Source: Thamnocephalis sphaerospora (Eukaryota > Zoopagomycota > Zoopagomycetes > Zoopagales > Sigmoideomycetaceae). Taken from it: 64,000 bases of DNA. The notes under the pieces are model-generated. The model saw only the letters and a list, made by a program, of their open reading frames with translations, was not told where the DNA came from and searched no databases. The DNA lies in the NCBI GenBank assembly GCA_003614735.1, contig KZ992433.1, positions 1-64,000 of the forward strand, written 5' to 3'. The translations under genes and the position numbers were made by a program. Numbering within the stretch: position 1 is the stretch's first letter; each line of letters opens with the position of its first letter. Shown here piece after piece: positions 1 to 64,000 of the stretch.

Positions 1-500
1 GGAGGAGCAAGGAAAAGGAAAGTGGTCGGCCCAACCGGTGTGTGCATGCTCGGTCTTTTCCGGCAGCCAAGATGCATGCACGAGACCGCGCGCCTTGTCG
101 CTTCGCACCAACCGGACGCAAGGCATAGTCGTATGTCTGCCCGGTATCTGTCCAACGGCCGCCAGCACTTGGGCGCTTGGTCGTCAGCGAGCAGCCGGCG
201 GGCACGGCGACTGTGCGCGTGCCCAGCTACGATGGTTCTGCACACGTGCATCCCGCCTCCGACTGCACCAGCAGCCGCCACCCATCATGCGTGCCGCCCT
301 TTACAAGGTGGCAGGGAGAGGGTGTGCAGCAGCAGAGAGGCCGTGGAATGTGTCTGCTGTGGAGACAACGCCCGCGGTCACACACGCGCGCGCGGCCTGG
401 TACAAACTCTGGGGCACACCTGGCAAGAGTATGGGACAAGCACACCCCCTAGAGCGGAGCAGCACAGACGTGTATTTGGGTAGGACGGCGCGCGGACCAT
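1..500. other. Left edge, no supported gene
   Basis: This stretch lies downstream of the glutaryl-CoA dehydrogenase stop. Several frames stay open on both strands, but their translations are rich in Cys, Arg and His with no recognisable domain, and no intron-exon pattern like that of the neighbouring genes can be traced. I see nothing in it beyond a probable 3' flank. Confidence 0.5.
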
Positions 501-2574
501 CTACGCCTCCACGCCAAAGGCCGGAATACCCGTGATGGCTCGGCCCAAGATCAGAGCATGGACATCGTGAGTGCCTGTGATGCAAAGGAGTGAGCCATCC
601 GGCAGGCGCAGTCAGTGCAGCACGGTACATACCTTCGTACGTGTTGACAGCCTCGAGGTTCATCACATGGCGGATAATGTGGTACTCATCGCTGATGCCA
701 TTTCCTATCGGTCCGCAACGTGAAAGCGTGAGCAGATAAGCACATTTGCGCTCGCATGATCTGTCGGTGCAAGCCACTCACCGCCCAGAATGTCGCGCAT
801 TTGGCGTGCAATCTCAAGTGCCTTGCCACACGAGTTGCGTTTGATCAGCGATACCATCTCCGGCGCCAGCATCTTGTTCTCCTTGAGGCGGCCGACCTGC
901 AGACACGCTTGCAAGCCAATGGCAATCTGAGAGAGCATAGCGCACGCATAAGCCGCCGCACCGTGCAGCACAGCATGCGCTTCGATGCAGTACACACCTC
1001 GGCATTGGCGTCGGTCAGCTTCTTCTGGATAAGCTGAAAACGTGCCAGCGGCACACCAAACTGCTTCCTACACGGATGCCGGCGCACAGGTTGGTTCGAC
1101 TGCACGGCGAGCACGCGTTGCACGCACTTGCCTGTTCAGTGCGTACTCGCGGGCCTGTGCCAGGCAAAACTCTGCAGCACCCAGAGCACCCCAGGCAATG
1201 CCATAGCGTGCATTGTTCAGGCAGCCAAAGGGACCCTGTAGCGAGCATGGCCAAATAGCACCGTGTCAGTCCAATCACAGAGCATAGATGCGCCCACATA
1301 TGAGTCTCACCTTGAGGCCAGACACATTCGGCAGCAGATTCTCCGCAGGCACTTCAACATCTTCCATGTGGATCATACCAGTCACCGAGGCACGCAGCGA
1401 AAACTTGCCCTTGATAATGGGTGCGGTCAGACCCTTCATGCCCTTTTCTAGAATAAAGCCACGGATCTTGCCGTCATCGGCAGTCTTGGCCCACACGATA
1501 AACACATCGGCAATCGGCGAGTTGGTAATCCAAGTCTTGGAGCCGTTTAGAATGTAGGCATTACCCTCGCGCCGAGCAACGGTTTCCATGTTGCCCGGAT
1601 CGCTACCATGGTTTGGCTCGGTTAGGCCAAAGCAACCAACCAGCTCGCCCGAGGCTGATCAAGACATGTCACCGCGCAAAGAAGCAGTCAGCATCAGACG
1701 CGCATAAGCTACTCTGTCGACAGACTTGCACGCAAAGGTGTGACCTACCGAGACGAGGTAGGTACTTGGTCTTTTGCGCTTCAGTGCCATACGCATATAT
1801 AGGATGCATCACCAGCGACGACTGCACGCTCATGGCAGAGCGATATCCGCTGTCCACCCTGCAAGTGCACGCATACACACACGCAGCAGCCATAGCAGTG
1901 TCAATATACGATAAACAGCATTGATCACCTTTGATGAGGTTCTCAACGTACCGCTCCACCTCACGCGCGATGAGACCATAAGACACGGAGGAGACACCCG
2001 CGCAGCCATAACCTTCAATGGTGGCACCTAGCATGCCCATCTCGCCAAACTCCTCAAAGATCTTGCGGTCAAACGCTACGATGCGACCAAGGCAGCATAA
2101 GCAGATGCACATGCACCGTCTGGCTCAAGAGACGAGCTACTTGGACACTCACTCTCGTAACGGTTTGCTTCCAGCACGCGCGGCATTAACTTGGATTGAC
2201 AGTAGGCATGCGCCGATTCACTGGGATTGTAGCCTACGCGTCAGTGTACTTTATATCATCTACCAACACACTGACGGCACCTACCGTGTAATAAGCTCCT
2301 CCTCGGTCAGCTGGGAGGAAATGTTCAGCGGGTCCGTCCAGTCATACTTGACAAACTCTGCATAGCGCATACAAGGTTAGTGAGCGTTTGCTGGTACACG
2401 TTGCAAAACCATCACGTACCAGACGTCTTGGACGCAAAGCAACGCGCAGTCTGGCGTGCTGCAGGCGGGCAAGCGATCACGATTAGCCACTATTACAATG
2501 CATACACGCTCATGCGCCGCACCCATGCCAGCACGCAAAAGTGTTCCCGCGCGTAGCGTTGTCGAGCGGAGCAT
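501..2574 (-). CDS. GCDH: Glutaryl-CoA dehydrogenase, mitochondrial
   Basis: FAD-dependent acyl-CoA dehydrogenase family enzyme that converts glutaryl-CoA to crotonyl-CoA in lysine and tryptophan breakdown in the mitochondrial matrix. The reading starts at 2574 with [16 protein letters not shown], an Arg/Ser/Thr-rich presequence, and joins across short introns to [17 protein letters not shown]. Diagnostic blocks follow in order: [77 protein letters not shown] and [16 protein letters not shown]. The last of these includes the Glu region expected for the catalytic base. The gene ends IPAFGVEA. About ten exons are implied. It shares a 468 bp upstream gap with the divergent importin gene. Family assignment is firm; substrate is by similarity to GCDH rather than to other acyl-CoA dehydrogenases. 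Confidence 0.9.
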
Positions 2575-3042
2575 TTTGACAGAAACAACGGGGTAGATGT
2601 GGATGACACGCGAAATAGCAACGCAAGGAAGCGAAACGAGAAAGAGGGCGGCACTAGAGAGCGAGTAGGCGAGGGCTGGACTGGCGCCTAGTCTATCCTC
2701 GACCCGCGATGGAGCAGCGTCACCACCAATAATTCCCACGCTTCCCTATCCGACGGTCAGGTCCGCACCGGCGCAATACCATGGCGGTGCACCCTGGCCG
2801 ACCATGCCATGGGCGTTCAGCGAACCACCGGCCGCTTCGGCAGCCATAGCGCAGCGCATGCTTTGCCGGACGGCCATCTACGTAGCACTACTGACGAAGC
2901 GTACCGCGTCCATGGAAGCCACGCTGAAAGAAGCATATCACGTGATTTGTTTTTTTCTTTGCTGCTAGCACCCGACATGCATTCGTCGCGGCGCTTCTCC
3001 ACCCACCGCTGTTACCGTTGCCGACACGCCCTGTTACCAGCC
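2575..3042. promoter_or_regulatory. Divergent promoter gap, GCDH/importin
   Basis: A 468 bp gap between two head-to-head genes. In-frame extensions of both genes into it exist, but they do not resemble the families, so the inner ATGs at 2574 (-) and 3043 (+) were preferred. No clear TATA box or repeat was seen. Confidence 0.45.
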
Positions 3043-6000
3043 ATGTCCGATGCTCAGCAGCTACTCCAGGTGTTCAGCGCCACCATTCATCATGATCCGC
3101 AGGTGCGCGGACAGGCTGAGGCGCAGCTAGAGAAGGTAAGCGCGGGCACTGGAAAAACACGCCGACAACCGCCATGCTCACCCGCCGCACCACCAGCTCA
3201 AGACGGTGCCGGGCAGCCTGACCCTGGTGCTGCAGCTGATAGCTTCGCCTGAGGTGGAAATGTCGGCGCGTCAAGCGGGTAAGGCGCCAACGCAAAGCAG
3301 ATTGGGTACCGAAGCGGCGCGCGACTAACAACGACGATTTGTTTGCGATATGGCGCTAGCTTCTATCTTCTTCAAGAACCGCGTTCAGCGCGGCTGGAAG
3401 CCGTCCGATACTGCGCGGCACCCGGAGATTGATGCGCAGGACAAGGAGGAGATCAAGAAGCAGATGCTGAGCGCGCTGGTGGCCACGCCCAGCAACATCG
3501 GGTAAGTGCTGATGTCAAACGGCCAGCGCAAAGACTATGCTTGCTGACCACAGTGCTATGAACATCGGGTTCAGTGTGCAGCTGGTGGCGTGTCTCAGCG
3601 TGATTCTGGAAAACGAATACCCTGCCAACTGGCCACAGTTGCTGCCAATGCTGCAGGAGATGCTGCAGAGCAACGAGCAAAAGGTGGTTCACAGTGGCCT
3701 TTTGGCGCTGCGTGAGGCCGTCAAGGTGTACCAGTACGTGCAAAGTGACCGGCGTGTCTACGTTGATGTTGCGGGCGCATTTACATCGGTGCTCATCGTC
3801 GCGTACTGCCGCCGATAATCCAGGTGGCGTGCCAAGGAGCGTCGTGAACCGCTAAACAACATTATCCGCGTCGCTTTCCCACTACTGGTGAACATTGCAC
3901 AGCAGCTGCTGGCGCACGACGACCTGGAGGCGGGCGAGATGGTCAAGATTGCCTGCAAGACGTACTTTTCGTCCAGCCTGCACGAGCTGTCTGACGAGCA
4001 GCAGGAAGTCGGATCGCTGACGACGTGGCTGACGCTCTTCCTGGCTGTGGTCGAAAAGGACATTCCCGTAAGCACGCTGCCGGAGGATTTGGACGAGCGT
4101 GAGAAGCACTCGTGGTGGAAGGCGAAGAAGTGGGCGATGCACTGCGTGAACCGCCTGTTTGCGCGGTACGGCAACCCGGCGCTTCTGGCTCGCAGCAACA
4201 CTCGCTACACGCAGTTTGCGGACGCCTTCATCGGCGAAATTATGCCAAATGTGCTGCGCGCCTACCTGGGTCAGGTCGACAAGGCCATCAGCACAGGTGC
4301 TTGGATGAGCCAGCGCTGCATTGCGCTCACCTGCCATCTGCTGAGCGACAGGCAAGTGAGCTGGGCAGTATAGCGCGCTAGCATATGGCCTGCTGACTTT
4401 AGTACTGGGCCATCGTGCAGTATCAAACACAAGTCGACCTGGGCCATTGTCAAGCCGCACACAGATGCGCTTGTGGCGCGCTTCATCTTCCCGCAGCTGT
4501 GCATCAGCGCAGCGGATGAAGAGCTTTGGCAGGATGATCCTGTCGATTATATCAACAAGAAGGCCGGTACGTGTGTCGCAACGGATGTAATATGCGTGAT
4601 CAGATGTGGCGCGGTGCTCATCACAAATTACCACCTTGCTACAGATCCTCTGGAGGACCTGCGCTCGCCAACCACGGCCGCGACAAACCTGCTGTTGGAC
4701 TTGGTGCGCGACCGCAAGAAGCTCACCTTCCTGCCGATCCTCAACTTTGTCAATACCACGCTGATGACGTACGTAGGCTACTGCCCGCACTACCCGCGCG
4801 TGCTCTGCTCTTTTTGCTCGGCGTCACTAACTACCGTACTCGTTCACTGGTTACCCGCATAGCTATCAGCAGGCGGCCCCGGAGGCACGCAACTACCGTG
4901 AAAAGGACGGCGCCCTGTGCATGATGGGCTGTCTAGCCGACCATATGCTGGGCAAGGTCCGTTTGCTTTGATACGTGGCATATCCACATATCTACTCACC
5001 TGCTGCGTGCTGCCGTCGACAGAAATCGCCGGTGCGCGCCCAGATGGAGGAGTTTGTGATGGTGCACATCTACCCAGAGTTCCGCAGCCAGGTCCCATAT
5101 CTGCGCTCTCGGGAAAGTACTACTATCAATTTTTGCGTCTGTTTCTCCGTGCTTACACTGCATCGTATAATAGGCATGCGACACGATGAGCAAATTTGAC
5201 GGACTTGTATTCTCTAATGAGCAGGTAAACATGGACAGCTGGCATCGACTAGTGTGCAAAACTAATAAGCCGCCATCTGCAGCACCCAGCCTTGATTCTT
5301 GAGGCAACGCTTGCTTGCATGAAGGATCCGGAACTGCCTGTGCGCGCCGCCGCGGCAATCTCCATGCAGCCTCTGTTACGCTTTGAGCAAGGCAAGTATT
5401 CACCTGTCCCCAGTGATAGAGTGCACATGCACTGATGCCCAACACAACAGTGCGCCCTATGATGGTGCCGCATCTGCCGACGATTATGCAGGAGCTCCTC
5501 AGCCTCACCAACCAGATCGACGTTGATGCGCTTTCTGGTGTGACGGATGAGTTTGTCGAGACGTTTGGCGAAGAGCTGGCGCCGTTTGCGGTGCAGATTT
5601 GCCAGCAACTGGTACGTCCCACCGCTCGCTACTTGGCATCATACTGCCTTGCCTTACACACCACGCGCTGCACTGTACATTGATTTATACGAATTCTGTT
5701 AGCGCGACACGTATCTTCGTATTATGAACGAGGTCATTGCCGCCGAGAGCAAGGCAGAGGCCGATATGCTGGATGTCAAGGACCTGGAGGAGAGCAGCGT
5801 AAGTACTTTTCCGTCACGCACCACATCATGCCCTGCTGACACACAAGCGTAACGGTGCAGGATAAGACCATGAACGCCATGGGTGTCCTAAAGAACATCA
5901 GCACGTTGGTTGTCAGCCTAGAAGCCAAGCCAGAGGTGAGGCCACGCAGCGCTCAGCACACGTTTGTGCCGCACACGGCGCTCATCGAATGTAATACGCT

Positions 6001-7922
6001 GCTGCCAATATCTACAGCTTCAGACTCAGCTGGAAGAGACCATTATCCCGGTGGTTAGCTTCACGCTTCAGCATGGCGCTGTTGGTAAGTGTACATGCTA
6101 GGCTATGTTATACGCTCTACGTTAACAGAGCTTACTGATTATGGGGCGTGCTTACAGAGCTGTATGACGAAGTGCTTGAGATTGTCGACTGCTGCATCTA
6201 CTCTCGAAAGGCCATTTCTCCAGCCATGTGGTCGGTCTTTTCGCTGATCGCGGCTGCCTACAAGGCCCATGCGGTCGAATTCACCGAAGGTATGCAGCAC
6301 GCTTACGCGCGCCAGCCACTAGGTGGTGCACAATGCTGACATTGCTTGCTCGTCCCACAGAGTTTTTCCCTACAGCCTCCAACTTTGTCTGCTACGGCAA
6401 GGATGCTGTTGTAGCTAGCAGCGAGATCCAGCAGGCACTGGTGGACATGATCAGCCTTGTAGGTGCAGACACCCCTATGGCGTACTTGTCTGCGCACTTT
6501 GAGCTTACATGCGCCGACGCTTTATTCCAGGCAATGACCTCGGACAAAGTTGGCGAGGTCGATCGTACCTGTGCCTGCACACTGATGGAGTGCCTGATGC
6601 TGAATTGCCCGGGCGCGTTGGATCAGGTATGGCGCAGAATTGCGGCACGCTGCAGCGCCATGCTCACCACAAATCGGTGTACAGTACCTTGGCCACTTTA
6701 TCGATGCTGCTCTCCACTATCTGCTGAGCGAGGATGGCATCAAGACTGGCCCATTCCGCATCCGCTGCCTGACCACGGTAGGTGGCAGGCGCGCATTATG
6801 CACTTGGCGGCATTTATTAACCCTTAAGAAAAGGTCGTCACTGCCCTGCTCTACAATTCGACCGCCACACTCCAGCTGCTGGAGGCGCGTCAGCGTACGC
6901 AGGCGTTCTTCCAGATCTGGTTTGAAAACCTGAAAAAGTTCAAGGGGTGGGTTTTACTCTCAACGGCCTACACCATCACAGCCCAGTACTGATAATCACA
7001 CGCAACATGCTAGAATGCACGACACCAAGCTGTGCGTTATGGCACTGTGTGCACTGCTGGAAAAGTCTGACGGCCAGCTTCCGGCTTCTGTGAGTGCAAG
7101 TATCTCTCATCTGTTGAACGGTCTCATTTCTCTGCTGCCAACGTACGAGAAGGCTGCTGCCGGTGAGTGTTTTGCATGCCAACGCTACATTCCATGCGCT
7201 AATATGCATCTACGATGTTGCAGACCAAACCCATCTGGAAGCTCTGCGCGCCTCGCTTGACAGCGACGAGGATGAAGACGAGGACGAGGACGCAGAAGGC
7301 GTGGAGGTCGACGACTTTGCCGACATCATCGACAAGTTTGACGATGGCTTTGAAGGTCCGTTGCAGAATGACACAAGCCGTGACGATCTACTAATTTACG
7401 CTAACGTGTGCACTTTCAAACATGTTTGCACATGTCTAGACGATGAGGACGTTGAGAACGAGGACAAAGAGTACCTCGAGTTCCTTGCTAGCAGGGTAGG
7501 GATTATGGCGAAAAGATATCTGCATGTTGTCAACACCAACTTACGCCATTCATGTAGGCATCCGAAACCGGTCCACTCGGAGAGGACGATGGTGCCAGCG
7601 ACCAAGGCGAAGCCGATGGCGGCGACGGCGACGACGACTTTTACGATGATGATGATGAGGGAGCCAACGAGGGCATGTTCGAGTCACCGCTGGATGACGC
7701 CGATCTCCATACGCAGGTGGAGCACACGCTGAAAAGTAAGTGACAAAAGAAGCGATGCAAACTAGGCGACAGCAGGCTGACGATGGCACACTTGCAGCCC
7801 TCGAGGCCCATCGCCCCGCAGTGTACACTGCTGCCATCGCTGCCATTACAGACGAGCAGCGCGAGGCCCTTACACACGCGTACGAGATGGCGGCCATGAC
7901 GCGTGCCGAGGCTAGCGGCTAA
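3043..7922 (+). CDS. NMD5: Importin-beta family nuclear transport receptor (importin-7/8, Nmd5/Sxm1 type)
   Basis: A karyopherin that carries cargo through nuclear pores under Ran control. The start MSDAQQLLQVFSATI at 3043 is followed by an importin-beta N-terminal domain (QVRGQAEAQLEK) and the block ASIFFKNRVQRGW typical of the importin-7 group. Long HEAT-like helical repeats follow (for example WWKAKKWAMHCVNRLFARYG, LEATLACMKDPELPVRAAAA, FRIRCLTTVVTALLYNS). Near the C terminus is a very acidic stretch ([13 protein letters not shown] and later FYDDDDEGANEG), as in Nmd5/Sxm1/IPO7. The gene ends TRAEASG at 7922. More than twenty short introns can be traced, one of the densest arrays in the window. 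It looks complete. Which paralogue it is (Nmd5 or Sxm1) is not settled. Confidence 0.88.
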
Positions 7923-8148
7923 ATCCCTCCCGTTCACGTCTGGTCCATGCTCAATATCTATGCAATGTCTGCACACTTGGCACATGCACGTGCCAATGTC
8001 GGTCACAAATACACCAGCGCCAAACGCAGATCTTTTGCATGACAACTCTTGTATCGTAGTGTTTCCGTTGTGCGCAGATTAAGGACCAAACGTCCAACTG
8101 GACGTTTATTGTGGCATGAAGCGAGCGTAAGCAGCGGGCTCGAGTGCT

Positions 8149-9239
<1,091 letters not shown>

Positions 9240-9556
9240 TGTGCGTTATGCTTGTTGGTGTGTGGCGAAAGAGGAGGAGGCGGAAGCGTACTGAGGTGGC
9301 GCCAGCAATTCTAGTTTATTCGCCACACCCAATCACTACAGTAGCAGTTTTCTTTGTCACGTCACAATCACACAAAAGTGCACACATGCTCTTACACACA
9401 CGTAGAGCGCACGGCCATGCTCTGTCTGCTTTATAGGTAAACGATAGATGTCACGTTGCAAGTCAGGACTGCGCCACCACCGCAAGGGTCGGTTCTCAGT
9501 CGTGCAATGGGCATCGCCGCCACGGAGCTGGCCGGCACGAATGAACAGCGGCCCAT
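9240..9556. promoter_or_regulatory. Gap between RPS23 start and RPN10 stop
   Basis: A 317 bp intergenic stretch, presumably the RPS23 promoter plus the RPN10 3' flank, since both genes run leftward. No open frame resembles a gene. No specific motif is claimed. Confidence 0.4.
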
Positions 9557-11084
9557 CTAATGCTCCCCTTCCTTCTTGTCACCATCATTACCCTCCTCCC
9601 GCGCTTTCGAAAGCGCCTCCTGGACCTGCGGATCGTTGGGGTCCACATTTGGCAGACCAGAGAGAATGTTGCTTACAAAGTCGGCCGTCTAAACGACAAA
9701 CATCATCAGCAAATACTTTGCACACGAGCGCACCACCGCCAGTCTATGCCGTCAAGCACAGACTCTCCTTACCGGATCGCTGGCCTCGGCCTGCGGCTGT
9801 TGCAGCGACATCTCAATGGCGCGTGCAATCTGCTCCTCCTCAGTCAGCTCCTCGTCCATCATGGTAACCTCGGGCTGTGCCAGTATCCATTAGTATCATG
9901 ACGGTTTTGCATGTACGCCGGCACATACCACGGCCACCTCTGCTGCGGGAATGTTTGTCGTATCTGCTGCGGTGGTGCTATGGTCACCGCCAGCGGCCGT
10001 TGCGGCTGCTGCTGCGGCAGCCGCTGCCTGGCGCGCTTGCTCCTCCTCAAGAGAAATGCGCAGTGCCTACACAAAAGTTTATACAAAAAGTGTCATGGGT
10101 TAGCATGCGAAAACACCTTCCAATTGCAAATCGATGGACAACGTACCATGGCAAGCTCTGGATCCATGCTTGGATCAATGCCAAACTCAAAGTCATTGCC
10201 GGCACCACCGCTGCCGCCAAAGCCGCCAGAGGGACCTTCGCCTGACGACAGAATTGGCGACGCGTGGAGCAGATCGCTCAGGAGATGCGGGCCCGGAGGG
10301 ATGCTGACTAGATGGCTGAGTATGCCAAAGGGTAAGCAGCGGCAACGGATAGTACATCCGCTGTTTTGCGTCTTTACCTGTTGTCGCCGCTGTTGACGTT
10401 GTTTACAAAGCTTTCCAGCTTTCCGCGGTTCTGGATATCCTCGCCAAAGCTCACAATATCCACCGCCACGTTGTTCTTCTTGAGCTTCTTTGCCAGACGC
10501 ACAAGGGACGCTTCATCATCGGTGACTGGGCTGCCCACAAATGCAATCACGCGCTGCCGCTGGTTGCGGTCCCGCCGGTGCTTTAGCACCAGCTACATGC
10601 AAAAGTCAGCAAGCGCACATCGCGTCGACGTGCCCTGTCGAACCTCCAGTACCAAGGATCCACGCCACTCACCTGCGCCACGCCAATGCCTGCCAAAAGA
10701 TCCACCTTTCCAGACGCCGTTGTCCGGTGGAGAGCATTGAGAATCTTGCCAATATCGCCAGTGAGCGTAGTCAAAACCTCGGGTCTGCGGAGGCACAACA
10801 CGCTATAAGCCACGGTCGCCTATCCTCACCACCAGTCTGGCCTCACTCACCCTTTGCCGGCCATCGTCATGATGCCGACGGTATTCTCCGGATGCGAGCG
10901 CGTCTTCACCTGGAACACCGCATTGACGGCATCCGCCTGCGCCTCAAGGCGAGAAGGAGTATAGTCGCCGTTGCGCATCCAGTCGGAATTGTCCAAACTG
11001 CGCAGACACAGCCGTGTAAGCAGATCGCACAGCCAGCTGGCCGATGCCTCAAACCTACATCACCACAGTCGCCTCGAGCGTCAT
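9557..11084 (-). CDS. RPN10: 26S proteasome regulatory subunit Rpn10 (ubiquitin receptor)
   Basis: Proteasome lid/base hinge subunit that binds polyubiquitin. The first exon encodes MTLEATVV and splices to [20 protein letters not shown], the start of a von Willebrand A domain. That domain continues through [50 protein letters not shown] and [16 protein letters not shown]. The C-terminal half has two ubiquitin-interacting motifs ([15 protein letters not shown] and [15 protein letters not shown]) separated by an Ala-rich linker. The end reads DKKEGEH with the stop at 9557-9559. About six introns. The protein looks complete and ordinary for the family. Confidence 0.93.
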
Positions 11085-11392
11085 TTTGGGAGGTTTGCGG
11101 CAGTGTATGAGCAAGCGGGTGGCAATGTGGTCTGCGAGGAGTAAGAAAGGTAGATGAAGTGGGCGCGCGTGTGTACGTATGGCACAGAGTCTTGATGACG
11201 ACAGCATCAACGGCTGTCGCAGTCGCCCAAAGGACCACACGCACACACACACAATCAGTTACAAGGACAACGATAGCTTTGACAATATGCACGATGTTTA
11301 TGCTCTGTTGTGGCCCATGGCAAAAGTTGCTTGAACAGCGCAAAGGCACAAACACAAGGCTGTTTCTACGCAGCACGGCATACTCTTGGCAT
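11085..11392. promoter_or_regulatory. Gap between RPN10 start and IPP1 stop
   Basis: A 308 bp region upstream of the leftward RPN10 and downstream of the leftward IPP1. It contains a short CACACA run near 11240 and no gene-like reading frame. Taken as the RPN10 promoter and IPP1 3' flank. Confidence 0.4.
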
Positions 11393-12781
11393 TTAGAGGT
11401 TGGAGGTGCCAGAGATAAAGAACCACTTGTCAACTGCAAACCAAAGCGGCACAAGTAATGGTCAGCACGAGTGGCACACCATCGCTGCTGTGCGCCATCC
11501 ACTTACTCGCTGAGTCAATCGGCTGCGCTGGCTGCGCCGACTCGGGCGGGATGGCCTTGGAAACCGGGTCATCGCAGGTGATCTTGCCTGGGCTGCCCTC
11601 GATGCTAAGGTTGGTGCTACAGATGGCGTTGCCAACAACCACGGTAAGCACAAGTGCCAGGAAAGAGTACGGTGCAGTTGCAAATGGTTTACGCACATGT
11701 CAAGAGAATACGTATCCGTCTGAGCAGGGACCCGGCCGTCGATCAGGCGTTTCCAGGCTTCGTGCGTCTCAAGCACCACATCGGTAGCGTATTGCTGCAA
11801 GCGCTTGAGCGTTAATCGCGCGCGTATAGACACGCGCGCAGCCAAAAGTAGCGTACCCTGTTCTTGGCCTCACCGCTGAAGGCAAACTGGTTTTCCTTCT
11901 TGCCATCCGGGATCTTGTAGATGCGGAACCACTCATTGGTGGCGCGGGTCAGGCCCGGCAGGTGGCGCTCCACGTCCTCAATGTCTGCCCACCACATGCA
12001 CAGTTAGATGAAACTGCAGCGGTGGCTGACAGACGACGAAAAGCGACACCGCGGTCGTCTACTCACCGTTCAGCTTGCTGGCCAGCGGATCGTTCACATC
12101 AATGGCAATCACCTTCCAGTCGGTCTCACCTGGAAAGAACCCGCGGTGAATAAATAACCCCAATTTTTGACTCGCATGTCGCGCGTACCCTCATCCAGCA
12201 GAGCCATAACTCCGAGAATCTTGACCTGCTTCACCTGGCCAGTGTAGCCGACCTGCTCGCCAATCTCGCAGACATCGATGGGGTCGTTGTCACCGCGGGC
12301 CCTGGTCTCCTCGTTGATGTGGTTCGGGTCCTCCCAGGTCTGCGGCAGCGCGCCATAGTTCCAAATGTAACCGTGGTGCGGGAAGCAGTTGCGCACGTAG
12401 CGCAGCTTGTCCTTCTTCGTGTCCTGCTTGATCGGGTTGAGCGGCTCGCCGGTGGCAATCTGCAGAGCTGCAAGCGTCAGCGCAAGACAAAGATATGTGC
12501 ATCGTGCCGTACGCACCTCCATCTTTGCGTTAGTCCAGCGCGGCACCTCGACCACCATGTTGAAAACAGTCTTGCGGTCGTTGGCGAACAGCGGGATATC
12601 GTGGAACGGCGAGATCACCTTGCCATCCTTTTCTGCAAGGAAAAGCCGACGCAGACGCACATGCCACGTTGGCCACGCATTCAGAGTACTGCTGCCAGCC
12701 GGTCCGTGCATACTCACCAATGTAGACTCGGTGATCCAAGGTGTTTGGTGCACCAACCACACGTGTCTTGTACTCGGACAT
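11393..12781 (-). CDS. IPP1: Soluble inorganic pyrophosphatase
   Basis: Family I PPase that hydrolyses pyrophosphate to phosphate, mainly in the cytosol. The start [20 protein letters not shown] at 12781 is followed by [52 protein letters not shown] and the metal-binding signature [11 protein letters not shown]. Then come [20 protein letters not shown] and [14 protein letters not shown]. The C-terminal tail ([24 protein letters not shown]) splices to a last exon [12 protein letters not shown], matching the extension of yeast Ipp1. About six short introns. The start is 287 bp from the divergent VPS52 start. Complete. Confidence 0.94.
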
Positions 12782-13068
12782 GATGGCAGAAAAGGCTGTG
12801 AACGAGCGAGCAACAAAGCGGCTAGGCAACGGGTTGGTTGGCTGGTAAGGGCAGCGGCTGGCGAATACGGGTAGAGTAGGAGAAGAAAGAGAGGCGCGGG
12901 TCAGAGCGCGTCGGCACAGTTGGGGTATGGGACTGATACGCATCATCACCGGTAGACAGCGGAAAGAGACACAGTAGCTGTGTCCAACCAAACGCATGCC
13001 TGATTGGTGACATTCTCCCACCGGCCAGTTGGGCACAGCATCGTCACCGCATACCATACACCGACACG

Positions 13069-15851
13069 ATGAGCACAAGCGCCGGCAATCAGCACCAGCG
13101 CGCAGCAGGCGTAAGCATCCGGCGTCGCTGGCCACCTGTCGCCGCAGTCAGGCTAACCTGGCGTCTGTGAACGGACTAGACACAGGAAAAAGACGTGCGC
13201 AAACACGCGTTAGAGGTGGCGGCAGAGCTAGGGGCTCTCGAGGAGACCCATGCGGCCAAATGTAAGCGTCTGGCAGCCAAGACGGCGGCACAATTGCTAA
13301 CCGAGGGAGATGTGCACGGGAACTAGACCTTACACAGGCGCCGCTGGCGCTTGCTGTCCACGAAGAGGTGGAGGTAAGCTGACCGTGTCGGACAGTGTCG
13401 CTAGGACGGCTAATGTGCTCCGCGCGCACAGCACTGCCTACAGCTAGTAGACACAATGGAGGAGACGCTCCAGGGCTTTCAGACGAATTTGGCGGAAGTA
13501 AGCCGCGAAATTATGCATGTTCAGCAGAGCTCCAGCACTATGACGCTACATATCCAAAATCGCAAAGTACGGGCTTGGCTGGCGGACGCTGCGGACTTGC
13601 CCATGGCTGACGGTCTGTTTTGCAGGCGGCACAACAAGCACTCGACAAAAGCTTGCTCAAGCTAGTTGTACCGCCCACACTAATCTCGTAAGCGCTCGAC
13701 TTTAATGCGGACGACGAGATTAGGTACTTGACATTGCGCGCACAGAGTAATCATGCAAAATGCCATCGACGATTTGTACATGGATAATCTGGCGGTACTG
13801 CATGCAAAGCTACAGCATGCGCGCCGGCTAGAAGCGGATGGCACCAAACTCTCCAGCGACCTGACGGGCTGTCTCGAGCGTCTTCGTCTTGCGGTACGGG
13901 CGGTAAAACACGAGTCCGCTGTAAGCAGCCACGTTCTGACATTAGCCAACATCATCGTAGGCGACAGCGCGAGTTCGCGTGTTTTTGTTGGAGAAAATTC
14001 GCTCGCTTCGGGTCCCAAACACAAATGTGCAGATCATTCAGCAGGCAGTTCTGTTGCGGCATCAGCCTGCATTCCGTTTTCTGAGGAAATGGCATACAGA
14101 GGCGGCGTCAGAGGTGTTGCAGGAATACGTGAACGCCATGACCATTTACTATTTGGACAACTTTGAGCAGTACAGCCGTGGTCTATGGAAGTTGATGGTA
14201 TACACTGGCAATGATACCATGCTAGGTGAATGCGCGCCGACTAACGGGGCCCACCCGGTGACATTATGCGTAGACGGCTGCAATCGAGAAAGGCGAACTG
14301 ACACTTGCCGGAGAGATGGCCAAGTCGGGCGGTATGTATCGTAGTCCGTCGCTGCATGCAATATCTATTCAGCTTACAGGTGCCTGGTCTGTTGGCAGTG
14401 TTTGCCAATTATCGTCCCTCTAGCCAGTCGAGTGCTTTTCGCATTACGGATCGTGCTGCTTCGCTGGCATCCACAGAAAACGAAGTGATCCTGACGCACG
14501 TTGCAGAGGACATGGCGCAGACATTTCCGCTGGAAAGGATCATTCGCAGCGTGAACGCCGCCTTGCGTGACAACGCCTGTGCCGAGTATGTGTTCATTCT
14601 TCAGTTTTTCATTCACCGCTCCGAGGTGGAGGGCGCCGAGATTTTTGCGCGTGTCTTTCAGCCGACCATCAAGGCTATGCTGGTATGACGACCTAGAATT
14701 ATCAGCATGAGTGCGGACACCATGACAGAGGCTAACACGCTTCTTTCATTGCTATACAGGCGGATCTTCGCCATGCAGTGGACAACACCTACGATCTTTT
14801 GGGGCTTCTCATGTCGGTGCGTGTGCTGGAGCAGGCCGGCATAGAGATGGAGCGCCGTCAGATGCCTATTTTAGAGTCCTATTTGCAAGAAGCAATTATG
14901 ATCATCTGGCCAAAGTACCAGCTGCTTGTGGATCGCATTGTGCGCAACACCAGGGAGCTACCCTGGAAAAAGTTGTCGGCAGGGCTGGATGTCAAACCAC
15001 ATGGCGTATGTTTGACCAGAGTTGGCTGTACTTCAAGACATACACATGTGCTAACGCCACGCTCCATCCAACAGATGACCCGGCGATTTGCCGAGCTGTC
15101 AGCGGCCATCCTAGAGTTTTCGTTGGGCCCCAATGACGGTGTTGTTCAGAGTAGCATCCTCAAGCTGCGCTCAGAGTTTGGCATGCTCTTCACCAAGTTG
15201 GCGGCCTCGTTTCGTGTGCCAATCGACCAACATGCATTTGCTATCAACAACTTGGCTACCATCACCACTACACTTGTGAGTGCAGATGAACAATGCGCCG
15301 CTTGCATCCTACACCTTCTGAACTGTGCTTGCGCGTACAGGAGCGGACGGTAAAGGAGGACGAGCCGCTGTTGCTTCATTATCAGGAGCAGCTTCATGAG
15401 CAAGCCAACAGTCTTATTGAGAAGCTGCTCGATCAGCATTTTTCCCGGTTGACACTACTTGCCCGCGCCGTCGAACAAAACGCATCGTCGTCACAACATC
15501 AGCGGCCGTCGTTCACGAAGCGTAAGTAGCGCATCTACAAAGTACAGACGACGACTGAACTAACGATACGCCATCGTTGTTCCAGAGCAAATCGCCGAGA
15601 TCTCTCGCGAGTTCAACGAAAGCTGGGCAGCCGAGGTAGAGGCTCTCCAAGTTGCCGTGCAGCAGCGCATCGTTGATCAGCGTACACAAGTGGAGCTGAT
15701 GCAAGCGGCGCTAGCGCGGTTAATGACCTACTACACCCACTTTTATCTGATCCTAGAGCAGGAGCTGGATATCAACGACCTTGGCTGGACGCCGTTGGGT
15801 GTGCAGACGCTCATGGTTGAGGTAAAGAAGTTTGTTGCGCACGAGCGCTAG
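13069..15851 (+). CDS. VPS52: GARP complex subunit Vps52
   Basis: Component of the Golgi-associated retrograde protein tether, which captures endosome-derived vesicles at the trans-Golgi. The best start is MSTSAGNQHQ at 13069, leading through short introns to a coiled-coil segment (LVDTMEETLQGFQTNLAEVS). The Vps52/Sac2 body follows: HTEAASEVLQEYVNAMTIYY, LERIIRSVNAALRDNACAEY, FHRSEVEGAEIFARVFQPT, HAVDNTYDLLGLLMSVRV and MPILESYLQEAIMIIWPKY. It ends LGVQTLMVEVKKFVAHER. Around ten introns, including small N-terminal exons whose exact junctions are less certain. The stop is followed directly by the AT-rich island. Confidence 0.85.
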
Positions 15852-16179
15852 TCAATAGAGTGTGTTTTCTGCCATTTTCATAAAAGTTTAGCATTTTAGT
15901 CGCCTATTTTTCAATTTTGTGCATAATTTGAGTATAAGTGGGCGTATTTGCGCGTTTTTATGCTTATCCAATCAGATACACGCAATAAGCGAGCATTCTA
16001 TGCTATATTTGCAGTATACGTTGAATGTTTTGCATTTTAGCTCAAAACACGCAAAATTTACACAAACATTTTCAAAAATGCAATTTTCCAAGCAATAAGC
16101 AAGGTTCATTGCAAAATTTCGGTTTTGCGCTTGTAAACTAGGCTGTACAAAAGAATGGCTCTTTCTACACTCTTGATGC
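15852..16179. other. AT-rich intergenic island between convergent genes
   Basis: A 328 bp gap between the stops of VPS52 (+) and the Mim2-like gene (-). Hand counting 15861-16140 gives 92 G/C of 280, about 67% AT, against an apparent slight GC excess in surrounding DNA. Three 9-mers occur twice: GCATTTTAG (15891, 16032), GCAATAAGC (15982, 16092) and GCAAAATTT (16051, 16111). There are further CAATTTT and TTTTGCG variants. No credible ORF crosses it. It could be a compact centromere core, a replication origin or paired 3' ends. Confidence 0.6.
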
Positions 16180-16542
16180 TCAACTAGGCGCAGCAATGCG
16201 AGGCGCGCGTGCTGCCACGCCCAGCCACGGCTCCAGGTACCTTGTCCATACTATGCACAGGCCGTTAGCAGCTGGCGGAGCAGCACGCGGTGTCGCTGCG
16301 GCACACCAACACTTACTCCAGAACGAGAACCGTCGGCCAAACCAGCGCCCAACAAATGGAATCACGATGCCGGTAACGAGGAACTTGAGCTCGCGCACCG
16401 TTTCTTCCCATTCCTCCTCCCAATCTGATTCAGATTCCGAGTCGCTGGTATCAAACAGACCTGGGTCGCCCGGCTCAGAGCTGTCGGTGTCGTAGGTGCT
16501 CGTCGACGTAACCTCAGTTTCAGCATCGCTAGGACCGGTCAT
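16180..16542 (-). CDS. Small single-pass membrane protein, Mim2-like
   Basis: About 98 residues from MTGPSDAETEVTSTSTYD at 16542. A Ser/Asp/Glu-rich N-terminal half (DTSDSESESDWEEEWEET) is followed by one hydrophobic helix (FLVTGIVIPFVGRWFGRRFS) with a GRWFGRR turn. A single intron at the FW codons then joins to IWTRYLEPWLG. An acidic head, one helix and a basic G-W-x-G-R-x motif followed by an aromatic stretch is how I recall fungal Mim2, a subunit of the mitochondrial outer-membrane insertase. The assignment is from memory of the pattern, not from alignment. It starts 84 bp from the divergent gene at 16627. Confidence 0.5.
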   Translation of the reverse strand: MTGPSDAETEVTSTSTYDTDSSEPGDPGLFDTSDSESESDWEEEWEETVRELKFLVTGIVIPFVGRWFGRRFSFWSKCWCAAATPRAAPPAANGLCIVWTRYLEPWLGVAARAPRIAAPS

Positions 16543-16626
16543 ACTTGTAATGTTGACGTGTTCGCGAGTGTGAAGAGGAAGAGAAACGACTGCACGCATG
16601 CTACTCTTTGATCCTGCCTCACCACT

Positions 16627-17428
16627 ATGATCACCCTGTCTGCCGTGCGGTTCACACCGCTTGCCGTGCGGTTTGCGCCGCGCCAGCCGTTTGCAAGTAG
16701 TCTGCTTACCCGCAGCGTGGCCAGGACTGCGCTGAGGTCGCGGGCTTTTAGCGTTATGTGCCCTGCACGCTCGGCCGTGCATGTTCACGAAGACACCAAT
16801 CGTCCTGGTTTGTTTTATCATACACCGTCGGCGGAGAAGGGCACCGGCACGATATTCGTCAGCTTACTGCGAGAGGTGCCGTCCAAGGCTCTCACCGTGC
16901 CATGCAACAGCGCTCTGGTGTGTGGCTGGCTAAAGGACCAGGAGGGCGCGTCTCCGGAGACGCTGCTTTCACCTAGCAACTTTACAGAATGCCAGGCGTT
17001 CCGTGACACGCTGAACGCTGTTGTTCGGGAGCAGGCGCACGTTGTAGACCCTGTGCTGGAAACAGCAGCCCGGCATCAGGGTGAGGGCTGGCTACATGTT
17101 GTCGGTAGGTGACGTCGGGTATGACGTTGTCATTGGCGATTTTGGCTAACTCTGCCGTGACCAGACGAGCGCAACCCGGCGCCTTGGGGAAGGTATGTCG
17201 CCAGGAGTGCACGCGCGTGATGGACATTGCTCTAATGCTCAGCGTAGGATTCCGGATGCTGAGGATATCATCGGCAGTGTCGAGGTGCGTGACGGCCTGA
17301 TTTTGCCCGGCAGCTTCCAGCCGATGCCTGTGCATCGGCTAGTCTCGTCGAACGGAGTGTTCCTTCTGAGCAAGCCGCTGCAGGCGACGCTATTGGCACG
17401 GCTGCATGAGCTTGCGCAAACGGCGTAA
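16627..17428 (+). CDS. Conserved fungal protein of unknown function, probably mitochondrial
   Basis: I do not recognise a named family. The N terminus (MITLSAVRFTPLAVRFAPRQ, then SLLTRSVARTALRSRAFSV) is rich in Arg, Ser and Ala with no acids, a strong mitochondrial presequence pattern. The middle reads TIFVSLLREVPSKALTVPCN and ECQAFRDTLNAVVREQAHVV. The end carries a conserved-looking block RIPDAEDIIGSVEVRDGLIL followed by PGSFQPMPVHRLVSSNGVFL and LARLHELAQTA. Two introns are evident near 17104-17245. No catalytic motif or membrane segment was found. Confidence 0.75.
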
Positions 17429-17620
17429 AGTAGTAAATAGTGACGATGTCGAGGGTCTGGCTTGCCACATTTGGTTGACCCACCTTTCCGTCGTATTCCC
17501 ACTTCCCAGTCCCCGTCATCGCCGTCTTCGCTACCCGCGGCGTAAATTCCAGGTGCCCTTTGAACTGGCCGGTGCCGTTGTTGTCTTGCACGTTGTTGTC
17601 GCGTGTCTGCAGCTGCCAAC

Positions 17621-18928
17621 ATGAACACAAAGCTCCCCTGTCCTGTCCACGGGTTTCACACCATTGCGTCGCCAGTAAAGCAGCATCGCACGGTCGGATC
17701 GCCGCCCAGCGTGATTCCATACCCAGTGCTGATACCGGAGCATGCAGCTGCGCGTGGTAAGGGCAGCACAAGTCCGGGAAGAGCGCGTGCAGCGAATTTG
17801 CTACAGGCGGGCTGGCCCATCTCGCCTCTGGCCGAAGGGGGCTGCACGGCCGATAATGAAGACCGTGTGCGCATTGCGGTCCGATACGCCATCGACAACG
17901 GACTGAACACGGTCGACCTAGGGTACGTTGGCTTTGGTGATGGCATGTCGCGCGGCCATGCTGACATGCTGAGGACTGTACGCCGACAGCGCTTCTTTTT
18001 CTTCCAGCGACCACGAGCGCATTCGTGTGCTTCCAGCCGAGATTGGGGAGCTGCGTCATCTCACCATTCTCCCTGATCTAAACCACGTCGTCGATCATCA
18101 GGCACACCATGTCTGTGCCTCGGAGCGACGGACACCCGCAGAATCGGCTGGACTTCAGCTCTTTCTGGGCTTCAACATGCTGACGGATTTGCCGATGGAG
18201 TTTTATGATCTTCAAAATCTTACGGTGCTAGGATTGCGTAGGTGTTGATGTCTCCTTGGCTGTGTGGCGACCGCATTTGCTGAATCGACAGGTGCGTTGT
18301 GTAGAAAATAACCGCCTTTCCGAGCTTTCGTTTCGCATCGGGCAGCTGGTAAATCTGCAGCGGTTGAATATTGGTGGCAACCAATTGGTGAGTGCGCAGA
18401 TGGATGTTCCACAGCTCATTTGCGCTAACGGCAGTATCGCGTGTCCAGGATCTTGTTCCGGGAGAAATTCTGCTGCTGCCCAAGCTGCGTGAGCTCACTG
18501 TGCGTCCTAATCCACTCCAACCACCACCTAGTCGTGCCGTATGTATGTCTCCTCGATTGGATACTGTTGTGACCGAGCCTGCAACGTGGCAAATGCCGGG
18601 TTGGCTACAAGCGCTAGCTATTCCTGTCCATTGTCTGCGGCAAGAGGCAATCCCAACACTGTTGGAGATAAGCGCACGTCGTGCGCTGACCTATCCGGAA
18701 GATCTCCGTCTTGTTCGCCACTGCCTTCCAGAGCGGTTTCGCACGATGCTTGATGAGGCAATGCACCGTCGATGCATTGTGTGCGCTGCGCCTTTTTTGC
18801 GGGCAGGCGTGAAGCTGGTCGTGTGGTTGGACTATTTGCGTGCCAAAGATGTACCTTTTTTGCTTCGTTTCTGTTCTGTAGCCTGTTTAGAAAAGCCAGG
18901 CCGTCTGCCTGAGCTCCTTGGGCGGTAG
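17621..18928 (+). CDS. Leucine-rich repeat protein with Cys-pair C terminus
   Basis: The start MNTKLPCPVHGFHT at 17621 leads into a low-complexity region, then RVRIAVRYAIDNGLNTVDLG. Splicing yields LRR units: DHERIRVLPAEIGELRHLTI, MLTDLPMEFYDLQNLTVLGL, then QNNRLSELSFRIGQLVNLQR and LNIGGNQL. The spacing fits the L-x-x-L-x-x-L-x-L-x-x-N-x-L repeat. After the repeats come a Pro-rich linker, a helical region (LRLVRHCLPERFRTMLDEAM) and two Cys pairs (CIVCAAPF and FCSVACLEKP) that could bind zinc. Four or so introns join in frame. Role unknown; LRRs suggest a protein-binding scaffold. Confidence 0.78.
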
Positions 18929-19121
18929 TGCAATTGATCGACCGCCGAGATACACTAATGTGCTCGGCGCTGGCGGTGAAGATCGTGGTTCTTTGTTAAT
19001 GTACTATTTTTGCACTCTTCAGCGCTTTGTTTTCTCCGCCAACCTTTTCACTGAGCGATTGTTTAGTCTTGACTTTGTTGGTTGGCATTCCGTCAACCTG
19101 GGCGCTAATTCATTACTAACA

Positions 19122-20518
19122 ATGCCTACCGAGAGCCAGGACGATGGCTTTACTGTGGTGGTGTCTCGGCGGCGAGGACGTCGCCACAACGCGTCACGAA
19201 ATTCCAAAGCAGCCGGTGGTCTTGGTGCTGTGCGTGGTCACAAGAATGGTGGTAATGGCACCGGTTTCAATAGACAGACTGGTGCGATCGACGAAGACGA
19301 AAGCGAGGAAGCGCTTGAGCAACGGGTGAACCGCACCGCCAAGCGTGTTGCGGAATACCGGTGGGCCAAAGCGGGTGCTAGCTGTGTTGGCCATCGTGTT
19401 GCTAACGTTCGATCTGCTGCCACTAGTGAGGAACTCGAGCAGAGTCCTGTATACCGGCACATTTGCGGTAAGTTGCCGAGTTGAGGCATACTGCTGTGGT
19501 GATGCTAATCCGCGGCATTTTATCGAGCTAGCACTACTGGAGATGGAGATGGGACATAGTTTGCCAACGGCTATGGTCGCCTATGGCTTGGGCACGTTCA
19601 CATCATCGCGGGAGGCATGCCGACAGCTTGCGCTTTGTCAGCTTTTATCGGACCGCTTGAACGTATGTGGCGGCCCAGCTTTTCACACTGGGGTCCTTGT
19701 CCTTGTGTTGATGCGCATTTCATCTTGTGCAGCTTCATACAGGCAGCGTGGCGGGATTTGACCCAATGTGGAGCACGGCGGATCGCAGAGTGTTTAGTCG
19801 ACTGGGATTTGTATGTGAAGAGCGCAACGATGTAAGTCAGTGGTCCGGGCAGACCCTGAAGCGCGCAGGTTAACGCGTAGCATATACAGCGGGGCGCTCG
19901 TCAGCTGGAACAGTGCGTGCTGATGTACATGCCACACTGTCCACGAGGCCTCTATGCCAATGTTCTCGCTGCCAACTGGGCACCGGAGCGTTTTCGCCAC
20001 CTGGTTATCCTTGGCAACCGTCTCGAGTCGTATGTTGAACGGTACGCAGCCTGTGGGGAAATGTACATTATGCTGCGGCTGACTTGACTGTCGAATGATT
20101 AGGCTATCGAGCGCAAAGCTGAACGAATACATGCCGCATGTACTGGACATATCCTTGACATGGAATGCGATGCCTTGCACTTGCAACTCATGTATCATCT
20201 TAACTCGCCACCGTATAGCACGCATGTAGTATGATGCACGCTCATGATATTCAGCTGGCCCATTTTGATGAAAGCCAGCTCGGACAGCATGATGCCTGTG
20301 CGGCAGAGTCTCTACATGAGTCTATCAACACCAGCATCTCCAGAGATGACCACCAGATTGAGGCGGATCAACGCGCATTCAGCGATCTCGGTTTGCATTG
20401 GCCAAAGTGGGACACACTGCCGGACGCCGCCGACGCGATATGGGCGGCGCGCACACCGCCTCGGCTGGATGACTTGCAGGATGGCTCGACAGAGTCGGGC
20501 GACCCTGAGGTTCTGTAA
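19122..20518 (+). CDS. SRR1-domain protein
   Basis: The N-terminal basic segment MPTESQDDGFTVVVSRRRGR is followed by the SRR1-like domain: ALLEMEMGHSLPTAMVAYGL, GTFTSSREACRQLALCQLLS, FDPMWSTADRRVFSRLGF, CVLMYMPHCPRGLYANVLAA and RFRHLVILGNRLESYVERL. The family (plant SRR1, yeast Ber1) is linked to circadian, haem and tubulin functions, but its biochemistry is unclear. After EYMPH an intron GTACTG...GTATAG restores frame to HACSMMHAHDIQLAHF and the tail RAFSDLGLHWPKWDTLPD. If that intron is not used, the protein stops at 20229. About four introns. Confidence 0.8.
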
Positions 20519-20820
20519 TGGCGGCAAGACCAACCGCAATACGTTCTACAGCCAAACAACAGACGGTTTCTTCCCAGATCAATGACGTATTCGCGTTTTC
20601 CAGCCAGCATGACCCGCGCACATGCTGTCTGCTTCATATAAATGTGCCGACTACGTTTACTCCACTGATTGCCAAGCCTGACAGGCAGTCTGACAAATAA
20701 CGGCAGGCAAAGCGTCGGTCGATAGGCGACAGGTGAACCAGTGCAAGGGCAGCATCAACCCAGTGCGACCATCTCACGCAGATGATGGTACTGCGCCGGC
20801 CATCCTCATCAAATAACGAG
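20519..20820. other. Gap between SRR1-domain gene and COX8
   Basis: A 302 bp interval between two convergent genes. A 60-codon frame begins with an ATG overlapping the SRR1-gene stop (TAATG), but it looks like chance, and a minus-strand frame here is explained by the last COX8 intron. No further feature seen. Confidence 0.4.
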
Positions 20821-21298
20821 TTAGCTCGGCTTCCTACGCGTTGCATGGTCGATGTATGCGCGTCAGTCAAGCGTCGGTGGCCTCAGCAGGCACATGTCGT
20901 TGGTTTACTTACACAGTAATCTTGGCGGCTAGCGAGAGTATTACGTAGTCCGCAATTAGAGGACGCACCGGCAGATTTAGCAGGGAAGAAAGCAAAGGGG
21001 TTGCAACGTGCGCAAACTTACCAATGAACGGAAGGGCAAAGCCAATACTGCAGTAGGCGATGAACTTGACGGCAAGACCAGCACGGTTCTTGGTGGAGAA
21101 GGGAAGGTTCTACGCGCAGGTGGACACTGGTGTTGGCTGGTGCTCTGGCGCAGCGGCCCGATGACTAGACTGCCGCCAGCTACTTGCCTGACCGTTGGTG
21201 TTCTCCGCGTGGAACAGGCGACGCTGAGCGAGCGCCAGAGAGGTAGGGCGAACCGCGAGAGCGCGACGGGCAGCAGGGCGAGCGACAGCAGCGAACAT
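20821..21298 (-). CDS. COX8: Cytochrome c oxidase subunit Cox8 (COX7C type)
   Basis: Small inner-membrane subunit of respiratory complex IV. The presequence MFAAVARPAARRALAVRPTS ends near RRLFHAEN. The mature part NLPFSTKNRAGLAVKFIAYC then IGFALPFI is the family hallmark, with a single transmembrane helix. An intron after PFI joins to AAKITV. Here TAA sits inside GTGTAAGT, so either the protein stops there (20909-20911) or the GTAAGT donor is used. In that case an intron with a TTGACTGAC branch region ends GCGTAG, adding KPS before a stop at 20821. The longer form is annotated. Confidence 0.85.
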
Positions 21299-22188
21299 GT
21301 TGGCAGAGAGTGAATCGACGACAGAACGGATGGGTGGTATCGAGGAAGAGAGGCGACGCGCGATCGGCCTAACCCGGCAACGACAATATGTGCAGGAACG
21401 CGCAAACATAGTTACACTGCGAAAACTGCCATCGCCTCAACGCATCACCCTATGGTAGCAAACAAAGGACGGTCTTGCATGGTGCGTTTGTTTAATGTAC
21501 GAACGAGGGTGCATCAGACACCACGCAGCCACAGCATTGTCAGCACAGCAAAGGAATGCTCAAGCTGTTGTGCAAATGCTCTACGGCTCAAGGCGCTTCG
21601 GATCGCGAGGGAACATGGACGACTTGCGGATGTTGCCCAGCGCCAGATACAGCATAAGCACACGCTCAAGACCAATGCCACCGCCAGCATGAGGCGGGGC
21701 GCCGTACTTGAACGCATTGATGTACGGCTCGATGGTGGCCGGGTCGACACCGTGTTCGCTGGCGCGCTGCTTGAGGAACTCGGCGTCGTGCACACGCTGC
21801 GCACCAGACATGATTTCCTCGCCGCGCATGAAAAAGTCGTACGAGTTCGAGTAGCCCTATAGATAAATGCCGTGTGTGTGGCGTCAGCAATACAACAAAG
21901 AGGGCTGGGTGCCAAACACTGGGCATCGTTCAACTTACCGGGCGGTGTGGGTCCGGCATTGTGTAGAACGGACGCACCGCGAGCGGGAACTTGTCCAGCA
22001 TGAAAAAGTCGGTGTTGTACTTTTCCTTCACGAGCCTGCCAAGACGACGCTCGGCCTCCGTGGATAGGTCGTCCGTGTCGCCAATCTCGTAGCCAGACTC
22101 GCGCAGCATCGCAATAGCCTCAGGGTACTCGAGACGCAGCGTCTTGGGCAAAAACTTGAACGGCTCAAACGGATGCTGGCGGTTCACC

Positions 22189-22200
22189 ACCTGGACACGC
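22189..22200 (+). repeat. Left arm of 12-bp inverted repeat at inversion edge
   Basis: ACCTGGACACGC. It is the perfect reverse complement of 22518-22529. It sits at the switch from minus-strand coding (V-Q-V-V-N-R-Q) to plus-strand coding (L-D-T-R). Confidence 0.95.
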
Positions 22201-22517
22201 GTCTGAACAATCGTGTCGTTGATCTTCGTGTAGGTGCTGCGCTAACGATGACGTCGCAGACAAGTGAATCATATTGCTCACATCAGTGGGCGTACAGACG
22301 ATCACTGGCCAGGCCATCTTCCGCATTCAATCGGGCATCTGCGAGCTGTTCCGCGAGTATTTGCTCAAGAAGCGCTTTATCGAGATTCACACGCCCAAAA
22401 TTCTGGGCGCGGCTAGCGAGGGCGGTGCCAGCGTATTTAAGATCAGCTACTTTAAGAGTATGTTGTTGCGCACGCGGTGCCATCATAGCAATCGAGCTGC
22501 ACCACTAATGTGCTGAT

Positions 22518-22529
22518 GCGTGTCCAGGT
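22518..22529 (-). repeat. Right arm of 12-bp inverted repeat at inversion edge
   Basis: GCGTGTCCAGGT on the plus strand, the perfect reverse complement of 22189-22200. On the minus strand it completes V-N-L-D-T of the N-terminal half, after which homology stops. Confidence 0.95.
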
Positions 22530-23882
22530 TGACGCGGCTAAACTGAGCGTCCTCCTGTGGTGCATGTACCAAAAATAAGCCGCTGGCGTAGCCAATATCT
22601 ACTCCACAGCGCTGTATCATACCCGCTCGAATTCCGTATCCGGACGCGATGCATCTTCGATCGAGAACGGCAGCTGGGGAGCAGCCTCACTCTCAACAAA
22701 GAGCTACCAAATGCAGCTGATGTTAGGAAGCGGTCTAGCGTAATAAGACGTAGTAGACAGCCTACCGAAAGGATATGCAGTTCGGCATCCTGGACCGTGC
22801 AGCTGCGGATTGGCTCCGGTGCCTTGACAACCTCAGCCTCCACCAACACAATCGACTCGTTCGGGATGCTAGTGTACAGCGCCATGCGATAAGCAATCGC
22901 ATCGACGTGTGGACACAGCTAGGCCCGGCCATGCGGGGAAGCACGTACCTGACGGCATACTTGAGCATCTTCTTGCTGACATTCTCCTTGTCTACCGTCA
23001 GCAGAGCCTGGATGGTGGCATACTGATGGCGAAGCATGAAGAAGCACATTTTTGCGCCTAAATCACCGTTTTTGCCGCATTAACGCCTGGCGTCTGTATC
23101 ACCGCTACGCTTTGTACCGGCATTTGCAGCTGTATACTTGCCTGTCGGGCGAGAGTGCTGCACACGGGCGCGGATCAGGACGGTCTTTCCCGCAAAATCA
23201 CCTGAAATGTCTCCAACGAGCGTGCGCTCGCGGCCTAATCGATGATGAGTTATTGTCGATCTGGCAGACAGCAAGAGTCATGCCGATCGGCGTTGTGGCT
23301 TACCCGTGCGCTCATGCGACTGGTTCATTGGCTTCTTGCCGTACTTGCCGGCAGAGTAGTCGACCTCGTTTGCCTCCTTTGCGGCGCGCTCGGCAGCCTC
23401 TTTGGCAGCACGCTCCTGCTTCTTTGCCTCTTTCTCCTTCTTTGCCTGCAGCTTCTTGAAGGCCTTCTTGGAGATCTTGTTTCCTTCGTCACTAGAGACG
23501 CAATCGCCAGGCCGCTACTCGTTAGTTGTCTTTTCCGTTTGATTTCCACAAATGCACCGCGCCACGGGGTCGCGCTCGCTCTGCCCGTGGCATGCAGGCT
23601 GGCCGAGCAATTTTGCTGCTTACTCGTAAAACACCTCCTCGGCGCTCTCGCCTACAGCGATGGCATCCACGACCACCGGTGCAGCCTCCTGAGGGTTTGA
23701 CATGGTGATGCTAATGCGTGTGAGGTGCTCGACTGGCTGGCTGAGAAAGAGAAAGAGCGTAGGGTGCGTATGACGACGGACGCTGACACGTGAGCCATTA
23801 CAATAAAACTGTATCTGCCCCACTCTACGCTTTAGCACGCCACGACACTTTCAGTTCGCCCATTGCTGTACAAACAATTGCC

Positions 23883-25198
23883 ATGAGCCACACTTTGTCT
23901 GACGCATCCTTGCGGGAGAGCGACAGGCGCTGCAGCGCGCTAGAGGCGCGGCTCCCCGCAGAGGTGCTTATGCACATTGTTACTCGCCTGGATATTCACA
24001 GCGTTTGCCGGGTGGCTTGCGTAAGTGTGCTATGCGCACAAGCGTTTACCCGCACCCTCTACTTATTTGGCCGTGGTTGTAAAGGTTTGCAGAAAGCTTG
24101 GAGATGTTGTGAGAGACGACTGGACCTGGAAGTATCTGCTAGAGTGAGTGCGGATCGATTCAGCACACCGCTTGCAGCCTAGTTGCTAAGATCAATGACA
24201 GGCGTAGATACGGCCGAGCATCGCTTCCTCAGCCCGATGACGATGTGTCCTACCTGCATGCGTACCAGCAACTAGGCGAGTGGTGCCTTGCGTCCTGCAA
24301 CGCCGGTCACGCTAACATTGCATATCCTCAGCAAATCCGATACTTTCCATTGCAAGCAACTTTGACATCGTTCACGATCGTTCTCCATACTGGTCCCGAC
24401 ACCCGAATACGAACAGGTGGGCTATGCCGAGTGGTTCTGCTGCAAGATGCGGATCCTGTGTATGTGCGTGAATCGTACTTACGAGCATGCCTGCGGACGT
24501 GGTTAGCTCGTCAGATGTGGACCGACCGCAAGCTGCAGTGCTGAATTCAGTCTGCTGGCTGCATGTGAGCCTCGTAAAGTGACTGGTGGATAGTCCAAAG
24601 CGCTCACATGACTGCGCTGGGCTGCATAACACACTCACTAGCTGGAGGGGATGCTTTGTAGTGTAGCTGCTGGTACATACAATGTTGTATGGACGATGCA
24701 GTGCAGCAACCATGTATTCAACATGCGAATGGCGACGTTCAGCGCCAACGTCAAGGGACCGGTAAGCAGTCTGCATCATGGCGCCACGACTCCGCCTGCT
24801 CAAACAGTCTTGTCCACCCTATAGAATGGCATGCAGATTAGTCACCGGCCGGGTGAAATCTTCGCGGCGCATGCTGGCAGTGGCATATTTGAGTACACAA
24901 TGCCCTATGTGCTGGTAGTCAGCCCGGTCGATGACTACGCTGATGTCGAGTTTAGCATTCAGGATCATAGTGATCTTTGGAAGGGCGGTGTGGTATGTGC
25001 ACTTGGCCAGTGTGTGCAAGCTTGACCGCACGGGCACTAACAAATAGTCGCTACCAGGGCTTTTTTTCCGTGCGCCTGGAGCACGCATCACCGAACGCGC
25101 AGAATACCTCTGGTACAAGTAAAGGCGAGGGCTGGGGTCTGAACTCGCTTGTGCAGTCGATATTGGATACACTCGGCTGGATAATATTCATGCTCTAG
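23883..25198 (+). CDS. F-box protein with C-terminal PP2-like domain
   Basis: The start MSHTLSDASLRESDRRC at 23883 runs into an F-box (ARLPAEVLMHIVTRLDIHSV, CRVACV), the Skp1-binding motif of SCF ubiquitin ligases, which splices to KLGDVVRDDWTWKYLL. Later exons give EYEQVGYAEWFCCKMRIL, AAVLNSVCWLH and AAGTYNVVWTMQCSNHVF. Then come MRMATFSANVKGPNGMQISH, VLVVSPVDDYADVEFSIQDH and SDLWKGGV. This second half resembles the F-box-linked phloem-protein-2-like fold by eye. It ends ILDTLGWIIFML. Some junctions use weak donors (GTGTAT). The target is unknown. Confidence 0.72.
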
Positions 25199-25285
25199 TC
25201 TTCGCAACCGGTATAGTAATTGTCACAGTCAAAGTCGCCACGGTAGCAGTAAATCGTTTTCCCATAGCCACGCACGCAAGCGTGT

Positions 25286-26089
25286 TTATTTGTCGATCGC
25301 GCCATCCTGTGCTCCTTTATGCCGCCTGCTCTGTGTAGATGGAGCTAGACCGAATGTATCCGGCAAGTGTATGCTGTTCTCTATAGCTATTACCTTGATG
25401 AGTGCATGATGGTGAACTAGCATGGCAGGGTGCGCAAATAAAATGATCAATAGTCGCCTGCGCCCGTAAGCCGCCAACGCGTGCATACCTGCGTGGTGGG
25501 TGCAGAACCACAGCTCGCGACCAAATGTTGACTCGAGCGCAACGCTATGCTGAGCGTCAGCGCGAACAAGCGCCTCCACGCGTATAGTCTGCAGATTCGA
25601 AATATTGCGCATAGAGGAGAGCTTGTGGAGAAGAAAGTCAATGTGCTCGACGCCTGCTGCGCGATCAGTCTCGATAGCAGTCTAATTCGATAGCAAAAGC
25701 ATCAGTATTCGCTGCTTAATGCACGCACGACATACGCGACTTACCCCTTGTTTTCGGCCGTCGTAGCTGACTGTCGGCTGAAGCCCCGTCGGCTCTGCAC
25801 TGCTGGTTGCGGTGGCCTCCAGAAGCAGACGAAAGTGGTCGCAAAGATGGCGGACGTGCTTTCCTATGGTGCTGCCAGGCACGTGGCGTGACACGGTTGT
25901 ATATACCGTCGCGTTTGGCAGAGCCGCCACCATGTTACGGCACTGCTCAAGCACGTTCTGTGCGGAAGAATATACCGCGCCGAGACTGCTGTCCGACTGT
26001 GGGTCTGCTCTTCCACTCTGTTTTTCGGCGTGCCCGTTTCCACAAAGCGGTGGCGCCGAGTTGTTGGTGTTTGGCGAATCTGTTGACAT
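25286..26089 (-). CDS. DinB-like (YfiT/DinB superfamily) protein
   Basis: Starts MSTDSPNTNNSAPPLCGN at 26089. The core reads VLEQCRNMVAALPNATVYTT, VPGSTIGKHVRHLCDHFRLL and TVSYDGRK. Further exons give DRAAGVEHIDFLLHKLSSM, STFGRELWFCTHHA and HHALIKVIAIENSIHLPDTF, ending KGAQDGAIDK. The H-x-R-H-x-x-D-H motif in helix 1 and the late W-x-x-x-H-H/H-H-A motif match the metal-binding histidines of DinB-type four-helix bundles. Several members of that superfamily are thiol-dependent transferases. The enzyme activity cannot be told from sequence. Three introns are likely. Confidence 0.65.
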
Positions 26090-26304
26090 GCTGCAGTCTA
26101 GGAGTAAAAGTGCAGAGTGAAAATAGGCAAAGAATTGCGCAGTTGGCTGATAAGCATGAGAAGCGCGTTGGCCGCAGACGGTCGCGTTGTGTTTCTACGC
26201 TGGCACAACACAATGACGTGAAGAATGAAGCGCCATTGGTCACTGATGCGCCACGCTTTTTCGCTGTTTACTATTGTATCACTCGGTCGACCAGCCCAGC
26301 CAGA

Positions 26305-29271
26305 ATGCCTTTTGCCGACGCAGCTGGCCGGAAGCGGCCCGGAGACCACGCGAGCGACAGCGATCCGGACATTGGTCCGCAGCCTGTAGGCCAGGAGGCA
26401 GATGAAGGTGGGTTCGACAGTGCCCTGTTGGCACCTTGCTTGCCCCACTAACACGGCGTCAGTGTAGATTCGGACGTTGGGCCTATGCCGGCCGGTGCCA
26501 CACAGCCAGAGAAGAAGAAGAAAAGGCGTGGTTCGTGTTTGGGCATTGCTAGTATCGCTCCGCATTTGCGACGTTGACCGCTAACCTGTGTTGTCGTATA
26601 GCTTTGGCACATGAGGAATTGTACACTGAGCAACTGCCGTGCGCAGAGATGTACGAGCGCAGCTACATGCACCGCGATGTTCTTTGCACAGTGGATATTA
26701 CCAGGTGTGTTTCGTACACCCGCCGGCTACGTTGCAATAGGCTGGCTGATGATAGAATGCGCACACGCTGGTTGGTAGCTCCAACTTTATCATCACGACT
26801 TCGGTGGACGGGCATTTGAAGTTCTGGAACAAGTCAGATGTTGGCATTGAGTTTGTCAAGCACTATCGGGCTCATCTCGGTGAGTCTTGAGCTAGCACGC
26901 GCGCAAGACCAGCGATGCAATCCATACCCGTCAGATTACTGAATGGGATATGTCATAGGTACGATCATCGGTACAAGTGCGTCTGCAGACGGGTCGCTCT
27001 TCGCCACGGCTGCTGCCGACAAAGCCCTAAAGGTGTTTGACGTGGTCAATTTTGGTGAGTATTCACTGGTCTGCACGCTGTTCCGACTACGGAACTGAGC
27101 AATTGCTGCGCAACGACAGATATGATCAATATCATTCAACTTGACTATGTCCCCAGCTGTATTTGCTGGATTCACCGTCGTGGACAAGCCCAGTCGCTAC
27201 TTGCTTGGTACGACAGTGATGGATAGCTGGGATGCACGACGGGCACTTGTACTGATGCGTCACTGTAGCGCCGATCGCGACTCTAACGTCATCTATTTGT
27301 ATGATGGGCGCGGTGACGGCAAGCCATTGCGTCAGATCGATAATCTGCACTCGGAGCCAGTCTGTGCCATGAAGGTCCGACAGCTGCACTTGTCTGCGTG
27401 TGCAGTGATGCCCGGTTAATTGTACCTTCTAACATACCTGCAATCTGTAGTATAATCACATCTACCACTGCGTGATTACAGCCGACACCGGAGGAATGCT
27501 CGAGTACTGGAATCCTGACGAGCCCAGCGAATTGCCAAACACGCTTGCTTTTCAGTTCAAGTCGGCTACAGATTTGTACGAGTTCAAAAAAGTGAGTCAT
27601 GCGTCAATGGCTGAGCCCTGCCGGTACTGATCGGTGTCATCAGAGCAAATCCCACCCGACGTCTATCACATTATCACCAGACTGCGAGCAGTTTGTCACC
27701 ATGGGCCTTAGTGACCGGCAGGTTCGTGTATTCCGCTTTGCTACCGGAAAGATGACACGCAAATACGACGAGTCTCTGGACACCATCAGCGAGATGCAGC
27801 AGGTGCGTGCAGGTTACCGTAAACCCGCGGCGAAATTAGGTTGATTCACATTGCAGCGCACTAGGCTGGAACGGCGTTCTACCGTCTGGATGACATGGAG
27901 TTTGGTCGACGTCTGGCTGTAGATCGTGAGCTGGAAAAGAGCCCACAGGTGTATCTTGTGAACGCTGGTAAGTGTAGTACGCACGCTGTCGCTACCTATT
28001 CTTGTGGTGTTTATGCTAATCTTGATGCATTAGCCTTTGACGAAAGCGGCCACTTTCTCTTGTACCCTACGCTGCTGGGTATCAAAGGTAGGTGTACATG
28101 CATTATGTGGTTTAGCCCAACGAATATAGCTTGCGCCGTCGGTGTGGTTGTATGCAATTAACGTAACGTTTGCTGCAATGGTGCACTAGTGGTAAACATG
28201 CACAGCAACCGAGTCGTTCAAATACTCGGTAAAGGAGAGCCGCATCGGTTCATGAATGTGGCACTTTATCAAGGTGCACTGAAGAAAAAGGCGGCGGCAA
28301 CACTGGCAAGTAGCGTAGCATCTGCCGTTTTACCGTGGCTTAATGGACGCTGATCACTAATGTGCGCACGCATTCGCTGCACAGGCTATGGCCGCGTCGG
28401 ACAATCCGCTGGTAAAGGAGCGGGACAAGAAGGATCCGACGCTCTTCTGTACCGCATACAAGCGGAACCGCTTTTTCATGTTTTCGCGGCGAGATCCCGA
28501 CTCGTAAGTCTGAGCTGGCATAATCCAGCGGCCCTTTGTTTGATAGACTTGCTGACGCGCATCACACACTATCACTGGCCGACTCTAGCGATGAGTCGCA
28601 CCAGGGTGATCGTGATGTATTCAACGAGAAGCCGACGCGTGAAGAGCAGAGTGTGGCCGTGGCACAGTCGGCCAAGCAGTTTGGCACTCGTGCTGTCCTG
28701 CGCACCACACTTGGAGACATTCACCTGCAGCTCTTTCCCGACTATGCGCCGCGTGCTGTGGAGAATTTCGTCACACACTCCAAGAGCAGCTATTACGACA
28801 ATGTGATCTTCCATCGCGTCATCAAGGGATTCATGCTGCAGACTGGCGATCCGCTTGGTAAGTGCCGCCTCGGTTACTGTTCGCAACACGTACTGACAGA
28901 GTACGCAACAGGTGATGGCACGGGCGGTGATTCGATCTGGAACAAGGAATTTGAAGACGAGTTCCACCCGGATCTCAAGCATGACCGTCCTTATGTTGTC
29001 AGTATGGCCAATGCAGGCCCTAACACTAACGGATCGCAGTTTTTTATCACGACCGTTGCCACCGTGAGTGCCTACTTGTTCTGCATTCTGTTTGCGGCTC
29101 TCGCTAATTTGATTGAAACACACAAAGCCTTGGCTCGACAACAAGCATACTATCTTTGGCCGTGCCATCGCCGGCTTTGATGTTGTACATCAGATCGAGA
29201 ATCTTCGCACGGATAAACTGGACAAGCCATACGAAGATGTGAAAATCATCAACATTGAGATCAAGCAGTAG
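26305..29271 (+). CDS. PPWD1: WD40-repeat peptidyl-prolyl isomerase PPWD1
   Basis: A nuclear cyclophilin found with spliceosomes in other eukaryotes. The start [18 protein letters not shown] is at 26305. A lysine cluster KKKKRR precedes the WD40 part: [80 protein letters not shown] and [21 protein letters not shown] linker leads to the cyclophilin domain: [40 protein letters not shown] with the catalytic Arg, and [16 protein letters not shown]. The end is [14 protein letters not shown]. About ten introns. Domain order and length fit PPWD1 fully. Confidence 0.93.
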
Positions 29272-29326
29272 ACGGTGTGGGCGACCATCACACCTGTCTA
29301 CTGCAATGCCACGCTGCCGCAATGCA

Positions 29327-29332
29327 AATAAA
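29327..29332 (+). terminator. Poly(A)-like AATAAA after PPWD1
   Basis: AATAAA lies 56 bp past the PPWD1 stop codon, a plausible 3'-end positioning element. Fungal signals are loose, so this is suggestive only. Confidence 0.35.
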
Positions 29333-29490
29333 TGGCATACAGCTTATGTGATCCACACGACCGGCTGATTGATGGACTGGCTGGCTGCTTTATAGTGAGG
29401 GGACAAATGAAAACGTGCGGAAAACGGTAAATGACGGTCCGGATGCAGGCCGGTATATAATGAGAAGGCGATGCTCGTCTGGCGTGCACG

Positions 29491-32304
29491 CTACTTGACG
29501 ACGCGGCGAGCTGTTCCAATGTGGCACGAATTCACCTTGGTGGCGAAACGTAGCGAGCACAGCGTTTCCTGGAAGCTCTCGGGCAGCGGTGAGATATTGA
29601 CAAACATCAGCGTCTTGCTGTTGCCGCCAAGAGAGTTTTGCAGCAGGTAAGTCAGCTTTGAGTTGCGATACGGAATGTGTGCGTCCTTGTTGGCGAGAGC
29701 CGCAATGACATCACCCAGGCTGCTGAGGCTTTTGTTGATTGCCTGCGTTTCCTTCAGACGCTCGCCTGTGGCACCAGAGGCAGAGAGACGCTCCGATCCT
29801 GCCAGATCAATCAAGTTCAGCAATCCCTCGCTGGTTTCCAGCGTGATCCGGTTGCGCCCCTTAAGACGAAGGGTGAAGACACTGCGTGGACAATGTAAGC
29901 AGACTGTCAGGAGTCCAGCAGTGCTGGTTTAACTTGCCTGTGACTCCGCGATGACCGTTCATTGCACATTGTCGCTGCAACGGCTCGGTTCTGGCTCGCC
30001 TTCTTCAAGAGCGCCGTCACCTTGCCGGGAGTATCGAGAATCACTGTTGTGTGGCGCCAAAATAGTATGCGCATGTCAGCGCCTGAATGCATCACCGTGT
30101 CCCGCCACCGCGCTTGCCTGTCTTCACATCAGTTACGATGGTCTTGTTGCCCGGCTGGTGCTTGATGTCATGCTTCTTGTTGAGATCACCGTTGCCAAGC
30201 AGATCGTGAACAGACTCGTTGTAGATTTCCACAAACTGTCCTTCCATCTCGTACTCCCATCCCTTTTCCTTGAGCTGCGCCGCCGTGGCAAAGATCTGGT
30301 GAACTGCACGAGGAATCATGCCCATGTTGGACTCGTCCAAATTATCGGGTCCCTCCATCGTGTAGGTCTAAGCATTGTGATCGTTGTGAGTTGTTGGATG
30401 CACGCAAGCCGCATTATGCATTCACGCACCTTGCCGCTTCCTGTCTGACCGTAGCTGTAAGTGCGGCAACATCGCATTAGCCCACCAATGTGCACTTCAC
30501 ACTCTGACAGCATATCCTGCATTCTTTACGTCTACTTACGCGAAAATGCACACTGGATAGCCATCCAGCGCAGACTGCACTAGCTGCGAAATCTCCTCAA
30601 AGATCACGGATTGTGTAGTGCTGCCTGGGAAAACCATGTCAAAGTTGAACGGGTACGTCTTTGTCACGGATTTGCCGTTGGCCGACTCCTGCAGTGATAC
30701 ACAAAATAATCTAACGCGTAAGAGCGACAAATAAAGCGATATGAGCTGGCGCTCTACACGCACCTGGACTTGCATCAGCTCAATCTCCTTGCCACTGTTG
30801 CTGTCTGGAAGCTTCATGTGGGTTATGACGTCCTCCGTCTTTTTGCCATCCTGCAGCTCATTTCCTACCAGAAAGCAGCGCGCCGCAAAACTATCAGAAA
30901 AGCTACTGCGATGCAGCTATGATTGACGTACCGAGCAGCGGTCGTACGCGGCAAAAAACGCGAATGTTGCCCTTGAGCTCCTGCAAAACACGACAGAATA
31001 CAACAACAAGTTCAGCTCAGTGGCAACAACGTGTAAGCCATTTACGCCCGCACCTGAATGGTGTTGTGCAACTTGCGTCGCACCATCTCCTCCTCACGGA
31101 TCTTGCTCTCCAGTTCCGCAATCAGTGCCGCATTCTCCTCCAACTTTGCCTTGAGCTGCACGATGAGCGCGTCCCGCTCGCTTAGAGTGCCCTCGGTACT
31201 CTGGGACGAACCACATAGTACGGATCAGTTTCATCGCAGCAGTCGCTCCAGGTCAGAATGTGGTGTGCAGCCACCCACCTTGAGCTTGTCCTTTAGCGCG
31301 CCGTGGTCGCTTTCCAACGCAAGGAATGCGGCTGATTGTGCCGAAACGGTACTCTTCAATTGTGTGTTTTCCGCTCTAGCCTGGGCCAGCTGCTCCTCCG
31401 AGCTGCCCAGTTCCACCTTGAGCTTATCGTGTGCGCTTTGGAGAGAATCGTGGCTTGTCTTAAGAGTGCCGACCTCAAGTTGATGCTTGGACTCTAGCGC
31501 GCTGATCTCGCTTTCGTGACGACGCGCGGCTATCTCCAGCTCGTTCTTACTTTCCTGCAGCTGCTGCAAAATATCGCTGTTCTCCTTGTCCTTATCTTCG
31601 ATGCGATGCTCTAGACTCTCGCGGAACTTTTCCAGCTCCGTGACTGAAAATGCGGCAGACTGGTAAATCGCATGTCCTACTGCAGGCAACACGAACGCTG
31701 AGCTTACTCTTGGCCTCGCTTGATTGCAGCTTTTCAGTCATGCTTTCGACGGCGCCTGTCGACGTCTTGATTTGCTCCTTGAGGCGGGCTGTCATCTCCT
31801 CCATATCATTGACACGGCTCTACACATGCCAGCAGCGCCAATATGATTTCGCAGTATGAGGAAATGCGTGGCATTTTGTAGTCTAACATTTCAGCTTACC
31901 TTTGTGTCCACAGCCACACGCGTCTTCTTGGCCGGTGGCCCACTAGGGGCAACATTGCCTCGAGCACTGGTGGCTAGAGTCCGCGTCGTTGTTTTGCTGG
32001 GGGGTGCTGGCTTTCCCGCGGCGGTGCGCTTAGTCGTCTTTGATGCAGCCGGTGCCGTGGTGCGCGGAGCAGCCGTCCGCCGTCCTGTGGTGCTTGCGCT
32101 AGCAGCGCCTGTGCGACGCGCCACCGTGCTCTTTGCCACCGTTGGTCTGGCGATTTTGGTGGCGGCACTGGGCGCCTCCGCCTTGCGCTTTGTGCCGGCG
32201 ACTGCGCCCGTAGACGGCTGCGGAATTGGTATGGCGCTCGGCTTTGGCGGCTCCTTTGTTGGAGGCTTCACCAACACACTGAGTCTGGGAAGGCGAGAGC
32301 TCAT
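29491..32304 (-). CDS. Kinesin-14, C-terminal motor (Kar3/Klp2/KIFC1 type)
   Basis: Minus-end-directed microtubule motor used in spindle assembly. The start [20 protein letters not shown] at 32304 opens a Lys/Ala/Thr-rich basic tail, the probable second microtubule-binding site. A long coiled coil follows ([40 protein letters not shown]). The kinesin-14 neck [19 protein letters not shown] leads into the motor: P-loop GQTGSGK split by an intron before TYTMEGP, switch I NERSSRSH, switch [12 protein letters not shown], then [16 protein letters not shown] and [16 protein letters not shown]. The gene ends [15 protein letters not shown]. About eleven introns, one with a GC donor. Complete. Confidence 0.93.
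30044..30117 (-). other. GC-AG intron in kinesin motor domain
   Basis: The exon coding VTDVKT ends ACAG and is followed by GCAAGC rather than GT. The intron ends CAACAG and rejoins in frame at TGATTCTCGATACTCC, giving the expected [13 protein letters not shown]. The alternative of reading through gives a stop shortly after. Confidence 0.8.
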
Positions 32305-32533
32305 GGTGCTGACACGGCGTATGTAGGCGTGCAGAGGCGGCGGAGTGGTGGCGGCGGCCGGTGAAGTGCAAGCGAAAGAAAGTGCTGCAGGCGCGACCAA
32401 GAAGCGCGAAACCGCACAAATGTAAACAAACAGCAGACTCACGTGATGGTGGCCATCGTGCAGCGTCACAATTTCTCCTCATCCTGCGCTCCAAACCGTC
32501 CGCTCAAGCATTCGTCCGGCACTGTTGGTCGCC

Positions 32534-34164
32534 ATGTACGTGCAGGCCTTTCATTTTCCCCGTCTAGCTGCTCTCTTCTATGCGGAATTCCACCCGACCT
32601 TGGGACCAACGGTGACGTACGATGTGCCCGAAGGCGCGCTGACGTCGCCGGACCCGCATGCACGCTTGCTGGACTTTGACGCCGTCTCGGAATATGTGAT
32701 ACCCAAACCAAGCGCAATCGGCCGCCTGCTGACGCTCACCGCCTGTGGGTACAAGATTGTTGGATATCCAATGTGTCTGCCAGGTGCGCACTATCCACGC
32801 AACGAGCTCAGGTTTAATCTGGTATTTGTATTTTCACGACATGCGGACACGCGCTCCTACGAGCCGGTCGTGCAAAAAATGGCGGAGACACTGCGCACGC
32901 TTGAGGTGCGTGCCTGCTGGGCTGCCTTTGCAGACGTGGCTGCTACTAACGTGCAAGCAGACGGAGGGCGGTTATCTGTTTGAAAAGGCAAAGAAGGACC
33001 GCATACGCGTGCTGATTGAGCAAATTTATGAGGATCTGAACAGCATGCGCGAATGTCTCATCCCGCTAGGTAGTCGCAGGCAGCGTACAGCGACATGGCG
33101 TGGTGGCTCTAATTAGCGCGTGTGCACATAGACGATAAGCACACCATCAATCTACGGCTGCACCCGGTGCTGCGTCAGCCCCCGCTTGTCCACGACTATG
33201 ATGTCCCGCTGTTGATTGTTGCCGAGGAGGGTCTGGAGCTGGACACGTGGGATATCACAGCGCGCAAGATTGTACAGCATATCGATGGCGTGCAGCACGT
33301 GCGAGGCATTGCAAAGACGGCGGATGTTGATGAAGACAAGGTGCGGCGCTTGATACGCCATCTCATGTACGTAGACTAGAACGCGGATAAGCGTAGCATT
33401 TGTCATCCGGCTAATCCGCGGCCCACGCAGCTACTACGGCCACGCCGTCTTATTGGACATCTTCCAGGTAAGCGTCGGATCGCCGCATTTCGAGCTATCT
33501 GGCTGACCTACCGACGACTACAACAGTTTTCCAATACGTATCGCGTTCGAAAAGACATAAGGGTAATTGTGGAGGATCCGCAGCTGCAAAACGAGTGCTT
33601 GGCGTACATTACAAAAACAGGTGTGTGCTTGTGCTTCTGCTGATAGCCTATACAGCCTACTGACGCCAGACTGGGCCAAAGGCTTTGCTTGCCATCCGTT
33701 CTCACGCGTACTAACGCTGTACTCGCTGCTAAAGCCGGGAATCACGGTGCGCAACTGGGCCGACGAAAATCAGCCCGATCTAGTTGGTGTCGATATTCGG
33801 TAAGTACAGGCGACGACATTACGCCGCAGCAGCCGCATAGTTAATGCACCGTGACTCTGCAGACGCATGATTGCTTTCGGCGTGGCAAACTGCTTTCTTC
33901 ATCGCATACACACCTACCCATACCTGCCGGCAGCACGCCGGCAGCGCATCCCAGCTCTTCTCCAGCGGTAAGCCTAGACGTATGCTCGCATGCCAGTCAG
34001 TTTGATGACAAACTAAGCATTTACACATGGTCTGCGATGACCACTGCAGCTATCTCGATGGCACCCACCATTATGACGAAATATGTGTCGCCGTAGGCCA
34101 CAGTCGACGTGAGCTTTGTGATTTTCTATCCAAGAGTGTAGGCTATTTGGAGCTGAGTCGCTGA
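32534..34164 (+). CDS. NPR2: Npr2 (NPRL2), SEACIT/GATOR1 subunit
   Basis: Part of the Iml1-Npr2-Npr3 complex that restrains TORC1 at the vacuole when amino acids are scarce. The start MYVQAFHFPRLAALFYAEFH at 32534 begins the longin domain, continuing PTLGPTVTYDVPEG, YVIPKPSAIGRLLTLTACGY, FNLVFVFSRHADTRSYEPVV and VQKMAETLRTLE. Further exons give LIEQIYEDLNSMRECLIPL, RQPPLVHDYDVPLLIVAEE, ITARKIVQHIDGVQHVRGIA and DEDKVRRLIRHLMY. The last exons read RRQRIPALLQRYLDGTHHYD and EICVAVGHSRRELCDFLSKS, which is the winged-helix end of the family. About six introns. Shares a 229 bp promoter gap with the kinesin gene. Confidence 0.9.
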
Positions 34165-34598
34165 TGCAAGTGTCAAGGTGCAATACTGCGTATCAACACG
34201 GCGACAATTTGAGCAGGCGCGCAGATCACTGTTTTATATAGTACATTCACTCTGTGCATGACACCAAAGCACATTTGTCCAAACTACTCTCAGTAATGCT
34301 ATTTTGGTACATGTCTATGAACGACTAGCAAGGTTATTTGCTGCACAGTTGCCAATGACGCTGGTGCAATGCTGTCGACGGCCTTGCATCTTGGTCTGTG
34401 GTGTGGTAGGATGATATTGATGTCTACATATGTATTGGCGTGTCTGGATAGACTGGACGGATGACGTGTATACATTGGTCGGCGCTCCACACTGCGGCCA
34501 GCTCGTCTCTTCACCCGCCTCCAAACGCAAGCCTGTCCAGTACCGGCCATCCCTCTTCATCTAGGCAGTCGCCCACGCATCTCGTACCGCCAGCACCC
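34165..34598. other. Gap upstream of proteasome alpha gene
   Basis: A 434 bp interval between NPR2 and the proteasome subunit, both on the plus strand. It contains no gene-like frame, only short overlapping frames on the minus strand without homology-like pattern. Presumed NPR2 3' flank plus promoter. Confidence 0.4.
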
Positions 34599-35775
34599 AT
34601 GAGTCGATCCTCCGGTTACGACCGACACATCACCATCTTTTCGCCGGAAGGGCGCTTGTATCAAGTTGGTGGGTGATCGCACCGTGCCGGCCTGCTGCTT
34701 TGGCGCTGCTGGCCGTCATTGTCGCTGTACTGTGCTGACACGCACGCGGCTGCGTAGAGTATGCCTTCAAAGCCATCTCCAACTCGGGCGTGACCTCAGT
34801 CGGCGTGCGCGGCAAGGACAGCGTCGTCATTGTCACGCAGAAAAAGGTTCCGGTGGGTGTCTGGCACGACGACCACGTCTGGTTTGCGATTTGGCGCGCT
34901 GATGCGTCCTTTGCGACAGGATACGCTTCTGGACGCGTCCACGGTCACCAACATCTTTGCGCTGACGCCGTACATTGGCTGTGTGATGACGGGCATGACA
35001 GGTGGGCGCATCCGCGCTGGTCGCTCCTGCACGCTTCGTCTAACGTTCGACTACGTTGGCTCTACTTGTTTCCGCACAGCTGATGCACGCATCCAGGTAA
35101 CGCGCGCACGCAGCGAGGCCGCCGAGTTCCGCTACAAATACGGCTATGAGATGCCAACCGATATGCTGGCCAAGCGTATTGCCAACATCAACCAGCTCTA
35201 CACGCAGCAGGCAGCGATGCGGCCGCTAGGTGTTTGTAAGTAGCATGATGATTACGCTGTGTCAGGCAATGCGGCGCCAGGCCAATGCTGACAAGAGTCT
35301 ATTTATGCTGACTATGATTGCGATGATTCTACCTTGCTGCAGCGATGATTCTGGCGGGTGTGGACGACGAAAAGGGTCCGATGCTCTACAAGAGCGACCC
35401 TGCCGGTTACTATGTTGGCTACAAGGCCACGGGCGCCGGTGCCAAGCAGCAGGAGGTGATCAGCTATCTGGAGAAGAAGCTGAAGCGGGAGCCAGAGCTG
35501 AACTTTGAAGAGACTGTTGAGGTAAGATGATAATGCGACAGCGACCGGCAGACCTGGCGTTTCTGGCTCGACGCTTACCCTGCCTCAATGGCCACGTGTG
35601 TGCCCCATCGCGCGCTTCTCAGCTGGCAATCACCACGCTGGCATCGGTGTTGTCGGCTGACTTTAAACCGACCGACCTGGAGCTGGCCTATGTGACGAGC
35701 GAGGATCGTCTTTTCCACACCATGTCTACCGAGGAAATCGACCAGCATTTGCAACGCATCACAGAGCGGGACTAG
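34599..35775 (+). CDS. SCL1: 20S proteasome alpha-type subunit (Scl1/PSMA6)
   Basis: Outer-ring alpha subunit of the core proteasome. [20 protein letters not shown] joins [20 protein letters not shown], the alpha signature with the N-terminal gate segment. Later exons read [60 protein letters not shown] and [20 protein letters not shown]. Then come [40 protein letters not shown] and [20 protein letters not shown]. The end is HLQRITERD. The internal [12 protein letters not shown] and the KKVP-D-T-L-L-D block point to PSMA6 rather than another alpha. Five short introns. Complete. Confidence 0.95.
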
Positions 35776-36634
35776 GCGTGCGTGCAAGCACCTTTGTCCA
35801 CACTGTCGCACATCGCCGGCTAGAGACGTCCGGGAACGTTGACGCACGCGCAGATGGCACTACAGATAAACGTATATTCGCACTACTACATGTGGCGCAG
35901 CGCAGTCATACGCCAGGCGTGCCGCGCTCTGCCGCCTGCTGATCTGCTACGTCTCGCGCGTGCGCTAGAATTACCTGCCAGACCACTAGTACTATCCAGA
36001 GACTAATGGTGATGGTGATAATCAACTGAGTATATAGCGTTAGCGGCAGCACAATGCAGCTCTTTTTCGCGCAATACACCTACTTTGGTGGCGAGGCAAC
36101 AGCTTGGTGGCGGGCCACGCTGGGCCTTTGTATATACTACAGGATGAGCGACCGGTTGCTTCAGCAGCGGCTGACTTGTATTGTCATGCGTGCTCTGCGA
36201 CTTTGCGGCGTCGCATTCGTTGGGGCGGGCTGCCGCACTTTGTTCTGCCCCAATCGCACCTGAATGGGGCTCGAACGCTATAGCGAGCGCAACGTACTCC
36301 CCTTGCGATGGTGCGGCAATGGCGTGGTCCATGCTTTACGTCTGCATGGGAGACGAATGGAAAAGGAGATGGAGGCGACAGAATGATGAGCGTGCGTATG
36401 TGTGTGGCGGCCTTTGACACAAGGGCATTGGTGGCTGGGCATGCGCTGTTTTGTACTTGGCGCCGCTTACATCACACTTTTGATAGGCTCATGCAAGGCA
36501 CGCAAGGAACGGCAGTGTCTACCGTGGTTGGGCGTGTATTTCATCGAGCAGAAGCCAGTGGCAGACTGCATCGGCGCAGATGCGCGGGCAGATACGCAGG
36601 AAGGAAGGGCAAAGAAATGCAGCCGCGTGGCCAT
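35776..36634. other. 859 bp without a recognised gene
   Basis: Lies between the convergent proteasome alpha gene and porin. Open frames of 60-110 codons occur on both strands but lack family features. One 50-codon ATG frame (35854-36006, MALQINVYSHYYMWRSAVIR and onward) has an aromatic, helical look and is listed separately. No tRNA, repeat or other structure was found. Confidence 0.4.
35854..36006 (+). CDS. Possible 50-residue protein
   Basis: ATG to TAA without an intron: MALQINVYSHYYMWRSAVIR, then a helix-like stretch (QACRALPPADLLRLARALEL) and PARPLVLSRD. It is 78 bp past the proteasome alpha stop. Its amphipathic helix and low acid content would suit a small mitochondrial protein, but I recognise no family, and chance is quite likely in GC-rich DNA. 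Confidence 0.22.
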   Translation: MALQINVYSHYYMWRSAVIRQACRALPPADLLRLARALELPARPLVLSRD

Positions 36635-37848
36635 CTAGTTCTCCAGCACCAGGCTGATGCCGACCTTGTGGGCGCTCTCGTTCAGACGCGAGGTGTCGAA
36701 GCTGCCGCCCAGGGAGACCTTGACGCCGGCGCGCAGGCGCTGCGTGTAGCCGAGGCCAAGACGACCGGCGTTGTCGATCTTGGTCTTGACGAACGTGTCC
36801 TTGTCGAGGAAGTACTTGGTACCCAGCTCAAGCGCCACCGGCGCGTTCTGGGTCTTGGAGTCCCAGGTGGCCTTGGCACCAACCTCGACGTCCGGGTTGA
36901 CGCGGTGGAAGAACGAGGCCGCAAAGACGCTCATGCCGGCGTTGCTGTGGTGACGGCCGCTGTTAGTCGGCGCTCGGACGAGGGCGGTGGGGACCCGCTG
37001 TGTACTTACGCGTGGAGCGCGACGGCGTACTGCGGTGCCGAGTAGCCGACGGCCGTGCTGTAGCGCGTCACGTTGCCGCTGGGGACGTCGTAGCCCACCT
37101 CGGCGCCCACCAGGAAGCCTTCGCGACTGCAGGTTGAGCGTGAACGCTGGTCAGCAGGCGTAGTGCGCCCGGTCTAGCCCATCTCTGCACCTACCCAAAG
37201 ACAACATCGCCGGAGAAGCTCGGGCCCTTGAGGAGATCGACGGTCGCGCGCGAGAACACGCCCGGCTGCTTGTAGTTGACACCGACCTTGGCGGCCTTTT
37301 GACTACTCGGCGGCAAAAAGGACGCGTCAGCATCGTGTCAAGTGACGCGTCACGCTGTGGCGGAGGACATATTGCCGGCTTGAAGCTTACCCGGCGGCCG
37401 GCAGCAGCGACGCGTTGATGTCCAGCTTCAGGCCCTTGGCGACCTTGTTCTCCAGCTCAACCTGCGCGCTCAGCACATTCTTGGTGGTCCAAGTGTTGGT
37501 GACCGTCAGACCTACCGCAGGGCATGGTCAGCATGAGCCACGCGGTTTCTCTCTGGACCACCGCGTGTCTTACCGTTCTTGTAGTCGGCATACTTGGCCT
37601 TGAGCTCGCCGTTGATGAGGCCAGACTTGCTGTCCTGCGAACCGTTGACAGTGAAGCTCTGTCGGCGGCCGAGGTAGCAAAAGGTCAGTCGATGCACGTC
37701 AACGGATCTCGACGCTCGGCCTGAGGCTTACCACGCCGTTCGGGGTCTTGGTGGTGACCTCGAGCTTGACGGTGCCGACCGGGTAGTCGCGGCCCAGCAG
37801 GTCGCTTACAGACTTGCCGATATCGGCGTACTTGACGGTGGTGGCCAT
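36635..37848 (-). CDS. POR1: Mitochondrial outer-membrane porin (VDAC)
   Basis: Voltage-dependent anion channel passing metabolites across the outer membrane. The start MATTVKYADIGKSVSDLLGR (37848) gives the N-terminal helix. The beta-strands follow: DYPVGTVKLEVTTKTPNGV, GLINGELKAKYADYKNG, NVLSAQVELENKVAKGLKLD, GVNYKQPGVFSRATVDLLKG and FLVGAEVGYDVPSGNVTRYS. Then ATWDSKTQNAPVALELGTKY, KTKIDNAGRLGLGYTQRLRA and ESAHKVGISLVLEN. Alternating polar and hydrophobic residues and the final strand match fungal porins. About five introns. Codon use is strongly GC-biased, as expected for an abundant protein. Confidence 0.95.
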
Positions 37849-38175
37849 GTTGAACGGGGTAGCAAACAGGTCTGCGCGGGCGTGGTGCGGAGCAGGAAGA
37901 GAAGCGGTCAGAGGATGGCCAGGCTGGCACGCAGGAGTGCGGAAGACGTGGTGGTACGGATCACAAAAACTGGTGGATCACCCCAATCGCACCACATCCA
38001 TTTTGGCTCACGTCATGCGCCATGGCACACACATGCTCACGCGGACCAAGACAAATGGGATTCAATTGGATGCATGCTCAATAGACAACATACGGACTTT
38101 ATAGCCGGTGGAAAGCAGGGCGGGTGCCGTGCATGGAAGCGCATGCTGCTGCAACTGTATTGCCGTGGATGACGT
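37849..38175. promoter_or_regulatory. Gap between porin start and cofilin stop
   Basis: A 327 bp interval, taken as the porin promoter and the cofilin 3' flank (both leftward). No gene-like frame was seen. Confidence 0.4.
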
Positions 38176-38891
38176 TTAGCTGATGTTCTTGAACTTGCTC
38201 CGGAACTCCTCCTCGCTAAGCTCGGAAATATCCGTGGCCTGGACCTCGACGGTAAGACCGAGCGACCTCTTCAGCACATCCTTGCTGGACGCGTGCGTCA
38301 TCCGACGGCGCTTGTTCGTGTCCTCTGGGCACCTGTACCGCAACGCAAGGGCAGCAATGTTACCATGCGTTCAAAGCCGGCCGATCAAGCTTGCGCATCG
38401 GCGATCCGCTGCCAGGGTGCTTACCAGGAGACAAAGCAAAGCTTCTTGCGCTGGCCGCCATCGTCCGTCGTGAACTCGTAGTCGAGGACCGCGTAGCGGC
38501 TGTCGGACACATCGGCAAGCTCGGCCTCGAGGCCGGCGCGTCCGCCTTCCGCTACAGCCTTCACAACCTCGATCTGATCGAGCGAGTCGTTCAGGCGGTA
38601 GATGACGTAGCTGTATTTGCCATGGTTCAAGGCATTAAACTTCTCCTGGCATTCCTCCTTGATTTCAATACCGGCAAGCTGTGGTCGGGAAGGCGCGCAA
38701 AGTCAGCGTCTGCTCGCACATGTTGCTCGTCGCAGAGCCGGCCAGGTCACAGCGCTGCCTGCCCATACCCGCCCCATACTACCTGGTGGTTGTCGAGATA
38801 CAGCTGACAAAGCGCAGTATATCTCGCTCGCCGCACAAGCCATCCAACCGTGCCCTGCCAGCAACAGAGTCTAATTCCGCTAGCTTACCAT
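38176..38891 (-). CDS. COF1: Cofilin (actin-depolymerising factor)
   Basis: Severs and depolymerises actin filaments. Exon 1 seems to be the bare ATG at 38891-38889, followed by a GTAAGC intron to 38679. Then LAGIEIKEECQEKFNALNHG, KYSYVIYRLNDSLDQIEVVK, ELADVSDSRYAVLDYEFTTD and GGQRKKLCFVSWCPEDTNKR follow. The end is MTHASSKDVLKRSLGLTVEV and SELSEEEFRSKFKNIS. The ADF-homology fold and the conserved actin-binding helix around RMTHASSKDVLK are intact. The short N terminus before AGIEIKEEC lacks the usual regulatory Ser that follows Met, unless a small exon inside the 210 bp intron supplies it. Confidence 0.9.
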
Positions 38892-38898
38892 GATGGCT

Positions 38899-38919
38899 GT
38901 GTGTGTGTGTGTGTGTGTG
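38899..38919. repeat. (GT)n microsatellite
   Basis: Alternating GT directly upstream of the cofilin start codon, within its likely 5' leader or promoter. Confidence 0.9.
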
Positions 38920-39390
38920 GCAGTGGTGGTGCTGGTGGCTACGGAGCGCTGATGCAGACAAGCAGTCTGATGGACGGCAGAGACCGATGAAAGTGAAGAT
39001 GAGAGATGCGTGATGGCAAAGGGTTGCCGTCTGGGCTCGTCCGCTTATTGTACGGTGGTTGGCTAGCAGCTAGCTGGTCGACTGGCTGATTGACTCACTG
39101 ACGTGGACAACGCGTGGACGCATGATGAACTGAAAAGGGACTGGACCAATGGTTGCCCGCCGTGCGTGCACGCTTGGTGCCGACCCTTGCCACACATGTC
39201 GGGCAATGATGGTACAGTCCAGCCGCGGTTCCCATTCTTTGGTATCGTTCCCACTGGATTTCATGCTGCACTGGCCATCCAGGGTAGTGCGCTGGCGCTG
39301 ATGGGAATAGCATGGAGCTTGTTGTCACGTAAAAAACATGCAAAGTCTGGCGCGCCTGTTGGCTACGCCCCGGACGCGGCAATGGGTACA

Positions 39391-39440
39391 GGCCGGCGGC
39401 GGCGGCGGCGACGACAGCAGCAACAGCAGCAGCAACGGCG
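39391..39440. repeat. CGG and CAG/CAA triplet tract
   Basis: About six CGG units followed by CAG/CAA units in the large gap between cofilin and YPD1. Not in a supported gene. Confidence 0.85.
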
Positions 39441-39786
39441 TTACCATACATGTATGGACATATCGCGCACATGTACAAGACAATGGCAGCAACAGGGGCG
39501 GGCAAACGGGCGGGTACCAAGAGGACATGAGCGCGCTAGGAACAGGCGACGAGACTGCAACGGGCAGAAAAGGTAGGAATGAAATAGAGGCAAGAAGAAA
39601 GGATGTATGCGGCTAGTAGCGTCAAGTGGGACGCAATTAGGCGCCAGTGAAGGTGGACACCGTGAACGGCCAGCACCGACAAGCAGACTGTCCTTTCAAG
39701 CGGGATCGGCTGGCGGACAGACGGCACGGCGGCAAAAGGGCACGGCGCGTCTGCCGCAGCCGTCGGCAGAAACAGCAGGTGTGTGC

Positions 39787-40718
39787 TTAGGCACCCGCTA
39801 GCTCTGCGGCCGATCCTACTTTGTAGATGTGGCACAGATGTCGTTCGGCCTGTTTGTACTCACGTTTGAGCCGCACTAGCAGCTCGGCACCGCGGATCAG
39901 CGCTGCGTTGCTGTCGATCGACGGCAGACTGGCGTCATCGGCGCTCGCCTGGCTGTGCTGGATCTTTTCGCAGGTCTCCTGCACCTTGCGCAGCCCCAGA
40001 GTGGCCGAGCTGCCCTTGAAAAAGTGTCCAAGTCTCGCATACTCGTCTAGGTCCTTGTTCTCGCTACGGTAGGTACACAGCGTCAAGCGTGGCGCGACTA
40101 CAGAGCCGTGCTCGACTGTAGTACTTACATGGCTTGGTCCATTTCCTCAAACGTTGTCGTGGCTTGCTCGAAAAAGTTGAGCACAATGGATTTTGAGAAC
40201 TCGTGTTCATCGTCGTCCTCGTCGTCCATCTCCAGCAGTTGGCCAAACACCAAATCGTCAATGACATCTTCCGCGTTGTCGTCATCCTCTTCTTCTACCT
40301 CTTCCGCCGCCGCCGCCGCCACATTAGTCTCTTCAGACTTCTTTTCTGCCGTTCCATCGGGACTAGACTAGATGGCATGAGACATTGTCACATCCGACCA
40401 GCGTGAGCCGCATGTGCTGGAGAGCACGCGCCCAGTGCAGGTGCCACTGCCTACCTCGGCTACCTTGGGCGTCTCTGTCTTTGCCGCATCCTGCTTATCC
40501 TTTGATGGAGACGCCGTGTCGGCCACGGGCACTGCCGCACTCTCGGGCGGATTTACTTTGGCCGCAGTGGCCGCTGTATCCTCGCCAACCTTTGTACTCT
40601 GACGTTCGGTACACAGTACAGCGAGGCAGCCATTGAAAGCGGACACAAGGTGAGCCGTGGCCTAGGCACGATTCGAGTGCGCAAGCGTGCTTACCACGGT
40701 AGTCGTCGCCGTAGACAT
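39787..40718 (-). CDS. YPD1: Histidine phosphotransfer protein Ypd1
   Basis: Passes phosphate between a hybrid histidine kinase and response regulators (Ssk1, Skn7) in osmotic signalling. The start MSTATTTV (40718) is spliced to an unusual Ala/Glu/Asp-rich N-terminal region (KVNPPESAAVPVADTASPSK, then AAAAAEEVEEEDDDNAEDVI). The HPt domain follows: VFGQLLEMDDEDDDEHEFSK, IVLNFFEQATTTFEEMDQAM and ARLGHFFKGSSATLGLRKVQ with the phospho-accepting His in HFFKGSS. It ends LCHIYKVGSAAELAGA. Three introns. The N-terminal extension of roughly 70 residues is longer than in budding yeast. Confidence 0.92.
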
Positions 40719-41050
40719 GCTTGTGTAGTGATGCAATCAGGCAGCGGGGGGTGTACGTAGACGTGCGCTCGTGCTTTTGTAATGGTTGTCAGCGTGACTT
40801 TGGCGACCAACAGGGAAGAGAAGCGCGCGCGTTAGGAGGCTGACCGTCCTGGTCGGGGGGGAAGGCATGCGTAGGCTCGTGTGGAGCAGGTGGCGCGTGC
40901 TGGGAACCTGGACACGATGAATGCCGCCACATTCAGGTCACTCACCAAGCACAGGCACAACCGGATGGGTGGCAGAGATGGCACGAACAGCGCGTGGAGT
41001 CGAGACAGAGCGCGTGGCCGAGTTGGCGCTGCAGTGCGTGGCTCGCGTGC

Positions 41051-41503
41051 CTAAAAGGAGAGACGGTTGCTGGCCAACGACGTAAACCGACTAGGACAAC
41101 AGTGCAACAGGCAGTGCAGACGTGGCAAAGGCACAATGCAGGCTGACTGCTTAACGCAAAAGTTACAGGCTAAGCGAACGACACGGAAGAGAGAAAAAGG
41201 CAACTGCAGTGGTGGCGGTGGAGTGGCGGTCGCAGCTAATACAGTTGCAAGCAGCAGGGCAGCCGGGATGACGTAGTGGGGGCGGCGGGCTGTAAAGCAG
41301 TGGATTAGCCATGTGTTTGGTCGAGCATATTGCGCCATTCGCACCATGGCCTCCGCGGCTACACCAGCACCGCCATCGCGGTAGGCTGAGTGCGCCAGCC
41401 GGGGGCTGATTTGGAAAGAGCGCTCGCCGGCCAGTATGGGGCGTGCATCGCAAAACAGGGACCGTGCGGCAAAGGCGTATATATTGGCCATGGCATCACG
41501 CAA
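41051..41503 (-). CDS. Uncertain open frame, unknown product
   Basis: An unbroken frame of 150 codons that includes MANIYAFAARSLFCDARPIL, SFQISPRLAHSAYRDGGAGV, AAEAMVRMAQYARPN and a hydrophobic stretch VIPAALLLATVLAATATPP. The first half resembles a mitochondrial presequence followed by a soluble segment. An exon further upstream (41530-41700, minus) might join through a GTAAGC donor at about 41538. No family recognised and no good branch point was found, so it may be chance. Confidence 0.22.
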   Translation of the reverse strand: MRDAMANIYAFAARSLFCDARPILAGERSFQISPRLAHSAYRDGGAGVAAEAMVRMAQYARPNTWLIHCFTARRPHYVIPAALLLATVLAATATPPPPLQLPFSLFRVVRLACNFCVKQSACIVPLPRLHCLLHCCPSRFTSLASNRLSF

Positions 41504-41742
41504 ATGAGTGCTCGGCGAAAAAGGATCGCCAGCTTACCGGGCCAATAAGATGGGATAGACAATGTTGGACACAGCAGGTCGAGTTGGGCAGAAAGAGGGC
41601 GCTGATCGACGAGTATGTGGCTGCAGCAGTGACGGTCTGCCAGCGGTCTTTAAAGCTACGCGTCGTGTGGCGGTACACCGCATTGGTGTTCGCGCGTCCA
41701 GTCGGAGGGGACTTTGGCACCTCGCGACTCCTTCTGTTTGGT

Positions 41743-41769
41743 CACACACACACACACACACACACACAC
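41743..41769. repeat. (CA)n microsatellite
   Basis: About thirteen CA units in the gap upstream of beta-adaptin. Confidence 0.9.
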
Positions 41770-42079
41770 TACCACGTTTACCAGCAAACACCTACCGCGA
41801 CCCTTTTGGTCATCTAGCCTGGAGTGCGCAACCACTGCTCGCCTCTGCATTCTCTCTGTGCACGCCAGCCGTAGCAACAGCAGCAGCAGCCACCGCACTC
41901 GTCACCTCCACGTGTGTGCACCACTCGCAGCTGCGTATTCCTGCTGTGGACTGTCACCGCTATCGTAAGTTGCTGGGCTGAGCTGCGGGCTGGCTTGTGA
42001 TGACGTTGGCCCCAGCAGGGATGAGCTGGTGGCCAAGCGTCGGTGACACTCGTGGCCGGCGCATGGCAGCAATAGCGCG

Positions 42080-44937
42080 ATGGCTGATGTGGTACGCGTG
42101 CATATCCGCTCGGCTGGAACCTATGGCGGAAAGAACAGCACAGGCACAGTCATGTCGGACGCCAAATACTTTCAACGCGGTAGGTTAATCAGGCATGCGT
42201 GGGCGCATGGTGTTGCAGGCCGGCTTGGGAGAGCCGGCGCACTGGCCGCTGACCGTATGGCGTGGTGGTCCAGGCAAGATACAGGAGCTTCGCAACGAAC
42301 TGATATCGGAAAAACGCGACAGCAAGTATGCGAAGAAAAAGGCCGTCCTTAAGGTGGGCGCGGATTGGTGCGTGTACCTCTGCGGACGGCGTTGCTGACG
42401 AGCGATCCGTCGGACCGACAGCGCATTGTAGCCAACATGACCATGGGCAACGACATGTCGCCCTTGTTTCCGGACGTGGTCGCCTGTCTGGGCATTCCGA
42501 ACCTGGAGGTCAAAAAGATGGTCTATCTCTACGTGACCAACTACTGCCGAAGCAAGCCGGACATGGCGCGCATGGCGGCCTCCTACTTTGAAAAGGTGCC
42601 TGTTTGTCCATGCGGCAGCATGTAGCATCCTCGATGCACAACGCTAATGTATCGGCGCCATAATGTCTAATGCATCCAGGATGTTAATGATGCCAACCCG
42701 CTGATTCGTGCGCTAGCCATTCGGTCCATGGGCTACATCCATGTCGACCGCGTTGTGGATGGCTTCTGCGATCCGCTGCGCCATTGCCTGCGGGATCCCG
42801 ATCCGTATGTACGCAAAACGGCGGTCATAGGCGTCGCAAAGCTGTTCATGCACGATCCGGTGCTGGCCGAGAATGAGGGCTTTCTGGAAATGCTGCGCGG
42901 CATGCTCAGCGACTCCAACCCAGCGGTAGGTTACTGCATGCTCGCTGTCTGTCTTGGACTCGTTCAGGTGTAGTGCGCCCTAGCAACTGCATGCATGGCT
43001 GACGGACGGACGGACGGGCGGGCCCACGTGTTTTCCTATGTGACTAGGTTATCGCCAATGCGGTTGCAGCGCTGGTGGAGATTTCTGAGCGTTCGCCAAG
43101 CTATCAGCTGGAGATGAATATGACTACGGCCAACCGTCTGATCAACGCGCTGAATGAGTGTTCCGAGTAGGTGGATGCCATGCTGGCTTCACGTCATCGT
43201 TGTCTGACAAAAGATGCGTCGACATTCAGATGGGGCCAGGGCTATATTCTCGAAGCGCTACTCTATGTGGTGCCGCAGGAGACGGGCGAAGCGGAGCTGC
43301 TGGCCGAACGCATTGTTTCGCGCCTGCAGCATGCCAACTCGTTTGTAGTGCTGGCAGCAGTGAAGCTTGGAGTCTATCTGATGAACTATATGTCACGTGA
43401 GGACGATATTGTTGCGCTCTGCAACAAGTTGGCGCCGCCGCTGGTCACGCTATTGTCCCATGGCCATGAAGTGCAATACGTGGCGTTGCGCAATATTCTC
43501 CTGGTCATACAAAAGTATCCAGAGATGCTGCAGGCTGATGTGCGCACCTTCTTCTGCAAATACGACGAGCCCATCTATGTGAAACTGTCCAAGCTGGAGA
43601 TTATTTTCCGACTGGCGACCGAGCGCAATGCCCGCCAGGTGCTTTCCGAGCTGCGCGAGTAGGTGGCAGCCGTGTGACGGGTTGATTACCCATTGCGTGG
43701 TCTGTGATGTCTCGTACGCTAACCAAGGTCATGGTACGCCTGTTGCTGGCGGCAGATATGCCTCCGAAATTGACGTGGACTTTGTCCGTCGTGCGGTCCG
43801 GTGCATTGGCCGACTGGGGATCAAGATCGAATCGGCGGCCGAGATGTGCATTGCCACGTTGCTCGAGCTGATTCAGACGCGGGTCAGCTATGTGGTCCAG
43901 GAAGCTGTCATTGTAATGAAGGTTGGTAGCCCACGTATCGCGCTTTTGCTACGCAAACCTGCTTATCGGGAAATGTGTGCATCTGCAGGATGTGTTCCGC
44001 CGGTATCCAAACAAGTATGAAAACACAATCCCAATCCTGTGCGAGAACCTAGAGGATCTTGATCAGCCAGAGGCCAAGGTGGCAATGATCTGGATCATTG
44101 GACAGTACGCGGAGCGGGTCGAGGATGCAGAGGCGGTGCTGGAAAGCTTTGTGGATAGTTTCAAGGAGGAGCACCCAGAGGTAGGCTAGGTGGCAGAGTC
44201 ACATCGACTGTTATCGACAACTGACGATAGTATGCATATGTGCAACATTAGGTTCAGCTTGCGCTGCTTACGGCTACGGTGAAGCTATTTTTGAAGCGAC
44301 CAGCTGCTGGACAGGAGCTTGCGCCAAAGGTGCTCAAGTGGGCCACCGAGGAAACCGACAATCCAGATTTGCGTGATCGCGGTTTCATTTATTGGCGCCT
44401 GCTTTCTACTAATCCCACTGCCGCCAAGGTAGGCACAGGACGTGCGCCACTTGTACGGCTGTTCTGCTCGCGGCTGACCATGGTACATTCTTCAGAGTAT
44501 TATCCTGTCGGAAAAGCCAGATATTTCACCAGAAGCTGACCGCATGGATCCCGCAATGTTGGAGGAGCTCTTGCTACATATTGCCAGCCTGTCCTCCATC
44601 TACCACAAGCCACCCGCCACGTTCATTAGTGGCGCCAAGTTGCGCACACTCACGCCCTCGCGCACGCTCAACGTGCTGCCGACGCAGACTCTGTGAGTAG
44701 CTTTGATTCGTGCACCACTGCATTCTATTGCTTATGCATGCGCCGCGTTGCAGTAGCATACCACCGCCTGTCGCCCGCTTTGACGACGACTTTGCCGACG
44801 ACGGTCTGTACGGTGTGGGCGGCGGCGGTGGCGGCAGCCGTGCAGCAGCCGAGGGCCACATGGGTCGCGTGGTCGACTTGCTGGACTTCAGTACTCCGCT
44901 TGACGAGGAGGCGCAACCAAGCCCCATTAGTCCGTAG
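42080..44937 (+). CDS. APL2: Beta-adaptin of a clathrin adaptor (AP-1 type)
   Basis: Large beta subunit of a heterotetrameric adaptor sorting cargo into clathrin vesicles. [18 protein letters not shown] (42080; alternative ATG 42152) reads into [20 protein letters not shown], then [20 protein letters not shown] and [20 protein letters not shown]. These are followed by [60 protein letters not shown] and [24 protein letters not shown] repeats are complete. The C terminus is a short hinge with a Gly run and [14 protein letters not shown], where LLDF could be a clathrin box, and then stops. No ear domain is present, as in yeast beta-adaptins. About ten introns. AP-1 against AP-2 is not certain. 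Confidence 0.9.
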
Positions 44938-45044
44938 CTATGTGCATCGCAGCCCTTGTAGACATAATTGGCATCGGTTTATAGTAGTGGATCGTGTGTG
45001 CGCTGGGATAGCGCAGGCGCAGACCCGGCGCATGCTTTGCAAGG

Positions 45045-47525
45045 TTATTCCTCCCGTCGCGCTTTCTTTGAACGAGAACCGCCGCCTGATGCCTTGCGTT
45101 TCTCTGCCTTGCTCTCCTCGCGGAAATACTCCTTGCGCTCCTTCTTTGCCCGTGTCAGCGCCTTCTCTTCTTCCTTGGCCTTGACACGTGCGGCCTGCTC
45201 GCGCTTCTCGTTCTTCTGAACCTTGCGCTTGCGTATCTTCTCCTTACGGATGGTCTGGATCTGCTGAAGCATCGTAATAATATCCTTCTCCTTGGGCTCC
45301 AACACGACGGCCAAACGCTTGTCCGCCTTCTTCTTTGCCCTCTGCTGCACCTTTGGCTTGGACGCAAACGGCAAGTCTGCCTGAAGTGCCTTGGGGATAC
45401 GCAACGCGTTGAAACGGCGGGGTGTGCGTTCGATTGCCTAGGTTGATGAATGTCATTGTACAGCGCGCAAGTGTGAGCGGAGGCGGCCGTACGCGCGGGC
45501 GATCACATTTGCAGCAACACATACCCGATATGCAGAGCCTGCCTTCTGCGGTACTGCCTGGCCAGCCTCGTAGCGAACCTGAGCGGTGAGGCGAACGCCC
45601 TGCCAGGTCGTCTTGTTGGAAAGCAGCAGAGAGGTAACCGCACTGCAGAACTTTTTTGGCTTGACGGAATACCAGCCACGCAGAAAGACAATGTCGCTCA
45701 TGAGCAGCTTGTCTTCGAATGTGGCGCGGAAGCAGCCCGGCTTGTTGTTGATGGCCTTTTTAACCTGACCGCGAATACCGCTGACGGTGCGGACTTGTGC
45801 GCCCTCAAACTTGGCCACTTCAAGCACCGAGTTGAACATATCCTTGATAAACGCCGAGTTCTTATAGACTTTGTACGGAACACCAGTCAGCTTCAGCTTC
45901 TTGACAATTTCCGTTGACTGGTTGATGTCCAGCACGACACCAGTGGCGCTTATCCGGAAAGAGGCCTAGAGTCGTTTGCATCAAGCGCAATCGTCAGTAC
46001 CGACCGACGAGCATGGTGATCTAGTCCGTCCACACGTACCCGTCCGTCTGCAACAGACTGCACTGCGCAGAAACCGGTGCTTGGAGGCGTCACTGGGCCT
46101 GTATGCATGCGCCACGAGGATGTTTGTCAGCCATGCGCGCATGTCGCGCCGACCGTGTCGCGCGCACGTACCGTAGAACGTAGCCAGACAGTGCATATGC
46201 TCTGGGGTGTACTTGAGCATACGGTTACGCGTTCCATCGTCGAGCGAGTAGAGCGGAATGGACTGGAAGCGCCGCCAGCCGATGGAGAAAATCAGCGGAT
46301 CGTTGGTCTTGAGGATCTTTGGATGCCAGCGGTGGCGCTTGATGCGGACCTAATCGCATATGCTCCGCATTAGCATCACGTACCAGCGCGCACCAACACT
46401 CTGCCATGCACACCTGAACAAAGCCATAGGTCTCCTCAGAAGGCAAAAGGCCGCCGAGCACGACCGGGTAGGCCGGGTCAAAGTGGGTGACAAACTCGCA
46501 GGGCATTTCCTTCAAAAGCACACGGACATATGTGCCGGGCAGATGACCTTGCACCGCTGAGCGCAGCTCAGGATTGTCGTCCGCAAACTCTTGCCGGTTG
46601 AGCTCCTGCTGCTTGCCCATAATGTCCTTGGCCTCCTCAAACATATCCTGCTTCTCCTCTTCGTCCCATGCATCATCGTACTCGGCATCGAAGCGGCGCT
46701 TGAGCTCTTCCTTTTTCTTTGCAATGCGCCGCCGCTCCGCCTCGGCATCGTCCACCTCGGCGTCGGATCCCGAGCCACCGTCGTTATCGTCATCGCTGCC
46801 GTCCTTGCTGTCGCCGTCTTCGTCACTCTCACCGTCCTCATTGCTGCCCGAGTTCTCCTGCTCTTCCATCTCGTCGACAGCGAGGAAGCGACCTTGGAGT
46901 AGTGAGGCAATCTAGACGAGCGACACCACGGGTTAGCACTACGGCCGCCATGACTGCCACCCAAGCACCTACATCCTTCTGCTTCCACGCGTCAATGTCC
47001 GCCGCGGAGAAAACCATCTTGGCGCTGTCCGTCACCGTGACATCGGAGCTGCGCTGAATAAATAGACTCGTTTCCTCGTCTTCGTCACTCTGGCCACCAT
47101 TACCATCGCGACCGGAAAGCAGACGACCGGCCGTACGCGGCATACTCTGCTCCTCATCGTCGTAGATCATTTGCATGATTGTGCGCGCCCGACGCCGACG
47201 CTGGAACAACGAGCTTGCGCGCTCCTCAAGATTCTGCTTCCAGCGGAGATTGCCGTCCAGCTCTTCCTCATCGCTCTCGTCCTCGCTGTCGTCGTCGCCT
47301 TCGTCCTTTTCACTGCCATCGGCCGACATGTGATCCAGATCCTCCACGCCCGAGTCTACTTCTAGCTCACTATCAGTGTCAGCATAGGGGATTTCTTCAT
47401 TGCGCGCACCAGCGGGCATGTCGTCCTCGCTAATGTCGCCCACGTGCTGCCGACGGCGAACACGGTCGTCGGCACTGTCCTCAGCATCGCTGTCAGCTTC
47501 GTCGCTGTCATCGCTGTCCATGCTT

Positions 47526-47560
<35 letters not shown>

Positions 47561-49196
47561 TTCGCCAGCAAACATCGGTCTACGCTTGCTAGCATCCGCA
47601 GCCAGATCAGCGGCTCGCATGGGACGCGAGTCGGCAAACACGCGCAGCTCTGTGCCCTGCAGCTTGTCAGCCAATGTATCCTGCGCATCCTGCAGATCAA
47701 CCACCATCTTTACGCCCTGAGACATATTTCCCTTGGCTGCAGCGCCATCGGCTCCGCCATCGGAAATGGCCACTTTTGAGAATGTGTCCGTAACATCGAT
47801 ATACACAGCATCCTTGTCGTACATGATGCCGCCGATATCGGACATTGGTGCGTGAATCAACTTCTGCTTCTCGCTTAGCCGCTTGCGCACTTTGTCAGGC
47901 AGCGGGCACGGATCCGGTAGGTCGCTGACATTGTCGACGACAAAGTCACCGGCGCCAGGAATGTGTACCTGCAAAAGGCCGTGTACGCATATTAGTCGCA
48001 CTAGTACAGCAGATATGGAAAAGTGCTGCCGCTCACCTTGGTGCTTTGCTTAAAGTTGGTACCACGCAAATAGCCGTACAACGTAACGGTGCGGTCGCAT
48101 TTTGGATTCAAGCGAACAGCCTCCGGATCCGTCAAATCCTCCACACGGTCCGCAATGAGATATGGATGGGTATTGCGCCACACCAGCGGACGGAACTTCA
48201 TCACAGATATGAAGCGGCTAAGATTCTGAATCTCGTTATTTGGGTACCGGCCGTTAATGATGCCGGAAAGGTAAAACAGCTTGGCGCCCTGGTAGATTTC
48301 CGTCCAGAATCGACGCTTCATCGACTTTTTCACCGCCGACACACGCTTGGACGAGCGAATCTCATCCAAATGGGTAAGGACGCCCATGATACGTGGAAAT
48401 CCGTGAGTTTGCAGAATGTTGAGAAACTCGAATGTTTCCTAAGCGTCAATGGCGCAGCAATCGTGTAAGTATTTCCGCCAGACCACGCTATGTAACTGCC
48501 GTTGTCGCTTAGTGTACCATTTCGAATCCAAAGCTAGCATCGATTGTCAGCAACACCAGATCAGCCACCTTGGCCACGTCGATCATGGCGTTCATGTCGT
48601 TGACACATTCTATAAACGTAAGCCGCCGCTTCTTGCCTAAAGATCGGCAATGTCCCATTAGCTCGAATCTACCATGCTTTGGGCACTGGTTCAACGACCA
48701 GCCTATCACCCACCGCTAATCACCGTAATGGGCCCCTTCACTTCTCCGACCGAGTGCTTGGTGTACTTTTTCACCAACGACTTGATGAGCGTTGTTTTGC
48801 CAGACTGATTTGGCCGGACATGAGACGCTCGCGTCAGCATCTGCCGTCTGTGTATGTACATCGTCACTGCTACCACTGCCATTCTGCTTTACCTTTGGCG
48901 GACCGACGACCGCAACAATCACCGGCGGCGGGTCCAGAGGGGTACGGTCTACCAGCGGTACATGGAGCTTCTTTTCCGACAAGTCCTGGTTTCGTCGCGA
49001 CGTGCGCTCTGCCTTGCGGCCAGATTGCGGTGCAAATGCCTATTGCCACAAGAGTATAAGCATCGTACACACGCGTAATACCTCTTGCAGGCCAGCCGCC
49101 CACCTTGGGATTGTTCTTCGCGTTAGTCTTGTGCTTCTTCTCTACTTTAGCACCCGCGACGCGCGGCCGATGCGCTTTCTTTGGACGGTCCTCCAT
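45045..49196 (-). CDS. BMS1: Ribosome biogenesis GTPase Bms1
   Basis: Nucleolar GTPase of the small-subunit processome that works with Rcl1 and U3 snoRNP in 18S maturation. The start [20 protein letters not shown] (49196) is followed by the GTPase domain: [10 protein letters not shown] spliced to [20 protein letters not shown], then [20 protein letters not shown] and [20 protein letters not shown]. Next come [20 protein letters not shown] and a long acidic region with Asp-Glu repeats. The C-terminal domain reads [60 protein letters not shown] and [20 protein letters not shown]. The Lys-rich tail ends RSKKARREE. About ten introns. Complete, and the longest minus-strand gene here. Confidence 0.95.
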
Positions 49197-49467
49197 GGTC
49201 AAATGTCCGCCTATAGACGCGGTCGCGCTTCTAGATGGCGCACGCTAGCAATGAGCTGGCGTAGCGCAGAGCGACTTGAGTAGTCGGAGGTGGCGGTATA
49301 GCCTACAAAGTGCGATTCGAGCGATCGGAGCAAAACAGGCCAAGAACAGAGCGCAGGGTGAAAAGAAGAAAAAAGCAACGAGATGCCGGTCAAAGCACAT
49401 TGGCACCAATGCCCCTTGAGTCGGTTTAGCCGCGTCACACACACCTCTCTTTCCGCTGGCTGCCACA

Positions 49468-51032
49468 ATGTCATCACTGCGACGACAGCTCTTGAGCAAG
49501 TTTCCAGCGCCGGAGCCGCTAAACGAAAGGTGGACTGCTGGCTGCGGGGGCTGGTGCAAACTTGGACCAGCGTATTGCAGCATAGTTGTTTTAACGCGTT
49601 CGTCGCTGTACAGTGACGAGGAGCCTAGTCAAGTGCACGGCGCAAAGCGGCGAACAAACTATTCGCCCGCCAACTGGGAGGACTACTTTGCTGCGTGCCG
49701 CAATGTGCCGCTAAACGAGGGTCGTGACGTTTTTCGTGTGTACGAGACATGCGCGAGCGACGGGCCGCTGTTCATTTTCCACCATGGTGCCGGCCAGGCG
49801 GCGCTCTCGTTTGGACTGACGGCAGCCGCCATGCGTGATGCAGCGCAAGGAGCATGCTCTCTTGTTGCCTACGACTGCCGTGGACACGGTAAAATGGTGA
49901 TGTTGTACGATGCGGTGTATACAATGTGTGTTGATGTCTGGTTTACTGAGCAACAGGGCATACTGTAACCGAGGATGACGACGACCTTAGCTTAACCCGC
50001 CTGAGCGACGATCTGGCAAGCATTGTTGCTGCGTGTCGCACCAATCCGTCGCAGGATGTAATTCTCGTAGGCCATAGGTAGGAGCGACGGCCATTGCATA
50101 GGATACCGATCCATGCACACACGCATACTTATGCATCCATGCTACAGCATGGGCGGCGCCGTTGTAGTAGATGCTGTAAAGCGAGGGGCAGTGTCCAACA
50201 TCACGGGTGTTGTCGTGCTGGACGTAGTCGAAGGTAGGCGTGGTGCGTTGCTGTGTTGGTACGGTTGTACTAATGGTTGCACGTAGGCAGCGCACTGGAA
50301 TCCCTTGCATACATGACAGCATTTGTGCAGTCACGGCCGCGTGTATTCAAGACACTGGAGGCGGCCATTGAGTGGAGGTAAGCTAGTGCGCAGCAGTTGG
50401 CCAGCATCTCTTGCAGGACGGCTAATGTTTGGTAGTGTGCGTTCGGGTGGTGTGCACAACCCTCGGTCGGCCCGCCTTTCTGTGCCGCCACTACTGCGTA
50501 CAGCTGGCAAAGAACATGCTGATGGCGAGCAAGAGTATGTTTGGCGCACGGATCTTGGCAAGACCGCGCCGTTTTGGGAGGGTAAGTGCTCATGTATTGG
50601 CATGACTACCGGTGATTGTCTATTGACTCCTTGCAGGCTGGTTCAAGGATCTCTCTGGCAAATTCCTTGGCTGCTCAGCATCCAAGTTACTGGTACTCGC
50701 GAGTAGGTTTGCCCGGTATCGCTAGCGTCTTTGCGTGATGTCGCTAACGCATAGTCGCAGATACCGACCGCCTGGATAATCCGCTGATGATCGGCCAGAT
50801 GCAGGGTAGGCATGAGCGGATAAAGTACATGCGCGTCGACTTTGACCACTCATGCAACATCGCCATAGGCAAGTTCCAGCTTATTGTGCTGCAAAACTGT
50901 GGCCACCATTTGCAGGAGGACGCGCCAGACCGGCTTGCCAGCACGCTGCTCGAGTTTCACCATCGATTTCGGCGACTGGCGCTGCCAATCAAGCGCTTTC
51001 CCATCTCGGAGAAGCGGGCAGACCAGCCGTGA
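49468..51032 (+). CDS. PPE1: Protein phosphatase methylesterase Ppe1
   Basis: Alpha/beta hydrolase that removes the C-terminal methyl ester from PP2A catalytic subunits. MSSLRRQLLSKFPAPEPLNE joins SDEEPSQVHGAKRRTNYSPA, then NWEDYFAACRNVPLNEGRDV, GPLFIFHHGAGQAALSFGLT and LVAYDCRGHGHTVTEDDDDL. The nucleophile elbow VILVGHSMGGAVVVDAV holds the catalytic Ser. Later exons give GVVVLDVVEGSALESLAYMT, SVRSGGVHNPRSARLSVPPL, LSGKFLGCSASKLLVLADTD with the likely Asp, and LQNCGHHLQEDAPDRLAS with the catalytic His. About seven introns. Complete. Confidence 0.93.
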
Positions 51033-51056
51033 TTAATGTGCAGTGAAGGTTTAGAA

Positions 51057-51062
51057 AATAAA
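51057..51062 (+). terminator. Poly(A)-like AATAAA after PPE1
   Basis: AATAAA lies 25 bp past the PPE1 stop and 73 bp before the next start, a reasonable 3'-processing element for PPE1. Confidence 0.35.
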
Positions 51063-51134
51063 GCTACACGTGCCCTTGTACACGGCTTGGACTTGTAAAC
51101 AACGCTTGTCTTTTGCGCTCAGGATTACAAAGTC

Positions 51135-53736
51135 ATGTCTTCGGTACCTCGCAAGAAGAAGGATGGTGGGCTGAAGAAGAAAAAGAAGAAGGAGACGCTG
51201 CTGTCGTTTAGCATGGACGAGGTAGACGCCGAGTGTACTACTGGAAGACGCGATGGTAGCGCTGACGCCCCGTGCATAGGAGACTGGCGAGGAAGCATTC
51301 CAGCTAAAGAAAAACGTTGTCAGCGCAGTGGCAAAGGAATCGCGCGAGAAAGCGTGAGTAGCCAGCCTGGTGGCTTGTCGGCGCGTGGTTCAGCGCTAAC
51401 GTGCGGCTGAATAAGCAGGCTTCTTGCAGACGACGACACCTCTGGTGCGGCATCGCCGTTCGCCTACAGCCCGGCTCCTACAGGCGACCATGAAGGAGCC
51501 TATATTCCGGACGCGAATGCGATTGCTGCGGCGAAGAAGCAGCGAGCCGCGCGGAGAAAAGTGGCCGATTGGAAGCATGCGGTGCTTACTGGCGATGACG
51601 CACCAGAGAACGTCAACTTTTTGGTTACTGGTTAGCAAAATAGCGAGGCGGTAGCTGGCGAGCAAGCTAACATGCTGAACACGCAGATGAAGACGTTCAG
51701 TCGACGAAGGAGCTGCAGGATGCGGACGCTATAGCATCGTACGTGCTAGCAATAGCGTGACAGTGCCGTTGGACAGCCACGCTAATGCTACTAGATACGG
51801 CAGTGATCGGTCGGATGCCGAAGAGTTTCACGCTTACGAAGACCAGCTGATACGTAAAGCTGCTCCCAAGTTTGCCAAAAGTGAGCAAGCATATTGTCTC
51901 ATCGCGTGCTGGCGATGCAATCTTGCATATGGTTAAACGACATGCAATCGGGTGCTATTCGATCCAGGGCAGGCACCGGTGCGCAGCGCTAAGCCAGCAG
52001 TACCAGGTAACTTGAACATCGGTGACACGTTCGCCATGCTCGCTGATAGTTTGCTCATGCGGTGATGCGTCAGCTCCCAAGGTGGTGGCCTGTCCGTCAG
52101 TCAACGATGTGGCCGCCAGAGTGGCATCGGTTCTTGCAGAGGCGGACACACAGCTTGGCGCGAATCGGCATGCACTCCATGCGGCGCAGTCGGGGCATAA
52201 CTCGGCCACAACATCGCTCCAGTCGCTTTCTACTGATACGGAGAAGCACTGTGCGCGCTTTGAGTTTTTCGAAGAGTTTAAGCGCTACGTTGATAACTTG
52301 GCTGACCTCACGGATGCAAAAGTGTGTAAGCGCCTTGGCGGTGTTTTCAAGGGAGAGTACTTGAGCTCTGACTACCGCGCTCAAACCGCCAGATACTGAT
52401 TCTTGAAGATGTTGAGCGAGAGTTGGCACAGACCCGAAAGGACGCGTTCATCCAGACGGGACAGAAATGGTTTTCCACTCTATGCGACGCGGCATCTGAA
52501 TCTAGCGGTGCGTAATCGCTTGCTTATACATGTGGAGCATTGAGCTGCTACTTATCACACCATGCATCTTGTTGCGACAGTCGACGATGCAATTGCGCAG
52601 GTTCTGAAGGCCGAGCAGGCGCTTGTGGCTGAATACTGCGGTATGTTACTTGTGTGCAGCTTGCATGGACTGCGCTCATGTACCCATGTGTCGGAATACA
52701 ATGCAGCAACGCAGTTGGGCCATAGCCGTCAGACATTGGCTGATGTCGACGAAGAGTACCGTTCTCTGGATGCGGTGTGCAGCAAGTTTGCATCATGGGC
52801 GCAAAACTATACACAAGAATACGAGACAGCCTACGTGGAAGCGTGTATACCAGCAGTGCTGGAGCTGTACATACGCATGGATATGCTGAGCTGGACGCCA
52901 TTCCAGGTATGAGCGTGTTTTGCCGACAATAGTATGCGCGCGCTGACGGCCATATAGGGCGTGGCACTGCGGGATATGCCCTGGATTGCTGCGATAGAGA
53001 ATGGGGCATACCAGGAACCCAAAAAGCTTGTCGCCACAGCGCTACGGAAAACAGTGATGCCTCGCGGTAAGTAGCGCGCTGTAGCCATGCAGACAATTAG
53101 CCCTGCTAACCGGATGTTTAAACCGTGAACCGTGCGTTACAGTCGATTTGTCCTATTTTATACTGTACTCGACACAACAAACCCATGCCATTACGGATCT
53201 ATTTGTCGCACTACGTGGCTACGGTGTTGGTCTGGAGCGCTATCAGGTAAGTGCTATAGGTGTGCGCAGCCTTGATCCTAGTGCCAACCGTCACGGTCGA
53301 ATGGCAACGATTCAGGGCGGCATTATAGACTGCGCTATGGCATGTGTTGAGGAGCACGAACTGCTTTTGTCGACCGTTGGGCAGCACGCGGTATCTGCAG
53401 CTCAAAAGGCTAGTCTAGCGGTGGGTTTCCCTCAGACATTGCCACTTTGCTATCGTGCGCTTACAGTTATTCTGTAGCTGCTTGGCAATATATGCCATCT
53501 TGGGAGCGACGCAGAGCTGGAGGCACTTTCACCTGCGTTTGAGCGTCTTTTGGACATGGTGCGAGCCAAACAGCCCTTGTTGCTGCAGGATGATGCTTTT
53601 CGTGCAGTAGGTTTAGCGACGATGGCGCTTGATATGGTTGCTTTGTGCTGAGATGTTACGCCAACAGATTTTGGCGCGCGTGCCACAACACTGGAGGAGA
53701 TCGCCTGTCTATGTGGCACTAGCCAACGGCGCATAG
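51135..53736 (+). CDS. GCFC/PAXBP1-like splicing-associated protein
   Basis: MSSVPRKKKDGGLKKKKKKE opens a basic N terminus, followed by TGEEAFQLKKNVVSAVAKES and YIPDANAIAAAKKQRAARRK, which resemble the GC-rich-sequence-factor family linked to spliceosome disassembly. The middle has helical segments (ILILEDVERELAQTRKDAFI, DVDEEYRSLDAVCSKFASWA). The GCFC-like part reads AYVEACIPAVLELYIRMDML, SWTPFQGVALRDMPWIAAIE, NDLFVALRGYGVGLERYQ-like sequence and LLGNICHLGSDAELEALSP. About ten introns. The last junction is unsure: with a GTAGGT intron the gene ends at 53736 (VYVALANGA), without it at 53651. Family call is moderate. Confidence 0.62.
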
Positions 53737-54119
53737 ATTGGACCGACCATGACATGATAATGCGAGTGGCATGTAACTGACATGGAGCACTGCAGAAACG
53801 GTCAAATAGATTGGTCATCAAATGCGCTACATATTAGGACATTGGCTGTCGTCCGTCTCTTTGTATTCGCTGGTGCATTTGGACGTAGATAGGGTAGCGA
53901 GCATCTGGAGGATGATAAAGTCGCCGTGGTATAGGGGTGCAGATGGGCCGATTGTCCGAGGAGCATCGTCATTATGCTATTTCTGAGTGGGCCGTGTCAC
54001 GCTCTAAAAGGCGATGAGCCACGCTTTTCTCACCTTTCCTTCTTCTTTCACCGTGCTTCCGTCATTACCTGGTTCCGATTCGCTGTCTGCCACCACGTAT
54101 CCCTGCATTGCGACACAGA
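53737..54119. other. Gap upstream of MetAP2
   Basis: A 383 bp interval between two plus-strand genes. It contains no gene-like frame. A pyrimidine-rich stretch (CTTTTCTCACCTTTCCTTCTTCTTTC) lies about 65-90 bp before the MetAP2 start and may be a promoter element. Confidence 0.4.
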
Positions 54120-56285
<2,166 letters not shown>

Positions 56286-59200
56286 CTACGTCGGTACCAT
56301 CAGTAGGTCCTCGCCAAAGACGAAGCCCTCCAGCCAGTAGAGCATGCTCTCCACCCACTTGGGCCGCATAGGCTGAATGGGTTCCTGTAGTGCCCAGATG
56401 GCCTCGCCGACAAACTGGTCGCCTCCCAAAGGCGCGCGCAATGCAGCACCAAACTTGCCGCCGGTTGGGTCAAAGAACAGCGGTGCAGTCAGCAGACCAA
56501 ACAGATAGATGCCGATCATCACCATGGCCACTTGCGGGAGGCCAACCACACGGAAGCGGCTCATATCTTGCCGTGGCTGGCCTGCTGATGCACCCAACTC
56601 TGATGGATGCAACAGGCTCTGCTCGCTCAGAATGCTGTCCAGTTGCGGAGCACGCGCTCCCGGCTGCATCAGTGTGGATATTGTGTAAGTGAGATGCGTC
56701 TGCATGCGACGCTTGATGCCACACAAAGGTACCTTCATGGGGCTGCGGCGGCGACTTGGGACCACCTCACTGCCAGCTTGCGTTACCATCCATTGCGGGC
56801 CGCGGTCTGCAGCAAATCGGCGCTTGTCAGCTAAACGCGCTAGATTGCGTACATGGCTCGCATGCTGACACAGCGCTTAGCTCATACCAGATTTCTCGCG
56901 CATGAGACCGTCTAGCAGGTCGCGTTGCACGTCCAGCTCGCTATCCAAGTGCACCACCTCTGCAGGGGACTGCATCGCAGCCGTGATGCCATACCATGGT
57001 ATGCATGTATGAGTATATGCTCAAGACTCCATGCTACCTATCCATGCGTCATACCTTGCCTGCTTGCGGTGCCAAGGTGTCCTTGTTGGTGTCTGGCAAC
57101 ACTGTTGCATGCAAACATGTAAACAATTGGCATACGCACGGCTCCAGACTACTGATAGCAGTGAGGCAGACCTACCAAGATCGCACTGAACACCACGGCT
57201 TTGGATGGCCGGGCCGCTTACGCCTCGGCTACGCAGCACCTGAATTTGCGCATTCAGATTGTCGTTGTCGCTCTCCAAAGTCCTAAGCTGTCGGCGCAGA
57301 TCCTCTTGCACTAGAGATGACACATTCACTGTGTTAAAGCATGATATGTATGTACACGCAAAGCAACTACAATGCGCTTACACTGAGTAGCGTCCGCCAT
57401 GATACGCTCCTTCTGCTGCTGCAGTCGGCGATTCTGCTCCTCGAGCGTGTGCACATAGCGCCGCAGGTCTTTGCGAGGCTGTTGGTAACCGCAAACCGGC
57501 GGTTAACAACGTAGATGCATAGCACAGACGTACTGTCGTCTATCGACACTTACGCGCAGTTCTTCCGCAATTGACGCGTCTGCAAGATGGTAGACAATTA
57601 GTGAGTGACTGGCCAACACAAGACGCACAGTCGCAATCATGCACGAGCAAAGGTGCAGCAGCTTACCAAGGTGGGAGGCTGACGCATCCAGACTGGCTTC
57701 CAGCAAGCGCACTTTTTGCTGCATGGACGGCCATCATCACGCAGACACATACTCGTCAGCACGCAGCCCAAGTGTAGTCATCGCGATAGCAACACAAACG
57801 TACACGATCAGTAAAGCTAGCGTCCATTGCAGCCGTCGACAAGTCGTTTAGACCAATGTCCTCCTCAACGTCCACGCTATAGTTGGCCATTTCCGACTGT
57901 AGATTCTGTGCAGGTCAGTCGGTTAGCATGAGGTGTGTCGCTCAATGGCGCTGTTCATAAGCCTCACCTGCCGTACACGCGTGGCTTCCGGTCCATTCTG
58001 GGCACTGTATATGACAAGCATCAAGGAATAGATGAAACACATTGGCAATGGGGTTACGCAAGTATGCACAAAAGGATACGCTGCCCGGCCAATGCTCTCG
58101 GCCTGCATCAGAATAGTGTGATTCCGCTCTTCTAGATCCGCACGCAGTCGCGCTATCAGGCGCTTAAGATCGTCGTTATCGTCGCGCAGCTGCTCATTCT
58201 GATGTTCAAGTTCTTGGGCAAATGCGACATCCTGCTCTAACCGGTAGAGCGCTGCCTCAAGCTGGTGGCGCTCGTCGGAGGACTGCGGTTGCCTGTTAAC
58301 AAGGCACAATATTGCGCGTTTGCTGTCCATGCCAGTCACTGGTTACATACCCGCTTATGTTCTGAGACAAAGTTTTCCAGATTTCGCTCAGAGCTGATCA
58401 ACTCCTCATCCTTTGCCTTGAGCTGTGCAAACAGCTTCTCCTCGTCCACTGTAGGCACACGGACCCGTAGCCCATAAGTACAGGTTATCTTGGCTACAAA
58501 TACTGTTTCGCTACTTACAGCACTTCTCCTCGTACTGCTTCTTCATCTGAGCCAAATTGGTTTTTAGGATTTGCATGTTCTTGGTGTGCTTTTGCACTTC
58601 AGATTCCAACTGCAATCACCAGACCGCATACGAACGTGAGTAAACCATGGCTTACGCAACAGCCATTGTACTTTTCCTACCAGCTGAATCTGCTCCAAGT
58701 GGTGTCGCTCGTTGCTTTTCAGTTCTTGAATATGTCGCCGCTTAACCGTGACGTCCGAGCGCATCTCATCAAGCTTGTGCTGCATTCGCTCGAGATCCTC
58801 CTCGTGACCGCGCATTGAGCTGTTGGCTCGACGCTCATGCTCTTTCATGCGCCGACGCATCTCCGAGTTTTCGCGTGTAAGGCGCGACACTTCATCCAGT
58901 AGGTCCTCTTTCTGCAGGGAGGCAAACAGAATGCAGGTGTAAGCAGCTGTACAGCACACCGGCAGTCTAGCCTATGCAACGGTCATTGTTACCCACCACT
59001 TTTGGCGGCTCGTCTTCGCCGCCATATGCTTCAAAGTGGCTCTCAAGATCCTCCATAGATTCGGTGGTGAACTTTGGCCGACGGCCGACGCCCTGCGGCG
59101 TTAGCGGTGAGGTTGGCAGTACCGGCTCGTTGCGGAACTGAGGGTTATGAGACGCCGACGAAGGGCGGCGCATGTGCACCGGCGATGCAATCTCCTGCCA

Positions 59201-59972
59201 TCCGTGCGCCGGGCAATAAGCGGCTGTGCTTGATCGCATAAACTTCATCACCTACCTCGTTCCGCGTATACGCCTGGATGCGTGTTGGCGTGCGTGTGTG
59301 CAGCCGACGGGCCGCCTGCTTGTCCGCATACCCATCCTCCGGCTCGGAACCCGAATCGTACGTTGTGCCGTCAGTGCGGCGCTTCCACGCTTCGAGGCCC
59401 ATCTTCTTTGACGACACCATGTCGCCCAGCGGAGTTGTGCGCAAACGAGGCGAAATGGGCCGCGATGCGTCGGAGGCGCCCTGGAGGCGCTGTGGTGTGC
59501 TGGCAGAACGCTGCATCGGCTCTGTCTTTTCCGCTGGCACATGCAGCTGCGGAATTAGGTTGATGACGTCGTCGAGCGACATGGTCAGATCCCCGCTGGC
59601 CGTCTCCATAGTGCGCAGCGTGTCTTTGGACGACTCCATCAAGCGCAGAATCTGCTCGCTCTCCAGCCGAGCAAAAAGCGGCACCAGCTGGCGCACCGTA
59701 ATCGAATTGCTTCCCGAATGCTCAAACTCGCCAAACACCCGACGCACAGCATTCATAAAGGCGGCGTCTTCGTCCTCGCTACCATCAGGCTGAAACTCTC
59801 CAGGTGTCGGCGTGGTAGCTCGGTCAGAGCCGCCCTGTACATGTCAGAGGCAGCAGCAGCAGCGGTGGCGACGGTCAGTTTTGCCTCTCCACCTGCACTA
59901 TAGCGCGCTAACACCGCTTACATCCTTGTCCTGATAGCCAGCGTCGGATGTTGTGCTTGATTTTCTGCTCAT
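56286..59972 (-). CDS. Coiled-coil protein with EF-hand-like N terminus and C-terminal membrane anchor (KASH-like)
   Basis: MSRKSSTTSDAGYQDKD (59972) leads to a helix-loop-helix region (MNAVRRVFGEFEHSGSNSIT, VRQLVPLFARLESEQILRLM, SLDDVINLIPQLH) that looks like degenerate EF-hands. A Ser/Pro-rich linker is followed by about 600 residues of coiled coil (MRRRMKEHERRANSSMRGHE, LRDDNDDLKRLIARLRADLE, DLRRQLRTLESDNDNLNAQI). Near the C terminus is one hydrophobic helix (VVGLPQVAMVMIGIYLFGLL) and a tail of about 65 residues ending GEDLLMVPT. This order resembles KASH5/Kms-type LINC proteins that link dynein or the spindle pole to the nuclear envelope. That role is inference. About a dozen introns. Confidence 0.65.
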
Positions 59973-60315
59973 GGTGGTGTCTGCTGCATGTTTGTGTCAG
60001 CGTGTGCTGCTGGCACCAGACGATCGACACGCTGCGTGCATGCAGGGCAGACATACACACACACGCATACCTACGTAACACGTACTATGCCCTGTCACCG
60101 CCAAGGCAGGTGAAAGTGCGGACACAAGATACAAGGTGTATGCGCTGGTATATAGGGAGCACCACGCTGATGAGTGAGGTGATGAAGGGCAGCTGAGTTG
60201 GGGAGAACAACAACAAACAAGGCGGCCCAAGTAATAGTGCTCGTAGTCGGTGACGCCTGATTGGCTCCTACTTTAGCCAGCGCAGGTGGAGTATCGACGC
60301 GATCTTTATTTCCGC
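59973..60315. promoter_or_regulatory. Gap upstream of KASH-like gene
   Basis: A 343 bp interval containing the promoter of the leftward KASH-like gene and the 3' flank of the EMR gene. No gene-like frame was seen. Confidence 0.4.
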
Positions 60316-61360
60316 TTAAGCCCAGTTCATCGAGTGTGCGCGGCGAAGGCGCTCTGCATCGGTAGCCTCGCGAAGAATGCCGCTGCGGTCGCGGACCAGG
60401 ATAGAACGGTCCTGATAAAGGACGCCCGGTGAGACAGGGGGTGGACGGGAAGCATCTCGGTACACTTACCTCCAGGGCAACCTTGCGGTTCACGTCCGTC
60501 ACCATAAACTGCCACCGCTTGTTGCCGAGTCGGCTGTTGCGGGCCAACACCTTGTAGCTGACGCGTTCCTTGGGGGCATTCGTGTCGAGCTGTTTTGGAT
60601 GGAGCGGGACATTGTCGCTCTGCTCAATCGCCTCGCGCACTTCGGCATACGAGGCGCGAGACAGTCGCTTGGCTGCGTCCTGGTGTTTCCGAGAAAGACA
60701 CAGCGTAGAGTACGTTAGCGGTCGGCATCTTGACGCAGGGTCGTGTGAAGCAGCAGCGCGCGCATACCTCGGCATCAAAGGTAGACTCTTCGTCAATCGC
60801 CACATAGCGCGGCTTGCCAATCTGCGGCACAACCTCACGCAGATTCTCGCGGATCACCGGCTTGGCCTGAGCAGCCAGCATCTGCTCCATGCCTGCTACG
60901 TAATTCCGCTGCGGCACAAATCCCTGCTTATCGCCGCTGTCGTCAGCTGCCGCGCTCTAGTCTGCACCTTTGGCCAATCGCCTACCTCGCCGACCATGCG
61001 CGCTTCCAGTGCCTTGAGCTTGATGATGGCCTCGGCGCGCTTGATGGAAATGCCGTAGGAGGCCGAGATTTGCCGCGGCGTCCAAAGCTTCGGATCCTGC
61101 TTCCAGCGGCTGTAAATCTCGCGACGTGTCGCGTCCTTTAGCGGCTGGTTGGGCCGGAACGTCGGATTCATGGGGAACGGCTACCCGAGTAGACAGCAAG
61201 GCGCCGGGTGAGTGTGGTGGCTGGTGCCGCGCATACCCGACGCGCCACTTACAACGCGTCCGCCAACGTAGTTGGTCTGTCCAAGGACGGCATTCTTGAA
61301 CTTTTCGCCCTCCTCAGCCAGCCAGGCGAGCGAGCGCTTTACCGGTCGTTTCGCCGCCAT
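60316..61360 (-). CDS. Mitochondrial EMR-family protein (mS45-type ribosomal component)
   Basis: MAAKRPVKRSLAWLAEEGEK (61360) then FKNAVLGQTNYVGG splices to PFPMNPTFRPNQPLKDATRR, EIYSRWKQDPKLWTPRQISA, SYGISIKRAEAIIKLKALEA, VPQRNYVAGMEQMLAAQAKP and GKPRYVAIDEESTFDAE. Further exons give LSRASYAEVREAIEQSDNVP and RLGNKRWQFMVTDVNRKVAL, and the gene ends ERLRRAHSMNWA. The PFPMNPTFRP block and the helix-turn-helix-like region after TPRQISASYGISIKR are characteristic of the fungal 'eukaryotic mitochondrial regulator' family, thought to be a mitoribosomal small-subunit protein. No targeting sequence precedes MAAKRP, so an upstream exon may be missing. Confidence 0.72.
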
Positions 61361-61444
61361 AACAGACACGTGTACAGCAGCGCGATCTGCCGACGGTGGT
61401 GTGGATTGGGAGAAAAAGAAGCACGATCGGATCGTCGGACCGGC

Positions 61445-61484
<40 letters not shown>

Positions 61485-61691
61485 CACATACATACCACAT
61501 ACATATATCACACATGGGCTCATACATGCACAGACTCATAGACAATCATTTGTGCTGATTACACTGCAGTTAGGGATACACATACATGGCTGCATCTGCA
61601 CAAACATAGACTCCCGCGCTTAGTCTCAACGTAGACCCAGGACAATATATGGTCTGCAAAACCAAAAGCAGGCGTGCCCAAATGCGCCAGC
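61361..61691. promoter_or_regulatory. Gap upstream of EMR gene with CA repeat
   Basis: A 331 bp interval between SNX4 and the EMR gene (both leftward). It holds the (CA)n tract at 61449-61481. An EMR first exon coding a targeting peptide could lie here, but I could not identify one. Confidence 0.4.
61449..61481. repeat. (CA)n microsatellite
   Basis: About sixteen CA units, 90-120 bp upstream of the EMR start. Confidence 0.9.
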
Positions 61692-63894
61692 TCAGTCGTC
61701 TACTTCTAAGCGCTCTAGCGCAGGGATAAGGTCTTCCCAAAGACTGGCACTCTACGTGTCGGATCAATGTTAATAACATGCTAGACATTCTGGCGGCCTT
61801 CTCTCGACATACCTTGCGGTAAAAGTCGGCCTGGCTCTCGGCATACTCGGAAAGAAACTCTTTGAGCTCCAGCGTTTTCCCAGTCTGAAAGTTGTTGAAC
61901 TCTCGCAGCACCTCTCGCGAAAAGAGAGTCGACACATCGTGTGTTTCGTTGACGGCATTCTGCAGCTGTTGCGCATCGGCAGAAAAGGCGCAGGCATTAG
62001 TGCGCACACACCACAACGTTACCCTCAACGCAGCATTTACCTCGTCAATGTGCTCTTCCAGTCGATCAATCTTTTGCCGGCGCGCACTCTCCGCGTCCAC
62101 GCCCTTCATTTCGTCGTACTTGCCCTTGATGAAGGAGGTTAACCCGGTGGGCCCACGAGCGTCCTGTAGCTTATTCCGCTCGTCCTGCTGCTGATGGAGG
62201 TACTCGGCCAGCTCTTCATAGTCGACCTGCTTCTGATCGCGTAGTTTGAGTACACCCTACATGGTAACGGCATACACGCGATCCTTTGTGTTAGCATTCC
62301 GGACTACCACTGGGCAGCAATGCCAATCCCAGCTAGTAAGTCACACTCGCTACGTACCTTGACGCTTTGGCAGTAGACCATATGCTCCCGGAGCTGAGCC
62401 ACAAACGAGTGCTCGTCCGTGTATGTCTAGCGGCAGCAGCAGCAGCAGCAGCAGCAACAGTGTCAGTATCACTTTACTGCTATCATCAGCAACAGCGATT
62501 TTTGCACATGCAAAGTCTACCTTTCTCTGCATCTCGGCAGTAAACTGCTCAATAGTGTCAGCAAATTGCTTAAACTGATCCGACATGCCTGTCTCAATCT
62601 GTGCAAGATCGGCAACACTTTTGGCAAACTTGAGATAATCGTCATGAAGTTCTATATGCGTGAAAATCCATGTGAGCATCAATGTTGCACACGCATGCTT
62701 CTGCCAGCCACATACCTATTTCCCGCCGCGTCATCTTTTGGTAGACACGTTCCACTGCGTTCAAGTTATCCTCAAACTTTTCCACCGTCTCCTTGACGTC
62801 GATAAAGCGCTTGTCTGGATGTTTGATTCGAGAAAAGGCGTTCAGAATGCTGTCGCCAATGTTGTCCAGCAGTGTGTCGCGTTCTGGCACGTTCGGCTCA
62901 ACGTGAAGCTGCCACGGCGGAATTGATCAGCTTAGCCAAAGTGTGAGATCGCAGCAAGAAGCGTACCAGACGTGGCTCGGTCAGGAAGAGCTTCACGTGC
63001 TCGTTGAGCTGGAGCAACGGGTGCCGAGCAATGCGCCGAATAAACCGCTCTAGACTGGTCGTGCATGCGCCGTCAGACCACAGCTCAGCGATCAGCCACC
63101 GGGAGAATGTTGCACCGCATTGCAGCGACTCGACACTCCCTGCACACCCACCCAGCACGTCGCTTTTCGATAAACTCGTCGCCAAACCGATCGCCTGTGA
63201 TGTAGCCTGAGGACATTAGGGCGGCTCTCCAAGTTAGTGCATAGTCTGCTGGCCAAACTTTAGTCTGGTCGTACGATTACGTACCAATGCGATGTTTCTC
63301 AGGTGGCGGTGCGATGATGCACTGAGGAAACTCTGCTGTCAACACAGTGTAGAGCCAGGAAAAGTCCTGATACCGACGGCGCACGGTAAACTGCGGCGCA
63401 CCCAGCGAGGAAACGCCGCACTGTGTTCAAAATGGCGTCAATGCGCCAGCTGTGAGCGATTGGCGCCTACGTCCACTTGGGCGCCCCGCCTACCGTTGTC
63501 GTCACTAGATAGGATATATGCGCATCCTTGGTGGTCTCCTTGCGTGGCTCGGTCACGTTTACCGAGGTGAACAAACGAACGACATTGTCCGGCGCAGCCG
63601 CCGTGCTGGCTGGCGCGGCAGCCGTGTATTGCGCTGATGTACCGGCTGCTTCACCGTCGTAGCTCTCCTGGCGGTCAGTATGTCCATGGCCCCAGTAAGC
63701 CTCCCAAAGCAGCTTTCGCCTCACTGTTCCCTCGGCCAGTGTGGAGCACCTACCCAGTTGGCGGGCCCAGCGTCAAAGCCAGCGCCAGCGGCAAAGCCCG
63801 ATTCGCGCGGCTGATTGCTGTCGGTCTGCTCTGGACGACCAAACGAGCTCGCTGCAGCCTCCCAGTCCACCGACTGGTAATCGAAGCCGTCCAT
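61692..63894 (-). CDS. SNX4: Sorting nexin Snx4 (Atg24), PX-BAR protein
   Basis: Binds PI3P on endosomes and drives retrograde recycling and selective autophagy. MDGFDYQSVDWEAAASSFGR (63894) precedes the PX domain: RLFTSVNVTEPRKETTKDAH, VRRRYQDFSWLYTVLTAEFP with the lipid-contacting Arg-Arg-Tyr, CIIAPPPEKHRI, GDRFGDEFIEKR and RFIRRIARHPLLQLNEHVKL. The BAR domain follows: DVKETVEKFEDNLNAVERVY, LHDDYLKFAKSVADLAQIET, RDQKQVDYEELAEYLHQQQD, FIKGKYDEMKGVDAESARRQ and VLREFNNFQTGKTLELKEFL. It ends PALERLEVDD. About nine introns, one ending in a CTG repeat. Complete. Snx41/Atg20 is the main alternative. Confidence 0.87.
62432..62455 (-). repeat. SNX4: (CTG)n tract at an intron 3' end in SNX4
   Basis: About eight CTG units on the coding strand, between an ACTGAC branch-like site and the CTAG acceptor of a SNX4 intron. 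The repeat stands where a pyrimidine tract would be. Confidence 0.85.
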
Positions 63895-64000
63895 AGTCGG
63901 CGTGCGCTCGGTAGAACTCGGCCTACGGGGTCAACGGTCGGCTAGGGTCACTTGGCAAAGGAGTTTGTCCTGTGACGATGGCAGGCGCACTTGACAAAGT

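Follow-up and report, generated by a model that had tools for sequence, protein, structure and literature searches.

Organisation of the AspRS locus

We analysed a window of 64,000 nucleotides from Thamnocephalis sphaerospora, which is part of the 76,238-base contig C10 in an assembly of 594 contigs and 14.45 Mb. Six-frame translation and splice signals identified in this window a gene for the cytosolic aspartyl-tRNA synthetase (AspRS), encoded on the minus strand from position 23703 to position 21581 in many exons separated by short introns. Cytosolic AspRS is an essential enzyme. Within the gene, a piece of 341 bp encodes part of the protein on the plus strand (Table 1).

Other genes of the window were identified with protein profiles. 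The Pfam scan covered 10 of the 22 open frames of at least 200 aa, and gave matches above the cut-off for an inorganic pyrophosphatase (12112-12900, minus strand), the C-terminal domain of Vps52 (14736-15350, plus strand), Mim2 (16183-16863, minus strand) and a cyclophilin (28524-29177, plus strand); one further match was below the cut-off and five frames had no match. A kinesin motor domain (29527-30691) was covered by four matched pieces, all on the minus strand.

Table 1. Features of the cytosolic AspRS gene and of its flipped piece (positions in the window).
Feature	Position	Strand	Remarks
N-terminal AspRS exons (MSNPQEA... to FSRVN)	22530..23703	-	Normal orientation; translation, splice signals, P0002 pieces
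Right arm of the 12-nt junction overlap, within V-N-L-D-T	22518..22529	-	Minus-strand reading ACCTGGACACGC
Intron start (GTATGT...) after SYFK, flipped piece	22458..22517	+	Intron truncated by the right junction; read from the sequence
Flipped AspRS exon (TITGQAIF...SVFKISYFK)	22298..22457	+	Translation, PDB match, P0002 match
Flipped intron between VVDLR and TITGQ (GTAGGT...ACAG)	22230..22297	+	GT...AG ends; read from the sequence
Flipped exon piece of 13 residues	22189..22229	+	Translation, comparison with relatives
Left arm of the 12-nt junction overlap (ACCTGGACACGC)	22189..22200	+	Repeat search
C-terminal AspRS exons (VVNRQHP... to PKRLEP stop)	21581..22188	-	Normal orientation; the preceding 85 residues of relatives are absent

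A plus-strand piece in a minus-strand gene

In the six-frame translation, AspRS is read from the minus strand on both sides of the piece and from the plus strand in between (QTITGQ...SVFKISYFK). The AspRS of Syncephalis plumigaleata (P0002) matched the contig in eight pieces, seven on the minus strand and one on the plus strand (22286-22465). When compared with PDB, the plus-strand piece matched a eukaryotic cytosolic AspRS (1eov, E 1.7e-22), and it is identical to P0002 at 59 of 66 residues. Hence, the plus-strand match is not due to chance. These results bear out the first-pass annotation, which had described minus-strand AspRS coding in the two flanks and plus-strand AspRS coding in the 341 bp between them, with correct coordinates and frames. 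The exons and the visible splice sites of the flipped piece are intact, and the AspRS exons are open in the reading frame. The larger of the flipped exons covers the motif 1 region.

It had also been claimed that the residues L-D-T occur at both ends of the piece and that the strand switches mid-exon. The residues are correct, but they reflect an inverted repeat, ACCTGGACACGC, whose two copies, one at each junction, match perfectly over 12 nt. Its right copy is in frame after VN, and its left copy runs on into RLNNR. No further base matches outward; inward, there is a mismatch after 12 nt, and the identity is 81% over 27 nt. The arms are separated by 317 nt if one considers the perfect repeat of 12 nt and by 287 nt if one considers the imperfect repeat of 27 nt. 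Counting the junction pair, the window contains five inverted repeats that match perfectly over 12 nt and span 292-432 nt, so this repeat is remarkable solely for its exact position at the junctions. One of its copies would be original, and the other either a pre-existing homology or the product of a second copying of these 12 bases. For the overlap that each junction actually used, 12 nt is therefore an upper bound, and it may have been shorter.

Missing residues of the catalytic domain

The first-pass annotation had described the flipped piece as encoding the adjoining part of the protein. The flip in the sequence is confirmed, but a deletion was overlooked, and the piece leaves a gap when it is turned. 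A stretch of 85 residues (P0002 285-369), located between SYFK and VVNRQHP, is absent from the flipped piece and from the flanks. Turning the 341-bp piece back thus gives no whole gene. The gap is 85 residues relative to each of the five relatives compared, and in an alignment of eight AspRS the seven rows other than the annotated protein of T. sphaerospora (P0001) are continuous across the region. In P0002 the deleted stretch includes FRAEDSNTHRHMTEF, which we take to be the class II motif 2. We searched for this stretch in the 14.45-Mb assembly with E-values up to 10, and only contig C333 was matched, at 36% identity. From the translations and alignments, the arrangement reads as an inversion together with a deletion that removed no fewer than 255 coding bases. 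A balanced natural inversion, in which no sequence is lost, does not agree with the 85 missing residues.

The best protein match of the gene is THASP1DRAFT_27315 of T. sphaerospora (P0001, 484 aa), among the best 120 of 6731 matches. This protein bridges the flipped piece in antisense: at least 51 residues in its middle are a minus-strand translation of exons that lie on the plus strand. It is present in ncbi, uniref, nr and eukprot, so that an artefact, should this be one, has already entered the protein databases.

Decay and copy number

All three parts of the gene are well conserved. The identity to P0002 is 82% (165/201) in the N-terminal part, 89% in the flipped exons and 86% in the C-terminal part, and the range over the Syncephalis proteins is 88-89% for the flipped piece and 82-86% for the flanks. 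A dead copy (pseudogene) was considered and is not supported, as each of the three pieces is 82-89% identical to the two proteins of Syncephalis and the exons are open. The absence of decay fits an event in the tube, or a very recent one in the fungus.

A DNA search with the gene against its own assembly matched only the gene itself. The search of the assembly with P0002 gave matches on C10 and C333 only, and the identity of the latter to P0002 is 25%. The profile PF00152 matched pieces on these two contigs and on C169 and C162. We take C333 to encode a putative asparaginyl-type enzyme and C169 a putative AspRS of mitochondrial type, whose six PF00152 pieces are all on one strand. These searches of the 14.45-Mb assembly, possibly an incomplete one, gave no second cytosolic AspRS, such as the second intact DPS1 that the first-pass annotation had envisaged. 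In the protein collection, P0001 was the only protein of T. sphaerospora among the best 120 of 6731 matches.

Other rearrangements in the assembly

We looked for opposite-strand pieces in the loci of conserved domains with at least two matched pieces (single-piece loci were excluded), and found none in 42 loci, as counted by eye: 0/8 for PF00118, 0/6 for PF00133, 0/4 for PF00063, 0/8 for PF00225, 0/8 for PF00270 (36 of 53 candidates scored) and 0/8 for PF00176. Small flips would escape such a count, which therefore bounds the rate of flips weakly, and no second flip can be demonstrated in the assembly. For PF00069 (151 matches, 130 of 220 candidates scored), none of the matches listed had a partner on the other strand less than 3 kb away. 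The comparison of the window with itself (blastn, word 11, E 1e-3) gave only the full diagonal, i.e., no inverted duplication elsewhere in the window.

Some contigs are redundant. C441 (13,896 bp) is whole inside C147 (1-13896) as reverse complement, with 100% identity over 8,897 bp and, in an overlapping comparison, three mismatches in 5,897 bp. C535 (11,100 bp) recurs in full at the beginning of C278, with three mismatches, and at that of C243, where it is reversed and identical; it looks as though a single edge of the assembly graph had been written out three times. Both cases are redundancy that reflects imperfect resolution, and not inversions within genes.

Origin of the flipped piece

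T. sphaerospora is among eight species sequenced from sorted single cells and cell pools (PMC6784888, 2018). That study describes amplification by multiple displacement amplification (MDA), with the REPLI-g kit or with phi29 and hexamers, and assembly with SPAdes, with k of 21, 33 or 55 for single libraries, which were pooled into co-assemblies (PMC6784888). The latter comprised 478 to 8,398 scaffolds and 10.6 to 46.5 Mb (PMC6784888). The present assembly is inside both ranges, and our window is probably part of the deposited co-assembly of that study.

The chimeras produced by MDA have been described in detail. Lasken and Stockwell reported that 406 of 475 were inverted, of which 337 had partners less than 10 kb apart (PMC1855051, 2007). 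They also described intervening deletions, and in 76.8% of the chimeras the parts overlapped by 2-21 nt (PMC1855051). The distance between partners peaks at 250-300 nt, and a chimera may consist of two parts or of more (PMC4595205, 2015). More than 95% of the overlaps are of 3-13 nt, those of 12-13 nt being the most used relative to their genomic availability (PMC5372508, 2017).

Given these data, the flipped piece is very probably an in-vitro chimera made by phi29 during MDA and carried into the short-read assembly. The deletion of 85 residues and the 12-nt overlap both point to MDA; the first-pass annotation missed the former and made no use of the latter. It had offered three options: an assembly or amplification error, a dead second copy or allele, and a real inversion combined with an intact copy at another place. 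Of these, the first has the best support; the other two need an intact copy, and the searches found none in the assembly, which may be incomplete. We favour an amplification error. The growing strand would have copied the AspRS gene up to VNLDTR and then been displaced. A neighbouring strand of opposite polarity would have served as its new template: priming in the intron that follows SYFK, the displaced strand would have been extended back to VNLDTR and would have rejoined the gene at VVNRQHP, 85 codons further on. The outcome would be a flipped piece of 341 bp, a 12-nt inverted overlap, and the loss of the intervening stretch. The junctions would thus have arisen in the tube in this order of switches, either both on one molecule or combined by the assembler, and the true AspRS gene of T. 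sphaerospora is presumably continuous. Some observations speak against an MDA chimera. It requires two junctions, which in the original gene map no more than 12 nt apart, and no other flip was seen in the 42 loci described above. When several libraries are pooled in a co-assembly, a chimera should be outnumbered, except at low coverage. Finally, the overlap is richer in G+C (8/12) than the mean of the human MDA chimeras (39%, PMC5372508), though the window itself is at 55.5% G+C.

A real inversion with deletion could also have occurred in the fungus by microhomology-mediated template switching, with the function provided by an allele or copy absent from the assembly. Template switching in vivo and in vitro leaves the same overlap, inversion and deletion, and sequence cannot separate them; scaffolds shorter than 2 kb were removed from the published assemblies and the co-assemblies were 73-99% complete (PMC6784888). 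The lack of a second flip among the 42 other loci also speaks for this origin. Yet, the enzyme is essential, the searches of the 14.45 Mb gave neither a second copy nor the missing stretch, there is no decay in the flipped exons, and the source DNA is an MDA product. We therefore regard this origin as unlikely.

The redundancy of the C441/C147 and C535/C278/C243 contigs is of a graph type, and could suggest that the assembler misjoined the sequence at a short repeat in the absence of any chimeric molecule. This is quite improbable: the overlap of 12 nt is shorter than the smallest k-mer used for single libraries (21, PMC6784888, although that of the co-assembly may differ), and a de Bruijn join is thus unexpected without chimeric reads.

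A real arrangement would mean that an essential enzyme is broken. The fungus would then carry the inversion-deletion, its only mapped cytosolic AspRS gene would be short of 85 catalytic-domain residues, and aspartyl-tRNA would have to come from another enzyme or from a copy that has escaped recognition, a combination that we consider very improbable. A functional arrangement that uses the flipped exons, by trans-splicing or a programmed flip, is barely credible in spite of their intact exons and visible splice sites, since the 85 residues are missing whichever the orientation, the gene is plain in all seven relatives of the alignment, and the sole repeat at the ends is of a size for which the window holds five examples of comparable spacing.

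The favoured MDA chimera makes this case mainly a cautionary one, i.e., a known signature of MDA in what is apparently the deposited genome of T. sphaerospora. Where single-cell assemblies of fungi seem to show gene losses or rearrangements, the signature of MDA chimeras should be looked for.

Comparison with known systems

The AspRS of S. plumigaleata (P0002) and S. fuscata (P0003) have their coding pieces in the same order as the gene of T. sphaerospora, with 82-89% identity per piece. Both are continuous and include the 85 residues, whereas the gene of T. sphaerospora lacks them. MMBIR/FoSTeS, a microhomology-mediated inversion with deletion that occurs in vivo, has an identical junction anatomy. 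Such an event would require another source of AspRS in the cell, and none was found in the assembly. Published MDA chimeras are mainly two-part reads with one junction, unlike the two junctions found here in one deposited contig. The flipped piece has in common with the inverted chimeras of MDA the phi29-amplified source DNA, the inverted neighbour, the partner within a few hundred bases, the intervening deletion, and a short complementary overlap that falls within 2-21 nt.
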